The notes beneath the pieces are model-generated. The model worked only from the letters and a program-made list of their open reading frames with translations. It searched no databases and was not told the DNA's origin. Made by a program: the position numbers and the translations under genes. Below, piece after piece: positions 1 to 64,000 of a DNA stretch of 64,000 nucleotides. The DNA comes from Alphaproteobacteria bacterium bin52 (GTDB taxonomy: Bacteria > Pseudomonadota > Alphaproteobacteria > Thalassobaculales > Thalassobaculaceae), in assembly GCA_002238645.1 (NCBI GenBank), contig MPMT01000014.1:1-64000 (forward strand), written 5' to 3'. The stretch's first letter is position 1. Every line of letters begins with the position of its first letter.

Positions 1-2
1 AG

Positions 3-161
3 GTCGAGATCGAGAACGGCGCCAGGCGCTTCCTGGTGCGCTCCCGCGCCAAGGGCGCCACGGTTGCCATCCTGCGCTGCGTCGGCGCCCGGCTGCCGAT
101 CACCATACGCCGGCTCGATGACGAGCCGGCGGGCGAAAAAAGAAACTTTGCTGTGGCGTGA
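3..161 (+). CDS. C-terminal end of an unidentified protein (5' end outside window)
   Basis: An open frame enters from the left edge and ends at a TGA at 159-161, giving about 52 residues rich in Arg, Val, Ile and Ala (it contains FLVRSRAKGATVAILRC and ends EKRNFAVA). No domain or motif is recognisable from this tail, so no function is given. It is called coding only because the frame is open and its codon use resembles the rest of the window. The accessory region with the broken transposase starts just downstream, so this gene may mark the end of the conserved chromosome on that side. Low confidence. Confidence 0.35.
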   Translation, partial: VEIENGARRFLVRSRAKGATVAILRCVGARLPITIRRLDDEPAGEKRNFAVA

Positions 162-312
162 CCATCCGCATCGGTCTGGGCTCCGCGCATTTCGCGAAAT
201 GTGGTGCCACACGCCCGAAATACGCCCGTAGTGCATTGATAATCAACGAGACTCGATTCCAAACTGTTGAAGATGAGGTTAACGCTGTCTGCCGGGGAGG
301 AGGCCGGCGGGC

Positions 313-807
313 ATGTCCAGACCACTTTCCCTTGACCTTCGCGTTCGTGTCCTGGCAGCGGTTGACGCGGGATTGAGCCACCGCGCGGCGGCCGCCCGTT
401 TCGGTGTGAGTGCGGCGAGCATCAGCCGGTGGCGCCGGCGGGCGCGGCTGGAGGGCGATCCCGGCCCGCGGGCTGTGGGCGGGGACCACCGCTCGGGCCG
501 CATCGAGGCGCATCGTGGGCTGGTCCTCGGGCTGGTCGCCGAGACCCCCGACATCACCATCGATGAGTTGTGCCGCCGGCTTGCCGGGCGCGGGCTGGGC
601 ATCGGCTACGGCACGGTGCAGCGCTTCCCGATCCGCCACAACATGACGCGCAAGAAGAAGACCGGCCATGCCAGCGAGCAGGACCGGGCCGACGTGCTGG
701 CCCGGCGCCAAGCCTAATTCGCCGGCCAAGCCGGGCTGGATACGGCCCGCCCGGCATTCATCGATGGTGAGGCGGACCGTGGCGCAGTGCGGCGCGACTG
801 CTTCTGA
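313..807 (+). pseudogene. Truncated IS630-family transposase (N-terminal helix-turn-helix part)
   Basis: The frame from ATG 313 encodes the N-terminal HTH part of an IS630/Tc1-type transposase: LSLDLRVRVLAAVDAG, then AAARFGVSAASISRWRRR as the recognition-helix region, then a second winged-helix part ending RHNMTRKKKTGHASEQDR. A strong ribosome site (GGGGAGGAGG) lies about 9 bases upstream. The frame hits TAA at 715-717. Homology continues in the same frame after the stop (FAGQAGLDTARPAFIDG), up to the point where the first catalytic Asp of the DDE domain (usually FIDET) should appear, and then ends at a TGA near 807. The catalytic domain is absent, so the element cannot move itself. No terminal inverted repeats could be assigned with confidence. 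Confidence 0.8.
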
Positions 808-860
808 GCGCCGGTCACAACCGGCGAACCTGTATTTCCACACGCTGGCCCTTGCTGGAT

Positions 861-890
861 CGCTGTCTAATATATAAATTGCATGCAGTG
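861..890 (+). promoter_or_regulatory. AT-rich promoter/operator region of the FitAB-like pair
   Basis: The sequence turns AT-rich just before the antitoxin start, with a TAATATATAA stretch at 869-878 that can act as a -10 region, followed by the short palindrome TGCATGCA. FitA/VapB-type antitoxins usually bind such palindromes and repress their own operon. The location fits autoregulation, but no clear -35 or full inverted repeat was identified. Confidence 0.35.
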
Positions 891-912
891 TAGTCATTAC
901 AGGCATTCGATT

Positions 913-1164
913 ATGGCTATTCTCACCGTGCGTAACGTGCCGGACGAGGTGCATCGCGCATTGCGTGTGCGGGCCGCGTTACGCGGCCGCAGCACCGAGG
1001 CGGAGGTGCGGGCCATCCTGGAGGAAACGGTGCTGCCGGAAGGGCGGGCCGCCCTGGGAACGCTGCTGACCTCCGTCGGCCGGCGCGCCGGGTTGACGGA
1101 CGAGGAATTTGCGGGCTTTGCACAACGCGACACCGCTCCGGCTCGGCCGGTCGACCTGGAATGA
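913..1164 (+). CDS. FitA-like ribbon-helix-helix antitoxin
   Basis: This 83-residue protein begins MAILTVRNVPDEVHRALRVR and continues GRSTEAEVRAILEE, the ribbon-helix-helix pattern of FitA/StbC-type antitoxins: a short DNA-binding beta strand, then two helices. The C-terminal half would wrap the toxin. ATG 913 is preferred to the longer frame from 883 because family members start at MA(x)LTVRN. Its TGA overlaps the ATG of the next gene (ATGA), the usual coupling in type II toxin-antitoxin operons. Expected roles are neutralising the PIN toxin and repressing the operon. Both genes look intact although the flanking mobile-element genes are broken. Confidence 0.85.
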   Translation: MAILTVRNVPDEVHRALRVRAALRGRSTEAEVRAILEETVLPEGRAALGTLLTSVGRRAGLTDEEFAGFAQRDTAPARPVDLE

Positions 1165-1580
1165 TCCTGGTAGACACCAACGTGGTGTCGGAGCCGCTGC
1201 GGGGAGCTCCGGAACCGCGCGTTGCCGAATGGCTCGACTCACAGGCGCTGGAAACGCTGTATTTATCCGCCATCACCGTCGCCGAGCTGCGTTTCGGGGT
1301 CCGGTCGCTTCCGGCCGGCCGCCGCCGGGATCGGCTGGACGAGGATCTGGAGGGGCAGGTGCTGCCGATGTTCGCCGGGCGGGTTCTGTCCTTCGATCTT
1401 GCGGCCTCCCGAGCCTATGCGGAACTGATGGCGAAGGCACGGTCGGAGGGGCGGACGATCCCGGTGTCCGATGGTTACATTGCCGCGACCGCCGCGGCCA
1501 ACGGCATGATGGTCGCGACGCGGGACACCGAGCCGTTCGAGGCGGCGGGTTTGAGGACTGTGAATCCCTGGACGGTGTAG
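1161..1580 (+). CDS. FitB/VapC-like PIN-domain ribonuclease toxin
   Basis: A 139-residue PIN-domain protein. It starts MILVDTNVVSEPLRG, giving the first conserved Asp (VDTNV), has the conserved Glu in ITVAELRFGV, and shows the last acidic motifs at PVSDGYIAATA and ATRDTEPF. These four acidic positions bind Mg2+ in PIN nucleases; family members cut RNA, often tRNA. The length is normal for the family. It overlaps the antitoxin gene by four bases, so translation is coupled. Together they form a complete FitAB/VapBC-type type II module between an IS remnant and a broken recombinase. The RNA target cannot be told from sequence. Confidence 0.88.
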   Translation: MILVDTNVVSEPLRGAPEPRVAEWLDSQALETLYLSAITVAELRFGVRSLPAGRRRDRLDEDLEGQVLPMFAGRVLSFDLAASRAYAELMAKARSEGRTIPVSDGYIAATAAANGMMVATRDTEPFEAAGLRTVNPWTV

Positions 1581-1782
1581 GACATGACCAGTGTGCGCAT
1601 GGCCTTGCATCGCGAATCTTTTTCGATCATACGCAAGGCACCGCATGAGCTGCCTTGCGCCCTCTGAGCTACGCTAATGCATGATTCCATGCAGAAAATT
1701 CCTTACCAGAACGGTTTGACACGGTCGGATATCAGGTCCAAATCGACTTCCCGGAGCGTACTGTCGCGGGAGGCGCGAAGAG
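1581..1782. other. Intergenic stretch without a convincing gene
   Basis: About 200 bases between the toxin gene and the next small gene. They are somewhat AT-richer than the surroundings. A frame from 1677 runs through but matches nothing and overlaps the better small gene at 1783. No tRNA, terminator or clear repeat was found. Confidence 0.4.
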
Positions 1783-1989
1783 ATGTCGAACAGGGAGGAT
1801 CGCGGTTATTTCGCGTTGCGCGGAGAGGCGGCGAACGACAATGGCGTCGCGGAAGCCCGGATCGACACCGCCGTCATGACGCTCGCCCGAATCATCGGCC
1901 GCCGTATCGCGCGGGAGGAGTTGCGGCGGCTGGAGGCCGCCAACGACAACGCGCCGGCGAAGGACGCTGGCGAGAGACAGGAGAGCTGA
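1783..1989 (+). CDS. Small conserved-type protein upstream of the recombinase (68 aa)
   Basis: A 68-residue, charged, probably helical protein: MSNREDRGYFALRGEAANDN, then a core containing TAVMTLARIIGRRIAREELRR, then EAANDNAPAKDAG. Small proteins of this appearance are often found just before large serine recombinases in alphaproteobacterial islands, and here the recombinase starts 5 bases after the stop. The AANDN motif appears twice, near both ends. A purine-rich ribosome site lies before the ATG. The function is unknown; a recombination accessory role is only a guess from position. The gene is intact while the recombinase is not. Confidence 0.6.
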   Translation: MSNREDRGYFALRGEAANDNGVAEARIDTAVMTLARIIGRRIAREELRRLEAANDNAPAKDAGERQES

Positions 1990-1993
1990 GACC

Positions 1994-3660
1994 ATGACCC
2001 TGCGCGCCGCGCTCTATGCCCGCTATTCCTCCGACCAGCAGCGCGCGGCTTCGATCGAGGACCAGTTCCGGGTCTGCCGCGAGCGCGCCGAGCGCGAGAG
2101 GTGGAATATCGCCGGCGCATACAAGGACAGCGCTGTCTCCGATTCCAGCGTGATCCTCCGCCCCGGTGTCCAGGCGCTGCTCGAGGACGCAGCGCACGGG
2201 AAGTTCGACGTGGTGCTGGCCGAGGCGCTCGACCGGGTGAGCCGCAACCAGGCAGACGTCGCGGTGTTCTACAAGCATCTCCGCTTTGCGGGCGTCGGCA
2301 TCTTCACCCTGGCGGAGGGCGAGATCGACGAGCTCCACGTCGGTCTCAAGGGGACCATGAACGCGCTGTTCCCGAAGGACCTCGCGGCCAAGACGCACCG
2401 TGGCCAGCGGGGCCGGGTGGAGGCCGGCAAGGCGGGGGGGCAGCCTAGGCTACGGCTACGACGTGGTGAAGGCGCTCGATGCGGCGGGCGAACCGGTCCG
2501 GGGCGAGCGCCGGATCAATGAGCAACAGGCGGCGATCGTGCGGCGCATCTTCCGGGAGTTCGTCAATGGCGCGAGCCCGCGCGCGATCGCGCGGCGTCTG
2601 AACGAGGATGGCATACCCGGTCACCGGGGCAAGCGCTGGTCAGACAACACGCTGCGCGGCCACGCGGCGCGGGGCACCGGGTTGCTCAACAACGAGCTCT
2701 ATGTCGGGCGACTGGTGTGGAACCGCCAGCGCCGGGCGCTCAACCCGGAGACCGGGCGCAAGGTCTCGCGCATCAACCCGCCGGAGGAGTGGGTCGTCGC
2801 CGAGGTCCCTCACCTCCGCATACTGGACGACGATCCCTGGCAGGCGGCGAAGCGCCGGCAGGACGAGTCGACCGAAATGTACGCTGCCGTGATCACGGGC
2901 GTCAGGCGGGCCCATGAGAACCCGCTGAATGCGACCCACCGGCCGCGCCAATTGCTGTCGGGGCTTCTCGAGCGCGGCGTCTGCGGCGGGGCCTACGTGA
3001 AGCGGGGCCAGGACCGCTATGCCTGCTCGAACCATGCCCGGGACCGACGGTTGCACCAACCGAAGGAGTATCCGCCGGGTCGTCCTGGAGGAACGGGTGA
3101 TGGCCGGGCTGAAACACCGGGTGATGGCCGGGCTGAAGCACCGGGTGATGGCGCCGGAGGCAGCGGCCGAGGCGATCGGGGCTTATGCCGAGGAAACCAA
3201 TCGCCTCAACCGGGAGCGCCGCGCCTTGAGGCCTAGGGGACAGGAAGGAGATCGCGGAGATCGAAAAGAAGATCGCGATGATGATCGCGGCAATCGAGGA
3301 CGGCGGCTATGTTCGGGGCATGTCGGACCGGCTGCGCAAGCTGGAGGCCCACCAGGACGAGCTCGCCGAACGCCTCGCCGCCGCCCCGGCCGACCTTCCG
3401 GACGTCCATCCGAACATAGCCGGGATCTACCGCCGCAAGGTGGCGCAGCTCGCGGAGGCACTGAAGCACCCGGAGGACCGCGACGAGGCGGCGACGGCGA
3501 TCCGGGGCTGGATCGAGCGCATCGTGCTTACGTCAGGCGAAAAGTGAGGCGAGGTGCATGCCACGCTGCACGGGGACCTCGGGACGATCATCGAGTGGAC
3601 CGCAGCGGGCAACGGCAAGAACCGGGGCGGAACCTCGCCGCCCGGATTGTCGGTCTCGGC
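1994..3660 (+). pseudogene. Large serine recombinase, broken by three frameshifts and a nonsense codon
   Basis: The first frame gives the resolvase catalytic domain: AALYARYSSDQQRAASIEDQ, with the nucleophile Ser in YARYSSDQQ, and then LAEALDRVSRNQAD. Homology then hops frames. The first shift is in a G7 run near 2434-2440, after which the second frame reads SLGYGYDVVK and the recombinase domain to CSNHARDR. The second is near 3035-3045, with the third frame starting NRRSIRRVVLEERVMAGLKH. The third is near 3235, after which the last frame reads EIAEIEKKIAMMIAAI and the coiled coil. A TGA at 3545-3547 then interrupts a frame that continues VHATLHGDLGTIIEWTAAGN to about 3660. The intact ancestor would have been a site-specific integrase of a mobile element. 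It cannot be functional as read. Confidence 0.85.
3097..3144 (+). repeat. 24-bp tandem duplication inside the recombinase remnant
   Basis: Two adjacent 24-base copies, 3097-3120 and 3121-3144, differ at one base. They encode VMAGLKHR twice and are followed by a third partial copy, VMAP. Intact family members normally have this segment once (RVxxGLKHRLMxPE). The duplication is in frame and probably arose by slippage, either before or during decay of the gene. Confidence 0.85.
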
Positions 3661-3822
3661 TGAAACGGGGACACAACTCGAGATCGGCGGTTTCCACTTC
3701 CTGGCCCGCCTTCGCATCCGCTCCCACACCTCCGGCGCACAGTGGATGCAACGCGGCTTCGAAGGCTTCATCCGACTGCTTCCTCACCCGCCCCCGATGC
3801 CCGTCGAACCCTTCAGGTTCCG

Positions 3823-3963
3823 CTAGTCGAGCAATACCCGCACGACATTGTCGGAGACAGACAACCGCTCCGCATCGGCGTCTTCGCGGATCACCGCCCA
3901 CTCAGAATCGGTCGCCAGCACATTGCGCTGCCTGCGCTTTTCTCCCTGAGGCCTTATCGCCAT
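3823..3963 (-). CDS. Small basic protein, 46 aa, unknown function
   Basis: On the minus strand an ATG at 3963 opens a 46-codon frame: MAIRPQGEKRRQRNVLATDS, then EWAVIREDADAERLSVSDNV, ending VRVLLD. The pattern of a basic N-terminus, NVLATDxEW and LSxSDxVVR resembles small ribbon-helix-helix/MobC-like proteins carried near recombinases on alphaproteobacterial mobile elements. Those proteins are usually about twice as long, and residues that could continue the C-terminus appear in a neighbouring frame further left, so this copy may itself be truncated. The call rests on remembered family appearance, so confidence is moderate. Confidence 0.5.
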   Translation of the reverse strand: MAIRPQGEKRRQRNVLATDSEWAVIREDADAERLSVSDNVVRVLLD

Positions 3964-4936
3964 TCACTCGCCTCCCGACCGGCTATGCCCGTCATCTCTA
4001 TCCATATAAGCAGGAGCAACAGGTGCACTTACTGCGTGATTTGACCTATATGCCGCACTGGAATTTCCCGACAACCAGCAATTCCATGCAATTGTCCGTA
4101 TAATATGATCGTAACGGCGGGACAGTCCCTTTTCATGTTCACTTCTCTCAGGTCATGCCCGTCACTCGTTTCGTACGTTATCTTCAACACCAGCATGCAA
4201 CGATTTTTTCAGAGCATGGGTTTTCGTTTTATGGTCAATCCATTATCGGATATATGGTTGACATGAAGCATAACTGTATGTATCTACGAAAAAGAAACGG
4301 GAGTTCATTGAGCTTCATTTCAGTCGTGGTGGAAGCAACTCTGTAGTTGTTTTTGACTACACAGATCAGGAGGAGTTCAAACGGAATTGGCCCAGGGACC
4401 ATTTCTGCTCGGGAAATGGCACGGGGTTGTGCCAGGAAACAGATGCGGGAACAGCAAGAACGCATCCAGGTTGCCTTCATGACCGTCATCGAGAATCCGG
4501 CGACCGCGTACGGGAGTGAATCATGACCTCGCAGAAGCTGAATCGAACCACGTCACCTTGAGCACGAAGTCGATCGCCGAAAACCCGCAAGTTCAGGGGT
4601 GCGTTTTGCGCGGCCGGCAGTTCTTGAGGTGGGTCTGACCGGGAACGCGCGCCAAAGGCGTTGCGGCTTCGAGACGAAGGTGTACGCGTGCCGGGAACGT
4701 CGCGCGTTTCCACCCGAAAAGGATCGGAATGCAGCTCGAAGACTTTCGACGTCGCCACGTTGCAGCGCGTGAGGCGAAGCGCAAGCAAACACCGACGCGC
4801 GATGACCCTCGTTCCCGGGTTCTCTTCTCCTGGAACGAGCACCATGGCGCAGGTTTCACAGAGATTGCGGTCAATAAAGACGGATCGACGACAAGGGGAA
4901 CGCGCCGTTTAAGGTCACGGACATTGATGGTGTAAA
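3964..4936. other. AT-richer stretch with no convincing intact gene
   Basis: Nearly 1 kb separates the mobile-element remnants from the chromosomal hydrolase gene. Base composition between about 4030 and 4500 is clearly more AT-rich than the rest of the window. Short frames exist but none matches a known family. One coherent piece, about 4286-4507, reads EFIELHFSRGGSNSVVVFDY TDQEEFKRNW in one frame. After a possible frameshift it reads REMARGCARKQMREQQERIQ in another, ending at a TGA at 4524. It could be the tail of a decayed foreign gene. From 4510 to 4936 nothing was recognised. Confidence 0.5.
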
Positions 4937-4964
4937 GGCTCATCCCCGCGTGGGCGGGGAACAC
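4937..4964 (-). repeat. Isolated type I-E-like CRISPR repeat (single copy)
   Basis: Read on the minus strand this 28-mer is GTGTTCCCCGCCCACG followed by CGGGGATGAGCC. It matches the type I-E CRISPR repeat layout: GTGTTCC, the CCCCGC/GCGGGG stem around a 4-base loop, then GGATGA. Translation through it gives FPAHAGM, the peptide typical of spurious frames in I-E arrays. No second copy is seen within 100 bases on either side, so there is no array, and no cas gene is recognised in the window. It may be the last relic of a deleted array, or a chance hairpin. Confidence 0.45.
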
Positions 4965-5045
4965 CAGGTCATTGCCGGGAGGAACGGGACGGGCGCAGCA
5001 GACCGCGCTATCCTCGCCGTCACGGCCACACGCAGGAGAAGGTCA

Positions 5046-6107
5046 ATGAGCCCGGTTCCCGGGCACCGACAATTCCGCGAGGATGCCGGCGCCGGATTCC
5101 CGCCGTTCCGGCCGCGGTTTCCGTGGCTCGGCGGCGACCTGCAGACGCTCCGGAACTCCTTCCCGAACGCGTCGCCCCGGGTCACGGGCGGAACCCGCAG
5201 GCTCGAGTTCCCGATGGAGGATGGCACGGGGGACAGGCTGAACGGGCTTCTCGATGTCCCGTCCGAACCCGGAAACCCGGTCCCGCTGGTCCTGCTCCTG
5301 CACGGACTGACAGGGTGCGAGAGCAGCGCCTACATGCTGGAGTCGGCGAGATATTTCGTCTCGCTCGGTCACCCTGTGCTGCGGCTCAACCTGCGCGGGT
5401 CGGTCCCGACCCGGCCGCATTGCAGGCAGACCTACCATGCCGGCCGCTCCGAGGATCTCGTCACGGTCCTCGCGCAGCTCCAGCGCGACCCCCTCACCCG
5501 GGGCCCGATACTGATCATCGCGTTCTCGCTCGCTGGCAGCATGCTGCTCAGGCTGCTCGCCACCCGGCCCGATGCCGGTCCGGTCCTGGCCGCGGTCACG
5601 GTCTCCGCCCCGATCGCGCTCGCTGACACCGCCCGGCAGTTCCTGCGCTTGCGCAACCGGCCCTATCACCGCTGGCTGCTGCGCAACATGAAGGCGGACA
5701 CCCTGGCCCTTCGTGACCTCGACCCCGGGGAGATCCGGGCGGTGGCAAGTGCCCGGACCGTGGTCGAGTTCGACGAGACCTTCATCGCTCCCCGCTTCGG
5801 GTTCGCGGGCGCCGCCGACTACTACCGGCGCTGTTCCGCCCGGCAGTTCCTTGAAGGGATCACGGTTCCCGTGCTCCTGATCCACGCCCGCAACGACCCG
5901 TGGATTCCGGTCCGGGCCTACCGGGAGGTCGACTGGACACGCCTTGAGCATGTCTCCGCCCTGCTGCCCCGCTCCGGCGGCCACGTCGGTTTCCACGACA
6001 CCGGTCCAGGCCGCTGGCACGACCGGGTGGCGGCGATCCACTTCCGGCGGTATCTGCCTGACCGGCACTTCCGCAGCGACTGCAGGACACTGCGGCAGGC
6101 ACGGTAA
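5046..6107 (+). CDS. YheT-like alpha/beta hydrolase
   Basis: A 353-residue cytoplasmic hydrolase of the YheT/EMB8 group (alpha/beta-fold esterase-like, natural substrate unclear). Visible landmarks are the N-terminal FPPFRPRFPWLGGDLQTL typical of the group, LLLHGLTGCESSAY as the oxyanion segment, IIAFSLAGSMLL as the nucleophile elbow, IHARNDPWIP carrying the acid and GGHVGF the His. The elbow is AFSLA rather than the usual GxSxG; small residues are kept, so the Ser can still be the nucleophile. ATG 5046 is chosen because AGGAGAAGG precedes it and family homology starts soon after; an upstream frame to 4950 runs into the repeat-like element. Confidence 0.85.
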   Translation: MSPVPGHRQFREDAGAGFPPFRPRFPWLGGDLQTLRNSFPNASPRVTGGTRRLEFPMEDGTGDRLNGLLDVPSEPGNPVPLVLLLHGLTGCESSAYMLESARYFVSLGHPVLRLNLRGSVPTRPHCRQTYHAGRSEDLVTVLAQLQRDPLTRGPILIIAFSLAGSMLLRLLATRPDAGPVLAAVTVSAPIALADTARQFLRLRNRPYHRWLLRNMKADTLALRDLDPGEIRAVASARTVVEFDETFIAPRFGFAGAADYYRRCSARQFLEGITVPVLLIHARNDPWIPVRAYREVDWTRLEHVSALLPRSGGHVGFHDTGPGRWHDRVAAIHFRRYLPDRHFRSDCRTLRQAR

Positions 6108-6244
6108 GGGACGGTGATCACGACCTGCCGGAGGTTCTCCGCCGAGACCCTGTACGGCCCGCCGGCGGGTTGTTGCCGCGCCAACATTGACAGCTGCGGG
6201 GTCGCTGGCTAGGTTCCCGGCCACTCATCAGCAGGATCGGCCCC

Positions 6245-6370
6245 ATGAAAGTCGCAAACTCGCTCAAGACCCTGAAGAAGCGTGACAGGAACTGCCGGGT
6301 GGTGCGGCGCAAGGGTCGTGTCTATGTGATCAACAAGACCAACCCGCGCTTCAAGGCCCGCCAGGGCTGA
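6245..6370 (+). CDS. rpmJ: 50S ribosomal protein L36
   Basis: A 41-residue basic protein, [20 protein letters not shown] then [21 protein letters not shown]. It is the alphaproteobacterial, cysteine-poor (zinc-independent) form of L36: only one Cys remains of the CxxC...CxxxxH zinc site. It binds 23S rRNA in the large subunit. It is a monocistronic gene 137 bases after the hydrolase gene. It is too short for ordinary gene-length cut-offs but is unmistakable. Confidence 0.95.
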
Positions 6371-6476
6371 ACCACCGCGTTCTGACGCGAGGCCCGTGAC
6401 GGGGTGGCGCCCCCCGGCCCGGGCGTGCAACTATCATGATCCGTCGTTCCGCTCCTGGTACCCGGAGGAGTGCCGG

Positions 6477-7964
6477 ATGCTGATGCCCAGACCCGACCAG
6501 TCGGTGATTGCCCGTCGCGACGAGATCGTCGCCCGGCTCAGCGCCATTGTACCCGGCGAAGGCGTCATCGCCGACGAAACCGGGATGCGGGTATACGAAT
6601 CCGATGCGCTGTCGGTCTACCGGCAGATGCCGATGATCGTGGTCCTGCCCGAGACCACCGAACAGGTGGCCGCCATCCTGCGCTACTGCTCCGACCACGG
6701 CATCAAGGTGGTCCCCAGGGGAGCCGGGACCTCGCTGTCGGGCGGCGCGCTGCCACTTGCCGACGGCGTCCTGCTTGGCCTGGGCAAGTTCAACCGCATC
6801 CTCGAGATCGATTACGACAACCGGGCGGTGGTCACGCAGCCGGGTGTCACAAACCTTGGTATCACCCACGCGGTCGAGGACGCGGGGTTCTACTACGCGC
6901 CCGACCCGTCCAGCCAGATCGCCTGCTCGATCGGCGGCAATGTTGCGGAAAACTCCGGCGGCGTGCACTGCCTGAAATACGGCCTGACCACCAACAACCT
7001 GCTCGGGCTGACCTTCGTGACCATCGAGGGCGAGGTGATCACGCTCGGGGGCAAGCACTTCGACTCCGAGGGCTACGACCTCATGGGTCTCATGACCGGT
7101 TCCGAGGGCCTGCTCGGCGTGGTCACCGAGGTGACGGTACGGATTCTGCGCAAGCCGAGCACCGCGCGCGCCGTCCTGGTCGGATTTCCCAGCAGCGAGG
7201 GAGCGGGCGCCTGCGTTGCCGGCGTGATCGGCGCCGGGATCATCCCCGGCGGCATGGAAATGATGGACAACCCGGCCATCAATGCCACCGAGGACTTCGT
7301 TCAGGCCGGTTACCCGCGCGACGCGGCCGCGCTCCTGATCGTCGAACTCGACGGTCCGGGGGTCGAGGTCGACCACCTGATCGGCCGGGTCCGTGAAATC
7401 GCCGAGGCCAACGGCGCGACCTCGGTCAGGGTCAGCGAGAGCGAGGCCGAACGCGACCGGTTCTGGGCCGGCCGCAAGGCGGCGTTCCCCGCCGTCGGCA
7501 GGATCGCGCCGGACTACATGTGCATGGACGGGACCATCCCGCGCAGGATGCTTCCGGAGATGCTTCGCCGCATGTCGCAGATGTCGCGCCACCACGGCCT
7601 GGCCGTCGCCAACGTGTTCCACGCCGGTGACGGCAACCTGCATCCGCTGATCCTGTTCGACGCCAACCAGTCCGGCCAGCTTGAAGCAGCCGAGGCCTTC
7701 GGCGCCGATATCCTCAAGGCCTGCGTCGAACTGGGCGGCGTGCTCACCGGCGAACATGGTGTCGGGGTGGAGAAGCGCGATCTCATGGGCGAGATGTTTA
7801 CCGACGTCGACCTTGACCACCAGCAACGGGTGAAGTGCGCCTTCGACCCCGACGGCCTGCTCAACCCGGGCAAGGTGTTTCCGCAGCTGCGGCGCTGTGC
7901 CGAACTCGGGCGCATGCAGGTGCACCGGGGACAGATCCCCTTCCCGGACATCCCGAGGTTCTGA
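6477..7964 (+). CDS. glcD: Glycolate oxidase subunit GlcD (FAD-linked oxidase)
   Basis: A 495-residue flavoprotein that oxidises glycolate (or a related 2-hydroxyacid such as D-lactate) to the oxoacid, acting in a membrane-linked complex with GlcE and GlcF. The PCMH-type FAD domain is in the first half (VVPRGAGTSLSGGALPLADG, DPSSQIACSIGGNVAENSGG), and the C-terminal FAD-oxidase domain contains NVFHAGDGNLHPLI and LTGEHGVGVEKRDLM. ATG 6477 follows GGAGGAG by 6 bases; the 27 residues upstream in the same frame do not look like family sequence. glcE starts 9 bases after the stop, so glcDEF is one operon. Separating glycolate from D-lactate activity needs experiment. Confidence 0.92.
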   Translation: MLMPRPDQSVIARRDEIVARLSAIVPGEGVIADETGMRVYESDALSVYRQMPMIVVLPETTEQVAAILRYCSDHGIKVVPRGAGTSLSGGALPLADGVLLGLGKFNRILEIDYDNRAVVTQPGVTNLGITHAVEDAGFYYAPDPSSQIACSIGGNVAENSGGVHCLKYGLTTNNLLGLTFVTIEGEVITLGGKHFDSEGYDLMGLMTGSEGLLGVVTEVTVRILRKPSTARAVLVGFPSSEGAGACVAGVIGAGIIPGGMEMMDNPAINATEDFVQAGYPRDAAALLIVELDGPGVEVDHLIGRVREIAEANGATSVRVSESEAERDRFWAGRKAAFPAVGRIAPDYMCMDGTIPRRMLPEMLRRMSQMSRHHGLAVANVFHAGDGNLHPLILFDANQSGQLEAAEAFGADILKACVELGGVLTGEHGVGVEKRDLMGEMFTDVDLDHQQRVKCAFDPDGLLNPGKVFPQLRRCAELGRMQVHRGQIPFPDIPRF

Positions 7965-7972
7965 CCGGACCC

Positions 7973-9190
7973 ATGTCCTCGACATTCCGTCCCACCAGCG
8001 CTTCGCAGACCAGAGACGTCGTGGCCTGGTGCGCCGACAACGGCAGTGCGCTCGAAGTCATCGGCACCGGATCGAAACGCGGTCTCGGCAGACCGCTCCA
8101 GACCGAACATACCCTTGACCTGTCCGAACTCGCGGGCATCGGCCTGCATGAACCCGAGGAACTGGTGATGTCGGCGGCGCCCGCGACACCGATCGAGGTG
8201 ATCGAGCGTACGCTTGACGAAACCGGCCAGATGCTGGCCTTCGAGCCGATGGATCCCGGCCCGCTGCTGGGCGCCGCCGGCGGGACAGTCGGCGGTATCT
8301 TCGCCTGCAACCTGTCGGGACCACGCCGGATCAAGGCCGGGGCAGCCCGCGACCACCTGCTCGGCTTCAGCGCCGTCTCCGGGCGCGGCGAGTGCTTCCG
8401 CTCCGGTGGTCGGGTGGTCAAGAACGTCACCGGGTACGACCTGTCCAAGCTCGTCTGTGGATCCTGGGGCACGCTTGCCGTCATCACCGAACTGACCTTC
8501 AAGGTACTGCCGGCGCCGGAACGGACCTGGACCGTGCTGGTGCACGGGCTCGACGGGAAAACCGCGACCGGAGCGATGTCAGCGGCAATGAACAGTCCGC
8601 ACGAGGTCGCCGGTGCGGCGTACCTGCCCCGGCGCGCCGCCGCCTCTTCCTCGCTCGAGCGGATCTCGGGGGCGGGCGGAGCGATCACGGCGCTGCGACT
8701 GGAGGGGTTCGGCCCGTCGGTCGAGCAGCGCTGCCGGGAACTGCGGCAGCTGCTGGAGGACTGCGGCGAGACCTGCGTGCTGCGCAGCCAGGATTCACGC
8801 GCGCTCTGGCGCGAGATACGCGATGCGGCGGTCCTCCCCTGCCCCGACCACCATGTGATCTGGCGGATCTCGGTCGCGCCGTCCTCGGGCCATCTCCTGC
8901 TGGGCGGGCTCTCCGACCGTCGCGACCATGACGCATTCCTTGACTGGGCCGGCGGCCTCGTCTGGCTGTCGACGCCGCCGGACGGCAATGGCGGTGCCGA
9001 GCTGATCCGTGCCGCCGTCGCCGGGCTTGGCGGCCATGCGACCCTGTTCCGGGCTCCGGCGGCCATCCGCAGCAGTGTTCCCGTGTTCCAGCCGCAACCG
9101 GCGCCGCTCGCTGCGCTGTCGAGGCGGGTCAAGGAGAGTTTCGATCCCCGCGGCATCCTCAATCCCGGCAGGATGGTGTCCGGGGTCTAG
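7973..9190 (+). CDS. glcE: Glycolate oxidase subunit GlcE (FAD-binding)
   Basis: A 405-residue FAD-binding subunit of glycolate oxidase. It is a shorter relative of GlcD, with the PCMH FAD site in LGAAGGTVGGIFACNLSGPR and the conserved GGRVVKNVTGYDLSKLVCGS; the C-terminus RVKESFDPRGILNPGRM is the family ending. It lies between glcD (9 bases) and glcF (90 bases), the standard order. ATG 7973 begins MSSTFRPTSASQTRDVVAW; an upstream extension would overlap glcD heavily. GlcE is needed for activity although GlcD is thought to be the catalytic flavoprotein. Confidence 0.92.
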   Translation: MSSTFRPTSASQTRDVVAWCADNGSALEVIGTGSKRGLGRPLQTEHTLDLSELAGIGLHEPEELVMSAAPATPIEVIERTLDETGQMLAFEPMDPGPLLGAAGGTVGGIFACNLSGPRRIKAGAARDHLLGFSAVSGRGECFRSGGRVVKNVTGYDLSKLVCGSWGTLAVITELTFKVLPAPERTWTVLVHGLDGKTATGAMSAAMNSPHEVAGAAYLPRRAAASSSLERISGAGGAITALRLEGFGPSVEQRCRELRQLLEDCGETCVLRSQDSRALWREIRDAAVLPCPDHHVIWRISVAPSSGHLLLGGLSDRRDHDAFLDWAGGLVWLSTPPDGNGGAELIRAAVAGLGGHATLFRAPAAIRSSVPVFQPQPAPLAALSRRVKESFDPRGILNPGRMVSGV

Positions 9191-9280
9191 CCGCGGGGTG
9201 CGGGGCAGGAGAACCGACACCGGGCATCCGCACCGGCTGCCCGCCAGGAGACCAGCAGCTGACCGGGATGAAACCGCGCC

Positions 9281-10624
9281 ATGCAGACCACATTTTCGTT
9301 GGCCCAGCTGGCCGACCCTGACATCGAGGCCGCCAATTCCATCCTGCGCAGCTGCGTCCACTGCGGCATGTGCACGGCAACCTGCCCCACCTTCGTCCTG
9401 CTCGGGGATGAACTCGACAGCCCGCGCGGGCGCATCTACCTCATCAAGGACATGCTGGAGAACGATCGCCCGGCCGACCCGACGGTTGCGCTGCACATCG
9501 ACCGCTGCCTGTCCTGCCTGTCATGCATGACGACCTGCCCGTCCGGCGTGCACTACATGCACCTGGTCGACCAGGCCCGGCACCGGATCGAGGAAACGAT
9601 GCGCCGGCCATTTGCGGACCGGTGGATGCGCACCTTGCTCGCCTGGCTGCTGCCGTCGCCATTCCGCTTCCGCCTCGCGCTCGCCGGTGCACTGGTGGCC
9701 AAGCCCTTCGCGCCGTTGTTCGGGGGCCTGCTGCAGGGACGGGTCAGGGCCATGCTCGACCTCGCACCCTCCTCCATCCGTCCACCAAGCTGGATGGACC
9801 GGCCGCAGGTGTTCAGGGCGAGCGGCACGTGGACCGCGCGGGTGGCGCTCATGACCGGCTGCGCCCAGCAGGTGCTGGCACCGGAGATCAACGAGGCCAC
9901 GATCCGCCTGCTCACCCGGCACGGCGTCGAGGTCGTGGTCGCTCGCGGGGCCGGCTGCTGCGGGTCGGCGACACACCACATGGGCAAGACCGGCCACGCC
10001 CTGCGCTCGATTCGCGCCAACATCGACGCCTGGACCGACGAGGCCACACGCCGGGGACTCGACGCCATCATCGTGAACTCGTCGGGCTGCGGCACCACCA
10101 TGAAGGACTATGGCTGGATGCTGCGCACCGACCCGGCCTACGCGGAGAAGGCGGCGTTCATATCCTCCCTGACCCGCGACATTGCCGAGTTCCTCTCCGG
10201 ACTGGATTTGCGCCGGTCAGTCACCAGCCCCGGGCTGGCCGTCACCTACCATTCGGCGTGCTCGATGCAGCATGGCCAGCAGATCTCCCGCGAACCGGTC
10301 GATCTGCTGGAACAGGCCGGGTTCAGGGTGACGGAGCCCCGGGAGAAGCACCTGTGCTGCGGCTCGGCCGGCACCTACAACATCCTTCAGCCCGCCATCG
10401 CCACCCGGTTGCGCGACCGCAAGCTCGCCCACATCGCCGCCACCTCCCCCGAAATCGTCGCCACCGGCAACATCGGCTGCATCACGCAGCTGGCTGATGC
10501 GTGCGACGTCCCGGTTGTCCATACCGCCGAATTGCTCGACTGGGCGACCGGCGGTCCGGAGCCCTGGTCGCTGCAGGCCGCGACCGCATCATCGGGCATG
10601 GCACTCTCTGGAGCGCGGCGCTAG
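9281..10624 (+). CDS. glcF: Glycolate oxidase iron-sulfur subunit GlcF
   Basis: A 447-residue electron-transfer subunit. Two 4Fe-4S ferredoxin motifs sit near the N-terminus (CVHCGMCTATCPT and CLSCLSCMTTCPS), followed by two CCG domains (GCCGSATHHMGKTGHA and LCCGSAGTYNILQP). It passes electrons from the flavin subunits to the quinone pool at the inner membrane. Its length is normal for the family. It is the last gene of glcDEF; only 9 bases separate it from the TPR-protein gene, which could be co-transcribed. All cluster-binding cysteines are present, so the complex is probably functional. Confidence 0.93.
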   Translation: MQTTFSLAQLADPDIEAANSILRSCVHCGMCTATCPTFVLLGDELDSPRGRIYLIKDMLENDRPADPTVALHIDRCLSCLSCMTTCPSGVHYMHLVDQARHRIEETMRRPFADRWMRTLLAWLLPSPFRFRLALAGALVAKPFAPLFGGLLQGRVRAMLDLAPSSIRPPSWMDRPQVFRASGTWTARVALMTGCAQQVLAPEINEATIRLLTRHGVEVVVARGAGCCGSATHHMGKTGHALRSIRANIDAWTDEATRRGLDAIIVNSSGCGTTMKDYGWMLRTDPAYAEKAAFISSLTRDIAEFLSGLDLRRSVTSPGLAVTYHSACSMQHGQQISREPVDLLEQAGFRVTEPREKHLCCGSAGTYNILQPAIATRLRDRKLAHIAATSPEIVATGNIGCITQLADACDVPVVHTAELLDWATGGPEPWSLQAATASSGMALSGARR

Positions 10625-10633
10625 TCTGGTGTC

Positions 10634-11185
10634 ATGAAGACGCTCGGGCTCATCATCGGATGTGCTTTGCTGTTGTCCGGCACGTTCGCCGGGGCTGACC
10701 AGACCAACCCGGCCCTGCCAGACCTGTTTTCCAAACTTCGCAGTGCCGAGACCCGCCAGGACGCACTTCGGGTCGAACGCCGGATCTGGGCGATCTGGAA
10801 ACAACATGACGATCCGCGGGTCGAAACCCGAATGCGCGTCGGCATCCGGTACATGGGAACCAGGTTTCTTGAAAAGGCCCGCGACACCTTCAGCGACATC
10901 ATCGAAATCGCCCCGGACTACGCCGAGGGCTGGAACAAGCGCGCGACGGTTCATTACATGATGGGCCACTACGAGGCCTCGGTCACCGACATCGCGCGGA
11001 CCCTGCAGCTCGAACCCCGGCATTTCGGTGCCCTGTCCGGCCTGGGCCAGATATACCGCCGGCTCGACAATCCCGGTCAGGCGCTGGAGATCTTCGAAAC
11101 AGTGCTGGAGATCCACCCCCACGCGGCGCGCACCGCGCAGGCGATCGAGGAACTGCGGGCCGAACTCAGGCGTCGGCAGATCTGA
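10634..11185 (+). CDS. Exported tetratricopeptide-repeat protein
   Basis: A 183-residue protein with an N-terminal signal peptide (MKTLGLIIGCALLLSGTFAG, cleavage near AGA-DQ), followed by helical repeats of TPR type: YMGTRFLEKARDTFSDIIEI, APDYAEGWNKRATVHYMMGH and FGALSGLGQIYRRLDNPGQA. It is expected in the periplasm as a protein-protein interaction scaffold; no partner is evident. It starts 9 bases after glcF, possibly the same transcript. Its 3' end overlaps the 3' end of the convergent recD2-like gene by 20 bases. Confidence 0.8.
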   Translation: MKTLGLIIGCALLLSGTFAGADQTNPALPDLFSKLRSAETRQDALRVERRIWAIWKQHDDPRVETRMRVGIRYMGTRFLEKARDTFSDIIEIAPDYAEGWNKRATVHYMMGHYEASVTDIARTLQLEPRHFGALSGLGQIYRRLDNPGQALEIFETVLEIHPHAARTAQAIEELRAELRRRQI

Positions 11186-13361
11186 CACCGGCCCGGCCCA
11201 GCCATTCGCCCAGCCGCGACCACCGCCTTTCACCGCCGCTGGCGTTGACCGCAATCCCCACTGCCTGCCTCTGGCCGACAAGGACAGCCAGCCTCTTGCC
11301 CCTGGTAACCCCGGTGTAGAGCAGGTTGCGGCGAAGCATATGGTAGTGCTGGGTCATGACGGGAATGACCACCACGGGGAACTCCGACCCCTGGCTCTTG
11401 TGAATGGTAGTGGCGTAGGCCGGCACCAGGGCGTCGAGATCGCCCGACGTGTAGGTGACTGGGCTACCGTCGAAGGACACCGTCAGTTCACCGGCTTCGT
11501 CATCGACGTCACTGACCCGGCCGATATCCCCGTTGTACACGTCCCGGTTGTAGTCATTCTCGATCTGCATGACCCGGTCGCCGGGAGCGAAGGTCCAGCC
11601 GAACCGGGTGACTGACCGGGAGCGGTCCGGGTTGAGCACTTCCTGCAGGGCAAGGTTGAGCGCCCTGGTTCCGACCACGCTGCGGGTCATCGGGCACAGG
11701 ACCTGGATATCCCGGACCGGATCGAAACCGAACCGGTCGGGAATGCGGCGACGCACCAGCTCGACGATCCGGTCATGGGCGCGGTCGGGGTCATCGGCCG
11801 GAAAGAAGTAGAAATCGCTCTCGCCGTCCGGTTTCGACAGGTCGGGCACGACACCGCGGTTGATGTCGTGGGCGGACGCGATGATGCGGCTGCGCGCCGC
11901 CTGGCGAAACACCTCGACAAGCCGGACCACCGGCACGGCGCCGGAGCCGATGATGTCGGACAGCACCTGCCCGGGTCCCACCGACGGCAGCTGGTCGACG
12001 TCACCGACCAGCAGCAGGGCGCACCGATCGGGAAGTGCCGCCAGCAGGGCATTCATCAGGCCGACGTCAACCATCGAGGTCTCGTCGACGATCAGCAGGT
12101 CGCACTCGAGCCGGTTGTCCGCGTTATGCCTGAACCCGCCGGTGACCGGATCGAACGCCAGCAACCGGTGGATGGTGCGCGCCGGCCGGCCGGTCGCCTC
12201 GCTCAGGCGCTTGGCGGCACGACCGGTGGGTGCGCACAACTCGATCCCGACACCCTTGGCCATCAGGATGCGCTGGATGGCCGTGACGATGGTGGTCTTG
12301 CCGACCCCGGGACCGCCGGTCATCACCATGACCTTCGATGTGATCGCCCGGCGCACGGCATCGGCCTGGCCCGGCGCCAGTTCCAGCCCGATCCGCTCGC
12401 TCACCCACGGCAGCGCCCTGTCGGCATCGATGACGGGCCAGGGCGGTAACCCGACTGCCGTTTCGAGCAGCCTGCGGGCGATCGCCAGTTCGGCCCGGTA
12501 CAGCCCGGCCTGGAACAGGCACGCGGTTCCCCCGACCTCGTCGGCAACCAGGTGGCCGTCCGCGACCTCGTGGTCGAGTGCCTGGCGGGCGAGCGCATCG
12601 GGAACCTCGAGCAGGGAACAGGCCCGCTCGAACAGCTCGTTTTCGGGCAGCCCGCAGTGCCCCTGCCCGGTCGCCTCCTGCAGCACATGCGTGACCCCGG
12701 CGCGGATCCGGACCATGGCGTGTTTCTCGATGCCGAGCCTGTGCGCGATCCCGTCGGCGACCCGGAACCCGATGCCGCGGATATCCCTGATCAGGCGGTA
12801 GGGGTCCTGCGAGAGCACCCGCACCGCGTCTGCACCGTAGGTCCTGTAGATCCGGGTCGCCCGGCCGGTCCCGACACCGTGCTGGTGCAGGAACACCATG
12901 ATTTCCCGGATTGCCTTCTGTTCCTTCCATGCGGCGATGATCCGGCGCGTGCGCACCTGTCCGATGCCCGGGACATCCCGCAACCGGCGCGGCTCGTTCT
13001 CGATGATGTCGAACACCTGCTCGCCGAACGCCTTGACCAGCTTCTTCGCATAGACAGGTCCGATCCCGGGGATCATTCCGGATCCCAGGTATCTCAGGAT
13101 GCCGTCGGTCGTCGACGGCTCGGCGAACCGCATGAATCCGGCCTTGAACTGCTGGCCGTGCCTGCGGTCGGTCTCCCATTCGCCCGTGGCCGTAATCCAT
13201 TCACCGGCACCGGGATGCGGGGTGTTGCCGACCACCGCCACCAGATCGCGGTGACCGCGTGCCTTGACCCGCAGGACGCAGAAGCCGGAGTCGGGATTGT
13301 GGAACACCACCCGTTCCACCTGACCGGCAAGAACCTCGCCCCGGGCTTCGCTCATGGCCAC
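11166..13361 (-). CDS. recD2: RecD2-like SF1B DNA helicase
   Basis: A 731-residue ATP-dependent 5'-3' DNA helicase of the RecD2/YrrC type, which works without RecBC. In order: an N-terminal OB-like segment (FHNPDSGFCVLRVKARG), tandem helix-hairpin-helix motifs (MIPGIGPVYAKKLVKAFG, VPGIGQVRTRRI, IRGIGFRVADGIA), Walker A GGPGVGKTT near residue 350, DETSMVD (motif II) near 427, QLPSVGPGQVLSD, and the C-terminal IHKSQGSEFPVVVIP and YTGVTRGK. Expected roles are DNA repair and replication-fork maintenance. It is divergent from the dihydroorotase-like gene and overlaps the TPR gene end to end. Confidence 0.9.
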   Translation of the reverse strand: MAMSEARGEVLAGQVERVVFHNPDSGFCVLRVKARGHRDLVAVVGNTPHPGAGEWITATGEWETDRRHGQQFKAGFMRFAEPSTTDGILRYLGSGMIPGIGPVYAKKLVKAFGEQVFDIIENEPRRLRDVPGIGQVRTRRIIAAWKEQKAIREIMVFLHQHGVGTGRATRIYRTYGADAVRVLSQDPYRLIRDIRGIGFRVADGIAHRLGIEKHAMVRIRAGVTHVLQEATGQGHCGLPENELFERACSLLEVPDALARQALDHEVADGHLVADEVGGTACLFQAGLYRAELAIARRLLETAVGLPPWPVIDADRALPWVSERIGLELAPGQADAVRRAITSKVMVMTGGPGVGKTTIVTAIQRILMAKGVGIELCAPTGRAAKRLSEATGRPARTIHRLLAFDPVTGGFRHNADNRLECDLLIVDETSMVDVGLMNALLAALPDRCALLLVGDVDQLPSVGPGQVLSDIIGSGAVPVVRLVEVFRQAARSRIIASAHDINRGVVPDLSKPDGESDFYFFPADDPDRAHDRIVELVRRRIPDRFGFDPVRDIQVLCPMTRSVVGTRALNLALQEVLNPDRSRSVTRFGWTFAPGDRVMQIENDYNRDVYNGDIGRVSDVDDEAGELTVSFDGSPVTYTSGDLDALVPAYATTIHKSQGSEFPVVVIPVMTQHYHMLRRNLLYTGVTRGKRLAVLVGQRQAVGIAVNASGGERRWSRLGEWLGRAGVRSADA

Positions 13362-13551
13362 CCGGTCCCGCCACCACCAGGTGCGTCGCCCGCCCTCGAG
13401 ACTGCATCAGGTGCCCGGCCCATGGGCAGCGACTGTAGCACGCGACCCTCCGGACGCGAACCGCAGCAGGGTACCGGCGCATCCGGGAGTGACGCATTCG
13501 ACCGCGGCGGTATAGTCGGCTGCGACAATCAGGGTTGCGGGGAGCGACACC
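13362..13551. promoter_or_regulatory. Divergent promoter region, recD2-like / dihydroorotase-like
   Basis: These 190 bases lie between two divergent start codons and must hold promoters for both directions. A ribosome site (GGGGAGCGAC) precedes ATG 13552. No well-matched -35/-10 pair was found on either strand. Confidence 0.3.
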
Positions 13552-14898
13552 ATGACATCGACCTTCGATCTCGTCCTTGCCGGCGGTCGCATCGTGACCC
13601 CCGGCGGGATCACCGAGGCCGACATCGGGATCACGGGCGGGCGCATCACCGCGATCGGCGACGTGTCGGGAGCCGCGGCCGAGCGGCTGGACGTTGGCGG
13701 GCTGCACGTCCTGCCCGGAGTGATCGACAGCCAGGTGCACTTTCGCGAGCCGGGGCTCGAGCACAAGGAGGACATCACCCACGGGACCCGCTCCGCCATC
13801 AAGGGAGGGGTCACCTCGATCTTCGAAATGCCCAACACCAGCCCGCTGACGCTGGACGAGCGCACGCTCTGCGACAAGCTCGACCGGTCCGCCCGCGGCG
13901 CCTGGTGCGATTACGCCTTCTTCATGGGTGGAAACCACGAGAACGCCCATCGCCTGTCCGACCTCGAACGGCTGCCCGGGTGCGCCGGGGTGAAGATCTT
14001 CATGGGCAGTTCGACCGGGACCCTGCTCGCGAAGGACGACGAGGTGATCGCCGCGGTGCTCGCAAACGGCAGCCGCCGGGTTTCGGTCCATGCCGAGGAC
14101 GAGGACCGGCTCGTCGAGCGCCAGCCGATCGCGGTCGATGCCGAAGGGCCGGAAGCGCATCCCGACTGGCGGGACGTTGAGTCGGCGGTCCGGGCCACCA
14201 GGCGCCTGCTCGCGCTGGCCCGCGCCGCCAACCGGCGGGTACATGTGCTCCACATCTCCACCCGCGACGAGATGGAGATCCTGGCGGCGCACAAGGACCT
14301 TGCGACCGTCGAGGTCACCCTCAACCACCTGACCATGACGGCACCGGAGTGCTACGAGCGCCTCGGCGCCTTCGCCCAGATGAACCCGCCGGTGCGCGAC
14401 GAGCACCACCGCCTGGGCCTGTGGGAGGCGATCCGCACCGGCGTGGTCGATGTCATCGGCTCCGACCACGCACCGCACACCGTCGAGGAGAAGGAGCGGC
14501 CCTATCCGTCGAGCCCGAGCGGCATGCCGGGGGTGCAGACATCGCTGCCACTGCTGCTCGATCATGTTCACCGGGGCAGGCTTACCCTGGAACGCCTGGT
14601 CGACCTGACCGCCGCGGGCCCGCAGCGCATCTTCGGGATCATCGGCAAGGGCCGGATCGCGGTCGGCTACGATGCCGACCTGGCGGTGGTCGACCTCGCG
14701 GCCCGGCGCGAGATCACCGACGAATGGATTGCCAGCAAGTGCGGCTGGACCCCGTTCGACGGGACCATGGTCACCGGCTGGCCGGTTGCGACCATCCTGC
14801 GTGGGCACGTGGTCATGCGCGACGACGAGGTGCTGGGAACCCCGTCCGGACAGCCGGTCCGTTTCTTCGATACCTCCCCCACCCGGCCGGCGACCTGA
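13552..14898 (+). CDS. Dihydroorotase-like amidohydrolase
   Basis: A 448-residue amidohydrolase of the class I dihydroorotase group (TIM barrel, binuclear zinc). Motifs are LPGVIDSQVHFREPGLEH, EMPNTSPLTLDE, GVKIFMGSSTG (region of the carboxylated Lys), VHAEDEDRL, VLHISTRDEM and DVIGSDHAPHT. The usual HxH metal motif reads QVH, its first His replaced by Gln. This is a known variant in one dihydroorotase branch, so activity is still plausible. True dihydroorotase closes carbamoyl-aspartate to dihydroorotate in pyrimidine synthesis. Here the gene sits two bases before an acyl-CoA-ligase-like gene and in an operon with a PRISE reductase, not with pyrB, so another cyclic amide substrate is possible. 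Confidence 0.85.
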   Translation: MTSTFDLVLAGGRIVTPGGITEADIGITGGRITAIGDVSGAAAERLDVGGLHVLPGVIDSQVHFREPGLEHKEDITHGTRSAIKGGVTSIFEMPNTSPLTLDERTLCDKLDRSARGAWCDYAFFMGGNHENAHRLSDLERLPGCAGVKIFMGSSTGTLLAKDDEVIAAVLANGSRRVSVHAEDEDRLVERQPIAVDAEGPEAHPDWRDVESAVRATRRLLALARAANRRVHVLHISTRDEMEILAAHKDLATVEVTLNHLTMTAPECYERLGAFAQMNPPVRDEHHRLGLWEAIRTGVVDVIGSDHAPHTVEEKERPYPSSPSGMPGVQTSLPLLLDHVHRGRLTLERLVDLTAAGPQRIFGIIGKGRIAVGYDADLAVVDLAARREITDEWIASKCGWTPFDGTMVTGWPVATILRGHVVMRDDEVLGTPSGQPVRFFDTSPTRPAT

Positions 14899-14900
14899 GC

Positions 14901-16514
14901 GTGTCCACGATCGGGACAGCCTTCCGCGAGACCGTGTCGCGCTTCCCCGACGCCGACTTCCTGGTGGTGCCGGCGGCAGACGGGCGCGGCTACTGCGAGG
15001 AAGGCGCACGCTACAGCTACGCCGACACGGCGCGCGAGGTCGATGCGCTGTGCGCCCGCTACCGTGCCGCCGGCTACGGCCATGGCCACCGGGTGGCGCT
15101 CGCGCTGGACAACCGGCCCGAGCACGTGATGCACCGGCTGGCGCTCAACCTCCTCGGCATTTCCTGCGTGCCGGTCAATCCCGACCTGAGACCAGCCGAG
15201 GTGGCCTACCTGCTCGGCCATTCCGAAGCCGTGCTGGTGGTCATGCTCCCGCACCACGCGGCAACGGTGACCGCCGCCGCACGCGAGGCGGCAACCGGGG
15301 TCGCACTCTGGGATCGCGGCTCGCCGGCACCGCCCGACGCCCGCGTCCCGCCGCCGCTGGCGGGCGAACCCGGACAGGAGAGCGAGTCCAGCCTGCTCTA
15401 TACCTCGGGCACCACCGGGCGCCCGAAGGGCTGCATCCTCTCGCATGGCTACGAGCTCGCCTGTGGCGCCTGGTATGCCGGGTTGGGCGGTCTTGCCACC
15501 TTCAGGCCGGGGGCCGAGCGGGTCTACAACCCGCTGCCGCTCTATCATGTCAACGCCGGCGTGATCTCGCTGCTGGGAATGATGCTGACCGGCGGCTGCC
15601 AGATCCAGCCGGACCGGTTCCATCCCCGCTCCTGGTGGCGCGATGTCAACGAAACCCGTGCCAGTGTCATTCATTACCTGGGCGTCGTGGTGCCGATGCT
15701 GCTCAACCAGCCCGGGGACCCGCTGGAACGCGCCCACTCGGTGCGGTTCGGATTCGGGGCCGGCGTCGAGCCCGAGCTTCACGCGGTATTCGAGGAACGG
15801 TTCGGGTTCCCGCTGATCGAGGTCTGGGGCATGACCGAAATGTGCCGGGTGCTTGCCACCAACCACGAGCCGCGCCGGCGCGGCACCCGGGCCATGGGCC
15901 GGCCGCGACCGGGGCTCGAGGTCGAGGTGCGTGACGATGACGATAACCCGGTTCCGTCCGGCACCGTCGGGGAGATGGTGGTCCGTTATTCCGCCCGCGA
16001 TCCCCGCCGGGGCGCGTTTTCGGGCTACCTGAAGGACGAGGCCGCAACCGAGCACGCCTGGCGCGGCGGCTGGTTTCATACCGGCGACAGCGTACGTCAG
16101 GACGCCGAAGGTATGCTCTACTTCGTCGATCGCAGGAAGAACATCATTCGCCGCTCAGGCGAGAACATTGCCGCCGCCGAGGTCGAGGCAACGCTGCAGT
16201 CCCACCCGGCGGTCGAGCAGGTCGCGGTGGTGGCGGCGCCCGACCCGTTGCGGGAGGAGGAGGTGCTCGCCTGCATCGTCCGCTTCCCCGGACCTGTGCC
16301 GGACACGGCGCTCGCGCGCGAGCTGTTCGATCACTGCAGCCAGCGCCTCGCCTACTACAAGTGCCCGGGCTGGATACGCTTCGTCACCTCATTGCCGAAG
16401 ACCGGGTCACAGAAGATCCAGAAGCACCGGATCTTTGCCGATGGCGCCGATCCGCTTGCCGCCCCCGATCTGATCGACCTGCGGGCGGCAAAGCGCAGGC
16501 AGGCAAGCCGATGA
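14901..16514 (+). CDS. AMP-forming acyl-CoA synthetase/ligase
   Basis: A 537-residue member of the ANL superfamily, which activates a carboxylate with ATP and transfers it to CoA. Landmarks are LLYTSGTTGRPKGCILSH (phosphate-binding loop), IEVWGMTEMCRV, WRGGWFHTGDSVRQDAEGM, DRRKNIIRRSGENIAAAEVE (hinge), and LPKTGSQKIQKHRI with the C-terminal catalytic Lys. The GTG at 14901, two bases after the previous stop, is the best start: homology begins immediately (ETVSRFPDADFLVV), and longer frames would lie inside the dihydroorotase gene. Its TGA overlaps the ATG of the next gene. The substrate is unknown; crotonobetaine/carnitine- or fatty-acid-type ligases look closest in general pattern. Confidence 0.87.
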   Translation: MSTIGTAFRETVSRFPDADFLVVPAADGRGYCEEGARYSYADTAREVDALCARYRAAGYGHGHRVALALDNRPEHVMHRLALNLLGISCVPVNPDLRPAEVAYLLGHSEAVLVVMLPHHAATVTAAAREAATGVALWDRGSPAPPDARVPPPLAGEPGQESESSLLYTSGTTGRPKGCILSHGYELACGAWYAGLGGLATFRPGAERVYNPLPLYHVNAGVISLLGMMLTGGCQIQPDRFHPRSWWRDVNETRASVIHYLGVVVPMLLNQPGDPLERAHSVRFGFGAGVEPELHAVFEERFGFPLIEVWGMTEMCRVLATNHEPRRRGTRAMGRPRPGLEVEVRDDDDNPVPSGTVGEMVVRYSARDPRRGAFSGYLKDEAATEHAWRGGWFHTGDSVRQDAEGMLYFVDRRKNIIRRSGENIAAAEVEATLQSHPAVEQVAVVAAPDPLREEEVLACIVRFPGPVPDTALARELFDHCSQRLAYYKCPGWIRFVTSLPKTGSQKIQKHRIFADGADPLAAPDLIDLRAAKRRQASR

Positions 16515-17610
16515 CGCGACCCGTGCTGCTTGTCGCCGGCGCATCCGGACTTCTCGGCCGTGCCGCGCTCGAGCACTTCGCCGGTCTCGGTGACTGGCAC
16601 CTGCTCGGCATCTCGCGCCGTGCGCACGGAGTCCCCGGCGCAGCCCACCTTGCGGTCGATCTCGCCTCGCCGGACAGCGTGTGGCGGCACCGCGAGGCGC
16701 TCGCCGGGACGACCCACCTGCTCTACGTCGCCTTGCACGAGCGCGATGACCTGGTCGAGGGCTGGCTGCACAAGGAACAGATGCAGCACAATCTGGCCAT
16801 GTTCGCGACCCTGCTCGAGGTGCTCGAGGCGGCGGCGCCCGGCCTTGCCCATGTCAGCCTCCTGCAGGGAACCAAGGCCTACGGCGTGCACGTGGAACCG
16901 ATCCCGGTCCCGGCACGCGAGGACCGTCCACGCCATCCGCACGAGAACTTCTACTGGCTGCAGGAAGATCACCTGCGGGCCTGCCAGGCCGGCCGGCCGT
17001 GGACCTGGACCATCTGGCGGCCACAGGCGGTGTTCGGCCTCGCCGCGGGCAGCCCGATGAACCTGGTCGCCGCGATCGGGGCATGGCTGTCGATCTGCAG
17101 GCACCGGGGCGTGCCCGCCAGCTACCCGGGAGAAACGGGCGGTGTGACCGCGGCAACGGATGCGCGACTTCTCGCCCGCGCCGTGGAATGGGCCAGCGCC
17201 TCGCCCGCCGCGCGGAACCAGACCTTCAACGTCACCAATGGTGATGTCCTGTCGTGGCCGCATCTGTGGCCGGCGCTCTGCCTGGCGTTCGGGGTCGAAT
17301 GCGGCGAGCCCGAGCCCCGGACCTTCGCCGACCGGACGGAAGAACTCGAAGCGGACTGGCGGTGTATCTCCGCGCGCCACCGGCTCGCCGTGCCGTCGCT
17401 TGAGCAGCTGGTGGGCTCGTCCTGGCAGTTCCTCGACCGCGCGATGGCGGCCGGCCCGGCGCCGTCGATCCTCTCGACGATCAAGCTGCGCCAGGCCGGG
17501 TTCTCCGATTGTCTCGATACCGAGCAGTCGCTGCTCTACTGGTTCGACAGGATGCGGCGGGGGGGGCCGGCCCCCCCCCCCTCCCCCCCCGGCCGCTCCC
17601 CCCGCCCTGA
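16511..17610 (+). CDS. PRISE-like SDR reductase (3' end disturbed by a homopolymer)
   Basis: An extended SDR of the progesterone 5-beta-reductase/iridoid synthase-like group. Features are LLVAGASGLLGRAALEHF (NAD(P)-binding), the group-typical LLQGTKAYGVH, HENFYWLQEDHL (active-site Tyr in the YxxxE-like context), and IWRPQAVFGLAAGSPMN. The start ATG overlaps the ligase stop (ATGA), so the genes are coupled. Family proteins end shortly after the equivalent of DTEQSLLYWFDRMRRG, but here the frame enters a G8-CC-GG-C11-T-C8 tract and then runs about 450 bases antisense through the nrdJ gene. A one-base length change in the tract would end the protein at the TGA at 17608-17610, the end given here. 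A sequencing or slippage error is likely. Confidence 0.75.
17559..17590. repeat. G/C homopolymer palindrome between convergent genes
   Basis: A run of eight G, then CC, GG and eleven C, followed by T and eight more C. Bases 17559-17578 are a perfect 20-base inverted repeat without a loop. It lies at the 3' ends of two convergent genes. It could be a bidirectional terminator without a U-tract, a slippage hotspot, or an assembly fault. Confidence 0.8.
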
Positions 17611-17631
17611 CGCCGACCGGGCGGCGGCCCG

Positions 17632-20600
17632 TCAGCTGCAGCCGCTGGTTCCCCCGCAGGTGTTGCACTTCAGGCAGGTGCCGTTGCGCACCAGCGTGAA
17701 GTTGCCGCACTCGTCGCAGGCCTCGCCCTCGAAGCCCCGGATCCGCGCTTCCCTGATCAGCGCAAGCCTGGTGTCGGCATCCGGGACCGCCTCCGCCGCC
17801 TGTGCGGCGGCCGTGGCGCCGACGGCAGCCGGCGCCGCGGTCGCACCGTCCGTCACCTGTCCGCCGAGGGCACCCGACACGGCCGGAGCCCCGTCGGACG
17901 CGGGCCCGCCGGCCCCGCCCTGCAGCAGCCGGAGCTCGTGGCGCGGAAATCCGCGGCTTGCCCCCAGCACGGCAATGCTCGACTCGTTGTCGCCGTTGCC
18001 CATCGCGTCCGGCTTCAGGTCTTCCTTGTCGACATGGCTCAGGTCATGGCGATCGAGGTAGGAGATCGCGAGTTCGCGGAAGATGTAGTCGAGGATCGAG
18101 GTCGACATCTTGATGGCATCGTTGCCGGACACCATCCCCGACGGCTCGAAACGGGTGAAGGTGAAGGAATCGACGAACTCCTCCAGCGGCACCCCGTACT
18201 GCAGCCCGATGGACACCGCGATCGCAAAGCTGTTCATCAGCGAGCGGAAGGCCGCGCCTTCCTTGTGCATGTCGATGAAGATCTCGCCGATGTCGCCATC
18301 CTGGTACTCTCCGGTCCGCAGGTAGACCTTGTGCCCGCCGACGATCGCCTTCTGCGTATATCCCTTGCGCCGGTCAGGAAGCCGCTTGCGCCGTGCCCGC
18401 TCGCGTTCGACGACCCGTTCGATCACTCGTTCCGCGACCAGCGGCGCCTTCACCGCCGCCGGGGCCTCGAGCAGTTCCTCGAGTTCCTCCTCGTCCCCGA
18501 GCACTCCAGCGGCGAGCGGCTGGCTGAGCTTGGACCCGTCCCGGTAGAGCGCATTCGCCTTCACCCCGAGCTTCCACGACAGCATGTAGGCATCGGCGCA
18601 GTCCTTGACCGAGGCGCTGTTCGGCATGTTGATGGTCTTGGAAATCGCCCCGGACACGTAGGGCTGCGCAGCCGCCATCATCCGGATATGACTCTCCGTC
18701 GACAGCAGCCGGGTCCCGGTCCGTCCGCACCGGTTGGCACAGTCGAACACGCTGAGGTGTTCGTCGCGCAGGTGCGGCGCGCCCTCGAGCGTCATCGCGC
18801 CGCAGACGTGGTTGTTCGCGGCATCGATCGCGGCCCGGTCGAAGCCGATGGCCGAAAGGAGATCGAACCCGACCTCGTCCAGCCGCTCGCGGGCGATCCC
18901 GAGGGTGTCGGTGCAGAACCCGGTGCCGAGCGTCCACCTGTTGAAGACGAAGCGGATGTCATAGGCGGTGGCGAGCGAATTCTCGATCTTGTCGAGCTGC
19001 TCCTGCCCGAAGCCGCGGGCCCTCAGGCTGTCGTGGTTGATACCCGGCGCCCCGTCGAGACTGCCGTGCCCCACGGCGTACCGGGTGATCTGCTCGATCT
19101 GTTCATCACGGTACCCGAGAACCGCGAGCGCGGCGGGAATTGCCTGGTTGATGATCTTGAAATAGCCGCCCCCGGCCAGCTTCTTGAACTTCACGATCGC
19201 GAAGTCGGGCTCGATCCCGGTGGTATCACAGTCCATCAGCAGGCCGATGGTCCCGGTGGGTGCGATCACCGTGGTCTGGGCATTGCGGAAGCCGGACTGC
19301 TCGCCGCGTTCGAGGGCGCGATCCCACGCCACCCGCGCGGCCCGGGCCAGGCCGGGGTCGGGGCAGTGTTCCGCCAACAGGGCCACGGGCGGAGTGTGGA
19401 GTTCCTCGTAGCCCGACCCCTCGCCATGCGCCGCGCGGCGGTGGTTGCGGATCACGCGAAGCATCCGCTCCCTGTTGTCCCCGTAGTGGCGGAATGCGCC
19501 AAGCTCGCTCGCCATCTCGGCGGAGGTCTCGTATGCGACCCCCGTCATCAACGCGGTAATCGCCCCGCACAGCGCGCGGCCGGCCTCGCTGTCGTAGGGC
19601 AGTCCGGACGCCATCAGCAGACCGCCGATATTGGCGTAACCGAGACCGAGGGTGCGGTAGTCGAAGGACAGCCGGGCGATCTGCCGGGACGGGAACTGGG
19701 CCATCATGACGGCAATTTCGAGCGTCAGCGTCCACAGGCGGACCGCATGGGCGAAACCGTCGACATCGAACCGGCCATCATCCAGGCGGAACCTGAGCAG
19801 GTTCAGCGATGCGAGGTTGCAGGCGGTGTCGTCGAGGAACATGTACTCCGAACAGGGATTGGAGGCATTGATCCGACCGCCGGCCGGGCAAGTGTGCCAG
19901 TCGTTGATCGTGGTGTCGTACTGCAGCCCCGGGTCGGCACAATCCCAGGCCGCCATGGTGATCCGGTCCCACAGGTCCCTGGCCTCGACGGTCTCGGACA
20001 CCCTGCCGTCGGTCCGCCGGATGAGATCCCACGACCCGCCGCGCTCTACCGCCTCGAGGAAGGCGTCGCTCACGCGCACCGAGTTGTTGGAGTTCTGTCC
20101 CGACACGGTGAGGTAGGCGTCGGAATCCCAGTCGGTGTCGTAGGTTCTGAACTCGATTTCGGTGAACCCCTGGCGGGCGAACTGGATGACCCGCTGGATG
20201 CTGTTCTCCGGCATCATCGCCGCCCGGGCGGCGCGCACCGCCTCGCGCAGGTCGGGATTCCGGCGCGGATCGAAGCGGGCCTCGCCCTCGTTTCCGGACT
20301 CGGCACACGCGCGCATGACCGCACCCAGTGTGCGGGCGGCGGACCGCGATCCGGCAACCAGGGCCGCGACCTTCTGTTCCTCCACCGTCTTCCAGTCGAT
20401 GTACTGGACGATGTCGGGGTGGTCGATGTCCACCGTTACCATCTTCGCGGCGCGCCGTGTCGTCCCGCCCGACTTGATTGCGCCCGCGGCCCGGTCGCCG
20501 ATCCGCAGGAAGCTCATGAGACCCGACGAACGCCCGCCTCCGGAAAGGGCCTCGCCCTCGCCGCGCAGCTTCGAGAAGTTCGACCCGGTCCCCGAGCCGT

Positions 20601-21261
20601 ACTTGAACAGCCTCGCCTCGCGAACCCACAGGTCCATGATGCCGCCGTCGTTGACGAGATCGTCCTCCACGCCCTGGATGAAGCATGCGTGCGGCTGCGG
20701 GTGTTCGTAGGCCGAGGTCGATTCGGCGACCTCGCCGGTGCGGTAGTCGACCCGGTAGTGGCCCTGGGCCGGACCGTCGATGCCGTAGGCCCAGTGCAGG
20801 CCGGTATTGAACCACTGCGGCGAGTTCGGGGCCCCGATCTGGCGGGCCAGCATGGAGACCATCTCGTCGTAGTAGGCCCGCGCGTCGTCCTCGGAATCGA
20901 AATAGCTGCCCTTCCATCCCCAGTAGGTCCAGGTGCCGGCCAGGCGGTGGAACACCTGCCTCGCGCTGGTCTCGCCGGTGGTCTCATCCTCGGATCCGGC
21001 CTGTGGCCGATGCCGGCGCAGCCAGTCCGGCACGCCCGGCTCGTCGACGGCTTCGGTTCGCACCGGCACGCCGGCCTTGCGGAAGTACTTCTGGGCAATC
21101 ACGTCGGCAGCGACCTGCGACCAGTCCGCCGGCACTTCCACCTCGTCGTTGCGAAACACCACCGAACCGTCGGGATTGCGTATCTCGCTGCTGGTCTTGC
21201 GGAACGGAAGATCCGCACAGGGACCGGTTTCGTGCGTCGTGAACCGCCGTTCGATCTTCAT
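17632..21261 (-). CDS. nrdJ: Adenosylcobalamin-dependent ribonucleotide reductase (class II)
   Basis: A 1209-residue class II ribonucleotide reductase. It reduces nucleotides to deoxynucleotides with a cobalamin-generated thiyl radical, needing no oxygen and no second subunit. Visible are [50 protein letters not shown], the active-site region [20 protein letters not shown] near residue 468, [15 protein letters not shown], and a C-terminal zinc ribbon [20 protein letters not shown] with CGGTSGCS at the end, which re-reduces the active site. The length fits the long alphaproteobacterial form. An Ala/Gly-rich linker precedes the ribbon. cobQ in the same window agrees with a B12-making host. No cobalamin riboswitch was seen upstream. 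Confidence 0.95.
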
Positions 21262-21636
21262 GCCGAGCTATCCACACATGTTGTGATGTCTGCGCACGCC
21301 AGTCCTTGGCGGCTAGCCTATATGGTAGGTGAGATACCCCTACCCACAAATTATATGCCATCTCGTGAACGGCGGCGGCAAGTGCAAGTGTCGAAACAGG
21401 GCAAATGGGGATCAAGCACGCAAACTTATCCTAGAGCCCCCTTCTTCAGCCACACGGCCCGGCCACGACCCGAATCTCGTTGCCGGCCACCGGGTGAACC
21501 CGAATCGGACAGGGCGTCGAGAAGCGATCAGTCGTGGTCGCCGGCTTGAAGAGTCAAGGGCCGCTGGGGTAGTGTCGGCCCCATCGCAGGCCCGGCTGGT
21601 CCAGGGCTGCGGACACCCTGCCACGAGTGTGAAGCG
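21262..21636. promoter_or_regulatory. Divergent promoter region, nrdJ / NDUFA12
   Basis: A 375-base gap between divergent genes. On the minus strand a TATAAT hexamer lies at 21355-21350, about 90 bases before the nrdJ start, within an AT-rich patch (21300-21360), and is a possible -10 for nrdJ; no good -35 is spaced 16-18 bases away. Two AT-rich near-palindromes (around 21318 and 21352) could be NrdR sites but match the consensus poorly. No riboswitch-like structure and no gene were recognised in 21361-21636. Confidence 0.35.
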
Positions 21637-21990
21637 ATGGATATCGGCACCCTGGTCCATACCTGGCTCTACGGAAGGCACGTGGGAACGGACCAGTTCG
21701 GGAACCGGTACTTCGAGCACAAGTCACGCATCAGGCCTGACGGCCGGCGGCCGCGCTGGGTGGTCTACAACGGCATGGTCGAGGCGTCCAAGGTCCCGGC
21801 CGACTGGCACGGCTGGCTGCATTTCAGCACTGATGACCTGCCGGCCGCCGATGTCCGGCACGAATGGCAAAAGGAACACCTTCCCAACCTGACCGGTACC
21901 CGCTACGCCTACCGGCCGCCGGGACATATCCTGCGCGGCGGCAGGCGTGACCGGGCCACCGGCGACTACGAGGCCTGGACACCGGACTGA
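21637..21990 (+). CDS. NADH:ubiquinone oxidoreductase 17.2-kDa-type subunit (NDUFA12 family)
   Basis: A 117-residue homologue of the accessory complex I subunit NDUFA12 (B17.2), found in alphaproteobacteria and mitochondria. Characteristic are VGTDQFGNRYFEHKSRI, RRPRWVVYNGMVEASKVPAD WHGWLHFSTDD and HEWQKEHLPNLTGT with YRPPGHIL. It attaches to the matrix (cytoplasmic) arm of complex I; a paralogue acts in assembly. It is encoded away from the nuo operon, as is usual, and followed by mlaD after 33 bases. Confidence 0.92.
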   Translation: MDIGTLVHTWLYGRHVGTDQFGNRYFEHKSRIRPDGRRPRWVVYNGMVEASKVPADWHGWLHFSTDDLPAADVRHEWQKEHLPNLTGTRYAYRPPGHILRGGRRDRATGDYEAWTPD

Positions 21991-22023
21991 CCGGAATGAC
22001 TCCGGGCAGCGCGAGGGGCTCTC

Positions 22024-22491
22024 ATGCAGCGCACCCTGATCGAAACCCTGATGGGCGCCGTGGTCCTGGCCTGTGCCGGACTGTTCCTGGTGCTCGCCTA
22101 CACAACCACCGATGTCGGTTCCGGCGACGGCTACGAGCTTTCGGCCCGGTTCAGCCGCGTCGGCGACGTCAAGGTCGGCTCCCCGGTCAAGGTGGGCGGG
22201 ATCGGCGTCGGAACCGTCACCGGCCTTGAACTCGACCTGGTCGATTTCTCGCCGGTGATCAACATGACGATCGACGACGAATACCGGCTCCCGCGGGACA
22301 CTGCGGCCGTGATCGCGAGCGACGGCCTGCTCGGCGGTCACCATGTCGAGTTGGTGCCCGGTGGCGACGAGGTCAATCTCGAGGCCGGAGACGAGATCGA
22401 GTTTACCCAGGACCCGGTGGATTTCGTGCAGATGCTGGGGCAATACATCTTCAGTCCGGGCAGGTCCGGAGAGAACCCGGATGCGAAGTAG
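22024..22491 (+). CDS. mlaD: MlaD-like MCE-domain phospholipid transport protein
   Basis: A 155-residue inner-membrane-anchored periplasmic protein. One N-terminal transmembrane helix (LMGAVVLACAGLFLVLAY) is followed by a single MCE domain: ELSARFSRVGDVKVGSPVKV, GGIGVGTVTGLELD and DGLLGGHHVELVPGG. MlaD hexamers form the lipid channel of the Mla system, which keeps the outer membrane asymmetric. The other mla genes are not in this window. A good ribosome site (GAGGGG) precedes the ATG. Its end overlaps the DUF2155 gene start by 11 bases. Confidence 0.9.
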   Translation: MQRTLIETLMGAVVLACAGLFLVLAYTTTDVGSGDGYELSARFSRVGDVKVGSPVKVGGIGVGTVTGLELDLVDFSPVINMTIDDEYRLPRDTAAVIASDGLLGGHHVELVPGGDEVNLEAGDEIEFTQDPVDFVQMLGQYIFSPGRSGENPDAK

Positions 22492-22903
22492 GGCGACCGT
22501 CGCCCTGGTCCTCATCGCCCTGTTCAACACTGCTTCATCTTCAGCGGCCCGCTCCAGCCAGGGAAGCAATGACTGGCTCGACATGCCGGTTGCCGTCGTC
22601 CAGGCACTCGACAAGGTAACCGCACGCACCACGGTCATGGGGCTCGGGGTCAACAGCGAAGGACGGTACGGTACGCTGCGGTTCAAGGTCCGCACCTGCC
22701 AGCGCCGGCCGCCCACGGAAACACCGGAAAGCGCGGCATTCATCGAGATCGTCGATGTCAGGCCCGACACGGGAACCACGGAGCTGTTCTCGGGCTGGAT
22801 GTTCGCATCAAGCCCGGCGCTGAATGCGCTTGAACACCCGGTCTACGACATCTGGCTGCTCGACTGCAGCGTTGCAGCGGACCAGCCCGCTGCACCGGAA
22901 TAG
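22481..22903 (+). CDS. DUF2155-family exported protein
   Basis: A 140-residue secreted protein of DUF2155: a signal peptide (MRSRATVALVLIALFNTASS), then VVQALDKVTARTTVMGLGVN, GTLRFKVRTCQRRPPTETPE and SGWMFASSPALNALEHPVYD IWLLDC. These are the defining blocks of the family, including two conserved Cys that may pair. The function is unknown; the gene follows NDUFA12 and mlaD in many alphaproteobacteria. ATG 22481 overlaps the end of mlaD, indicating translational coupling. It is convergent with the aat operon. Confidence 0.88.
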   Translation: MRSRATVALVLIALFNTASSSAARSSQGSNDWLDMPVAVVQALDKVTARTTVMGLGVNSEGRYGTLRFKVRTCQRRPPTETPESAAFIEIVDVRPDTGTTELFSGWMFASSPALNALEHPVYDIWLLDCSVAADQPAAPE

Positions 22904-23012
22904 CGCGGCCGGGCCATCAAGCCAAACACCGCCACAGGCCGCTCGCACACTCCCGCCTCAGGCCACCGGGCACGGCTGTACCCCATCCCCGGCCGTGCGG
23001 GGTGCGTGCACT

Positions 23013-23669
23013 CTACGCCGTTGGGGGACCTGGCCGCAGGATCCGGTCGAGCTCGGTCGCGACCGCGCTGTGACGGTTGAAGTCGGCGTGTACACGCAGG
23101 GCGTCGCGCAACAACGACTTGAACCGGTCCTGTGCAATCTCGACGCACCCGAACTGGTGGAGATGATCGGTCCGCCACTGGCAGTCCAGGAGCAGGAACC
23201 CGCCGGCTCGCAGCCGCGCCACCAGATGGACCAGCGCAACCTTGCTGGCATTGTCGGCGCGACTGAACATGCTCTCGCCGAAAAAGACGCCGCCCAGTGC
23301 CACCCCGTAGAGACCACCGACCAGCCGGTCACCGTCCCACGCTTCCACGGTATGCAGGTGCCCGGACGGGACGAGTGCCAGGTAGGCATTCCTGATCGCG
23401 GAGTTGATCCAGGTCTCCGGTCGCGCTTCGGTCGGCGCCGCACACAGGTCGATGACCTTGGTGAACGCCGTGTCGGTCCGGATATCGAATGTCCCGCGGC
23501 GAACCAGCCGGCGCAGCCGGCGCGGCACGTGGAACGCGTCGAGCGGAATGATCCCGCGGATCTCGGGCTCGACGAAATGGACCTGGGGATCATCCCGGTC
23601 CCTCGCCATGGGAAACACCCCGAAGGTGTAGCCCGCCAGCACCAGCGATGGCGTCAGCTCCTCACCCAT
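23013..23669 (-). CDS. aat: Leucyl/phenylalanyl-tRNA-protein transferase
   Basis: A 218-residue N-end-rule enzyme that adds Leu or Phe from tRNA to proteins starting with Arg or Lys, marking them for ClpAP. Family signatures are LAGYTFGVFPMARD, HTVEAWDGDRLVGGLYGVAL, GGVFFGESMFSRADNASKVA and LLLDCQWRTDHLHQFG. It is the last gene of the aroQ-accB-accC-aat operon; its ATG overlaps the end of accC by 8 bases. The length matches short alphaproteobacterial forms. Confidence 0.93.
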   Translation of the reverse strand: MGEELTPSLVLAGYTFGVFPMARDRDDPQVHFVEPEIRGIIPLDAFHVPRRLRRLVRRGTFDIRTDTAFTKVIDLCAAPTEARPETWINSAIRNAYLALVPSGHLHTVEAWDGDRLVGGLYGVALGGVFFGESMFSRADNASKVALVHLVARLRAGGFLLLDCQWRTDHLHQFGCVEIAQDRFKSLLRDALRVHADFNRHSAVATELDRILRPGPPTA

Positions 23670-25008
23670 CCGATCCGAGAAACACGTGTTCCAGCCAGTG
23701 GATGTCGTATTCCCCGTTTATGAAACCCGGGGCCTGGGTCAGTTTCTGGTGCAGCGGTACGGTGGTCGCAATGTTCTCGATGACGAACTCGTCAAGAGCA
23801 CGGCGCAGGCGCAGCAGGCACTCGTTGCGGTTGGAACCGTGCACCACCAGCTTGGCGACGAGACTGTCATACTGTGCCGGAACCTCGTAGCCGGCATACA
23901 GCGCCGAATCGACCCGGACCCCGAGCCCTCCCGGAGCGTGGTAGGCGGTGACAAGGCCGGGCGACGGGGTGAACCGGTGCGGGTCCTCGGCGTTGATCCG
24001 GCATTCGATCGAATGGCCGGAAAATGTCAGCTGGTCCTGGGTGAAACCGAGTCGGTTGCCCGAAGCGACACGGATCTGTTCGCACACGAGGTCAATTCCG
24101 GTCACCATCTCGGTAATCGGGTGCTCGACCTGCAAGCGGGTGTTCATCTCTATGAAGTAGAACTCACCGTTCTCGTAGAGGAACTCGATCGTGCCCAGGC
24201 TCTCGTAGCCGCAGGCCCGCATTGCCGCAACCGCGCGCTCGCCGATCCTGGTGCGCTCGTGATCGTTCAGCGCCGGCGACGGCGTCTCCTCGAGGACTTT
24301 CTGGTGGCGGCGCTGCAGCGAGCAGTCGCGCTCGCCGAGATGAACCACCGTACCGTGGCTGTCGCCGATCATCTGCAGCTCAATGTGGCGCGGACCGGAC
24401 AGGTAGCGCTCGATGTAGACCGCGCCCGACCCGAAGGCTGCCTGGGCCTCGGTCCGCGCCATGGTGACGGCTTCGGCGAGGTTCTCCGGGCCCCGGGCAA
24501 TCTTCATGCCGCGTCCGCCGCCGCCGGCCGCGGCCTTGATCAGCACCGGGTAGCCGATGCCGTCCGCAACAGCAGCCGCCTCGTCGAGGGACGTGACTTC
24601 GGCCTCGGACCCGGGAACACAGGGCAGGCCGAGCTCGGCCGCCGTCCGGCGTGCCGCGATCTTGTCGCCCATCAGCCGGATATGTTCGGGTTTCGGTCCG
24701 ATGAAAGTCAGGCCGTGTTCCGCGATGATCTCGGCGAAGTCGGCATTTTCCGACAGGAACCCAACGCCAGGATGGATCGCGTCGGCCCCGGTAATCGTGG
24801 CCGCCGACAGGATCGCGGGAATGTTGAGGTAACTGTCTCTCGCCGGGGGCGGTCCGATGCATACGCTCTCGTCCGCGAGCCGGACGTGCATGGCGCCGGC
24901 ATCGGCAGTGGAGTGGACGGCAACCGTCTTGATTCCCATCTCGCGGCACGCCCGGTGAATCCGCAGCGCGACATCGCCGCGATTGGCGATCAGGATCTTC
25001 TCGAACAC
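23662..25008 (-). CDS. accC: Acetyl-CoA carboxylase, biotin carboxylase subunit
   Basis: A 448-residue biotin carboxylase that uses ATP and bicarbonate to carboxylate biotin on AccB, the first step of fatty-acid synthesis. Motifs are FEKILIANRGDVALRIHRAC, YPVLIKAAAGGGGRGMKIAR (ATP-grasp glycine loop), LGERDCSLQRRHQKVLEETP and FYFIEMNTRLQVEHPITEMV. GTG 25008 gives the usual VFEKILIANRG start; the frame open to 25035 would add residues that overlap the accB end. The gene is in an operon after accB and overlaps aat. Confidence 0.95.
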   Translation of the reverse strand: MFEKILIANRGDVALRIHRACREMGIKTVAVHSTADAGAMHVRLADESVCIGPPPARDSYLNIPAILSAATITGADAIHPGVGFLSENADFAEIIAEHGLTFIGPKPEHIRLMGDKIAARRTAAELGLPCVPGSEAEVTSLDEAAAVADGIGYPVLIKAAAGGGGRGMKIARGPENLAEAVTMARTEAQAAFGSGAVYIERYLSGPRHIELQMIGDSHGTVVHLGERDCSLQRRHQKVLEETPSPALNDHERTRIGERAVAAMRACGYESLGTIEFLYENGEFYFIEMNTRLQVEHPITEMVTGIDLVCEQIRVASGNRLGFTQDQLTFSGHSIECRINAEDPHRFTPSPGLVTAYHAPGGLGVRVDSALYAGYEVPAQYDSLVAKLVVHGSNRNECLLRLRRALDEFVIENIATTVPLHQKLTQAPGFINGEYDIHWLEHVFLGSDG

Positions 25009-25027
25009 GACCGGTCCGCAGGCGCGA

Positions 25028-25444
25028 TCACGCAATCACCATCAGGGTCTGGCCGAACTCCACCGGCTGGCCGCTGGCAACCAGGATGTCCTGCACCGTG
25101 CCTGACCGGTGAGCGGTGATCATGTTCATCACCTTCATGGCCTCGATGATCATGACCGTGTCGTCCTCCTTCACCACCGATCCGACGGCCACGAAGGGGG
25201 GCGAGGCGGGATCCGGCGCGAGATACGCGGTCCCGACCATGGGCGAGGTGAGCGCGCCCGCCTGGTCTTCCTGGAACGCGGTTTCCTCGGCCACGGAAGC
25301 CGGAGCCGGCGCTGCCGCGGCAACCACGGGCCCCAGCGGTCGGGCCACGCGAATGCGCAGGTCACCCTTGGCGTACTCGATCTCGGCGAGCCCTGTCTCC
25401 TCCAGCAGGTCCGCAAGCGTACGGACGAGGTCGCTGTCAATCAC
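25028..25444 (-). CDS. accB: Acetyl-CoA carboxylase, biotin carboxyl carrier protein
   Basis: A 138-residue carrier. The N-terminal helix is VRTLADLLEETGLAEIEYAK, followed by an Ala/Pro-rich linker, and the biotinyl domain has SPMVGTAYLAPDP and the biotinylation site IEAMKVMNMI (modified Lys). GTG 25444 is chosen as start: it overlaps the aroQ stop by 8 bases (GTGATTGA) and gives the family N-terminus, whereas the frame open to 25549 would lie inside aroQ. It carries carboxyl groups from AccC to the AccAD transferase encoded elsewhere. Confidence 0.93.
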   Translation of the reverse strand: MIDSDLVRTLADLLEETGLAEIEYAKGDLRIRVARPLGPVVAAAAPAPASVAEETAFQEDQAGALTSPMVGTAYLAPDPASPPFVAVGSVVKEDDTVMIIEAMKVMNMITAHRSGTVQDILVASGQPVEFGQTLMVIA

Positions 25445-25910
25445 CGGGCCCTCCCGCCGGTACCTGCCGGCGCAGGTATCCGACCATGCCCTCGATCGCC
25501 ATGACGAAGCTCCGGGCACCGAAACCGGCGACGATGCCTTCGGCGACAAGAGAAATGTAGGAGTGATGCCGGAACTCCTCGCGCCGGTGCGGGTTGGACA
25601 GGTGTACCTCGATGACCGGGAGCTCGGCGAGTTTCAGCGCATCGTAGATCGCGACCGACGTATGGGTGTAGGCGCCGGGATTGATGACGATGCCCGAGGC
25701 ACCGTCTCGCGCCTGCTGGATCATCCCGACCAGTTCGCCCTCGTAGTTGGACTGTCCGAAGGTCACCTCGACACCGAGTGCCGCCGCCCTCTCGCGACAC
25801 ATGTCCTCGACATCGCCGAGCGTGTGATGTCCATAGATGTGCGGTTCACGCACGCCCAGCATGTTGAGGTTGGGTCCGTTCAGGACCAGGATCGGTCGCA
25901 GCCCGGTCAT
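25437..25910 (-). CDS. aroQ: Type II 3-dehydroquinate dehydratase
   Basis: A 157-residue shikimate-pathway enzyme that dehydrates 3-dehydroquinate. The signature blocks are ILVLNGPNLNMLGVREPHIY (catalytic Tyr at the end), FGQSNYEGELVGMI, IVINPGAYTHTSVAIYDAL, IEVHLSNPHRREEFRHHSYI and the final GFGARSFVMAI. ATG 25910 (MTGLRPILVLNGPN) is preferred over the frame from 25973. It is the first gene of the aroQ-accB-accC-aat operon, an order common in alphaproteobacteria. Confidence 0.95.
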   Translation of the reverse strand: MTGLRPILVLNGPNLNMLGVREPHIYGHHTLGDVEDMCRERAAALGVEVTFGQSNYEGELVGMIQQARDGASGIVINPGAYTHTSVAIYDALKLAELPVIEVHLSNPHRREEFRHHSYISLVAEGIVAGFGARSFVMAIEGMVGYLRRQVPAGGPGD

Positions 25911-26186
25911 CGCGCTCTTCCCTTCTTCCAGGCGACCTTCATGGTCCCTTCCGACACGTCCGGAGTGTAGCATGCGGTCCGGGATCCACGCATCCCGTCT
26001 GCCGCCTGTACACGGGTCATTCCGTGTGTCAGCAGACTGCGAATGCGGGTCCGGCTATTGCTGCCGCAGAGGCGCGCAGCCCCCGGAACTTCCCAATGTT
26101 GTCTCGCGCCGAATGATTGAGTAGGCTCGCGCACTTGCAATTTCGGGCAGCGAGAGGCGTTGCCCGACGTGTCAGGGGAGAAGACC
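25911..26186. promoter_or_regulatory. Divergent promoter region, aroQ operon / TRAP receptor gene
   Basis: A 276-base gap between divergent starts. It must contain the aroQ-operon promoter on the minus strand and the receptor-gene promoter on the plus strand, but no hexamer pair stands out. A ribosome site (AGGGGAG) lies 7 bases before ATG 26187. No other feature was recognised. Confidence 0.3.
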
Positions 26187-27263
26187 ATGAATTCAGCGAC
26201 TATGCTGAAGTCGGTGGCCATCGGCACGGTCGTGGGGGCAGTCGCCTTCGCAGCCGCAGGCGACGCAATGGCCCAAAAGCGCGTAAAGTGGAAAATGCAG
26301 AGTGCCTGGAGTACGCAGGTACCGTATGCCGGTGAATCCGGTGTGCGGTTCGTCGAAGCCATCAACAAGATGTCGGGTGGCAACTTCGCGATCAAGTTCT
26401 TCGATCCGGGCGCGCTGGTTCCGGCGCTCGAGACATTTGACGCCGCGTCGAAGGGTGCGATCGAATCGGCGTGGACCACACCCGGATACCACGCCGGACG
26501 CTACCCAGGCCTGTCGTTCATGACCACGGTGCCGTTCGGCCCCAGCCTGACCGAATTCCTGTCATGGAAGTGGTTCGGTGGCGGCAACGACATTCGTGAC
26601 CGGGTCTATGCCGGGCACGACCTGAAGGCCTTCGACGCCTTCTCGCACGGTCCGGAGACCTCCGGCTGGTTCAAGGAGCCGATCACCAATCTCGATCAGC
26701 TCAAGGGTCTGAAGATGCGTTTCTTCGGCCTCGGCGCCAAGGTCCTGACCAAGATCGGCGTGTCGACCCAGCTTCTTGCCGGTGCCGACATCTACCCGGC
26801 GCTCGAGCGCGGCGTGATTGACGCCACCGAGTACTCGATGCCTGAGAACGACATCAAGTACGGCTTCTACCAGATCGCCAAGAACAACTACTTCCCGGGC
26901 TGGCACCAGCAGTCTTCGGTTTCGGAATTCCTCATGAACAAGACCAAGTTCGAGGCCCTTTCGGAACCCTACCAGGAGATGATCCGCCAGGCGGCCTTCG
27001 CCCAGGTGATCTATACCCATGCGGATGCGGACTCGCAGCAGTTCGTCGCGATGAAGGCGCTGCAGGATGAACATGGCGTGACCATCCACCGCTGGCCCGA
27101 CGAGCACCTGGCCGTGTTCGAAAAGGCATGGCGCGAGGTCATTGAAGAAGAGTCCGCCAAGGACGAGCTCTTCAAGGAGTTCGCCGACAGCTACTTCGCC
27201 TTCCGTCAGGCGTTCAAGCTGTGGGGTGATGCCCAGTCAATGAAGCCGACCTACCTCGACTGA
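26187..27263 (+). CDS. TRAP transporter solute-binding protein (DctP family), orphan
   Basis: A 358-residue periplasmic receptor: a signal peptide (MLKSVAIGTVVGAVAFAAAG, cleaved after DAMA), then the DctP fold with ESGVRFVEAINKMSGGNFAI, MRFFGLGAKVLTKIGVSTQL and the family element LLAGADIYPALERGVIDATE YSMPEND. It resembles the TakP-like 2-oxoacid or mannitol-type TRAP receptors, but the ligand is not certain. No dctQ/dctM genes are adjacent; a hairpin terminator follows, so it is a single-gene unit. It must use membrane subunits encoded elsewhere, or act as a sensor. Confidence 0.9.
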   Translation: MNSATMLKSVAIGTVVGAVAFAAAGDAMAQKRVKWKMQSAWSTQVPYAGESGVRFVEAINKMSGGNFAIKFFDPGALVPALETFDAASKGAIESAWTTPGYHAGRYPGLSFMTTVPFGPSLTEFLSWKWFGGGNDIRDRVYAGHDLKAFDAFSHGPETSGWFKEPITNLDQLKGLKMRFFGLGAKVLTKIGVSTQLLAGADIYPALERGVIDATEYSMPENDIKYGFYQIAKNNYFPGWHQQSSVSEFLMNKTKFEALSEPYQEMIRQAAFAQVIYTHADADSQQFVAMKALQDEHGVTIHRWPDEHLAVFEKAWREVIEEESAKDELFKEFADSYFAFRQAFKLWGDAQSMKPTYLD

Positions 27264-27307
27264 GGACCGTACCTCCGGCTCGCCGGAACGTACGACACTG
27301 CTTCGGA

Positions 27308-27344
27308 GCCCGGACCGCATCTGCGGTCCGGGCTTCCGCTTTTT
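27308..27344 (+). terminator. Rho-independent terminator after the orphan receptor gene
   Basis: A perfect 12-base-pair stem (GCCCGGACCGCA / TGCGGTCCGGGC) with a two-base spacer is followed by TTCCGCTTTTT. It lies 45 bases after the receptor stop and also sits beyond the 3' end of the convergent VOC gene. Confidence 0.9.
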
Positions 27345-27359
27345 CAGCCTGTAGCCGGA

Positions 27360-27914
27360 TCAGCCGAAGACCGGCGCGTTTTCCAGGTCGTCCTCAAGGG
27401 CCTCGGCGCCCTCGGTCGGCAGCACCTTCACGTAGTTGAGTGCCGCCTCGATATCGCCGCCCCACACGGTGCGTGGAAGCTCGTAGAGCAACTCGACCCC
27501 GTAGCCGTTGGGGTCGCGGATGTAGAGGCTGTGTGTCATCCCGTGCTCGACCCTGCGGCCGAACTCCACCCCCTTCTCCTGCAGGAAGGCAAGCTGCTGC
27601 ACGAACGAGTCCCGGTCCGGCAGTGTCACCGCGACATGGTTGACCGCCACCGGCCCGCTGCCGGGCTCGGGCAGTGACGTGTCTTCGACCAGCGCCAGGT
27701 CGTGGTGGTTGTGCCGTCCATCGCGCACACCGCTGTAGAAACGCATTCGCGGGGGATCGGGGCGTTCCGCGGTGGCATGCAACGAGCCGACATGGGCAAA
27801 ACCGAGGATCTCGGTCCAGAACCGGTGCGACTCCTCGAGGTCGCGCACGTTGAGCACCAGATGATTCAGACCGGTGGGCGTTACGGGAGCACCCGGTCGA
27901 CTGTTCTGCGCCAT
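27360..27914 (-). CDS. VOC-family protein (extradiol-dioxygenase/glyoxalase-like)
   Basis: A 184-residue vicinal-oxygen-chelate protein. Two beta-alpha-beta-beta-beta repeats carry likely metal ligands: His in GLNHLVLNVRDLEESHRFW, His in VAVNHVAVTLPD and Glu in NGYGVELLYELP; HNHHDLALVED is also conserved in catechol-2,3-dioxygenase-like members. It may cleave an aromatic diol or isomerise a CoA or thiol adduct; the substrate is unknown. It is the last gene of the five-gene minus-strand operon, 40 bases after the CoA-ligase stop, which points to a step in that pathway. Confidence 0.83.
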   Translation of the reverse strand: MAQNSRPGAPVTPTGLNHLVLNVRDLEESHRFWTEILGFAHVGSLHATAERPDPPRMRFYSGVRDGRHNHHDLALVEDTSLPEPGSGPVAVNHVAVTLPDRDSFVQQLAFLQEKGVEFGRRVEHGMTHSLYIRDPNGYGVELLYELPRTVWGGDIEAALNYVKVLPTEGAEALEDDLENAPVFG

Positions 27915-27954
27915 GATTTCCTCCCGTCAGCAGGTACCGTCGTCGCCGGCTAGG

Positions 27955-29526
27955 CTAGCAGTCGGCAGGTTGCGGCGGCAACCGGCTCCCGGCCCGCCCG
28001 TCCTTGAGCCGCTGCTCCAGCACGTGACGCTGGATCTTGCCCGACACGCTGCGGGGCAGCTGGTCGAGGTCGATGAAGTGCACTTCCTTCGGCAGCTTGT
28101 AGCCCGCGATCCGGCCCCGGCACATGTCGAGCACCGCATCGGTGGTCAGTTCCGGATCGGCGGACGCCGCGAACAGCACCGGCACCTCGCCCCAGCGCGG
28201 ATCGGCGCGGCGCACCACCGCGGCGTCGAGGATCCGCGGGTCGGAGAGCACGTGCCGTTCGATCTCCGCCGGATAGATGTTTTCGCCACCGGACTTGATC
28301 ATGTACTTGACCCGGTCGACGAAATCGAGAAGCCCGTCAGGACGGCGGCGGAAGGCGTCACCCATGTGAAACCAGCCGTCGCGGAACGCCTCTCGGTTGG
28401 CGGCGTCGTTGGCCCAGTACCCCGAGAACAGGCTCGGACCGCGGATCGCGCATTCGCCGGGCTCGCCGTCGGGCACGTCGCACCCATCGGCATCGACCAG
28501 TCTGACCTCGCAGAACCCGCTCTGACGCTTGGGCAGGTCCACCGGGGCCTCGCCGACCGGGATCACGTTCGCCGAAGCGGGCGGCATACCGGTCTCGGTC
28601 GACCCGAAGGTATTGAGATAGGGGGCGTTGAGCAGCGTGGTCACGTCGGCGATCACCGACCTGGGAACCAGGTCCGCCATGGCGCCGACAACACCCACCG
28701 GCTGCGGGCGCACGCCCGATGCCCTGAGCTCGGAGACAAAGTCCTCGACCATTCCCGGGATCGCGATGAGGTAGCTCACCCGGAACCGTTCGATCGCCCG
28801 GATGATCGGACCCGGCTGGTAGCCGTCGACCACGACCACCCGGCCGCCCCGCAGCAAGGTGGCGAGCGCAAAGTCGTTCGCACCCATGTGGAACAGGGGT
28901 GCCCAGGCGACGAAGGTGTCGTTTCTCGGTACCCGCAGCTCGCTGGCGAAGATCAGGGCCCGGCAGAGCATGGCCCGGTGACTGATGACCGCCCCCTTCG
29001 GCAGACCGGTGGTCCCGCTGGTGAAGATGATGACGAGCCCGTCCTCCGGCCCCACCGGAACTGGGGCCGGGGCCGCCCGGACCCGGGCGAGTGCCGCCTC
29101 GTAGTCGGGCCCGATCACCAGGTCGGGGGTGGACCCGGCCGCGCCGAGGGCATCGACGAGGTCCGGACCGGCGACCACGAACCGCGGTCGTGTCAGCTCG
29201 AGACCATGGCGCAGTTCCTCCGTCGAGAACCGCCAGTTCAGGTTGACACTGACCGCCCCGACGGTGGCCGCCGCAAGCTCGGTCTCGAGGTAGGCGGCGC
29301 AATTGCGCGCGAGCAGCGCGACACGCTCGCCATGTCCAACGCCGGCTGACTGCATGACGGCCGCAAGCCGCCCGACCCTGTGCGCCAGCTCGGCATAGGT
29401 CACGGTCCGCCCGCCGTCCACCAATGCCGGCTGCTGCGGGTTGAGCCGTGCGGTCTCGGCAAACTGGCGGCCGACGTCGACGAATCCGGCCCTGAGGATC
29501 GCCGCGTCGGCGCCGGTATCAGTCAT
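27955..29526 (-). CDS. AMP-forming acyl-CoA ligase
   Basis: A 523-residue ANL-family ligase: QFAETARLNPQQPALVDGGR at the start, VIIFTSGTTGLPKGAVISHR as the P-loop, NTFGSTETGMPP, FRDGWFHMGDAFRRRPDGLL, DRVKYMIKSGGENIYPAEIE, and LPRSVSGKIQRHVL with the C-terminal catalytic Lys. It activates an organic acid as its CoA thioester. Its start overlaps the stop of the cyclase gene by 8 bases, so it belongs to the thiolase-like/DUF35-SDR/cyclase/ligase/VOC operon. The substrate is probably the entry acid or an intermediate of that pathway. Confidence 0.88.
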   Translation of the reverse strand: MTDTGADAAILRAGFVDVGRQFAETARLNPQQPALVDGGRTVTYAELAHRVGRLAAVMQSAGVGHGERVALLARNCAAYLETELAAATVGAVSVNLNWRFSTEELRHGLELTRPRFVVAGPDLVDALGAAGSTPDLVIGPDYEAALARVRAAPAPVPVGPEDGLVIIFTSGTTGLPKGAVISHRAMLCRALIFASELRVPRNDTFVAWAPLFHMGANDFALATLLRGGRVVVVDGYQPGPIIRAIERFRVSYLIAIPGMVEDFVSELRASGVRPQPVGVVGAMADLVPRSVIADVTTLLNAPYLNTFGSTETGMPPASANVIPVGEAPVDLPKRQSGFCEVRLVDADGCDVPDGEPGECAIRGPSLFSGYWANDAANREAFRDGWFHMGDAFRRRPDGLLDFVDRVKYMIKSGGENIYPAEIERHVLSDPRILDAAVVRRADPRWGEVPVLFAASADPELTTDAVLDMCRGRIAGYKLPKEVHFIDLDQLPRSVSGKIQRHVLEQRLKDGRAGSRLPPQPADC

Positions 29527-30328
29527 CGGCCTGCTCCTCCACCAGAGCCAGTGCCCGCAGGGGACTGCCCGATCCCTGGCGGATCTTCAGCGGCGCGGTG
29601 ATCAGCAACGTGCCGTGGGGCGGCAGCTGGTCCAGGTTGCACAGTCCCGGCAGTCCGAACCGGTTGTTGCCGTGCATGTGGTGGTGACAGGGGAACGGGA
29701 TCGGAAAATGCGGCGCCTGGCCGGCGTCGGTTCCCACCGCCTCGGAGCCGAACCCGATCACGTCGCGTTTGGAAATCAGCCAGGGAATGAGGTCGGGATG
29801 CGGTCCCGGCGTATTGGCTCCCTCGTCTCCCATGTTGAGAAACGCCTCCGGATCGGTCCTGAGCGACCAGTCGGTGCGCATCAGCAGCCAGGACCGGGGC
29901 GGGATCCGACCATGGATCTCCTCCCATGCCTCGACCCGGTCCACGGTCAGAAGGTAGTCGGGGTCGGCAAGCGCATCGCGTGAACAGTCGATGACCGCGG
30001 CCGCGGCGACGAACTTCACCGGCGGAATGGTATCGGTGGTGTTGTCGGGCAGGTCGCGCCCGGAGATCCAGTGCACGGGCGCGTCGAAATGCGTCCCAGT
30101 GTGCTCGCCGCAGGAGAAGTTGTTCCAGTAGGTCGCCGGTCCGCGCCGGTCGTACCGCGAGATCTCCTCGATGCGGAACGGCCAGGTCTGGCCCAGTTCC
30201 GGGGGCAGTACGATGGTCGGCGTACGCTGGTCCAGCGTCACCGTGAGATCCACGATCCGGATTCGTCCCGACAGGATCCCCTCCAGCAGCCGTGCCAGAA
30301 TCCCTGCCTCGCCGGTGCGACTGTCCAT
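29519..30328 (-). CDS. Cyclase-family metal-dependent hydrolase
   Basis: A 269-residue protein of the Cyclase/kynurenine-formamidase superfamily. The metal-binding motif is in CGEHTGTHFDAPVHW (HxGTHxDxPxH). Further blocks are WLLMRTDWSLR, DVIGFGSEAVGTDAGQAPHF and HHHMHGNNRFGLPGLCNLDQ LPPHGTLLI. Members hydrolyse formamides, ring amides, lactones or isatin-like bonds with Mn/Zn. It lies 30 bases after the DUF35-SDR gene and overlaps the CoA ligase, so a ring-opening step in the same pathway is a reasonable inference. Confidence 0.87.
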   Translation of the reverse strand: MDSRTGEAGILARLLEGILSGRIRIVDLTVTLDQRTPTIVLPPELGQTWPFRIEEISRYDRRGPATYWNNFSCGEHTGTHFDAPVHWISGRDLPDNTTDTIPPVKFVAAAAVIDCSRDALADPDYLLTVDRVEAWEEIHGRIPPRSWLLMRTDWSLRTDPEAFLNMGDEGANTPGPHPDLIPWLISKRDVIGFGSEAVGTDAGQAPHFPIPFPCHHHMHGNNRFGLPGLCNLDQLPPHGTLLITAPLKIRQGSGSPLRALALVEEQADD

Positions 30329-30358
30329 GGGGTCTCCCTGCCCGCGACCGGTCTCCGC

Positions 30359-31630
30359 CTACAGGCGGATGGACCGTTCGATCTCCTTCGGGTTCTCGGC
30401 AAGCCGGTGCGTGATCTCCTCGGCGACAGCTCCCACCGCAATGTCCTCGAGCCCGCGCTCAAGCCCGCGCACCACCCGGATAGCAACGGTCGCGGGATCA
30501 AGCTTCGGAGGCGGTACCAGCTGATGCCACTCGTCATCAAGCGGACCGGTGAACACGTTCACCACCCGCACGCCTCCCGCCGCCAGTTCCGCCCGCATGC
30601 AGTGCGACAGCGAGAGTGCTGCCGCCTGCGACGCGCTGTAGGTCCCCAGTTCGGGGTTGTTGACCAGCGACCAGGCCGAGAACAGGTTGACCCACGCCAC
30701 CGCACCGTAGGGCCCGTCGGCGCCGCGAGCGCGCATCACCGGACCGAAGTAGCCGGCAAGCCTCAGTAGCCCGTGGTAGTGGATCTCCATCTCCTGGCGG
30801 GTGATGTTGAAGTCGAGCCGGTCGAGTGCACCACCCATGCGCACATGGGAACTGTTGTTGATCAGGATCTCCACCTTGTCGCCGATGAGCGCGGCGAGCT
30901 TCTCGACCGCATCGGTATCGGTCACGTCGAGCGGGTAGACCGATACCCTATCCCGGCCGCGCAACGCCGCGAGATCCGGGCTCCGGTTCCACGGGCGAGA
31001 GAACCCGGCGAACACCTCGCGGGCACCGGATGCGAGGAAGGCCTCGACAAGATGGCGACCCAGACCGGTGGTGCCGTCGACCACCAGGACCCGGCGTCCC
31101 CGGGGGTCGAACACCATCTCGCGCAACCGCGGGTCATCACGGGACGCGTCCCGCTCCGGGCTGGCTGCAACCACCGCGTTGCCGGCACGGTCGAGGTGCA
31201 GGGCAAGTCTCACCCTGTGGCCCCTCTCGCACCCTTCGGCCAGGTGCGCCACGATGGACGGGCCTGCATCCGAACCGACCAGTCCAAGCTTCCACGGCAA
31301 CCGCTCCCGGAAGTAAAGGTCGTTGGCGTGGCGCACCGTGGTCTGGGCGAGCACCCGGCCACCGTCGGCCACGTCACGCCACTCCAGCTCGCCGTCGAGG
31401 CAGCGCTCGCACAGCTGGCGCGGCGGGTAGTGCACATGTCCGCAGCGCCGGCAGCACTGCAGCGCAAAGCGGCCGGCAGCAGCCATTGCCGCAAGTCCGT
31501 GCGCCTCGCGCGACCGGTTGCCCGGCGGTGTGACCGGAAGCCGGGTGCGCCGGGTCGGATCCTTGCGCCGGGGCGGTCCTGCCGGGCCGGTCAAGCCCCG
31601 CTCCGGCCCAGGATCGCGGCGGAACTGCAC
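30359..31630 (-). CDS. DUF35 zinc-ribbon/OB-fold protein fused to a short-chain dehydrogenase
   Basis: A 423-residue fusion. Residues about 50-165 form a DUF35 domain: a zinc ribbon C60-C63-C74-C77 (CRRCGHVHYPPRQLCERC), then an OB fold. Residues about 178-423 form an SDR domain with VLVVDGTTGLGRHLVEAF as the cofactor loop, ILINNSSH for the usual NNAG, Ser318 and Tyr331. The Lys of YxxxK is Gln335 (YSASQAA), so SDR catalysis is doubtful or altered. DUF35 proteins normally partner thiolase-like enzymes, and the upstream gene is one. The ATG at 31630 overlaps that gene by 40 bases; a TTG at 31594, overlapping its stop as TTGA, is an alternative start. Confidence 0.85.
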   Translation of the reverse strand: MQFRRDPGPERGLTGPAGPPRRKDPTRRTRLPVTPPGNRSREAHGLAAMAAAGRFALQCCRRCGHVHYPPRQLCERCLDGELEWRDVADGGRVLAQTTVRHANDLYFRERLPWKLGLVGSDAGPSIVAHLAEGCERGHRVRLALHLDRAGNAVVAASPERDASRDDPRLREMVFDPRGRRVLVVDGTTGLGRHLVEAFLASGAREVFAGFSRPWNRSPDLAALRGRDRVSVYPLDVTDTDAVEKLAALIGDKVEILINNSSHVRMGGALDRLDFNITRQEMEIHYHGLLRLAGYFGPVMRARGADGPYGAVAWVNLFSAWSLVNNPELGTYSASQAAALSLSHCMRAELAAGGVRVVNVFTGPLDDEWHQLVPPPKLDPATVAIRVVRGLERGLEDIAVGAVAEEITHRLAENPKEIERSIRL

Positions 31631-32790
31631 AGCCCGCGATCATATGTGATCATTCCGAAACACGAGACGAGCCCGTGGCGAGCGCCCTCGACCGCCGCAC
31701 CCAGCACCTCGTCGGTCAGCTGGCGGAGGGTTTCAACCAGCCCAAGGAACCCGCCGGCGGCGCCGGCCTGGCCAGCCGAGAGCTGACCGCCGCAGGTATT
31801 GAACGGGAAATCTCCCGCCGTGGTCAGGTCGCGTTCACGCACCAGCCCCGGTGCCTCTCCCCTGGCACAGAAACCGAGATCCTCGAGCTGCATGAAGCAG
31901 ATCACCGGATAGTCGTCGTAGGCCTGCACCAGGTCCATGTCCCCGGGGCCCAACCCGGCCATGTCATAGAACGAGTCGATCTCCCGCGCCCAGCCGCCGC
32001 GGACCTGGATCGGATCATCCGGAAAGGCGTTGTGACGTTCCATGGTCGACAGGATCGCGGCATGCGGCAGGCCCAGTGCTTGAGCCCGCTCGGTGCTCAT
32101 CACCAGGAAGGCCTCGGCGCCGGCGCACGGCATCACGCAGTCGAACAGGCGCAGCGGGTCGGCAATCAGCCTTGCCGTCAGGTACGCCTCCATGGTGAGC
32201 GGACGCTTGAGCATCGCGTGCGGCAGGGCGGCCGCGTTCCGTCTCTGCGCGATGCACAACCTGCCGAAGTCCTCGCGCACGGCGCCGTGGCTGTGCATGT
32301 AGTGGTCGGTCAGGAAGGCGAAGCTCGCATTGGGACCTCCGGAGCCATAGGGGTAGACCGCATCGTTGGCGAACTGGCTGAAGGTCGCGATGGTACGCCT
32401 GAAGCTGTCGACGTGGTTGGTATCGGCACCGATGCAGGCGACGATCTCCGCGTCACCCGCCTGGACCGCGCGCGCAGCGCGGCGCAGCGCCACTGCCCCG
32501 CTCGCCCCGCCCATCGGCACATGGTCGAGCCAGCGCGGAGAAACGCCGAGATGCTGCATCAGCCCGACGGCGCTGTCGGGCTCCAGCGTGAAGCTCGAAA
32601 TGCAGAACCCGTCCACCTCGTCCTTGCCGATACCGGCCCGTGCCAGCAGCCCGGCGAGGGCCTGACCACAGAACCAGTGGGCGCTCCGGATGGAGTAGCG
32701 CCGGTAGGGAACCGTCATCGGCGCGCAGACCGCGACACCGTCGTAGCCGGCGCGCGCTGCCGTCCCCCCGGGCGGGCGGGTGCCGGACAT
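31591..32790 (-). CDS. Thiolase-like protein (SCP2/Ltp2 type) lacking the catalytic Cys
   Basis: A 399-residue thiolase-fold protein, first gene of the operon. Where true thiolases have the nucleophile (GCASG) it has GGASG near residue 95, and where they have GHPxGATG it has GQAGAAGG near 342. Other blocks are ALAGLLARAGIGKDEVDGFC, YDDYPVICFMQLEDLGFC and NTCGGQLSAGQAG. Loss of Cys and His with a DUF35 partner is the situation in Ltp2-type aldolases of steroid side-chain breakdown, where the enzyme performs a retro-aldol cleavage of a CoA ester. An aldolase or carrier role is therefore inferred here; thiolysis is unlikely. Confidence 0.85.
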   Translation of the reverse strand: MSGTRPPGGTAARAGYDGVAVCAPMTVPYRRYSIRSAHWFCGQALAGLLARAGIGKDEVDGFCISSFTLEPDSAVGLMQHLGVSPRWLDHVPMGGASGAVALRRAARAVQAGDAEIVACIGADTNHVDSFRRTIATFSQFANDAVYPYGSGGPNASFAFLTDHYMHSHGAVREDFGRLCIAQRRNAAALPHAMLKRPLTMEAYLTARLIADPLRLFDCVMPCAGAEAFLVMSTERAQALGLPHAAILSTMERHNAFPDDPIQVRGGWAREIDSFYDMAGLGPGDMDLVQAYDDYPVICFMQLEDLGFCARGEAPGLVRERDLTTAGDFPFNTCGGQLSAGQAGAAGGFLGLVETLRQLTDEVLGAAVEGARHGLVSCFGMITYDRGLCSSAAILGRSGA

Positions 32791-32973
32791 GCACTGCCTC
32801 CGTTAGGGTTTCGCGCAATCCATTGCGCGCCGACCGGACCCTGTCAAGCAGTCCAGACCTCCATCACGCTCCGGGTATCGGCCGGGAACCGTCAATCCCG
32901 GTTTTGACATCCCTCCTCCCGGCAGCAATAGATCGCGCCGCAGGCGCAGGTTTACACGTACTCGGACCCGATC
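32791..32973. promoter_or_regulatory. Divergent promoter region, catabolic operon / MFS transporter
   Basis: A 183-base gap between divergent genes. It should contain the promoter of the five-gene minus-strand operon and that of the MFS gene. No local regulator gene, operator or strong hexamers were recognised. Confidence 0.3.
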
Positions 32974-34341
32974 ATGAAACTGGAACGGCTGGACTGGCGG
33001 GTGGTGCTGGCGCTCGCCACCGTCTCGATGCTGTTGCAGCAGGCGTTCTCCTACGTCTGCCAGCTGGCGATGCCCTTCCTCGCCGACAGGCTGGCCGAGG
33101 AGTTCGAAATCTCGCGCGCCTGGCTCGGCGTCTACCTGTCGCTGCAGAACATCGCCGCCATCTGCGCAGCACTCGGCTGCGGAGCCCTGATCGTGAAGGT
33201 CGGCGCACTCAGGATCAGCCAGTGGTGCCTGTTGTGCATGGGAGCGAGCCTCTTCGTCACCGCCACCGGCGCGCTGTGGCTGTACCCGCTGGGCGCGATC
33301 CTGCTCGGCGCCGCCTCGGTCTCGACGCCCGCCAGTTCCCACATCCTCGCGCGGTTCTGCCCGCCGCGGCTCGCGCCGCTGGTGTTTTCGATCAAGCAGA
33401 CCGGTGTCCCGGTGGGCAGCCTGATCGCCGGCGTACTCATCCCGGCCCTGCTCGGGCTCGGTATCACCGTCGCGTTTCTCGACCTTCATGTCGAGCTCGA
33501 TGCCTTCGCGACCGCGTTCGTGGTCGGCCTCATCGTCTACGCCATGGCGGCGTTGCTGGAACCGCTGCGGTCCCACTTCGATTCCGACCGCAAGCCGGAC
33601 ACCGGAATCAACCTGGCCGGGGTGCTGCGGACGATGCGGTATGTGGTCCAGACGCCGGAACTGCGTGACCTGTCGATGGTCGCCTTCGCGCTCGGCGGCC
33701 TGCAGTCGGTCTGGGCCGGCTTCTTCATCCTGTTCGTGATCGATGGTCTCGACCGGAGCGAGATCGAGGCCGGTACCATGTTCGCGACCGCGAGTCTGAC
33801 CGCGATCGGCGCCCGCATTCTGTGGGGTTGGCTCGGAACCGCGCTGGTCTCTCCGCGGCGCATCCTGGCGGCACTGTGTGCCATCGCAACGGCGGCGGCA
33901 CTTCTGACCGCGCTGTACCAGCCGGACTGGGCAGCTTGGCTGATACTCGGTGTCGCCATTCTCTACAACGTCACGTCGCTCAGCTGGCACGGTGTGCTGC
34001 TGGCGGAAACCGCCCGGCTCGCACCCGCCGGCATGGTCGGCGGCGTTACCGGCGGTGTGCTCGCATTCACGTCGGTCGCGATGATGCTCTACCCCGCGTT
34101 CTACGGCGGACTGCTTGCACTTACCGGCTCCTACGGCGTCGGGTTCGCCGCCGCCGTGCTTCCGGCGCTGTTTATCGCCTTCGTGCTCGCACTGCCGCCC
34201 CGCCAGGGTTCATGGTTCGACCTGATCGCCTGGCCCGGCCTCGTCAGGTTGCGCCGGCCGCGTGCGGCGGCGTTCGGGACCATCCTGCTCGCCGCCGCGG
34301 CCCTGCTCGCCCTGTTCGCACTCCTGTCCACTCAGTCGTAG
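32974..34341 (+). CDS. Major facilitator superfamily transporter
   Basis: A 455-residue inner-membrane protein with about 12 hydrophobic helices. Visible are FLADRLAEEFEISRAWLGVY, PASSHILARFCPPRLAPLVF and SIKQTGVPVGSLIAGVLIPA (helix 4/5 region typical of the CynX/NNP-like and uncharacterised alphaproteobacterial MFS groups), a central loop SHFDSDRKPDTG, and a second six-helix half. The substrate is unknown. It is divergent from the five-gene operon and could import its substrate; its 3' end overlaps the PaaK-like gene by 10 bases. Confidence 0.86.
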   Translation: MKLERLDWRVVLALATVSMLLQQAFSYVCQLAMPFLADRLAEEFEISRAWLGVYLSLQNIAAICAALGCGALIVKVGALRISQWCLLCMGASLFVTATGALWLYPLGAILLGAASVSTPASSHILARFCPPRLAPLVFSIKQTGVPVGSLIAGVLIPALLGLGITVAFLDLHVELDAFATAFVVGLIVYAMAALLEPLRSHFDSDRKPDTGINLAGVLRTMRYVVQTPELRDLSMVAFALGGLQSVWAGFFILFVIDGLDRSEIEAGTMFATASLTAIGARILWGWLGTALVSPRRILAALCAIATAAALLTALYQPDWAAWLILGVAILYNVTSLSWHGVLLAETARLAPAGMVGGVTGGVLAFTSVAMMLYPAFYGGLLALTGSYGVGFAAAVLPALFIAFVLALPPRQGSWFDLIAWPGLVRLRRPRAAAFGTILLAAAALLALFALLSTQS

Positions 34342-35573
34342 CTGCGGGCGTCCTCGATCACCTTGCCGTCGTTGGCAAGGCTGCCGGCGGCCCCGAACGC
34401 CACGTCACCGCGCAGCTTGGTCACCGACTGGATCGACTGGCGAACCGCGTCGGCAAGGGCCTCGCCCGCACCGTCCGAGACCTCGGCATGCAGGGTCATG
34501 ACGTCGCGGCCCGTTCCGCCGCTGACGACAAGGCGCGCCCGCGCAATCTCGGGATGGCGCTTCACGATCTCGGCGACCTGGCCCGGATGAACGAACATGC
34601 CGCGGATCTTGGTGGTCTGGTCAGCCCGGCCCAACCAGCCCCTGATCCGCAGGTTGGTTCGGCCGCACGGGCTGGCGCCCTGCATGATCGCCGACATGTC
34701 ACCAGTCGCGAACCGGACCAGCGGATAGGAGGGGTTGAGCGTGGTCACCACCACCTCTCCCACTTCGCCGGGCGAAACCGGGTCGCCGGTACCGGGCCTG
34801 ACAATCTCGACCACGACGCCCTCGTCGATGACCATGCCCTCCACCGCCGGGGTCTCGTAGGCGACGAGCCCGAGGTCGGCGGTGCCGTAGCACTGCAGGA
34901 CGGAGCAGCCAAGGTCGGCGAGTTCGGACCTGAGGCTGAGCGGCAGGGCTTCGCCGCCCACCAGTCCGCAGGACAGCGACGAGGCATCAACCCCCAGTTC
35001 GACGGCCTTCTCGAGGATGATCCGCAGGAAGCTCGGGGTGCCGGCGTAGCGGTTGGGACGCAGGTGTCCGATGGCCTGCACCTGGATCTCGGTATTGCCG
35101 ATCCCGCCGGGGAACACGGCGCAGCCGATTGCCCGGCAGGCCGTGTCCACCATCATGCCGGCCGGTGTCAGGTGATAGGAGAAGGTGTTGTGGACAATGT
35201 CGCCACGGCGAATACCCGCGGCGTGGGCGGCGCGGGCAAACCGCCAGGGATCGGCCTCCGGCCCCTCACCTTCGTAGATCGGCCCCGGCGACATGTAGAT
35301 GCGGGAAAAAGCACCCGGCTCGAGCGCGCCGAGCCCGCCGAACGGCGGGTCGGACGCCTGCATGCCGAGCAGCTCGGACTTGCGCATCACCGGCAGGCCG
35401 GCAAGGTCGGCGGACGAGCGGATCGATGACGCGTCCACATCACCGAGCAGCCGGGCCAATGCCACGGTGCTCGCCTGGGCGTGGGCAACCTGGCGCGGGA
35501 GCGCCTCGGCCAGGTCCCGTTCCCTCTCGTCGGCGCTGCGGATTTCAAGATCGTCGTAGAACTCGCCTGACAT
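34332..35573 (-). CDS. Phenylacetate-CoA-ligase-like protein (PaaK family)
   Basis: A 413-residue adenylate-forming enzyme of the PaaK type: LPVMRKSELLGMQASDPPFG, FSYHLTPAGMMVDTACRAIG, YAGTPSFLRIILEKA, SCGLVGGEALPLSLRSELAD, VLQCYGTADLGLVAYE, and the C-terminal LRIRGWLGRADQTTKIRGMF VHPGQV. The nucleotide-binding loop reads RIYMSPGPIYEGEG rather than the usual SSGTTG-type motif, as in some PaaK relatives. It is predicted to activate an aromatic or aliphatic acid with CoA; the substrate is unknown. ATG 35573 (MSGEFYDD) has GAGAGAA before it. It is convergent with the MFS gene, and a cyclophilin gene lies upstream on the same strand. Confidence 0.83.
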   Translation of the reverse strand: MSGEFYDDLEIRSADERERDLAEALPRQVAHAQASTVALARLLGDVDASSIRSSADLAGLPVMRKSELLGMQASDPPFGGLGALEPGAFSRIYMSPGPIYEGEGPEADPWRFARAAHAAGIRRGDIVHNTFSYHLTPAGMMVDTACRAIGCAVFPGGIGNTEIQVQAIGHLRPNRYAGTPSFLRIILEKAVELGVDASSLSCGLVGGEALPLSLRSELADLGCSVLQCYGTADLGLVAYETPAVEGMVIDEGVVVEIVRPGTGDPVSPGEVGEVVVTTLNPSYPLVRFATGDMSAIMQGASPCGRTNLRIRGWLGRADQTTKIRGMFVHPGQVAEIVKRHPEIARARLVVSGGTGRDVMTLHAEVSDGAGEALADAVRQSIQSVTKLRGDVAFGAAGSLANDGKVIEDARSYD

Positions 35574-35606
35574 GTCGGTTCTCTCCCGTCGTCGCAACGC
35601 CCGCCG

Positions 35607-36134
35607 TCACTCCGCGTCTGCTGCCACCTGCATGCGCACGATGCTGTCGGGCTGGCGGGGCGGTTCCCCGCGGGCAATCATGTCAACGAACTCCATGCCC
35701 TCGACCACCGAGCCCCACACGGTGTACTGACCGTCCAGGAACCGGGCATCGGCGAAGCAGATGAAGAACTGGCTGTCACCGCTGTCCGGGCTCTGCGCGC
35801 GGGCCATCCCCACCGTGCCGCGCACGAACGGGACGCCGGAGAACTCCGCCGGCAGGTTGGTGCCCGATCCGCCGCGGCCGGTCCCGGTCGGGTCACCGGT
35901 CTGGGCCATGAACCCCTCGATGACGCGATGGAACACGATCCCGTCGTAAAACCCCTCGCGGGTCAGTTCCTTGATGCGGGCGACGTGGCGCGGTGCGACA
36001 TCCGGGCGCAGGTCAATGACAACGCGGCCATCCTTCAGGTCCAGGTAAATCCTGTTCTCGGGATCAGCCGCCATTCCGGTTCCGGTGGTCATGATGAGTA
36101 GCAGTCCTCCGAGCAGGATGAGAAGTCGACGCAT
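35607..36134 (-). CDS. Periplasmic cyclophilin-type peptidyl-prolyl isomerase
   Basis: A 175-residue exported PPIase: a signal peptide (MRRLLILLGGLLLIMTTGTG), then the cyclophilin fold with GFYDGIVFHRVIEGFMAQTG, DPTGTGRGGSGTNLPAEF, GMARAQSPDSGDSQFFICFA and LDGQYTVWGSVVEGME. The catalytic Arg (FHRV) and substrate-pocket residues (FMAQ, QFFI) are present. It helps fold periplasmic proteins. ATG 36134 is selected so that the signal peptide starts at the N-terminus. It is encoded directly downstream of cobQ on the same strand. Confidence 0.92.
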   Translation of the reverse strand: MRRLLILLGGLLLIMTTGTGMAADPENRIYLDLKDGRVVIDLRPDVAPRHVARIKELTREGFYDGIVFHRVIEGFMAQTGDPTGTGRGGSGTNLPAEFSGVPFVRGTVGMARAQSPDSGDSQFFICFADARFLDGQYTVWGSVVEGMEFVDMIARGEPPRQPDSIVRMQVAADAE

Positions 36135-36187
36135 CGCGCGGGCTCCAGGGATCAGGTCAGTCGTCGCGCCACCATACCGACGCGACT

Positions 36188-37681
36188 TCACCGTGCAAGG
36201 GCGAACAGCCGGTCGATGTCGCAGTGTTCGGCGAGGTGTCCGGCAAGGCGGTCGAGCACGGCATCAACCTGTGCGGCGTGACTGCCACGGCCGGACATGC
36301 CGCACCCGAGAGCCGCCAGTACCGCCCTGCGATAACCGTCGGCGGCAAACAGGCCGTGCACGTAGCACCCGGCAATGCGCCCGTCGGCGGACCTCGCACC
36401 GTCGTCAAGGTCCGGGTCAATGCGCAGCACCGGGCGCGCGCAGTCCACACCCCGGGTCCGGCCGAGGTGAATCTCGTAGCCGCTGACCGCCTCGCCATGC
36501 ACCCGGTCGACGCCGGTCACCCGGCGTACGGTCTTCTCACCGCCGAGTTGGGTCTCCACGTCGAGCAGACCGAGCCCCTCGATCGTGCCGGCGGGGCCTT
36601 CGACCCCGTACGGATCCGAGATCCGGCGCCCGAGCATCTGGTAGCCGCCGCACAGGCCCAACACGTGGCCACCGCGCCGCACATGGGCCCGGATGTCGAT
36701 ATCCCAGCCTTCCTCGCGCAGGGCCTGCAGGTCGGCGACAGTCGACTTGCTGCCCGCCAGCAGCACCAGTGCGGTATCGCCGGGGATCGCCTCGCCGGAC
36801 CTGACCACTGTCACGCACACCCCGGGTTCGGAACGCAACGGGTCGAGGTCATCGAAATTGGCGATGCGCGGAAGCGCCGGGACGGCGATGCGCAACCCGC
36901 CGGCTTGACTGGCGGGTGACGAGGCAAGCCCGAGCGAGTCCTCTGCCGGCAGCAGGGCGGCGTCCGCAAACCAGGGCACGACACCGAGACACGGCCAGCC
37001 GGTCCGTTTCACGATCTCGCTCACCCCGTCCGCAAACAGGCCCGCATCCCCGCGCAGCCGGTTGATGATGAAGCCTTCCACCATGGCGCGGTCATCGGGG
37101 TCCAGCACGGCGGCGGCGCCGACCAGGCTTGCGATGACACCGCCGCGGTCGATGTCGCCCACCAGCACCACCGGGACCCGGGCGGCACGGGCAAACCCCA
37201 TGTTGGCGATGTCACCGGCCCGCAGGTTGATCTCGGCGGGGCTGCCCGCTCCTTCCACCAGGACCAGGTCACTGGCGGCGCCAAGCCGGGTAAAGCTCTG
37301 CATGACCGCGGCCAGCAGCTCCGTCTTGCGGCGATGGTAGTCGCGGGCCGTCGCCCGGCCCGCCATGCGGCCGTGCAGCACCAGTTGCGCACCGCCTCCG
37401 GCCTCGGGCTTCAGCAATACCGGGTTCATGTCCACGACCGGTTCGCACCGGGCAGCCTGAGCCTGCAGCGCCTGGGCGCGGCCGATCTCGCCGCCGTCCA
37501 TGGTCACCGCAGCATTGTTCGACATGTTCTGCGGCTTGAACGGTCTGACGCTCAGCCCGCGTCGAACCGCCAGGCGGCACAGTCCGGCCACCAGCAGCGA
37601 CTTGCCGACATCCGAACCGGTTCCCTGCACCATCAGGGCGCGGGCGGCGCGTGTCGGGAGCCCGTCGGCCGCGGCGGTCAT
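36188..37681 (-). CDS. cobQ: Cobyric acid synthase
   Basis: A 497-residue glutamine-dependent amidotransferase that amidates four carboxyl groups of adenosylcobyrinate diamide in B12 synthesis. The N-terminal synthase domain has [19 protein letters not shown] (Walker-like loop), [20 protein letters not shown] and [24 protein letters not shown]. The C-terminal glutaminase has [19 protein letters not shown] (catalytic Cys near residue 344) and GCYVHGLF with the His. The start is ATG 37681. Other cob genes are not adjacent. It shows that the host makes or salvages cobalamin, which the nrdJ enzyme in this window needs. Confidence 0.95.
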
Positions 37682-37717
37682 CCCGGCACCCCGTCCCGAC
37701 GGCAAGGGACGGGCGAC

Positions 37718-38524
37718 TCAGTTCTCGAAAACGGCAACCACCCGGGTCTCGATGCTGCGCCGGGGCGGTGCGTCATCCGGCACGGCCGGGTGATCGAAGG
37801 AGGTATGCGGGCAGTAGACGACCCGTTCCGGACGCTGGTCCATCTGCTTCAGGATGACCACTTCCTCGGTGGTCATCTCCGGGAAGTAGCACCAGCGATG
37901 CTGTTCGCTGTAGACCGGCGCCGCCACGATGTTGTCCCGCCCGGGACCGGTGTAGCGGTAGTCGATCACATCGCCGTCTACCAGGGTCCGCGCGTCGATG
38001 AAGGCGAGCGGATTCCTGATCGCCGGGAAGTCGAACGGCTGCCAGGTATTGTACCAGGCATAGGACTGTCCGGCATGTGGTTCGACATCGTGCTTGCGCA
38101 GCACGTCGTGCGACAGTTCCTCGATGCGCTTCGCGTTGTAGTCGCAATGCACGAACCGGGCGTAGCCGTCGTTGAAGCTGACCGGTGTCTCGGTACGGAT
38201 CAGGTAGCTGTAGTGGTAGGCGGCGTCAGCCCCGGTTGCCCGTCGGACCTGTTCAAGCATCTCGGGCAGGTAGGTCTCGCGGATCACCTCGTCGTCAGTG
38301 AAATCCGGACAGCCGGTCCGGTGCGCAAGCAGGATGAACCCGTTGACGTCGAGATCGAGTTCACCGGCGGCGTCATCCGGCCGCGCGTCATGGATCTTGA
38401 CCGGCTGGTAGGAGGTGTTGGCACGCCGGGTTTCGCGTGACCCGATACTCGGTCCCGTCTCCCGGTCCCGCCATTCCGAGTTGATGTAGCGCACCCGCGC
38501 CGCCACACTGCCAGCTGCAGCCAT
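37718..38524 (-). CDS. CmcJ/NvfI-family oxidoreductase-like protein
   Basis: A 268-residue protein of the CmcJ/NvfI group: YINSEWRDRETGPSIGSRE, VKIHDARPDD, AYHYSYLIRTETPVSFNDGY ARFVHCDYN, YAWYNTWQPFDF, WCYFPEMTTEEVVILKQMD and the C-terminal HTSFDHPAVPDDAPPRRSIE TR. The HCD and later His with RxSIETR look like a 2-oxoglutarate/Fe(II)-type facial triad and co-substrate Arg, and relatives act on secondary-metabolite skeletons (isomerisation or hydroxylation). The bacterial substrate is unknown. It is encoded next to cobQ but spaced 36 bases; a link is not implied. Confidence 0.8.
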   Translation of the reverse strand: MAAAGSVAARVRYINSEWRDRETGPSIGSRETRRANTSYQPVKIHDARPDDAAGELDLDVNGFILLAHRTGCPDFTDDEVIRETYLPEMLEQVRRATGADAAYHYSYLIRTETPVSFNDGYARFVHCDYNAKRIEELSHDVLRKHDVEPHAGQSYAWYNTWQPFDFPAIRNPLAFIDARTLVDGDVIDYRYTGPGRDNIVAAPVYSEQHRWCYFPEMTTEEVVILKQMDQRPERVVYCPHTSFDHPAVPDDAPPRRSIETRVVAVFEN

Positions 38525-38667
38525 GAACAGCCCCTCTCCGGTTTATTCAACCGCGACAATTATGCCGGACCCGGCCGGTGTGTAAACCGCACCCGGTCGG
38601 CTTGTCACACCCTGCGGACCCGGTAGACTCGGCCTTCCGCCTCTCCCAGCTCCCGGATACCCGAAAC
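38525..38667. promoter_or_regulatory. Divergent promoter region, CmcJ-like gene / polA
   Basis: A 143-base gap between divergent starts containing an AT-rich patch near 38545-38565. It probably contains both promoters; no clear hexamer pair was assigned. Confidence 0.3.
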
Positions 38668-41436
38668 ATGGACGACAGCACAACGACGGCCTCCCGGTCG
38701 CATGTCTACCTGGTCGACGGCTCAGGCTTCATTTTCCGGGCCTTTCACGCCCTGCCGCCCATGAACCGGTCGGACGGGACCCCGACCAACGCCGTGCTCG
38801 GCTTCACCAACATGCTGATCAAGCTCGTCGATGACCTCGGCGCCGACTACTGCGCGGTGATCTTCGACACCTCCCGGGCGACCTTCCGCTCCGACATCTA
38901 CCCGGACTACAAGGCCCAGCGACCGGAAGCTCCCGAGGATCTCGTCCCACAGTTCGACCTGATCCGCGATGCGGTCCGGGCCTTCAACATCGCCTGCATC
39001 GAGCGGGACGGATTCGAGGCTGACGACATCATCGCCACCTACGCGACGCGCGCACTCGAACGCGGCGCCCGGGTGACCGTGGTCTCGTCCGACAAGGACC
39101 TGATGCAGCTGGTCGGCCCCAGGGTCGAAATGTACGACCCGATGCGCAATCGCGAGATCGGTGTCACCGAGGTCGTCGAGAAGTTCGGCGTGGGCCCGGA
39201 ACGGGTGATCGACGTGCAGGCGCTCGCGGGCGATTCCACCGACAATGTCCCGGGCGTGCCGGGTATCGGGATCAAGACCGCGGCACTCCTGATCGGCGAG
39301 TTCGGAGACCTCGACACCCTGCTGGCGGAGGCCGGGACCATCCGGCAACCCAAACGCCGCCAGAACCTGATCGAATATGCGGACCAGGCCCGTGTGAGTC
39401 GCGAACTGGTCACGCTGCGCCGCGACGTGGAGGGGATACCGCCGCTCGACGAGCTCGCGGTCCGCCCACCCAATCCCCGGACGGTGCTCGGCTTCCTGCG
39501 CGAGCAGGAGTTCAAGCGCCTGATCGGCCGCTTCGAGCGCGACGCCGGAGCGGAACCCGAGGAGCGCGACGACGGGGCCGGTCTCGCGGAGGCGTCATAC
39601 TCGCTTGTTCAGGACATGCCCACGCTCCTGCACTGGATCGCCCGCGCCCGGGACCTCGGAGTGGTGGCGTTCGACACCGAAACCAGTTCGCTCGACGCGG
39701 TCTCCGCCGAGTTGATCGGCATCTCGCTGGCCATTGCACCGGGCGAGGCCTGCTACCTGCCGCTGCGCCACCAGCGCAGGACCCTGCTCGAGGACGGCGC
39801 CCCGCCCGGGCCACAGATCCCGTTCGAGGACGCGGTCGGAGCGCTCGCACCGTTGCTCGAGGATCCGGGAGTGCTCAAGGTCGGCCACAACATCAAGTAC
39901 GACGTCCTCGTGATGCGCCAGCCGCGCAACGGCGGGATCACGCTCGCGCCGGTCGATGACACCATGTGCCTGTCCTATGTGCTCAATGCCGGTCTGCACA
40001 AGCACGGTCTCGACGATCTCGCGGCCCTTCACTTCGATCACGCGACGATCAAGTACGAAGAGGTGTGCGGCAAGGGAAAGGCGCAGATCGGCTTCGCCGA
40101 AGTGGGGCTGGAAGAAGCCTGCCGGTACGCGGCCGAGGACGCCGATGTCAGCCTTCGTCTCCATCGCCTGTTCAAGTCCGACCTGCCGAAGGCGCGCAAG
40201 ACCGTGGTCTACGAGACCCTCGAGCGGCCGCTGATCCCGGTGCTCGCCGACATGGAGGCGGCCGGAATTCGGGTCGATCCCGACATCCTGCATTCGCTCT
40301 CGTCGGATTTCGAGCAGCGTCTCGAGGTCGCCGAGCAAGAGATCCACCAGCTGGCCGGCGAGACCTTCAACGTGGGTTCGCCGCGCCAGCTGGGTGATAT
40401 CCTGTTCGGCAAGATGGGCCTGTCGGGAGCGCGCAAGACCCGGACCGGGGCCTACCAGACCGCCGCCACCGTGCTCGAGGACCTGGCGGCCGAGGGCCAC
40501 GAGCTTCCGGCCCGGGTGCTCGACTGGCGCCAGATGTCCAAGCTCAAGTCAACCTACACCGACGCCCTGATCGACGAAATCAACCCCGGCACCGGCCGCA
40601 TCCACACCTCCTATTCCATGACCGGCGCCGCCACGGGCCGGCTCAGTTCCAACGATCCGAACCTGCAGAACATCCCGATCCGCACAGAGGAGGGACGGAA
40701 GATCCGCACCGCCTTTATCGCCGAACCGGGGTCGCTGCTGCTCTCGGTCGACTATTCCCAGATCGAACTTCGCCTGCTGGCGCATATCGCCGGCATCGAC
40801 AGCCTGCGCCAGGCCTTTCTCGACGGTCTCGACATCCATGCGCAGACCGCCTCCCGGGTGTTCGGTGTCCCGATCGAGGGCATGGACACCATGGTCCGCC
40901 GCAAGGCCAAGGCCATCAACTTCGGGATCATCTACGGAATTTCGAGTTACGGACTTGCCCGGCAGCTGCGCTGCCCCCAGGGCGAGGCCCGGCAGTACAT
41001 CGACGCGTATTTCGAGCGGTTTCCGGGCATCCGCACCTACATGGACACAGCGCGCGAGACCGCCAGGGAACAGGGGTTCGTGGAAACTCTGTTCGGACGC
41101 CGCGTCCATGTCTCCGGCATCCGGGATGCCAACCGGGCGCGCCGGGCATTCTCGGAACGCGCAGCGATCAACGCACCGATACAGGGATCGGCGGCGGACA
41201 TCATCAAGCGCGCCATGATCCGGATCCCGGGCAGGCTGCAGGACGAGGGGCTCGTGTCGCGCATGCTGCTGCAGGTGCATGACGAACTGCTGTTCGAGGT
41301 TCCGGAAGCCGAGCTCGAGCGAACCGCCGCGGTGGTCCGTGACACCATGGAACAGGCCGCGCTCCCCGCCATCGACCTGTCGGTGCCGCTGGTCGCCGAG
41401 GCCGGCTGGGGAGCGACCTGGGCCGATGCGCACTGA
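38668..41436 (+). CDS. polA: DNA polymerase I
   Basis: A 922-residue polymerase for repair and Okazaki-fragment processing. It has three domains: 5'-nuclease (about 1-300; VYLVDGSGFIFRAFHALPPM, DADDIIATYA-like EADDIIATYATRA), 3'-5' exonuclease (about 330-510; VVAFDTETSSLD, VGHNIKYDVLV, YAAEDADVSLRLH, so all acidic residues are present and proofreading is expected), and polymerase (motif A LLSVDYSQIELRLLAHIAG near 694, motif B RRKAKAINFGIIYGISSYG near 745, motif C LLQVHDELLFEVPE near 870). ATG 38668 (MDDSTTTASRSHVYLVDGSG) is chosen over the frame from 38578. Confidence 0.96.
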   Translation: MDDSTTTASRSHVYLVDGSGFIFRAFHALPPMNRSDGTPTNAVLGFTNMLIKLVDDLGADYCAVIFDTSRATFRSDIYPDYKAQRPEAPEDLVPQFDLIRDAVRAFNIACIERDGFEADDIIATYATRALERGARVTVVSSDKDLMQLVGPRVEMYDPMRNREIGVTEVVEKFGVGPERVIDVQALAGDSTDNVPGVPGIGIKTAALLIGEFGDLDTLLAEAGTIRQPKRRQNLIEYADQARVSRELVTLRRDVEGIPPLDELAVRPPNPRTVLGFLREQEFKRLIGRFERDAGAEPEERDDGAGLAEASYSLVQDMPTLLHWIARARDLGVVAFDTETSSLDAVSAELIGISLAIAPGEACYLPLRHQRRTLLEDGAPPGPQIPFEDAVGALAPLLEDPGVLKVGHNIKYDVLVMRQPRNGGITLAPVDDTMCLSYVLNAGLHKHGLDDLAALHFDHATIKYEEVCGKGKAQIGFAEVGLEEACRYAAEDADVSLRLHRLFKSDLPKARKTVVYETLERPLIPVLADMEAAGIRVDPDILHSLSSDFEQRLEVAEQEIHQLAGETFNVGSPRQLGDILFGKMGLSGARKTRTGAYQTAATVLEDLAAEGHELPARVLDWRQMSKLKSTYTDALIDEINPGTGRIHTSYSMTGAATGRLSSNDPNLQNIPIRTEEGRKIRTAFIAEPGSLLLSVDYSQIELRLLAHIAGIDSLRQAFLDGLDIHAQTASRVFGVPIEGMDTMVRRKAKAINFGIIYGISSYGLARQLRCPQGEARQYIDAYFERFPGIRTYMDTARETAREQGFVETLFGRRVHVSGIRDANRARRAFSERAAINAPIQGSAADIIKRAMIRIPGRLQDEGLVSRMLLQVHDELLFEVPEAELERTAAVVRDTMEQAALPAIDLSVPLVAEAGWGATWADAH

Positions 41437-41446
41437 GGAGGCCGCG

Positions 41447-41833
41447 ATGTTCAGCCACGTGACCGTCGGAACCACGGACATCGACCGCGCCACGGGCTTC
41501 TACGACGCCGTGATCGTCGGGATCCTGGGCTGGCAACACCTGCACCGGGACCCGCACCGGGCCGGCTATGGCAGGTGGAACGGTCCGCAGTTCTGGGTGC
41601 TGACGCCTTTTGACGGGCAGCCGGCCAGTGCAGGCAACGGCGTGCACATCGCCTTCCTGACATCGAGCCGCGACCAGGTGGACCGGTTCCATGCTGCGGC
41701 ACTGGCACACGGAGGCACTGACGAGGGCGCACCGGGCCCGCGTCCGCACTACCACGAGAACTACTACGGCGGGTATGTCCGCGACCCGGACGGCAACAAG
41801 CTGCAGGCGGTCTGTCACAGCCGCCGGGACTGA
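41447..41833 (+). CDS. Small VOC/glyoxalase-like protein
   Basis: A 128-residue single VOC-domain protein: MFSHVTVGTTDIDRATGFYD (His ligand), VHIAFLTSSRDQVDRFHAAA, HENYYGGYVRDPDGNKLQAV CH. The last conserved acidic ligand of many VOC enzymes (a Glu before the C-terminus) is replaced by QAVCH, so metal chemistry may be changed, as in several lactoylglutathione-lyase-like proteins. The function is unknown. GAGGAG precedes ATG 41447. It follows polA by only 10 bases and is convergent with the nitroreductase gene. Confidence 0.83.
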   Translation: MFSHVTVGTTDIDRATGFYDAVIVGILGWQHLHRDPHRAGYGRWNGPQFWVLTPFDGQPASAGNGVHIAFLTSSRDQVDRFHAAALAHGGTDEGAPGPRPHYHENYYGGYVRDPDGNKLQAVCHSRRD

Positions 41834-41837
41834 CCCG

Positions 41838-42416
41838 TCAGGCGGACGGGCCGTTCCACTCGCTGATCACCGTTTCCGACGCCGGGCGGTCGCGCTGGGT
41901 GGGGGCCTGGGTCGGCGTGCCGATGTAGATGAAGCCGATGATGTCGGTCGACGGATCGTGACCGAGCATCCCCTTTACCTCGCTGTCGAATGCCGGCCAC
42001 TCGGTCAGCCACTGCGCGCCATATCCAAGTGCGTGGGCGGCATTCAGGATGTTCATGCACAGCGCGCCGCCGGAAAGCCGCTGTTCCATTTCGGGGATCT
42101 TGTGCGGAACCTGCAGGCGTGCGGTGACCGCGAGCAACACCGGCGCGCGCTGCAACCGGTCGCGCTCGAACTCGACCATCTTCGGGTTGGCGCGCTCGCC
42201 GTGCTCGGCAACGAACCGCTCGGCACAAAGATCACCCAGTGCCGCCTGACCTTCCTTGCCGATGACCTGGATCCGCCAGGGCCCGATCTTGCCGTGGTCG
42301 GGAACCCGCAGCCCGGTCTCGAGGATCAGCTCCAGCTCCCCCGGCCCCGGTCCGGGTTCGCCCAGATGCCGTGCCAGGACGGACCGCCGGGTCCGCAACA
42401 GATCAATCGTCTCCAA
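41838..42416 (-). CDS. Small nitroreductase-family flavoprotein (YdjA-like)
   Basis: A 192-residue FMN-dependent reductase: LLRTRRSVLARHLGEPGPGP (RRS motif that contacts FMN phosphate), ETGLRVPDHGKIGPWRIQVI, GGALCMNILNAAHALGYGAQ WLTEWPAFD and GFIYIGTPTQAPTQRDRP. It resembles YdjA, the shortest nitroreductase type. It would reduce nitro or quinone compounds with NAD(P)H; the true substrate is unknown. The start is a TTG at 42416, with AGGGAG about 8 bases upstream; no ATG fits. The gene is separated from the next SDR gene by 32 bases on the same strand. Confidence 0.85.
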   Translation of the reverse strand: METIDLLRTRRSVLARHLGEPGPGPGELELILETGLRVPDHGKIGPWRIQVIGKEGQAALGDLCAERFVAEHGERANPKMVEFERDRLQRAPVLLAVTARLQVPHKIPEMEQRLSGGALCMNILNAAHALGYGAQWLTEWPAFDSEVKGMLGHDPSTDIIGFIYIGTPTQAPTQRDRPASETVISEWNGPSA

Positions 42417-42448
42417 TACCTGTCTCCCTGCGTGCGTAACCAGTCAAG

Positions 42449-43198
42449 TCACCCCCGGCCGATGAACGGCATCTTGGTCGCCATCACGGTGACGAACTGC
42501 GCGTTGGCCTCGGCTGGCAGACTCGCCATGTAGGCGATGGTCCTGCCGACATTCTCAACGTCCATCACCGCCTCGACCCTGGTGCTGCCGTCTGCCTGCG
42601 GCACACCGCGGGCCATCCGCGCTGCCATGTCGGTCAGCGCGTTGCCGATGTCGATCTGGCCGCAGGCGATATCGTACTTGCGTCCGTCCAGCGAAGTCGA
42701 CCGGGTCAGCCCCGTGACCGCGTGCTTGGTCGCGGTGTAGGGTGCGGAGTTCGGTCGCGGCACATGCGCCGATATCGAGCCGTTGTTGATGATGCGACCG
42801 CCGCGCGGCGTCTGGTCCTTCATGATCCGGAAGGCCTCCCGGGTGCACAGGAAGACACCGGTCAGGTTGATGTTTACGACCGTGGACCACTGTTCGAAAC
42901 TGAGTTCCTCGAGTGGAATGCCCGGAGCGTTGGTTCCGGCGTTGTTGAACAGCAGGTCGAGCCGGCCATAGGTCTCGCGGGCGGTGGCAAACAGCGCCTT
43001 CACCGCCGCGGGATCGCTGGCGTCCGTGGGCACCGCCAGGGCCGTGCCGCCGCCCGCCCGGATCGTGGAGGCAACTTCCTCCAGGGGCTCGGGCCTGCGG
43101 CCGGCCAGCACCACCGGCCCGCCGTCGCCCGCCAGTGCCAGTGACGCCGCCTTGCCCACCCCCGTGCCGGCACCGGTGACCAGTGAAATCCTGTCCAT
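42449..43198 (-). CDS. Short-chain dehydrogenase/reductase
   Basis: A 249-residue classical [23 protein letters not shown] (TGxxxGxG), [20 protein letters not shown] (NNAG), [33 protein letters not shown] (Ser and YxxxK). The catalytic tetrad is complete, so it is a functional NAD(P)-dependent oxidoreductase of unknown substrate. ATG 43198 has GAGGAG about 9 bases upstream; the frame remains open for 1.4 kb beyond, but that part is antisense to the next two genes. It is divergent from a second SDR gene. Confidence 0.88.
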
Positions 43199-43339
43199 GG
43201 CCCGCTGTCTCCTCGTCCCTGGTCGGGTGACCGACCCTATACGCGTCGGTTGCGGTGGTGCAAGCCGGCTCGGGAGCGTTGCGCCCGGCGGCGGCCGACA
43301 TGATACTGGCCCAGGGTGTGACGTTTCGGGACCTGGAAG

Positions 43340-44104
43340 ATGACACGTGAAACAGCAAGCGGGTTCGACCTGACCGGTCTCGTTGTCCTGGTGATCGGGG
43401 CGGCGCACGGGATCGGCCGGGCTGTTGCGGAAACCTGTGCTGCACAGGGCGCGACGCTGGTGCTCGCCGACATCGAGGATCCCTCGGGACCGGCCCGGAT
43501 TCTGGAGAACCGGTACCAGACCAGCGTGGTGACACGGGCCTGCAACATCGCCGAGCGTTCCTCGGTCGAGGAGCTTGCAGACGACCTCGCCCGTTCCGGT
43601 CTCGAGCCGAATTCGGTGGCGTTGACGGCCGGCGTGACCCGTTACAACGACTGGATCAGCGGCAACCCGGAAACCTGGGAACAGGACGCCGATCTGATTT
43701 TCGACGTCAATGTGCGCGGACCGATCAACGTGGCGCGCGCATTCCTGCCGGGGATGCAGTCCGTCGGCTGGGGCCGCCTGGTGCTGATCGGTTCCATTGC
43801 CGGACGCATGGGTGGAGTGACGTCGCAACCGCACTACGTCGCAAGCAAGGGCGGGGTCCACGCCATGACCCGGCTTCTGGCCGCGACCTACGCCCGCTCC
43901 GGCGTTCTCGTCAACGCGGTCGCACCCGGACCGACCCGCACCCAGATGACCGATGGCCGGTCCATCGACGTGACCGCCTATCCGCTGGGCCGGCTTCTGG
44001 AGCCCGAGGACATCGCCTGGCCGATCACCTTCCTGCTGTCGGCGGCCTGTTCCGGCATGGTGGGCGCCGTTCTCGATGTCAACGGCGGTCTCACCTTTTC
44101 CTGA
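43340..44104 (+). CDS. Short-chain dehydrogenase/reductase
   Basis: A 254-residue [23 protein letters not shown] (cofactor loop), [11 protein letters not shown] (Asp at the ribose position suggests NAD+), [16 protein letters not shown] in place of [35 protein letters not shown] (Ser and Tyr/Lys of the active site) and the C-terminal [13 protein letters not shown]. The altered NNAG motif (LTAG) is seen in some SDRs. It is 21 bases upstream of an amidase gene, probably the same transcript. The substrate is unknown. Confidence 0.86.
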
Positions 44105-44125
44105 TCGTCCGCACGGGGAGCGACC

Positions 44126-45556
44126 ATGGCAGGCTTTGCCGAATACGAAGACCATGACGGACTGGGCCTTGCCGGCCTCGTGAAGTCGGGGGAGGTCTCC
44201 GCCGGGGAGGTCCTCGAGGCGGCCATCAAACGCATCGAGGCACGCAACCCCGCGGTCAATGCGGTGGTCCAGGAACTCTACGACGAGGCGCGCACGCAGC
44301 TCGCCGAGGGTCTGACCGGGGGTCCGCTGTCCGGCGTTCCGTTCCTGCTCAAGGACCTCGGCTCGTCGCTCTCGGGCACCCGGACCACCCGTGGCAGCCG
44401 GTTTTTCGCCGGACTGCCGCCGATCCCGTTCGACAGCCTGCACGTCACGCGCATCAAGCAGGCGGGCATGGTGATCCTGGGAAAGACCAACACCTGCGAA
44501 CTGGGACTCAGCCTGACCTGCGAGCCGCAGCTCTACGGCCCGTCGCGCAATCCGTGGGACCTGTCGCGCACCCCGGCCGGCTCGAGCGGCGGTGCCGCCG
44601 CCGCGGTCGGTGCGAGGATGGTGCCGGTCGCGCATGCATCCGACGGATTCGGGTCAATCCGGGCTCCGGCCGCGTCCTGCGGCCTCGTCGGGCTCAGGCC
44701 GTCCCGTGGCCGACACACCCTGTGGCCGGTCGCGGGAGAAGGCATGAGCGGCTATGCCATCGAACACGCGGTCTCGCTCACAGTGCGTGACAACGCCGCG
44801 CTGCTTGACGCGACCCGCGGCCCCGGCCCGGGTGACCCCTATACCGCCCCGCCGCCGGCGCGACCGTTTCTCGACGAGGTGGGTGCGGACGCGGGCAGAC
44901 TGGCCATCGCCTGGAGTGCCCGGGCCCCGAACGGTGCCCGGATCGAACCCGACTGCCTGCGGGTTCTCGTCGAGACCGCCACGCTGTGCGAGGAACTCGG
45001 CCACCGGGTGGTGGAAGCCGATCCGGCGATCGAGGGAGAGGCAGTCGTGCCGACCTTCAGAACCGTGAGCGCCTGTTCGATCCTGAACGGCATCCGCAGC
45101 CATCCCTCGGGCCGCCTGCCGGAGCCGGGCGAGGTCGAGACCGTGGTCTGGAACACCATGCGCCGGGCCCAGAAGATCGACGGTGCGACACTGCTCACTG
45201 CCGAGCAGACCGCCCACAGGATCGGCCGGCAGATGGCGGAGTTTCACACGGAGCACGACGTGCTGCTGACCCCGGCGCTCGCGACACGTCCGCCGAAACT
45301 CGGCTGGCTCGACATGATGATGGAGGACCTTGACGAGTACTGGGAGCGGGTTTTCGCCTTCAGCCCGTTCACCGTCTGGTTCAACACCACCGGCCAGCCG
45401 GCAATGGTGATCCCGATCGGCCAGGCGAAGGACGGGTTCCCGATCGCGGTACAGGCGGTGGCGCGCTACGGTGACGAGGCGACCCTGTTCAGGCTTGCCT
45501 CCCAGCTCGAGGCGGCGCGGCCGTGGTTCCACCGCAAGGCACCCGTCACCGCGTGA
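44126..45556 (+). CDS. Amidase-signature family hydrolase
   Basis: A 476-residue amidase: [19 protein letters not shown] with the catalytic Lys, [20 protein letters not shown] with the cis-Ser, and [20 protein letters not shown] with the nucleophilic Ser. Here the usual DGGGSIR reads DGFGSIR, the triad itself being kept. It hydrolyses a carboxamide to acid and ammonia; family members include glutamyl-tRNA amidotransferase A, but with no gatB/gatC nearby it is a catabolic amidase. GGGGAG precedes the ATG. It is co-directional with the SDR gene, and its stop abuts that of the convergent MFS gene without any gap. Confidence 0.9.
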
Positions 45557-46777
45557 TCAGGCGCGCCCGGCCGCGATCACGCCGCGCCGGCGCACCTCGA
45601 ACACCGTCAGCATGGTGATTACCATGGCAACGGCACAGCCATGGAACACGATGCGCGGGTCACCGCCGTCAAGCAGCCAGCCGAGCAGCAGCGGCATCAG
45701 CGACGAGCCGAGGTCGAGCCCGGAATAGACGAAGCCGAACACCCGGCCGGTTGCGCCACCGGGTGTTGCCTTGCGCACCAGCATGTCGCGTGACGGCGAC
45801 GTGGTTCCCGACAGGAACCCCGCCATCGCAATGGCGGGAACGAGCAGCCCGCCTCCCGTCATCTCGGCCCCGATTGCAACCAGGACCACCGCCGAGAGCA
45901 TGACACCGGACATGGCGATGACGTCGTGCCGCTCGGTGCGGTCGGCGGCAAAGCCGCCGACGAAGATGCCCGCCGCGCCCCCGACCAGGAATGCCGTCAA
46001 CGCGATCGTGGCGTGCTGGAGCGTGACGGAATAGATCACCTGCATCGCGGTGAGCCCGAAGGTCTGCACCCCGACCAGGGCTGCGGACAGGAAGGTGAAA
46101 TAGGCGAAACAGGACAGGATCGTGGGCGAGAGCAGCAGGCGGACGTCGCGCAGGATCCCGGCGGTTCCCCTCCGCACCGGCGGTGGCGCCGGCGCCTCGG
46201 CCAGATCCTCGCCGCCCCAGACCACGAGCAGCACGACAACGGCGAGCCCGGCGAGCCCCGCGGCGATGACCGCGACCCGCCAGTCCGCCAGGGAAGCGAC
46301 GGCCACCACGAACCCGGGCGCGACGGCCCAGCCGAGGTAGCCGCACAGGGCGTGGGCGCCGTAGGCCCGTCCCAGCCGCGATGGAGAGACCTTGCTGGTC
46401 AGGATCGACAGGTCCGCGGGATGGAAGACGCTGTTGCCGAGCCCGGCAAGCACGGAGAGGACCAGCAGCATCCAGAACTCGGTGGCAAACCCGTAACCCG
46501 TCACGCTGACCGACAGCAGGATCAGGCCGCCGAGCAGGATGCGCCGCGCTCCGAACCGGTCGACGAGGAAGCCTGCGATGGTCTGGGCGATCCCCGAGGC
46601 GCCGTAGAACAGGGCGGTGAGCAGGCCGAGAGCCGCGTAGCTCAGGTCGAACTCGGTCCTGAGCAGCGGAAACAGCGGCGGCAGAACCAGGTGAAAGAAA
46701 TGACTGGCCGCGTGCGCGGTGCCGACCAGCCCCATGACCTTCAGGTCGCGCCCGAGCGGCGCCAGGGCCGTGCTCAT
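45557..46777 (-). CDS. Major facilitator superfamily transporter
   Basis: A 406-residue membrane protein with 12 predicted helices. The first half is GTAHAASHFFHLVLPPLFPL then YGASGIAQTIAGFLVDRFGA RRIL (motif A), and GLGNSVFHPADLSILTSKVS. The second half includes GGAAGIFVGGFAADRTERHD and GTTSPSRDMLVRKATPGGAT GRVFGFVYSG. The general pattern resembles fosmidomycin-resistance-like and sugar-phosphate MFS exporters; the substrate is unknown. The start ATG overlaps the stop of the TauD-type gene by one base (TGATG), so both are one operon. Confidence 0.86.
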   Translation of the reverse strand: MSTALAPLGRDLKVMGLVGTAHAASHFFHLVLPPLFPLLRTEFDLSYAALGLLTALFYGASGIAQTIAGFLVDRFGARRILLGGLILLSVSVTGYGFATEFWMLLVLSVLAGLGNSVFHPADLSILTSKVSPSRLGRAYGAHALCGYLGWAVAPGFVVAVASLADWRVAVIAAGLAGLAVVVLLVVWGGEDLAEAPAPPPVRRGTAGILRDVRLLLSPTILSCFAYFTFLSAALVGVQTFGLTAMQVIYSVTLQHATIALTAFLVGGAAGIFVGGFAADRTERHDVIAMSGVMLSAVVLVAIGAEMTGGGLLVPAIAMAGFLSGTTSPSRDMLVRKATPGGATGRVFGFVYSGLDLGSSLMPLLLGWLLDGGDPRIVFHGCAVAMVITMLTVFEVRRRGVIAAGRA

Positions 46778-47628
46778 CAACCAGGACCGCCGGGCCGGTC
46801 GCCTTCGAGCGTGACCCGGTGCATCAACCGCCGATGTCCGTGGTAGTCGTTGAGAGCGTTGTGCTGGGTACAGCGATTGTCCCAGAAGGCAAGGGTACCG
46901 GGCTCCCAGCGGAACCGGCAGGTGAATTCGGGACGCGCCAGGTGCCCGAACAGAAACTCGAGCAGCGGCCTGCTCTCGTCTTCGCTCATGTCCTGGAACC
47001 GGCTGGTATGGGCGACATTCACGTACAGTGCCTTGCGGCCGGTTTCCGGGTGGACCCTGACCACGGGGTGGGCGGCGGCAAGCGCGTCGTCGGCGAGCGC
47101 GGTTGCCGCGGCGCTGCGCATGGCCGAACGCGTGGCCCGCGCCCGGCCCTTGCCGGACATGTTGACCGCGACCAGGCGCTCCAGCATGTGCTGCATGCCG
47201 GCGGACAGCCGCTCGAAGGCCAGGTACATGTTGGCGAACTCGGTATCGCCACCGACCGGTGGAACCTCGCGCGCATACAGCAGCGAGCCGAGCGGCGGGA
47301 CCTCCTGGTAGGCGGTATCGGAATGCCAGATGCCGCCGAAGTTCACCTTGTCTTCCGCTTCCTTGATCACGGGGGTCACCTCGGGACAGTCCTCCAGTCC
47401 CTTGATCAACGGATAGATCATCGGGGTACCGAACCGCCTGGCGAAGGCGAGCTGACTTTGCGGCTCGAGCCTCTGGTCGCGCATGAAGATCACGAGGTTC
47501 TCCAGCAGGGCCCGGCGAACCTCGACAACGATCTCGTCCGGGACCGGCCCGGACGCGTCGACACCGGCAACCTCGGCCCCGAGGGCGCCGGCAACAGGCC
47601 GGACATCGATGTGGCGATAGGTGGTCAC
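46777..47628 (-). CDS. TauD/TfdA-family 2-oxoglutarate dioxygenase
   Basis: A 283-residue Fe(II)/2-oxoglutarate dioxygenase: RHIDVRPVAGALGAEVAGVD at the N-terminus, IWHSDTAYQEVPPLGSLLYA with the HxD ligand pair, and the C-terminal WDNRCTQHNALNDYHGHRRL MHRVTLEGD with the distal His and the co-substrate Arg. It hydroxylates an organic substrate and often releases sulfite from sulfonates; the identity is unknown. GTG 47628 (VTTYRHIDV) is preferred, with GGAG 7 bases upstream. It is translationally coupled to the MFS gene, suggesting uptake and oxidation of one compound. Confidence 0.88.
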   Translation of the reverse strand: MTTYRHIDVRPVAGALGAEVAGVDASGPVPDEIVVEVRRALLENLVIFMRDQRLEPQSQLAFARRFGTPMIYPLIKGLEDCPEVTPVIKEAEDKVNFGGIWHSDTAYQEVPPLGSLLYAREVPPVGGDTEFANMYLAFERLSAGMQHMLERLVAVNMSGKGRARATRSAMRSAAATALADDALAAAHPVVRVHPETGRKALYVNVAHTSRFQDMSEDESRPLLEFLFGHLARPEFTCRFRWEPGTLAFWDNRCTQHNALNDYHGHRRLMHRVTLEGDRPGGPG

Positions 47629-47674
47629 GGATGATCGTCTCCGCTGCAAACCTGATGCCGCCGACGTTGCCCCG

Positions 47675-47703
47675 TTGACACGAAGCGGTCAACCGCAGTA
47701 GGT
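47675..47703 (+). promoter_or_regulatory. Probable promoter of tRNA-Thr
   Basis: A consensus -35 hexamer TTGACA (47675-47680) is followed after 17 bases by GTAGGT (47698-47703) as a weak -10, placing transcription start a few bases before the tRNA at 47717. Confidence 0.5.
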
Positions 47704-47716
47704 CGCCTGTCCTCGT

Positions 47717-47792
47717 GCCGGTTTAGCTCAGCTGGTAGAGCATCTGATTTGTAATCAGAGGGTCGGGGGTTCGAGTCCCTTAACCGGCACCA
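47717..47792 (+). tRNA. tRNA-Thr (anticodon UGU)
   Basis: A complete 76-base cloverleaf. The acceptor stem is GCCGGTT/AACCGGC, the D-arm is TTAGCTCAGCTGGTAGAGC, the anticodon stem TCTGA/TCAGA has loop TTTGTAA (anticodon TGT), the T-arm is GGGTTCGAGTCCC-like (GGGGGTTCGAGTCCCTT), and discriminator A is followed by an encoded CCA. It decodes ACA and probably other ACN threonine codons. Confidence 0.97.
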
Positions 47793-48066
47793 GTCCTTCT
47801 TGCGGATACAGCCGCCGGGCAGCAGGTCCTCTTTCCGGGGCGAAACTTGAATACAAGTCGCATCGGATGATCGCGTTCGAGTCCCTGCCCATCCGGCTCT
47901 GAGGCGGACTTCGAGGCGCGATGGTCCGTGTCTGCCGAACGTGGCAAGGGACACCGGGTTCTACGCCTTCCGACGGGACACGATCTCGCAGTGCCGTCGG
48001 CTGCAGGGCCCTGCCGACCGGGCGCCTTGCCCAACCCTGCTTCCGGCGCGACCGGCCCCGCCCGCG
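47793..48066. other. Intergenic region after tRNA-Thr
   Basis: No gene was recognised in these 274 bases. The 12-base T-arm segment GTTCGAGTCCCT of the tRNA recurs at 47875-47886. tRNA 3' ends are frequent integration sites, but no integrase gene or longer direct repeat was found nearby. Confidence 0.4.
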
Positions 48067-49479
48067 CTACGCTCGCCCGGTCGTCGGCAGTGTGACTGTC
48101 GCACGCAGTCCGGCCCGTGCACGGTTTGCGAGGGCGATGTCCCCTCCATGGCTGCGCACGATGCTGCGTGCGATGGCAAGTCCGAGACCGCTGCCCCCGG
48201 TGGCACGACTGCGCGATGCCTCGAGCCGCACGAAGGGCTCGAACACCCGCTCGAGATCGGTGTCTGGAATCCCCGGGCCCTCGTCCTCGATAACGACGCG
48301 GATTTCCTCCTCGCCGGGCTCGACCCGCACAAGCACCTGTCCCCCGTAGGCGGACGCGTTTTCCAGGAGATTGCACAGCGCCCGGCGCAGCGCCGCCGGC
48401 CGGCAGGCCACGAGCACGCGGTCAGCGTCCATGACAGTGATGGCGTGTCCGAGCTCTTCAAGGTCGGTGGCGATGCTGTCGACCAGCGCCTGGAGGTCGA
48501 CCTGCCGCGTCTCTTCCCGCCGCATGTCCTCACGAATGAAGGCAAGCGTGTCCTCGGTCATCCGCTGCATCTCGTCGAGCGCGGCGAGAATCCTGGACTT
48601 CGTCTCGGCGTTTTCGACAAACTCGGCGTGCAGGCGCAGGCTCGTGATCGGCGTTCTCAGATCGTGCGAAACGGCGGCCAGCATCGCCGTGCGGTCGCGG
48701 ACATACCGGTCGAGCCGTGCGCTCATGAGGTTGAACGCGCGCACCGTCTCGCGGGTCTCGACCGTTCCCGCTTCGGGCAGGTCCTCCACCGCTTCTCCGC
48801 GGCCGAGACGTCCGGCCGCCGCCGCAAGCGCGCGCATGGGCCTTGCGATCCGTCGTCCCATGAAGACCGCCACCGTCGCTATTCCCAGCGCCGAGAGCAG
48901 AAAGACAGCCATGAATGCCGCACCCCGGCCGGGTGCGCCGGGTGGGGGCCTCACCGCGCAGTTGAGCCAGCGTCCGTCGGCGAGGGCCACCGATGCCGTG
49001 AACCAGTCGGGGGTCCAGTGTCCCCGACCGCCCCCATGCCGGTCTCCGTCGCGATCATGATCATCGTCGTCGTCGTGGTGGTCCTCGCGGGGATCGTCTT
49101 CGTCCGGATACCGGGTCCACAGCGGCGCGACCCGGACCCGCCCCGGCCCGACACCGAGTGCAGCGGCGAGCCCGTCCGCAATGGCTGCCGCCCGTCTTGC
49201 CGTCCCCGTCTCAGCCACAACGGGCTCGTCGGTCAGGGAGAACCGCACGAGCTCGGTGGACGCCGCGGCGATGACAGCCACGTGCAGTTCCCGCGGCGTG
49301 TCCCCGAGCAGCCGCGCGACGGTCGCCGTACGCAGGACGGCATTGGCCCGGTATGCATGGCGCAGTGCGTCGATCCGTTCCCAGGCGAACAACGCGAAGG
49401 CGACGCCCTGGGCCAGGGCGAGGGCGAGCAGAAGCAACAGGCTGAGCTGCCCTGCGAGGCTCTTCGGGACAAGCCTCAT
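48067..49479 (-). CDS. Sensor histidine kinase with Asp/His-rich periplasmic loop
   Basis: A 470-residue inner-membrane kinase: TM1 (LSLLLLLALALAQGVAFALF), a periplasmic domain of about 150 residues, TM2 near 183-205 (FMAVFLLSALGIATVAVFMG), HAMP (RRIARPMRALAAAAGRLGRG), the HisKA site AAVSHDLRTPITSLRLH (His near 271), then the N box LLENASAYGG and GGSGLGLAI. Periplasmic residues about 125-154 contain an unusual run of Asp and His (EDHHDDDDDHDRDGDRHGG), a likely metal-binding stretch, possibly for Ca2+, Zn2+ or Cu. Its ATG overlaps the stop of the response-regulator gene. The EF-hand gene beyond supports metal or calcium sensing, which is an inference. Confidence 0.9.
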   Translation of the reverse strand: MRLVPKSLAGQLSLLLLLALALAQGVAFALFAWERIDALRHAYRANAVLRTATVARLLGDTPRELHVAVIAAASTELVRFSLTDEPVVAETGTARRAAAIADGLAAALGVGPGRVRVAPLWTRYPDEDDPREDHHDDDDDHDRDGDRHGGGRGHWTPDWFTASVALADGRWLNCAVRPPPGAPGRGAAFMAVFLLSALGIATVAVFMGRRIARPMRALAAAAGRLGRGEAVEDLPEAGTVETRETVRAFNLMSARLDRYVRDRTAMLAAVSHDLRTPITSLRLHAEFVENAETKSRILAALDEMQRMTEDTLAFIREDMRREETRQVDLQALVDSIATDLEELGHAITVMDADRVLVACRPAALRRALCNLLENASAYGGQVLVRVEPGEEEIRVVIEDEGPGIPDTDLERVFEPFVRLEASRSRATGGSGLGLAIARSIVRSHGGDIALANRARAGLRATVTLPTTGRA

Positions 49480-50195
49480 CCGCGTTCCGCCTTGCCTGTA
49501 AACCGGTAGCCGCCGCCCCACACCGTGGCGATCAGCGCCGGGTTCTTCGGATCACGCTCGATCTTGCGGCGCAGTCGGCTTACCTGGTTGTCGACTGCGC
49601 GGTCGAACGGGGTGGCGCTCCGGCCGCGGGTCAGGTCGAGGAGCTGATCGCGGGAGAGAACCATCCCGGGACGCTCCAGCAGCGCCATCAGCAACCGGTA
49701 TTCACCCGAAGACAACGGTGTCACCACACCCGACTCGTCCACCAGCTCGCGACGTCCGGTATCGAGAGACCAGCGGTCAAACCGGTACCTCCCGGCCGGA
49801 ACGGGTTCCCTGTCGGGCGGCAGGCTGTGCGTACGCCGGATCACCGCCTTGATACGGGCGAGCAGTTCGCGGGGGTTGAACGGCTTGGCGACGTAGTCGT
49901 CAGCCCCGACTTCCAGTCCGACGATGCGGTCCGTCTCTTCCGCCATCGCCGTCAGCAGGATCACCGGGATGCGCGTCGTCTCTCGCAGGTGCCGGCAAAG
50001 CGAGAGGCCGTCCTCACCTGGCATCATCACGTCGAGCACGACGAGATCCACTGCCGCCACGCGTAACGCCTGACGCGCAGCGGCAGCGCTTTCCGCGGCT
50101 GTCACACGCAGACCATGGCGCTCCAGGTAACGCGCCAGCGGTTCACGGATGTCGCGGTGGTCGTCGACGACGAGCACATGCGGGGATGCGTCCAT
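49476..50195 (-). CDS. OmpR-family response regulator
   Basis: A 239-residue regulator. The receiver domain is HVLVVDDHRDIREPLARYL with phospho-acceptor Asp55 in LVVLDVMMPGEDG, then VILLTAMAEETDRIVGLEVG ADDYVAKPFNPRELL. The C-terminal winged helix has LSSGEYRLLMALLERPGMVL, SRDQLLDLTRGR and RAVDNQVSRLRRKIERDPKN with TVWGGGYRF. It partners the kinase gene it overlaps (ATGA). It is divergent from the EF-hand protein gene, which is its obvious candidate target. The start is ATG 50195. Confidence 0.93.
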   Translation of the reverse strand: MDASPHVLVVDDHRDIREPLARYLERHGLRVTAAESAAAARQALRVAAVDLVVLDVMMPGEDGLSLCRHLRETTRIPVILLTAMAEETDRIVGLEVGADDYVAKPFNPRELLARIKAVIRRTHSLPPDREPVPAGRYRFDRWSLDTGRRELVDESGVVTPLSSGEYRLLMALLERPGMVLSRDQLLDLTRGRSATPFDRAVDNQVSRLRRKIERDPKNPALIATVWGGGYRFTGKAERG

Positions 50196-50380
50196 GGGAC
50201 GGAGTCTACGCGCCTTCCCGCGGGCCGCAGGAAAAGATTGTAACAACCTGTGTCACGAAGACGACGTGCGACATCGGGAGACACACCCGCCAGTCACAGG
50301 ACAAGATTCTGCGACACCCGGTGCCCATATTCGGATCATCCACCGATACCCGATGGATCAACCAAGCCGGGAGAGATGAA
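50196..50380. promoter_or_regulatory. Divergent promoter region with a possible response-regulator site
   Basis: A 185-base region between the response-regulator and EF-hand genes. Two hexamers in direct repeat, TGTAAC (50239-50244) and TGTCAC (50251-50256), are 12 bases apart, close to one helical turn as in OmpR-family binding sites. A GGGAGAG ribosome site precedes ATG 50381. The binding site is a suggestion only. Confidence 0.35.
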
Positions 50381-50857
50381 ATGAATGCGAGGACGAAGAA
50401 ACTGACCGCCATCGGTGCCGCTGCCGTCCTGGGCGTGGCGGCAGTCGCGGGCGCAAGCTACGCTGGCCACCGCTATGGCGGCCACGGCATGGGTTTCCTT
50501 GACAAGGGACAGCTCGCCATCTCGGCGATGGAAATGTTCGACTCCATAGATGCCGACAGTGATGGCAAGCTCACCCAGGCTGAGATCGACCAGGCGCGCA
50601 ACGACCGCCACGCGGCACATGATGCCAACGGCGACGGTGACCTGAGCCTGCAGGAGTTTGCCGCGCTCTGGCACGAAACCACGCAGCCGCTCACCGTACG
50701 CGCCTTCCAGATGCTCGATACCGACGGCAACGCGATCGTCAGTCGTGCCGAGTTCGACCGGCCGCTCGCCGACATCGTGCGGCGGCTGGATCGCAACGGC
50801 GATGGCGGCCTCTCGATGAAGGACCATCGCCGCCGCGACCACGACCGGGACAACTGA
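50381..50857 (+). CDS. Exported EF-hand calcium-binding protein (four EF-hand loops)
   Basis: A 158-residue protein with an N-terminal signal or anchor (AIGAAAVLGVAAVAGASYAG), a Gly/His patch (HRYGGHGMG), and four EF-hand loops in two pairs: DADSDGKLTQAE, DANGDGDLSLQE, DTDGNAIVSRAE and DRNGDGGLSMKD. The first three have the canonical acidic positions 1, 3, 5 and 12; the fourth ends in Asp instead of Glu. The C-terminus is RRRDHDRDN. It probably binds Ca2+ in the periplasm. It is divergent from the two-component system whose sensor has an Asp/His-rich loop, so a metal-responsive unit is inferred. Confidence 0.9.
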   Translation: MNARTKKLTAIGAAAVLGVAAVAGASYAGHRYGGHGMGFLDKGQLAISAMEMFDSIDADSDGKLTQAEIDQARNDRHAAHDANGDGDLSLQEFAALWHETTQPLTVRAFQMLDTDGNAIVSRAEFDRPLADIVRRLDRNGDGGLSMKDHRRRDHDRDN

Positions 50858-51228
50858 CGCAAATCCATGCCAACTCGCCATGAACAATCTTCGCCGGGGC
50901 GCACGCTCGTGCTCCCCGGATGGCCGGATCGTGACGATGACGCACCGCACACCTGCAATCGAGCCAGTTCGTTCCAGTGCAGGATTGCACTGTCGCGCAC
51001 TGGACCCATGTGCTGCCTGCCGGCCGCGGTCGAGGGCCCCGGACCCGGCCCCTGCGCGGCCGGCGAGGCGGCAGGAACTGACGTGTCCGGGGACCGCGCG
51101 TTGTGGGGAACGGGCGTCAGCGGCCTGCCGAAGTCCCACCCGAGGCCCGTGTCAGGAGTATGGCAGCCGAAACCTCATGGGCGGGCAGTGTGATGGATTT
51201 GAACACGGGCGCGCGCAGTGTCAGGATC
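50858..51228. other. Intergenic region, no gene recognised
   Basis: These 371 bases lie between the EF-hand gene and the 3' end of the creatinase gene. Several frames are open because of high GC, but none resembles a protein family or has a clear ribosome site. No strong terminator hairpin with a T-run was seen. Confidence 0.4.
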
Positions 51229-52437
51229 TCAGGGGCCGACGATGTTGTGTTCGGGCCCGAGCGGGAACCCGGTGATGTTGCGGGAACCGTCGGCAGTCAC
51301 CACCAGGATGTCGTGTTCCCGGTAACCGCCGGCGCCAGGCTCGCCTTGCGCGATGGTGATCATCGGCTCCATCGACACCACCATGCCCTCCTCGAGCACG
51401 GTGTCGATGTCCTCGCGCAACTCCAGCCCCGACTCACGGCCGTAATGATGGCAGATGACCCCGATGCTGTGACCGTAGCCGAAGGTGCGCCGGTCACGCA
51501 CGCCGTGGTGGTCGCAGAGCCGGTTGAGTTCCGCGGCGATGTCCCGGCACCGCACCCCGGGCCGGATAAGCGAGAGGCCGAGACGATGCACCTCGAGGTT
51601 GATGGACCAGTACCGCAATGACGCCTCGTCGGCGTGGCCGAGAAAGAGGGTGCGTTCCAGTGCCGCGTAGTAACCGGCGATCATCGGAAAACAGTTCAAC
51701 AGCACGATGTCGCCAACACCGATCCGCCGCGTCGTGACCGGGTTGTGCGCGCCGTCGGAATTGATGCCCGACTGGCACCATGACCACGTGTCGCGGATCT
51801 CGCTGTCGGGTCGCGACCGCGCGATCTCGCGCACCATGGCGTCGGTTCCGGCCAGCGCCACCTCGTGTTCGGCAACGCCGTCGGCGAGGGCGCTCCGGCA
51901 GGCCTCGCCACCGAGATCGGCGATGCGTGCAGCCTCGACAATCAGCCCGATCTCCTCGGCCGACTTGATCATCCGCAGCTGCATGAGCGGCCCGGTCACG
52001 TCGACCAGCTCGGCCGGGGCCAGGGCGTCGGCGAGCTTGCGGTGCCCGGCAATGGAAAGGTGATCGAATTCCACCCCGACCCGGCCAGCGGTGCCGACGA
52101 GAGAACGGGCGCCGGTGTAGAAGGTATCGCGGCGCCAGTCGGTGTAGCTCAGCACCGCACCCGTCCGCCGCCACGGATGACCGAAATCGACGAGTGGCGC
52201 CAGTACTGTCGAGCGCTCCGCCGTCACGACGAGTCCGAACGGCCGGCCGAAGCTGCAGTAGAGAAAATCACTGAAGTAGAGAATGCCGTGCATGGAGGTC
52301 AGGACGACGGCGGCGAGGTCCTGCTCCGCCATGGCCGCCCTCAGCGCCGACATTCTCCGGACCATCTCGGCCTCGCTGAACGTACCGGCCGCCCGGTCAC
52401 CGTTCTCGATGATCTCGAAGTCTCTCGCCACTTCCAT
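51229..52437 (-). CDS. Creatinase (creatine amidinohydrolase)
   Basis: A 402-residue pita-bread-fold enzyme matching creatinase along its length: SEAEMVRRMSALRAAMAEQD, TSMHGILYFSDFLYCSFGRP, YTDWRRDTFY, DTWSWCQSGINSDGAHNPVT, ALERTLFLGHADEASL, FGYGHSIGVICHHYGRESG, VVSMEPM and the ending ITGFPLGPEHNIV. Active-site residues known for creatinase (His near 231, Glu near 261, His near 321, Glu near 356) are in place. It hydrolyses creatine to sarcosine and urea, unlike metal-dependent M24 peptidases of the same fold. It is 84 bases downstream of the fused hydantoinase gene, with its own ribosome site (GGGAAGGGAG). Confidence 0.9.
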   Translation of the reverse strand: MEVARDFEIIENGDRAAGTFSEAEMVRRMSALRAAMAEQDLAAVVLTSMHGILYFSDFLYCSFGRPFGLVVTAERSTVLAPLVDFGHPWRRTGAVLSYTDWRRDTFYTGARSLVGTAGRVGVEFDHLSIAGHRKLADALAPAELVDVTGPLMQLRMIKSAEEIGLIVEAARIADLGGEACRSALADGVAEHEVALAGTDAMVREIARSRPDSEIRDTWSWCQSGINSDGAHNPVTTRRIGVGDIVLLNCFPMIAGYYAALERTLFLGHADEASLRYWSINLEVHRLGLSLIRPGVRCRDIAAELNRLCDHHGVRDRRTFGYGHSIGVICHHYGRESGLELREDIDTVLEEGMVVSMEPMITIAQGEPGAGGYREHDILVVTADGSRNITGFPLGPEHNIVGP

Positions 52438-52521
52438 CGCCGTTACTCCCTTCCCTCCCGCGGCTGGTTCGCCATCAGCCCCCGGGCACCGCAGGCGTTG
52501 TCTCCTGGCCGGGACCCGGCG

Positions 52522-55500
52522 TTACGGATCCCGCTCCCGGGCGCGTCCGTAACCGCCGGCTCCGCTGGTGCGGATGCTGACCACGTCGCCACGCACGAGT
52601 GTGCGAATTTCCTTCGAGCCGAGGCGTTCGGCATTGCCGTGGGGATTGAGCACGGTTTCTCCGAGCGCCCCGGGCTCACCGCCGAACACGCCCCAGGGCC
52701 GGCTTTCGTGCCGGTCACCAAGCAGCGTGAGCACGCCTTCCCCGGCCAGCAGCTCTATGTCCTTGCGCAGGCCCATGCCTCCGCGGTGGCGGCCCGCACC
52801 ACCCGTGCCGTCGAGCAGCTCAAGCCGGTGGATCAGCACCGGCGCATTGGTCTCGTGCACCTCCACCGGGATGTTCGAGCAGTTCATCACCGGGCTCAGA
52901 CCCTCCGGCCCGTCGCTGTCCGCCCTTCCGCCGTAGCCGGCGAGGATCAGGTCGTAGAACACGTAGGACCTGCCTGTCCGCTCGTCGATCCCGCCGATGT
53001 TCGGATTGGACCAGTGACTGAACGCGCCCATCGCCCGGGCAGGCATGGCACGCGCCATGGCGCCGTTGATGGTGTCGAAGATACGCACCTGCAGTGCGGC
53101 CCTGCCGCCGGAGGCCGCCGGGAACCTCGGATTGAAGAAACTGCCTTCCCGTGCCACCAGCCGGATCGGCCGCATCGCACCCGCGTTCTGGGGGCTGAGC
53201 GGATCGCAGAAAACCTTGATCGCGAACAGCGTATAGGCGCGGGTATAGTTGATGTAGCTGTTGATAGCGGCCGGCACCTGGTCCGACGAGCGCGAGAAAT
53301 CGACCGTCACCTCGGTACCTTCAGGCCCCTCGCCAAAGGTAATGTCGACCCCGAACCGGATCGGTGGTGTTCCGGGTCCGTAGTCGTCCATCTGGTCGTC
53401 GAAGCTGTAGGTCCCGGGCGGCACGTTCGCGAGCGCAGCTCGCATGCGCGCCTCGCTGCGGTCGAGGATCTCGTCGAAGGCCTGTTCGACGGCCGGCTGG
53501 CCGTGGTCGCGAAACAGCTCGCGAAACCGCTCGGCAGCGGTGAGGTTGGCGGTGTGCTGCGCCATGATGTCGCCGCGCACCTTGTCCGGCACGCGGGTGT
53601 TGGCAAGCACCAGGGTCAGGATGTCGCGATCGATCTCGCCTTCCCGGCAGAAACGTACCGGCAGGATGCGGATGCCTTCCTGGAAGGCTTCGGTCACGCC
53701 ATGTACCTTCTGCGAACCGGGCGCAGCGCCTCCCACGTCCATCTGGTGGGCGGACGCAGCGACGTACCCGAGCAGTTTACCCGCCTCGAACACCGGCATC
53801 ACCTGGAAGATGTCAGGGAAATGTCCGGACCCCATCCAGCTGTCATTCAGCATGATGCTGTCGCCGGGCTTCAGCGTTTCCGGCGGGAACGCCTCGTTCA
53901 CGTGCCGGATGACAAACGGCATGGAGCCAAGATGGCCCGGCGAAAAGCTGCCCTGCGAGATCATCCGTCCGCGGGCATCGAACACGGCGGTCGAGAAGTC
54001 GTCTCCTTCCCTGACCGCCTCGCTGAAGGCGGTATGCCGCATGGTGGTGCCGAGTTCCTCGGCGATGGAGACGATGGTGTTCCAGATGACGGTGAAAGTG
54101 ACAGGGTCGACGTCTGCCGGTCGAGGCCCGGAGGCCGGCACGGTCTCTTTCTCCGCCTCCACCCCCGCGATGTCGATCAGCAGGTAGCCGCCCGGCCCCA
54201 GCCGGGCGCGGTCACCCGGCAGAACGAGAGTGGTCGCCTCGGCATCTTCCACGATGGCCGGTCCGGTGATAACCGTGTCGGGACCGATGGCCTCGCGGCG
54301 CCAGACGGCTGTCTCGATCATGCCGTCCGTCTCCGGGAACCAGGCCGGTCTCGTGCCCTGTGGCTCCCCGGTCGCCGACGTGCGCTTATCCCGGGCCAGC
54401 AGGCCGTGCGAACCCGGCACCACCGCGGCCAGCGCCCAGTCGACACCCTCGACCGCGCTGCTCCTGTCCTCGGTGTGGTACCGGGCCAGGTACGCGGCGC
54501 GAAACGCGTCCTCGCAGGCTTCGGTGAAACCGCAGCCGATCTGACCCGCCGGAATGTCAACGTGGATCTCGAATCCCTGACCCGCATGGCGCATGTAGGC
54601 AAACCGCCGGAATTCCGGGCTCGCGGCACCTGGCAGTCGGGCCAGTTCTTCTGCGAGCCGTGCCTCGAGTCCGTCGTAAATGGCCGCGATATCTCCAGGC
54701 GAGGCCTCGTCAAGGCGCAACAGCCGGGTCACGGACACGTCGAGCCGGCCGTCTGCCGCCAGCATGCCGACGGCGGATCCGACGCCCGCATCTCCCGGTA
54801 CAACGACCTGACGAACCCCCAGAGCCCGTGCGATCCGGGCTGCGTGCAGTGGTCCCGCACCCCCGAAGGCGACCAGCGCGTAGTTTCGCGGATCACGACC
54901 GCGTTCCACCGAGACGACCCGCAGGGCGTGTTCCATGTTGCCGGTCGCAACCAGGTGAACTCCCCACGCGGCCTCGGCCACCGACAGCCCGAGCGGTCCG
55001 GCGACTCGGCTGGCAAGTGCCGCCTCGGCCGCAGCCGGGTCGAGATCCATCGCTCCGCCGTTGAAGTACGACGGGTTGAGGTAGCCGAGTACCAGGTTCG
55101 CGTCGGTGACCGTCGGCCGCAGGCCACCGGTGCCATAACATGCGGGGCCAGGTTCCGCGCCCGCACTCTCCGGACCCACACGGATGGCGCCGTCCATCGC
55201 CACGGCGATGGAACCTCCACCGGCACCGATCTCGATCAGCTCGACCGCCGGAACGTTGACCGGCAGGCCAGATCCCTTCTTGAACCGCACCGGATCGACC
55301 TCGAAGACAGGCGCGATCGCCGGCTCGCCGTCGTCAACGGCGCCCAGCTTGGCGGTGGTCCCGCCCATGTCGAAACTGAGTACCCGGTCGGCGCCGATTT
55401 CCCGACCGACCCGGGCCGCGAGCAGCACGCCGGCGGCGGGACCGCTTTCGACAATGCGGACCGGGTATTCGCCGGCGAGCGTCGGCGAGACCAGTCCGCC

Positions 55501-56253
55501 GTTCGATTGCATGATCGACAGCTCGACATCCGCGAAATCCCCGGCCAACCGCCGCACGTAGGTGCCCACCAGCGGTTTGACGAAGCTGTTCGCCACGGTG
55601 GTGTTTGTACGTTCGTACTCCCGCAGCTTCGGTGACACCTCGACCGACAGGCTGAGGGCGGCACCCGGCATGCGCCGGGCGACCGCTTCACCGACCGCGC
55701 GTTCATGAACAGGGTTGGCGTAGGAATGGAGCAGCGCCACCGCGACCGCCTCGTAGCCCTCGACCGCGATACGCTCCAGCACCTCCTCGAGGTTCACGGC
55801 GTCCAGCGGCTCCAGCACCTCACCCTCGAAGTTCACCCGTTCGCGCACTTCGAAGATCTGCTCGCGCGGGATGAGAGGGTCGGGCTTGCGCATGTGCAGG
55901 TCGTAGGTCTCGTAGCGCTTCTGACGCCCGAGGATGAGCACATCCCGAAAGCCCCGCGTGGTGATCAGGGCCGTCTTCGCCCCACGCCGCTGAATGATGG
56001 CGTTTGTTGCGACCGTGGTGGCGTGAAGGAGCTGCCCGATGTCGGAGGTGCCGGCCTTCTCCAGCAGTTCCGGCAGGCCGTTTCTGACCGCCTCGGATGG
56101 ATCAGCGGGTGTCGACGGAACCTTGTGGACCGCGACACGGCCGGTCCTGCCGTCGTGGAGCACGAAATCGGTGAAGGTACCGCCAACGTCTATGCCGACG
56201 CGCACACTGCCCGCGCTTGTTCTGCCAGCCACCGGAAATCCCGTCCCAGTCAT
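52522..56253 (-). CDS. Fused HyuA-HyuB ATP-dependent hydantoinase/oxoprolinase-family enzyme
   Basis: A 1243-residue protein joining both halves of the hydantoinase/5-oxoprolinase family. HyuA part (about 1-690): VRVGIDVGGTFTDFVLHDG, LHATTVATNAIIQRRGAKTA, SFDMGGTTAKLGAVDDGEP, GAGGGSIA and ALVAFGGAGPLHAARIARAL. HyuB part (about 715-1240): PVTFTVIWNTIVSIAEELGT TMRHTAFSE, HLGSMPF, LNDSWMGSGHFPDIFQVMPV, GGRAALQVRIFD and TSGAGGYG. The family opens cyclic imides with ATP (5-oxoproline, N-methylhydantoin, acetophenone in related carboxylases). The downstream creatinase makes N-methylhydantoin, a creatinine breakdown product, a plausible substrate. 5-Oxoproline is the main alternative. Confidence 0.88.
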   Translation of the reverse strand: MTGTGFPVAGRTSAGSVRVGIDVGGTFTDFVLHDGRTGRVAVHKVPSTPADPSEAVRNGLPELLEKAGTSDIGQLLHATTVATNAIIQRRGAKTALITTRGFRDVLILGRQKRYETYDLHMRKPDPLIPREQIFEVRERVNFEGEVLEPLDAVNLEEVLERIAVEGYEAVAVALLHSYANPVHERAVGEAVARRMPGAALSLSVEVSPKLREYERTNTTVANSFVKPLVGTYVRRLAGDFADVELSIMQSNGGLVSPTLAGEYPVRIVESGPAAGVLLAARVGREIGADRVLSFDMGGTTAKLGAVDDGEPAIAPVFEVDPVRFKKGSGLPVNVPAVELIEIGAGGGSIAVAMDGAIRVGPESAGAEPGPACYGTGGLRPTVTDANLVLGYLNPSYFNGGAMDLDPAAAEAALASRVAGPLGLSVAEAAWGVHLVATGNMEHALRVVSVERGRDPRNYALVAFGGAGPLHAARIARALGVRQVVVPGDAGVGSAVGMLAADGRLDVSVTRLLRLDEASPGDIAAIYDGLEARLAEELARLPGAASPEFRRFAYMRHAGQGFEIHVDIPAGQIGCGFTEACEDAFRAAYLARYHTEDRSSAVEGVDWALAAVVPGSHGLLARDKRTSATGEPQGTRPAWFPETDGMIETAVWRREAIGPDTVITGPAIVEDAEATTLVLPGDRARLGPGGYLLIDIAGVEAEKETVPASGPRPADVDPVTFTVIWNTIVSIAEELGTTMRHTAFSEAVREGDDFSTAVFDARGRMISQGSFSPGHLGSMPFVIRHVNEAFPPETLKPGDSIMLNDSWMGSGHFPDIFQVMPVFEAGKLLGYVAASAHQMDVGGAAPGSQKVHGVTEAFQEGIRILPVRFCREGEIDRDILTLVLANTRVPDKVRGDIMAQHTANLTAAERFRELFRDHGQPAVEQAFDEILDRSEARMRAALANVPPGTYSFDDQMDDYGPGTPPIRFGVDITFGEGPEGTEVTVDFSRSSDQVPAAINSYINYTRAYTLFAIKVFCDPLSPQNAGAMRPIRLVAREGSFFNPRFPAASGGRAALQVRIFDTINGAMARAMPARAMGAFSHWSNPNIGGIDERTGRSYVFYDLILAGYGGRADSDGPEGLSPVMNCSNIPVEVHETNAPVLIHRLELLDGTGGAGRHRGGMGLRKDIELLAGEGVLTLLGDRHESRPWGVFGGEPGALGETVLNPHGNAERLGSKEIRTLVRGDVVSIRTSGAGGYGRARERDP

Positions 56254-56805
56254 GATCCGGACAGCGAATCAAGCATGAACCAGCCACCGGCCGCGCGGGA
56301 TCCGACTGTCCGGTGCGACTGTATCAGGGGTTGTCGAGACGGTCACTCGCACACGCGGTCCCGGATGCGTTGCTACAACCCGGGAGAGCGACCGGGGACT
56401 CGCTGCAGGGATTCCGCGCGCCAGCGCCTCCCTGAGCGCCGGTCGAGGTCTCCTTGCCGGCGAGGTTCCTTCCGGAGACAGAGGTATACTCCGCGCCGGG
56501 CATGAAGGTTCTCTCGATGCCGAAAACCGGTACCATCCCCGACACCGTGCAACCGGTCCCTGATTGCGGTGGCGCGACCGATCTGGCGTGAATGCGCCTG
56601 GTGCCCGAACGTGACGGCCATGGCGTGGCTGGCACCGCCCGGTCCCCGAAGGATCCCCCCGACGAGGTGATATCCGGGATCCGGCTCGGGCTTGTCTGGT
56701 GGTGACCCCGTTGACGTGCTCAGGCGGTATGCCGGCTGACCGGCGGCACCGCGGGCAGGACGCTGCGAGACACACGGGAGATACGACTTGACGAGAGGGA
56801 AAGCG
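56254..56805. promoter_or_regulatory. Divergent intergenic region, hydantoinase operon / secreted EEP protein
   Basis: A 552-base gap between divergent genes. No protein family, RNA or repeat was recognised in any frame. The promoter of the hydantoinase-creatinase operon should lie near its left end and that of the EEP gene near its right end; GAGAGGGA is the ribosome site before ATG 56806. Confidence 0.35.
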
Positions 56806-57705
56806 ATGTTCGTGCGTGGATATGCAGTACTGGCGTTGCTGGTCCTGTCAGCGGCGTCGCCGATGGCGGTCGCCGACGACCTGCGCATTGCCGCCTGGAA
56901 CCTGGAGCATCTGGACGACACCGATGGCGAAGGCTGCGTCGGACGCAAGCCTGCCGACTACGCCGCACTCGCCAGGCGCATCAGGGAACTTGAAGCCGAT
57001 ATCGTCGCGTTCCAGGAGGTCGAGAATGCGGCAGCGGCACAACGGGTGTTTCCGGTGTCCGAATGGCGAATCGAGATGTCACACCGGCCGCCGACAAGAC
57101 CGGGCCGCTCCTGCTGGCACAAGCCAGACGCACGGCTCGGTCATCTGGCGACAGGCTTCGCCGTGCGGCACGGAATTGCATACCGGCGCAACCCCGACCT
57201 GCAGGCTCTTGGCTCTCGAGATACGTTCCAGAGATGGGCGACCGACATCACGGTCACGGCAGGCGACCGGGATCTGCGCCTGCTGTCGGTTCATCTCAGG
57301 ACCGGGTGCTGGGGCACGGGGCAGGACGGTGACAGCCGGGCCCGGGAAGCCTGCGCGACCCTTCGCGGTCAGATCGAACACCTCAGGGACTGGGCCGACG
57401 CCAGGCGGACGCAGGGTACGGCTTTCGTGATACTCGGCGACTTCAACCGCCGCCTGACGCTTGCGGGAGACTGGGCCTGGCGGCGGCTGTCGTCGCCTGC
57501 AGCACCACTGCGCCTGCTGACCAGGGGCGTACCGTTCCGCTGCGATCCGCGTTACCCCGAGTTTATCGACCACATGGTGATCGGAGGCGGCGCGGAAGCG
57601 ATGTCGGTGACCGGTTCGTTCCGGGAGGTACCTGCGCAAGGTCCGCATCCCGATCACTGTGCGATAGCCGCGGAGTTCCGGCTCGGGCTGTCGAAACAAG
57701 ACTGA
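56806..57705 (+). CDS. Secreted endonuclease/exonuclease/phosphatase-fold protein
   Basis: A 299-residue exported protein: a signal peptide (MFVRGYAVLALLVLSAASPM, cleaved near VADD), then the EEP fold with LRIAAWNLEHLDD (Asn), DIVAFQEVENAAAAQRVF (metal-binding Glu), LLSVHLRTGCWGTGQDGDS (His), FVILGDFNRRLTLAGD (DxN) and GPHPDHCAIAAEF (terminal Asp-His). All catalytic positions are visible. It may cleave extracellular nucleic acid or phosphoesters. Extra Cys residues may form disulfides. It is a single gene on the plus strand. Confidence 0.87.
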   Translation: MFVRGYAVLALLVLSAASPMAVADDLRIAAWNLEHLDDTDGEGCVGRKPADYAALARRIRELEADIVAFQEVENAAAAQRVFPVSEWRIEMSHRPPTRPGRSCWHKPDARLGHLATGFAVRHGIAYRRNPDLQALGSRDTFQRWATDITVTAGDRDLRLLSVHLRTGCWGTGQDGDSRAREACATLRGQIEHLRDWADARRTQGTAFVILGDFNRRLTLAGDWAWRRLSSPAAPLRLLTRGVPFRCDPRYPEFIDHMVIGGGAEAMSVTGSFREVPAQGPHPDHCAIAAEFRLGLSKQD

Positions 57706-57941
57706 TCCGGGTAGCGGCGGTCAGCGGCACTAAGTGGCGACACGCGGACGACGGTAAAGGCATCGACCTTGCCGATACGGCCCAGTTCCACCCGCTCCAT
57801 GCCTTCCGAAAAGCAGGATACGCAGCGCAGCCGCGCGGGAAAGACGTGCACACCGCACGCGATGCGCGCCGGCTGACAGCGGACGCCACTGCGCGTTCCG
57901 GGCTCAGTGGTGATCCCGGGACCGGACCGGGAGGCCGGCAA
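57706..57941 (-). pseudogene. DUF35 zinc-ribbon/OB-fold gene remnant
   Basis: On the minus strand, about 57887-57735, a short frame reads GVHVFPARLRCVSCFSEGME RVELGRIGKVDAFTVVRVSP. This is the zinc-ribbon second half and OB-fold start of a DUF35 protein (usual pattern CxxCG..FPAR..CPxC...ME...L...G.xxSFTVV). The first Cys pair is disrupted (CQPARIAC, six residues apart), and the remainder of the OB fold is missing after the stop near 57654. It is too short to be functional. No thiolase partner is nearby. Confidence 0.4.
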
Positions 57942-58260
57942 TGGCGGGACGCCATGGCCACCCGCACAAGCGTCGAAGTGAAGCGTCGGCGTCGAGCCGA
58001 CGGATCCGCTCGCGTATGACCGTCGGATCCCGGTTCACCCTTGCAACAATGTCACGGCCGGCCCGTGCGGGAATTACCCCGCCCTGAAGCCGACACCGGA
58101 GTTCGGATACAGTCTTGAGCAAGGACATCCTGAAGATCATGTCCCGCTGTCATGACCGAGGTTCGGCAGCCCCAAACGACCATCGGACGGCCGCGCGCTC
58201 GTGCATTGTTGTCTGCTGCGGCGCAGGCCTCACCCGGTCCCGGCACGCAGGGACCGGTGC
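57942..58260. other. Gap without a supported gene
   Basis: About 320 bases upstream of the DUF35 remnant and downstream of the MFS gene. A minus-strand frame from 58140 (MIFRMSLLKTVSELRCRLQG) is open for 78 codons but matches nothing recognised. It may be further decay of the same lost gene cluster. Confidence 0.35.
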
Positions 58261-59529
58261 TTAACGCGCGCCTTCGCCGGTTCGCTGCCGCCGACCATGC
58301 CAGAGGATCAGGAGGCTTGCGAGCACATGCAGGCCTGCGAGGCCGAGGAGCGGTGCGTCGTAGGAGCCGCTCACATCGAAGAGCCAGCCGCTGGCTGCCG
58401 TCGCAAGGCCCGCCATGACGAACATGCCCGCTGCTGTCACACCGTACGCCGTGCCGTACCCGTCCTGTCCGAAGCTGTCCACCAGCAACAGCGGCGGCAG
58501 CATCACGACGCAGCCGATGACGAAACCGGCAATGGCGGAGGCGGCGAACAGCAATGCCGGCGGCTCGCCGGCGAGCAGCAACAACAGACCGGAGGCCTGA
58601 ACCAGGTAGCAGCCTGCGGCCAGGACCGGCAGCGGCAGGCGGACGCTCAATATCCCCAGCACAAATCGGCCCGCGGCCGCGCTCAGAGCGGCAATGCTGA
58701 CTGCGTAGGCCGCTGAGGACAGACCCAGAACGCCTTGCAGCAGCGGTATCTGGTGCATCAGGAACCCGACCTGCGCGCCGAGCGAGAGGCCGCTCGCCGA
58801 TGCAACGGTCCAGAACCGCACGCTGCCGAGAATTCGCCGCGCCGGGGTCACTCTTCGCATCGGATCGCCGGCGGCCGGCCCCGGTTCCCCCGCTGTTTCC
58901 CTGCCCTTCGGGGGGCGGAGCAGGAACGCTGCGACCGGCAGCACCGAGAGGACGAGCGCCACGCCCATGCCTGTCATGGCCAGGCCGAACCCGTATCTGG
59001 CCGAGACCCATGCCAGCAGCGGCGGCATGACCGCACCGCCGGCGCTGGCTCCCGTAAGCGCAATGCCAAGGGCAAGACCGAGGCGGTGCCTGAACCACGG
59101 CAGCAGGGCGGCACTGACCGCCATGGCTGCCAGACCGGGATAGGCGCTGCCCATCAGCGCGAAGATCGCGAAAAGCTGCCAGCGCTCCTCGAAGTACCCG
59201 GTCTCGAATGCCGCCAGCGCAAAGCAGCCCGCCGCCATGGCGAGCGCACCGTAAACCACCACCGGGCGCGCGCCGAAACGGTCGACAATCCGCCCCAGTA
59301 CGAGGCTGGCGGCCACATTCGCCAGCCAGAATACCGAAACGACGCTCGACAGCATGACGACCGACCAGCCGGTCGAACGGCCCAGCACGACCATGTAGAA
59401 ACCATGGCCGTAGAACCCGACACCCCAAGCGTAGAACGCCATGATGAAACCGCCAGCCGCCACCCACCAGCCACGGTACAGTCCGCGGCCGGGTTCAAGG
59501 TCGCTCCGCAGCTTCAAGTCGGGTGGCAA
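58261..59529 (-). CDS. Major facilitator superfamily transporter (monocarboxylate/OFA-like)
   Basis: A 422-residue membrane protein with 12 helices: GWWVAAGGFIMAFYAWGVGF YGHGFYMVVL at the N-terminus, VLGRIVDRFGARPVVVYGAL (motif A), LLPWFRHRLGLALGIALTGA SAGGAVMPPLLAW (OFA/MCT-type signature), a central loop, and VDSFGQDGYGTAYGVTAAG in the second half. It probably transports a small organic acid. The start is a TTG at 59529; the first ATG lies inside helix 1, so a non-ATG start is likely. Confidence 0.83.
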   Translation of the reverse strand: MPPDLKLRSDLEPGRGLYRGWWVAAGGFIMAFYAWGVGFYGHGFYMVVLGRSTGWSVVMLSSVVSVFWLANVAASLVLGRIVDRFGARPVVVYGALAMAAGCFALAAFETGYFEERWQLFAIFALMGSAYPGLAAMAVSAALLPWFRHRLGLALGIALTGASAGGAVMPPLLAWVSARYGFGLAMTGMGVALVLSVLPVAAFLLRPPKGRETAGEPGPAAGDPMRRVTPARRILGSVRFWTVASASGLSLGAQVGFLMHQIPLLQGVLGLSSAAYAVSIAALSAAAGRFVLGILSVRLPLPVLAAGCYLVQASGLLLLLAGEPPALLFAASAIAGFVIGCVVMLPPLLLVDSFGQDGYGTAYGVTAAGMFVMAGLATAASGWLFDVSGSYDAPLLGLAGLHVLASLLILWHGRRQRTGEGAR

Positions 59530-59559
59530 ACCGGGAACTGTGCCGTGCGCCGGAACGGT

Positions 59560-59931
59560 TCAGCACACATCGATGAGCCCGCTCGGCCGGTACCGTTCCC
59601 CGAACTGCCCGAGCACGGCCGTTCCGCCGGGCCCGACAGGGATCCAGGCGCCGAGCCCTTGGTTCGGGCGCCCCGCAAACCGGTCCGAGGCGTCGCGCGC
59701 CTTCGTCACGACCGCCATTGCCCCGCGCCCTCCGGCCCGGGGTGCCCGGCAGACATCGTTGTCGGTGAGCGTGTCGCCCCGTTCATGACGCATACCGAAG
59801 GCCTTCGGATACCCATGGAGTTCACGCGGTATCACCGTAGTGTCCGACCGGCCCTCGACTCCTGTCGTGATGCCCGGCGCGACACACGCGCACGATACCG
59901 CAAGGATCTGCAGGGCAATGGTCACTTGCAT
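59560..59931 (-). CDS. Possible small exported protein (123 aa), unknown
   Basis: The ATG at 59931 opens 123 codons beginning with a short hydrophobic segment (MQVTIALQILAVSCACVAPG) that could be a signal peptide, then TTVIPRELHGYPKAFGMRHE, DRFAGRPNQGLGAWIPVGPG and FGERYRPSGLIDVC. Two Cys in the mature part could pair. No family was recognised and the ribosome site is weak. The frame stays open upstream to 60303, but that part looks non-coding. It lies upstream of the MFS gene on the same strand. Treat as tentative. Confidence 0.4.
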   Translation of the reverse strand: MQVTIALQILAVSCACVAPGITTGVEGRSDTTVIPRELHGYPKAFGMRHERGDTLTDNDVCRAPRAGGRGAMAVVTKARDASDRFAGRPNQGLGAWIPVGPGGTAVLGQFGERYRPSGLIDVC

Positions 59932-60355
59932 GGTTATCCATCGGCCATCGTGTGCTCGCAACTTCTCCGATTGCAATCGGAGCAGGACATGGTCGACCTC
60001 CAGGATACGGAACGGGAAACGCGTCCCGCACCCGACGCAATCGCCCCCACGGCGGCGGCGAGGCGTTCGCACCGGCGCGGGGCCTTGAGCGCCCACGCAT
60101 CCGTTCCCCTGCTCCGGAGCCCTGGCGATCCACCCGTTCACGGGCCGAACGGCGAGCTGCAGGCACCCAATACCCGCCCGGGGTCGTTGCGGATCGTTCC
60201 CCATCCGGCAGCGCAAGTGCCTGGCGTCCCCTGCGGCATTCGGAAAAGCGGCCAGGGCCCTCACACAGGCCTGCGCCGGCGACAGGGGACAGGTAACGTC
60301 CATGCCGCACGCCCCCCCTGCTGCGGTACCGAATCCGGCATGACCCGGCTCGCCC
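59932..60355. other. Intergenic region, nothing recognised
   Basis: About 420 bases between the tentative small gene and the 3' end of dctM. Open frames exist on both strands only because of high GC; none resembles a protein family. No terminator with a T-run was seen after dctM. Confidence 0.35.
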
Positions 60356-61663
60356 TTACATCAGGGACGGCAGGGCGAGACTGATTTCCGGGAAGGCAAC
60401 CAGCAGCGCCAGCGCCAGGATATCGATGGCGATGAACGGCATGACGCCGGCAAACACCTCCTCGAGCCTGAGCGGGATCGGCGAGGCGCTGCGCACAACA
60501 TAGACATTGAGCCCGACCGGCGGCGTGATCAGGGAGACCTCCGCGAGCTTGATGGCGATCACGCCGAGCCAGATCGGATCGAACCCCGCCCCCGTCAGGA
60601 TCGGGAACATCACCGGGAGCGTGATCACCATGATTGCGATCGGGTCGATCAGCATTCCCAGCACCAGGTAGATCGCCGCGAACGCGAACAGGTAGGTATA
60701 CTTGCCGAGTTCGAGAGCGAGCAGCGCGTCGGTGATGTCGGTGACGATCCCGGTGTAGGTCAGGTAGCGGGCGAAGATGATGCCGCCGATCACGATGATG
60801 AAGATCGACGAGGTCGTGACCCCGGCGTCCTTGAAGGTGTCAACGGTGGTCCTGCGATTGAGACGGCCCTTCAGGACCACGATCACGAAGGCACCGAAGG
60901 CGCCGATGGCACCGGCATAGGTGGGCACGAAAAAGCCGGTGTAGATGCCGCCGATGACCAGCAGGAACAGGAAGGCAATCCCCCACACGCCGTAGAGCGA
61001 GCGCCAGCGCTCCCGCCAGGACACCTTGATCTCGGATCGGGGCGCAAGCTGGGGAAACCTCCTGGCAATCCCGTAGATCCCGCCCATGTAGAGCCCGGCC
61101 GACATCAGTCCCGGCACCAGTCCGGCAACCAGCAGCATGGCAACCGACTGCTCGGTCAGGATGGCGTAGATCACCATCAGGATGCTGGGCGGGATCAGCG
61201 ATGCGAGGGTCCCGGATGCGGCAATGCACCCGGCGCTCAGACGACGGTCGTAACCGAAGGCGGTCATCTGCGGCAGCGCCATCTTGGTAAACACCGCGGC
61301 GTTGACCACCGTCGAGCCGCTCGCCGCACCGAATGCCGCGGAGGCCAGGGTGGTCGCCATCGCAAGTCCGCCGGGCAGGCGCCCCAGCCAGTTGTAGGCG
61401 GCACGGTAGAGATCGGTGGTGAGCCCCGCCTGCGTCGCAAGCGATCCCATCAGGATGAACAGCGGGATGACCGCGAGTGTAAACGAGTTGGTCGTGCTGA
61501 ACGGGATGGTGGCAAGCTGGGCGAACGCGGCGTCGGGACCGATGGCAAGCCAGGTACCGAGCACCCCCGCAAGACCCAGACCCACACCGATGTGAACGCC
61601 TGCCGCCAGCATGACGGCAAGCACAAGACCGACGACGACCCCGACTGTACCCGGGTCGATCAC
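60356..61663 (-). CDS. dctM: TRAP transporter large membrane subunit (DctM)
   Basis: A 435-residue membrane subunit with about 12 helices, the sodium-coupled translocation subunit of a TRAP uptake system. Conserved elements are FSTTNSFTLAVIPLFILMGS LATQAGL, FGAASGSTVVNAAVFTKMAL PQM, CIAASGTLASLIPPSILMVI YAILTEQSV and EVSLITPPVGLNVYVVRSAS. The length is normal for the family. The GTG start overlaps the dctQ stop (GTGA). It is the last gene of the dctP-dctQ-dctM operon. Confidence 0.93.
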   Translation of the reverse strand: MIDPGTVGVVVGLVLAVMLAAGVHIGVGLGLAGVLGTWLAIGPDAAFAQLATIPFSTTNSFTLAVIPLFILMGSLATQAGLTTDLYRAAYNWLGRLPGGLAMATTLASAAFGAASGSTVVNAAVFTKMALPQMTAFGYDRRLSAGCIAASGTLASLIPPSILMVIYAILTEQSVAMLLVAGLVPGLMSAGLYMGGIYGIARRFPQLAPRSEIKVSWRERWRSLYGVWGIAFLFLLVIGGIYTGFFVPTYAGAIGAFGAFVIVVLKGRLNRRTTVDTFKDAGVTTSSIFIIVIGGIIFARYLTYTGIVTDITDALLALELGKYTYLFAFAAIYLVLGMLIDPIAIMVITLPVMFPILTGAGFDPIWLGVIAIKLAEVSLITPPVGLNVYVVRSASPIPLRLEEVFAGVMPFIAIDILALALLVAFPEISLALPSLM

Positions 61664-62250
61664 GCTCGGCCCGCCCGCCCCGCGTGATCGTCGCCATCCG
61701 GTGGCGACGGGTCGCCAATCCCGCCTATCTCGCGATTGATGACGTCGGCAACCGAGATCGCGGTGCCGCCGTGCACCAGTCGCCTTGCGTCAGCCGCCAG
61801 GTCAATCAGGAGCTGCAGGATCAGCAGGCCGGTTCCGGCAACCAGGATGATGCGGGCGGGCCAGAGAGGCATGCGAACAAGGCCGAAGGTCGACTCGTCG
61901 ATCTCGACGCTGTACCGGGCCTCGTTGACCGCCTGCCAGAGCAGCAGCGAAAAGAACAGGACGCCGGTCATCCCGGCAAACACGTCCATCGCCGCCTGTC
62001 CGCGTGCGCCGACCCTCACGTAGAGCAGCTCGACCCTGATGTGGCTGCGGCGGATCTGGGTATAGGTGAGAGCCCCGAACACGATGAGCACCATGGTGCT
62101 CTCGGTCAGTTCCACCGCTCCGGGTACCGGGACACCGAAAACCTGGGTGCCGACCACGTCGGCCGTGCCGAGCACGGTCGATGCAATGAGCCCGAGCCCG
62201 CCCACGAGCAGGATGGCAAGGGCTACACGCTCGACCACGCGCGAGGTCAT
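61660..62250 (-). CDS. dctQ: TRAP transporter small membrane subunit (DctQ)
   Basis: A 196-residue four-helix membrane protein that links the receptor and DctM: ALAILLVGGLGLIASTVLG, VELTESTMVLIVFGALTYTQ IRRSHIRVELLY (family signature), AGMTGVLFFSLLLWQAVNEA RYSVE and ARIILVAGTGLLILQLLIDL. ATG 62250 is preferred; an upstream GTG at 62280 would sit inside a strong intercistronic hairpin. The long charged C-terminal tail after the last helix is mostly polar (GDPSPPDGDDHAGR). Confidence 0.88.
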   Translation of the reverse strand: MTSRVVERVALAILLVGGLGLIASTVLGTADVVGTQVFGVPVPGAVELTESTMVLIVFGALTYTQIRRSHIRVELLYVRVGARGQAAMDVFAGMTGVLFFSLLLWQAVNEARYSVEIDESTFGLVRMPLWPARIILVAGTGLLILQLLIDLAADARRLVHGGTAISVADVINREIGGIGDPSPPDGDDHAGRAGRA

Positions 62251-62276
62251 CCGTTCATGCCCGTCCGGGCGCGACG

Positions 62277-62304
62277 CCACGCTCCCGCCTGGGCAGGAGC
62301 GTGG
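62277..62304 (-). promoter_or_regulatory. Intercistronic hairpin between dctP and dctQ
   Basis: A 9-base-pair perfect stem (CCACGCTCC/GGAGCGTGG), extended after one mismatch by three more pairs around a 2-base loop, lies in the 87-base gap between dctP and dctQ. There is no T-run. Such structures protect the receptor mRNA or reduce read-through so that receptor outnumbers the membrane subunits. Confidence 0.65.
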
Positions 62305-62337
62305 AACGCCAGGGCGGTACTCCGGCTGTTGCCCGGA

Positions 62338-63375
62338 CTACCTGGCCCACTCGCGCCAGGCCGCTGCAACCTCCTTCGCCTCGGCACCCAGGCCGCGCTC
62401 GGCCATGTTGTCTTCCCACTGCTTGAGAATGTCAGGCGTCGCCGCCTTCCACTTGTCCAGTTCGGAAGCCGGGAACTCCTTGAACACGCCACCGTTCTCC
62501 TCGATCGCAGCGATGGAACTCGCGGTGCCGGTCTCCAGCCAGTCGAGGTATTCCTGCTGGCTCTTGCGTGCCTGGTCGGCGACGATCTCCTGCAGGTCGG
62601 GCGGAAGCTTGTCCCAGGCCCGCTTGCCGATGACGATGAGGTGACCAGTGATGGTCATGACGGTGCCGCAGCTGTACTTGCCCGGTTCGTACAGTCGCAG
62701 GCTCTCGACGTTGCCCGCATTCAGGAACGAGTAGTCGATGGTGCCCCGCTGCAACGCCTCGTAGACCTCGGTCGGACGCACGGTGACCGGAACGGCGCCG
62801 ATCGCGGCGTGCATTTTCGGAATGTCCGCCCCGAAACTCCGGATCTTCTTGCCCTTGAGACCCTCGACCGTGTCACAGTTCGGATCCGGACCGGTCATGT
62901 AGTAGGACCCGAGCGGCTGGTGGAACAGGTGCTTGACATTCATGGTGTCAAGTTCCTTGGCGAAGATCGGGAACTTGTCGAACGACTTGTAGATGATCTC
63001 GATCGCCTGTTTCGGTTCGCTGAACACGAACGGGATCTGGTACGCCTTCCAGAACAGGAGCCGGTCGGGATAGTACCCCGGCGCCACCGACGCCATGTCG
63101 ATCGCGCCCCGACCGGCGAGCAGTGCGACCTCGTTGCCCTTGCCCAGCCCGCCGGCGAAGGTGATCTCGATCTTCACTCGCCCGTCGGTCCGGGCCTCAA
63201 CCTTCTCCGCGAAGTCCTTCTCGACCTGCACGAACGCACTGTTCGGCAGGTAATGACCCCAGCGCAGGGTAAATTCCTGCGCGAGCGCCGGACCCGCAAC
63301 CAGGGCCGCGGAGACCGCACACGCGGATGCGGCCACGATCAGCGACCTGCACGGAATTCGTAACTGCGTTTTCAT
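62338..63375 (-). CDS. dctP: TRAP transporter solute-binding protein (DctP family)
   Basis: A 345-residue periplasmic receptor: a signal peptide (LIVAASACAVSAALVAGPAL, cleaved after ALA), then TLRWGHYLPNSAFVQVEKDF AEKVEARTDGRVKIEITFAG, GRGAIDMASVAPGYYPDRLL, LKGKKIRSFGADIPKMHAAI and GAVPVTVRPTEVYEALQRGT IDYSFLNAG. The Arg of KIRSFG normally holds the carboxylate of the ligand, so an organic acid is likely. A strong ribosome site (GGGAGGAG) precedes the ATG. It is the first gene of the operon with dctQ and dctM. Confidence 0.93.
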   Translation of the reverse strand: MKTQLRIPCRSLIVAASACAVSAALVAGPALAQEFTLRWGHYLPNSAFVQVEKDFAEKVEARTDGRVKIEITFAGGLGKGNEVALLAGRGAIDMASVAPGYYPDRLLFWKAYQIPFVFSEPKQAIEIIYKSFDKFPIFAKELDTMNVKHLFHQPLGSYYMTGPDPNCDTVEGLKGKKIRSFGADIPKMHAAIGAVPVTVRPTEVYEALQRGTIDYSFLNAGNVESLRLYEPGKYSCGTVMTITGHLIVIGKRAWDKLPPDLQEIVADQARKSQQEYLDWLETGTASSIAAIEENGGVFKEFPASELDKWKAATPDILKQWEDNMAERGLGAEAKEVAAAWREWAR

Positions 63376-63463
63376 CCTTGCTCCTCCCTCAACTCACACC
63401 GTGGCGCAGCACGCCAGTCCGCAGACTATCGCGACAGCACGCGCGGCAACAGGGCCGAGCATG

Positions 63464-64000
63464 TCAGGCCGATACCACCCGTCCGTCGATCTCGATGGTG
63501 ACCTGTTCCGAGACGAGATCGATGTGCCTGTTGCTGATGATGGTCCCTCCGTAGACCGCGGCTGCCCGCCAGCCGATCAGGTGATTGTCACCGAGCGCGA
63601 CGTGCGCGGTCCCCAGCCTGAACTTGTTCTCCACGTGTCCGACGCGCCGGGCGGCCGGGTTGGTTCCGAGCCCGAGTTCGGCGAGAAACCGCACGTTGTC
63701 GTCAGCAGCATCGAGAATGGCTGCGAGCCTGGCTGCCGCCGCGCCGCCGGAGAGATCGACCAGCCGGCCACGCCGGAACTCCAGACGGACAGGGTCCTCC
63801 AGCAGTCCGAGTTGCGGCCCGCCGCCGGACAGGTAGACCACCTGCCCGAACCCGTCGGCGACGAAAGTACCTTCGGCGCTGCCCTCCTCGGGCGAGACCA
63901 TGGCCTCGCCGCTTGGAAACGACCCGAAACCGGTATCGGCTTCCGCCACGCCCGTCAGCGGCAGGCACGGCCGGCAGATCCTGACCCTGAGATCGGTTCC
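63464..64000 (-). CDS. M29-like aminopeptidase, C-terminal part (gene continues beyond window)
   Basis: The frame enters at the right edge and runs to a TGA at 63464-63466, about 178 residues. Blocks recall thermophilic-type M29 aminopeptidases and their relatives: GTDLRVRI, SFPSGEAMVSPEEGSAEGTF, LAELGLGTNPAARRVGHVEN and GTAHVALGDNHLIGW, where the conserved Glu of GEA and the later Glu and His would bind metal. Ring-cleavage dioxygenases of the NicX type share this fold, so the reaction is uncertain. It lies upstream of the TRAP operon on the same strand, 88 bases from dctP, and may be co-transcribed with it. Confidence 0.75.
   Translation of the reverse strand, partial: GTDLRVRICRPCLPLTGVAEADTGFGSFPSGEAMVSPEEGSAEGTFVADGFGQVVYLSGGGPQLGLLEDPVRLEFRRGRLVDLSGGAAAARLAAILDAADDNVRFLAELGLGTNPAARRVGHVENKFRLGTAHVALGDNHLIGWRAAAVYGGTIISNRHIDLVSEQVTIEIDGRVVSA

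Follow-up and report, generated by a model that had tools for sequence, protein, structure and literature searches.

An auxin-degradation-like operon pairs IadG, IadH and IadI homologues with a different acyl-CoA ligase and a changed cyclase pocket

Our results show that the window, by which we mean the whole stretch of 64,000 nucleotides that was analysed, carries homologues of IadG, IadH and IadI from the bacterial auxin locus iad, in the same order and beside an acyl-CoA ligase gene. The combination of G, H and I was already known. What is new is a clade of loci, the window among them, in which the three genes occur with a different ligase and a changed cyclase pocket. We think it rather probable that the operon represents an offshoot of the IadG-IadH-IadI family that has its own substrate-specific ligase, and that it would degrade a related cyclic compound through CoA activation, retro-aldol cleavage and ring opening. 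We expect this compound not to be derived from isatin because the cyclase pocket is changed, the ligase is different and orthologues of IadD and IadA are missing.

Results

Operon layout and conservation

A sequence-only reading of this DNA had proposed a catabolic operon of five minus-strand genes, and the open reading frame list and Pfam both agree with the positions, spacing and protein families it gave (Table 1). The cyclase and ligase genes overlap by eight bases, and the remaining gaps are 30 and 40 bases. If the DUF35-SDR fusion started at its most upstream GTG, it would overlap the thiolase gene by 40 bases. In relatives (e.g., L029), however, the start codon of the fusion is a TTG overlapping the stop codon of the thiolase gene. 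The TTG at 31594 is therefore the likely start in the window as well; the product would then have 411 amino acids. Overlaps and gaps of at most 40 bases, as originally described, thus hold, with the 40-base overlap shrinking to four.

Table 1. Genes of the operon and the divergent neighbour (window positions)
Feature	Coordinates	Strand	Assignment
Thiolase-fold IadG homologue	31591..32790	-	Pfam Thiolase_C_1
DUF35-SDR fusion, IadH homologue	30359..31594 (ORF to 31630)	-	Pfam zf-ChsH2 + OB_ChsH2_C + adh_short
Cyclase, IadI / isatin-hydrolase homologue	29519..30328	-	Pfam Cyclase PF04199, phmmer
AMP-forming acyl-CoA ligase, group other than IadF	27955..29526	-	Pfam AMP-binding + AMP-binding_C
VOC/glyoxalase-fold protein	27360..27914	-	Pfam Glyoxalase
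Divergent MFS transporter	32974..34341	+	Pfam MFS_1

A scan for the DUF35-SDR fusion across 84,980 species genomes found 23 loci that carry it. The other loci of the window type have thiolase, DUF35-SDR, cyclase and ligase in the same order (a few contigs end before the ligase), at identities of 57–82% outside the genus and about 97% within it. All five genes are under purifying selection when compared to the same-genus copy (dN/dS of 0.07–0.13). The operon is not a chance arrangement, because the order recurs across the clade and dN/dS is this low. In a tree of the three concatenated proteins G, H and I, the window type forms one clade with a support of 100 and a stem of 0.47, nested among iad loci and stand-alone G-H-I modules. 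The hosts in this clade are Rhodospirillales-type metagenome-assembled genomes.

The conserved unit consists of four of the five genes: the window's genus (L021) is the only one in which the VOC gene belongs to the operon. Its product is 97% identical within the genus, and homologues of 55–75% identity elsewhere are unlinked to the operon, with which they co-occur only weakly. The protein has conserved His, Tyr and Glu residues and matches a putative extradiol dioxygenase signature. Its predicted structure has a pLDDT of 37, and a profile search returned only glyoxalase-like chains as generic matches. The ring or bond chemistry once suggested for this protein finds no support: its linkage is confined to one genus. 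The same applies to the idea that the divergent MFS gene supplies the substrate, since this neighbour is conserved only in the genus (93% identity, in L021 only).

Relationship to the iad locus

In a second set of loci from the scan, G-H-I stand in a longer cluster together with two genes of the indolepyruvate-oxidoreductase-like type, a pair of Rieske oxygenase genes, a ligase gene and an SDR gene; these loci represent the auxin locus iad. Ruegeria pomeroyi DSS-3, Roseibium aggregatum and Sulfitobacter all show exactly the order C-D-E-F-G-H-I-J. We take Roseibium aggregatum to be the newer name of Labrenzia aggregata, the source of isatin hydrolases. In the iad pathway the first oxidation is assigned to IadCDE, activation with CoA to IadF and removal of the side chain to IadG, and IadI is described as a formamidase-like amidase (Jiang et al. 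2025; PMC12633357). Deletion of F, G, H or I leads to the accumulation of C10H9NO4, which is dioxindole-3-acetic acid (DOAA), and Variovorax genetics places the four genes between DOAA and isatinate (PMC12633357). IadA and IadB are indolepyruvate-oxidoreductase-like, isatin and isatinate are intermediates, and R. pomeroyi is among the degrading strains tested (PMC9613470).

The window shares with the iad loci of Variovorax paradoxus CL14, Bradyrhizobium, R. pomeroyi DSS-3 and Roseibium aggregatum the G-H-I order beside an acyl-CoA ligase, the catalytic residues in G and 42–69% identity, depending on the protein. In contrast to iad, it has no IadC/D/E, IadJ or IadA/B adjacent to the operon; in particular, no separate IadJ-like SDR gene stands beside it. 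Its ligase belongs to another group and lies at the opposite end of the operon, a VOC gene is added, and the pocket signature of the cyclase is lost. The ligase is 57–66% identical to ligases of the same clade and only about 30% to IadF. In the ligase tree the window type and IadF are separate groups, and the modules of Azospirillum and Neorhizobium form a third.

We found no IadD orthologue in the window's genome (G000, 97% complete), where the best match has 31% identity (E = 1.8e-35) compared to 46–90% for iad-type loci. An IadA orthologue is also missing there: both this genome and the same-genus genome G001 yield a generic match of 28% only. Outside the genus, all ten window-type genomes tested have an unlinked IadA copy. 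Such copies are not specific to the window type, because 41 of 289 genomes sampled across the class also carry one. Many window-type genomes contain a Rieske homologue with 37–41% identity, which is absent from the window's genus and unlinked in the L070 neighbourhood.

Judged from sequence, the operon is not an iad locus, because it lacks IadD and IadA orthologues, has a nonorthologous ligase and a cyclase without the isatin signatures, and falls into a separate clade. The original statement that no described pathway has this combination of genes was mostly wrong, since iadG-iadH-iadI stand in the same order beside a ligase. What survives of it is that gene-for-gene identity, which we looked for, is not found. 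A third kind of locus, the stand-alone modules on plasmids of Shinella, Neorhizobium and Azospirillum, has G-H-I without IadDE, each beside its own ligase, and these ligases belong to groups other than that of the window.

Residues of the three shared proteins

The thiolase-fold protein is 59–69% identical to IadG-type proteins, both those from iad loci and those from stand-alone modules, and its best matches in the PDB are 9myr and 6ok1 (Ltp2). YDDYP is present in every aligned family member. None of them conserves the nucleophilic Cys of thiolases, and in all of them GQA stands where thiolases have GHP with its His. Further motifs are GGASG and GGQLSAGQ. Ltp2 and Sal are steroid aldolases with DUF35 partners, which do without the thiolase nucleophile and have a Tyr base in YDHF or YDCY (PMC12329534). 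The window protein is like them in its thiolase fold, the Tyr base in a YDxx motif, the missing nucleophilic Cys and a DUF35 partner with a zinc ribbon. It differs in reading YDDY, in the fusion of DUF35 to an SDR-fold instead of a MaoC hydratase domain, and in its expected substrate, which would be small and cyclic rather than a steroid. The catalytic acid of the two aldolases (Tyr344 in Ltp2, Cys304 in Sal) is not kept either: in our alignment the position of Cys304 is Asp, and by eye that of Tyr344 appears to be Gln. The Asp of YDDY may act as the catalytic acid. Because of YDDYP, the lack of a nucleophilic Cys and GQA in place of the catalytic His, retro-aldol cleavage of a tertiary beta-hydroxyacyl-CoA is more likely than thiolysis.

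The fusion protein, 42–50% identical to iad-type and stand-alone IadH, combines DUF35 (a zinc ribbon with four conserved Cys, and an OB domain) with an SDR-fold domain. Its structure model (pLDDT of 77) shows the SDR fold, with 5u4s as the nearest match. The SDR motifs YxxxK and TGxxxGxG are degenerate in every aligned family member. In the window they read YSASQ and VDGTTGLG, and the SASK of 5u4s is replaced by SASQ, that is, the catalytic Lys by Gln. Since these motifs are not intact in all aligned members, the domain is probably not a dehydrogenase and would have a structural or ligand-binding role. By the same residues, the annotation of IadH as a dehydrogenase appears doubtful. A recent preprint describes IadH as an ‘alcohol dehydrogenase’ with a reductive role, and reports that C8H7NO2, which is at the level of dioxindole, is found downstream of F-G-H (Jiang et al. 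2025; PMC12633357). This formula equals isatin plus two hydrogens and so points to a reduction somewhere, which is the main argument against a noncatalytic SDR domain. An active reductase fits the reported compound better than a dead SDR domain does.

The cyclase matches solved isatin hydrolases in phmmer searches with E-values from 4.8e-102 (5nmp) to 9.8e-82, and it is 52–62% identical to iad-type and stand-alone IadI. We also considered a KynB-type arylformamidase and rejected it: the match to the arylformamidase model (E = 1.4e-4) is far weaker than that to isatin hydrolase. The homology to the isatin hydrolases LaIHA, LaIHB and RsIHA (PDB 5nna, 4j0n and 5nmp) extends over the full length and includes the metal and proton-transfer residues, with the metal motif HxGTHxDxPxH and the catalytic His/Asp kept. 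The pocket, however, differs. Isatin hydrolases are marked by a WxW or FxW aromatic pocket and GLQC or GLAS (PMC6117287). Both are lost in the window, which has TYW for WxW and GLPG for GLQC. All window-type cyclases have TYW, CYW or IYW together with GLPA or GLPG, and the metal and catalytic residues stay. Every iad-type cyclase that could be read at these positions has GLQC and WxW. The stand-alone modules keep GLQC and mostly WxW, with one group showing AYW or PYW. This difference in the pocket suggests that the ring is not isatin. Because isatin hydrolases tolerate some variation there (IHB has FxW and GLAS), isatin itself or a substituted form of it may still be the substrate.

Discussion

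Under our preferred reading, the ligase would first activate a carboxylic acid as the CoA thioester. With the DUF35 part of the fusion holding and shaping it, the thiolase-fold protein would then cleave a tertiary beta-hydroxyacyl-CoA by a retro-aldol reaction: the tyrosine of YDDY would take the hydroxyl proton, acetyl-CoA (or propionyl-CoA) would leave, and a ring ketone beside a carbonyl would stay behind. Finally, the Mn-type cyclase would hydrolyse the adjacent ring bond to give an open-chain 2-oxo acid. The counterpart in iad would be the conversion of DOAA to isatin and of isatin to isatinate, where a retro-aldol on DOAA-CoA would directly yield isatin and acetyl-CoA. The gene order, homologies, residues and phylogeny are shown directly, as is the lack of orthologues of IadD and IadA; each of these reactions, as well as the substrate class, we infer. 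The sequence-only reading already had acid activation, a thiolase-fold aldolase paired with DUF35, and a cyclase that opens the ring, and homology and residues support these steps well. The substrate would have the shape of dioxindole-acetic acid and is probably not derived from isatin. An oxygenase or a hydratase would be needed to make the beta-hydroxy acid.

One could go further and propose that Rhodospirillales-type bacteria have a separate catabolic route, so far undescribed, and that its substrate is a cyclic amide or imide acid, such as one derived from tetrapyrroles or histidine. The aldolase, DUF35 protein and ring hydrolase would have been recruited from the auxin pathway and joined to a new ligase and to a protein of the racemase fold. 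The SDR domain would be noncatalytic in the whole family, IadH included, so that the auxin pathway would cleave DOAA-CoA directly to isatin. This proposal is speculative, and we would sooner expect it to fail in some part than to hold.

A narrower reading, which overlaps with the one we prefer, is that the substrates of the operon are cyclic imides or hydantoin-like acids. A racemase-like gene and, in some relatives, the nearby HyuA/HyuB hydantoinases, isochorismatase-type amidases and TRAP transporters would then be part of this route as well. Outside the genus, nearly every window-type locus has a gene for a 260-amino-acid Asp/Glu-racemase-like protein (PF01177) directly upstream of the thiolase gene. 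Nearly all window-type genomes carry this gene, and it was not found in the five iad-type genomes from the DUF35-SDR scan that were searched. Of the 289 genomes sampled across the class, seven have it, namely all six that are positive for G-H-I and 1 of the 283 others; as the six come from three genera, one of which supplied near-identical relatives of the query, this is suggestive and not a strict test. HyuA/HyuB lie beside L030 and L035, and HyuA, two isochorismatase-type amidases and a TRAP transporter lie beside L029. These few neighbours give a hint of the substrate, namely a cyclic amide or imide acid that enters through a TRAP system. However, the Hyu, amidase and TRAP genes occur at few window-type loci and are not conserved, and the usual pair of catalytic Cys residues seems, by eye, to be missing from the racemase-like proteins. 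The sole racemase-like copy in the window's genome is unlinked (contig C108) and 47% identical, and in the same-genus genome G001 no copy is detectable. The neighbourhoods of the unlinked racemase-like genes share no common genes. On this evidence, we regard the imide reading as rather unlikely.

It is also unlikely, in our judgement, that the operon is plainly the lower half of auxin degradation, in which DOAA is taken up, or made by an unrelated oxygenase, and converted via isatin to isatinate. This would explain why G, H and I are homologous to and co-linear with iad and why the cyclase keeps the metal and proton-transfer residues of isatin hydrolase. A source of DOAA is conceivable, since it has been seen in media controls, possibly from abiotic decay of auxin (PMC9613470). 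However, both isatin signatures are lost throughout the clade while every iad-type member has GLQC, the ligase is not IadF, and the genome lacks the IadA homologue that one would expect to act on isatinate.

Thiolytic beta-oxidation of a fatty, steroid or terpenoid acid by a true thiolase, with the SDR as 3-hydroxyacyl-CoA dehydrogenase, is very improbable despite the generic family names, the adjoining thiolase and SDR and the likeness to Ltp2, because the thiolase Cys and His are missing, the SDR active site is degenerate across the family, the operon has no enoyl-CoA hydratase or acyl-CoA dehydrogenase and the cyclase is closest to isatin hydrolase. For steroids and terpenoids, the residues and the closest relatives of the cyclase led us to reject this route, and the two kinds of acid, named earlier as candidate substrates, are disfavoured by a ring hydrolase that is homologous to isatin hydrolase.

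The operon shows that the auxin-degrading module belongs to a larger family of enzymes, and that this family recombines with ligases of different kinds. The presence of IadG, IadH and IadI alone is insufficient to call a genome an auxin degrader; IadDE and the pocket motifs of the cyclase should be demanded as well. In auxin degradation itself, a YDDY aldolase acting together with its DUF35 partner likely removes the side chain by a retro-aldol reaction, a prediction that makes this step of the pathway testable.

The window-type clade points to a substrate that has not been recognised before and is possibly common in the sea. Several isolate names in the clade (Arabian, ANT, TMED23, casp150, BS30m and SI072) suggest marine sources, a hint taken from the names alone and not from sample records.

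SDR domain of the IadH-type fusions

In nearly all members of the DUF35-SDR fusion family of IadH, looked at in the iad (auxin-degradation) loci L038-L041, L050, L051 and L053 and in the window's own gene, the SDR part is missing its catalytic lysine and, in the cofactor motif, the first glycine. Not one member, iad loci included, has both motifs intact. Such degenerate motifs conflict with the annotation of IadH as an "alcohol dehydrogenase."

Modules and other genes outside the operon

Modules of IadG, IadH and IadI homologues also stand alone, without the Rieske oxygenase IadDE, and their cyclases carry the GLQC (isatin-hydrolase/iad-type) signature. A ligase adjoins the module on each of three plasmids; it is IadF-like in Shinella and belongs to another group in Azospirillum thermophilum and Neorhizobium. 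On Caballeronia plasmid pSBC1_4 (L049), a GLQC cyclase has no thiolase or DUF35 genes with it; an Asp/Glu racemase gene, a gene for a carbon-nitrogen hydrolase and genes of gentisate type lie nearby.

An Asp/Glu-racemase-fold protein occurs along with non-iad modules; by eye, it seemingly lacks the catalytic cysteine pair of hydantoin racemases. Most genomes of the window-type clade, but not those of the window's genus, carry an unlinked IadA/IadB-like pair. Similar IadA genes occur in 41 of the 289 sampled genomes of the class.

In other genomes, VOC homologues are often adjoined by a small RidA-like gene (L094, L095, L097), and the two may form a conserved pair.

Features in the window and at other loci
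Feature	Position or locus	Remark
VOC gene	window 27360-27914	
IadH-type fusion	window 30359-31594	
TRAP-type solute-binding protein	window 26160-27263	
PaaK-type (phenylacetate-CoA-ligase-like) ligase	window 34332-35597	minus strand; 421 aa
Asp/Glu-racemase-fold protein	L069:8025-8849	window's own genome (G000), contig C108
Asp/Glu-racemase-fold protein	L034:6036-6818	
Unlinked IadA/IadB-like pairs	L062, L064, L066, L067, L068, L075	IadA 50-59% identity
Stand-alone modules without IadDE	L046 (Shinella), L048 (A. thermophilum), L052 (Neorhizobium)	all on plasmids
Further stand-alone modules without IadDE	L077, L078, L084	

Genes flanking the operon

The stretch read around the TRAP-type gene showed neither DctQ nor DctM. 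After this gene comes a strong hairpin resembling a terminator (27305-27336). Just beyond the MFS gene lies the PaaK-type ligase, which is kept in the same genus.
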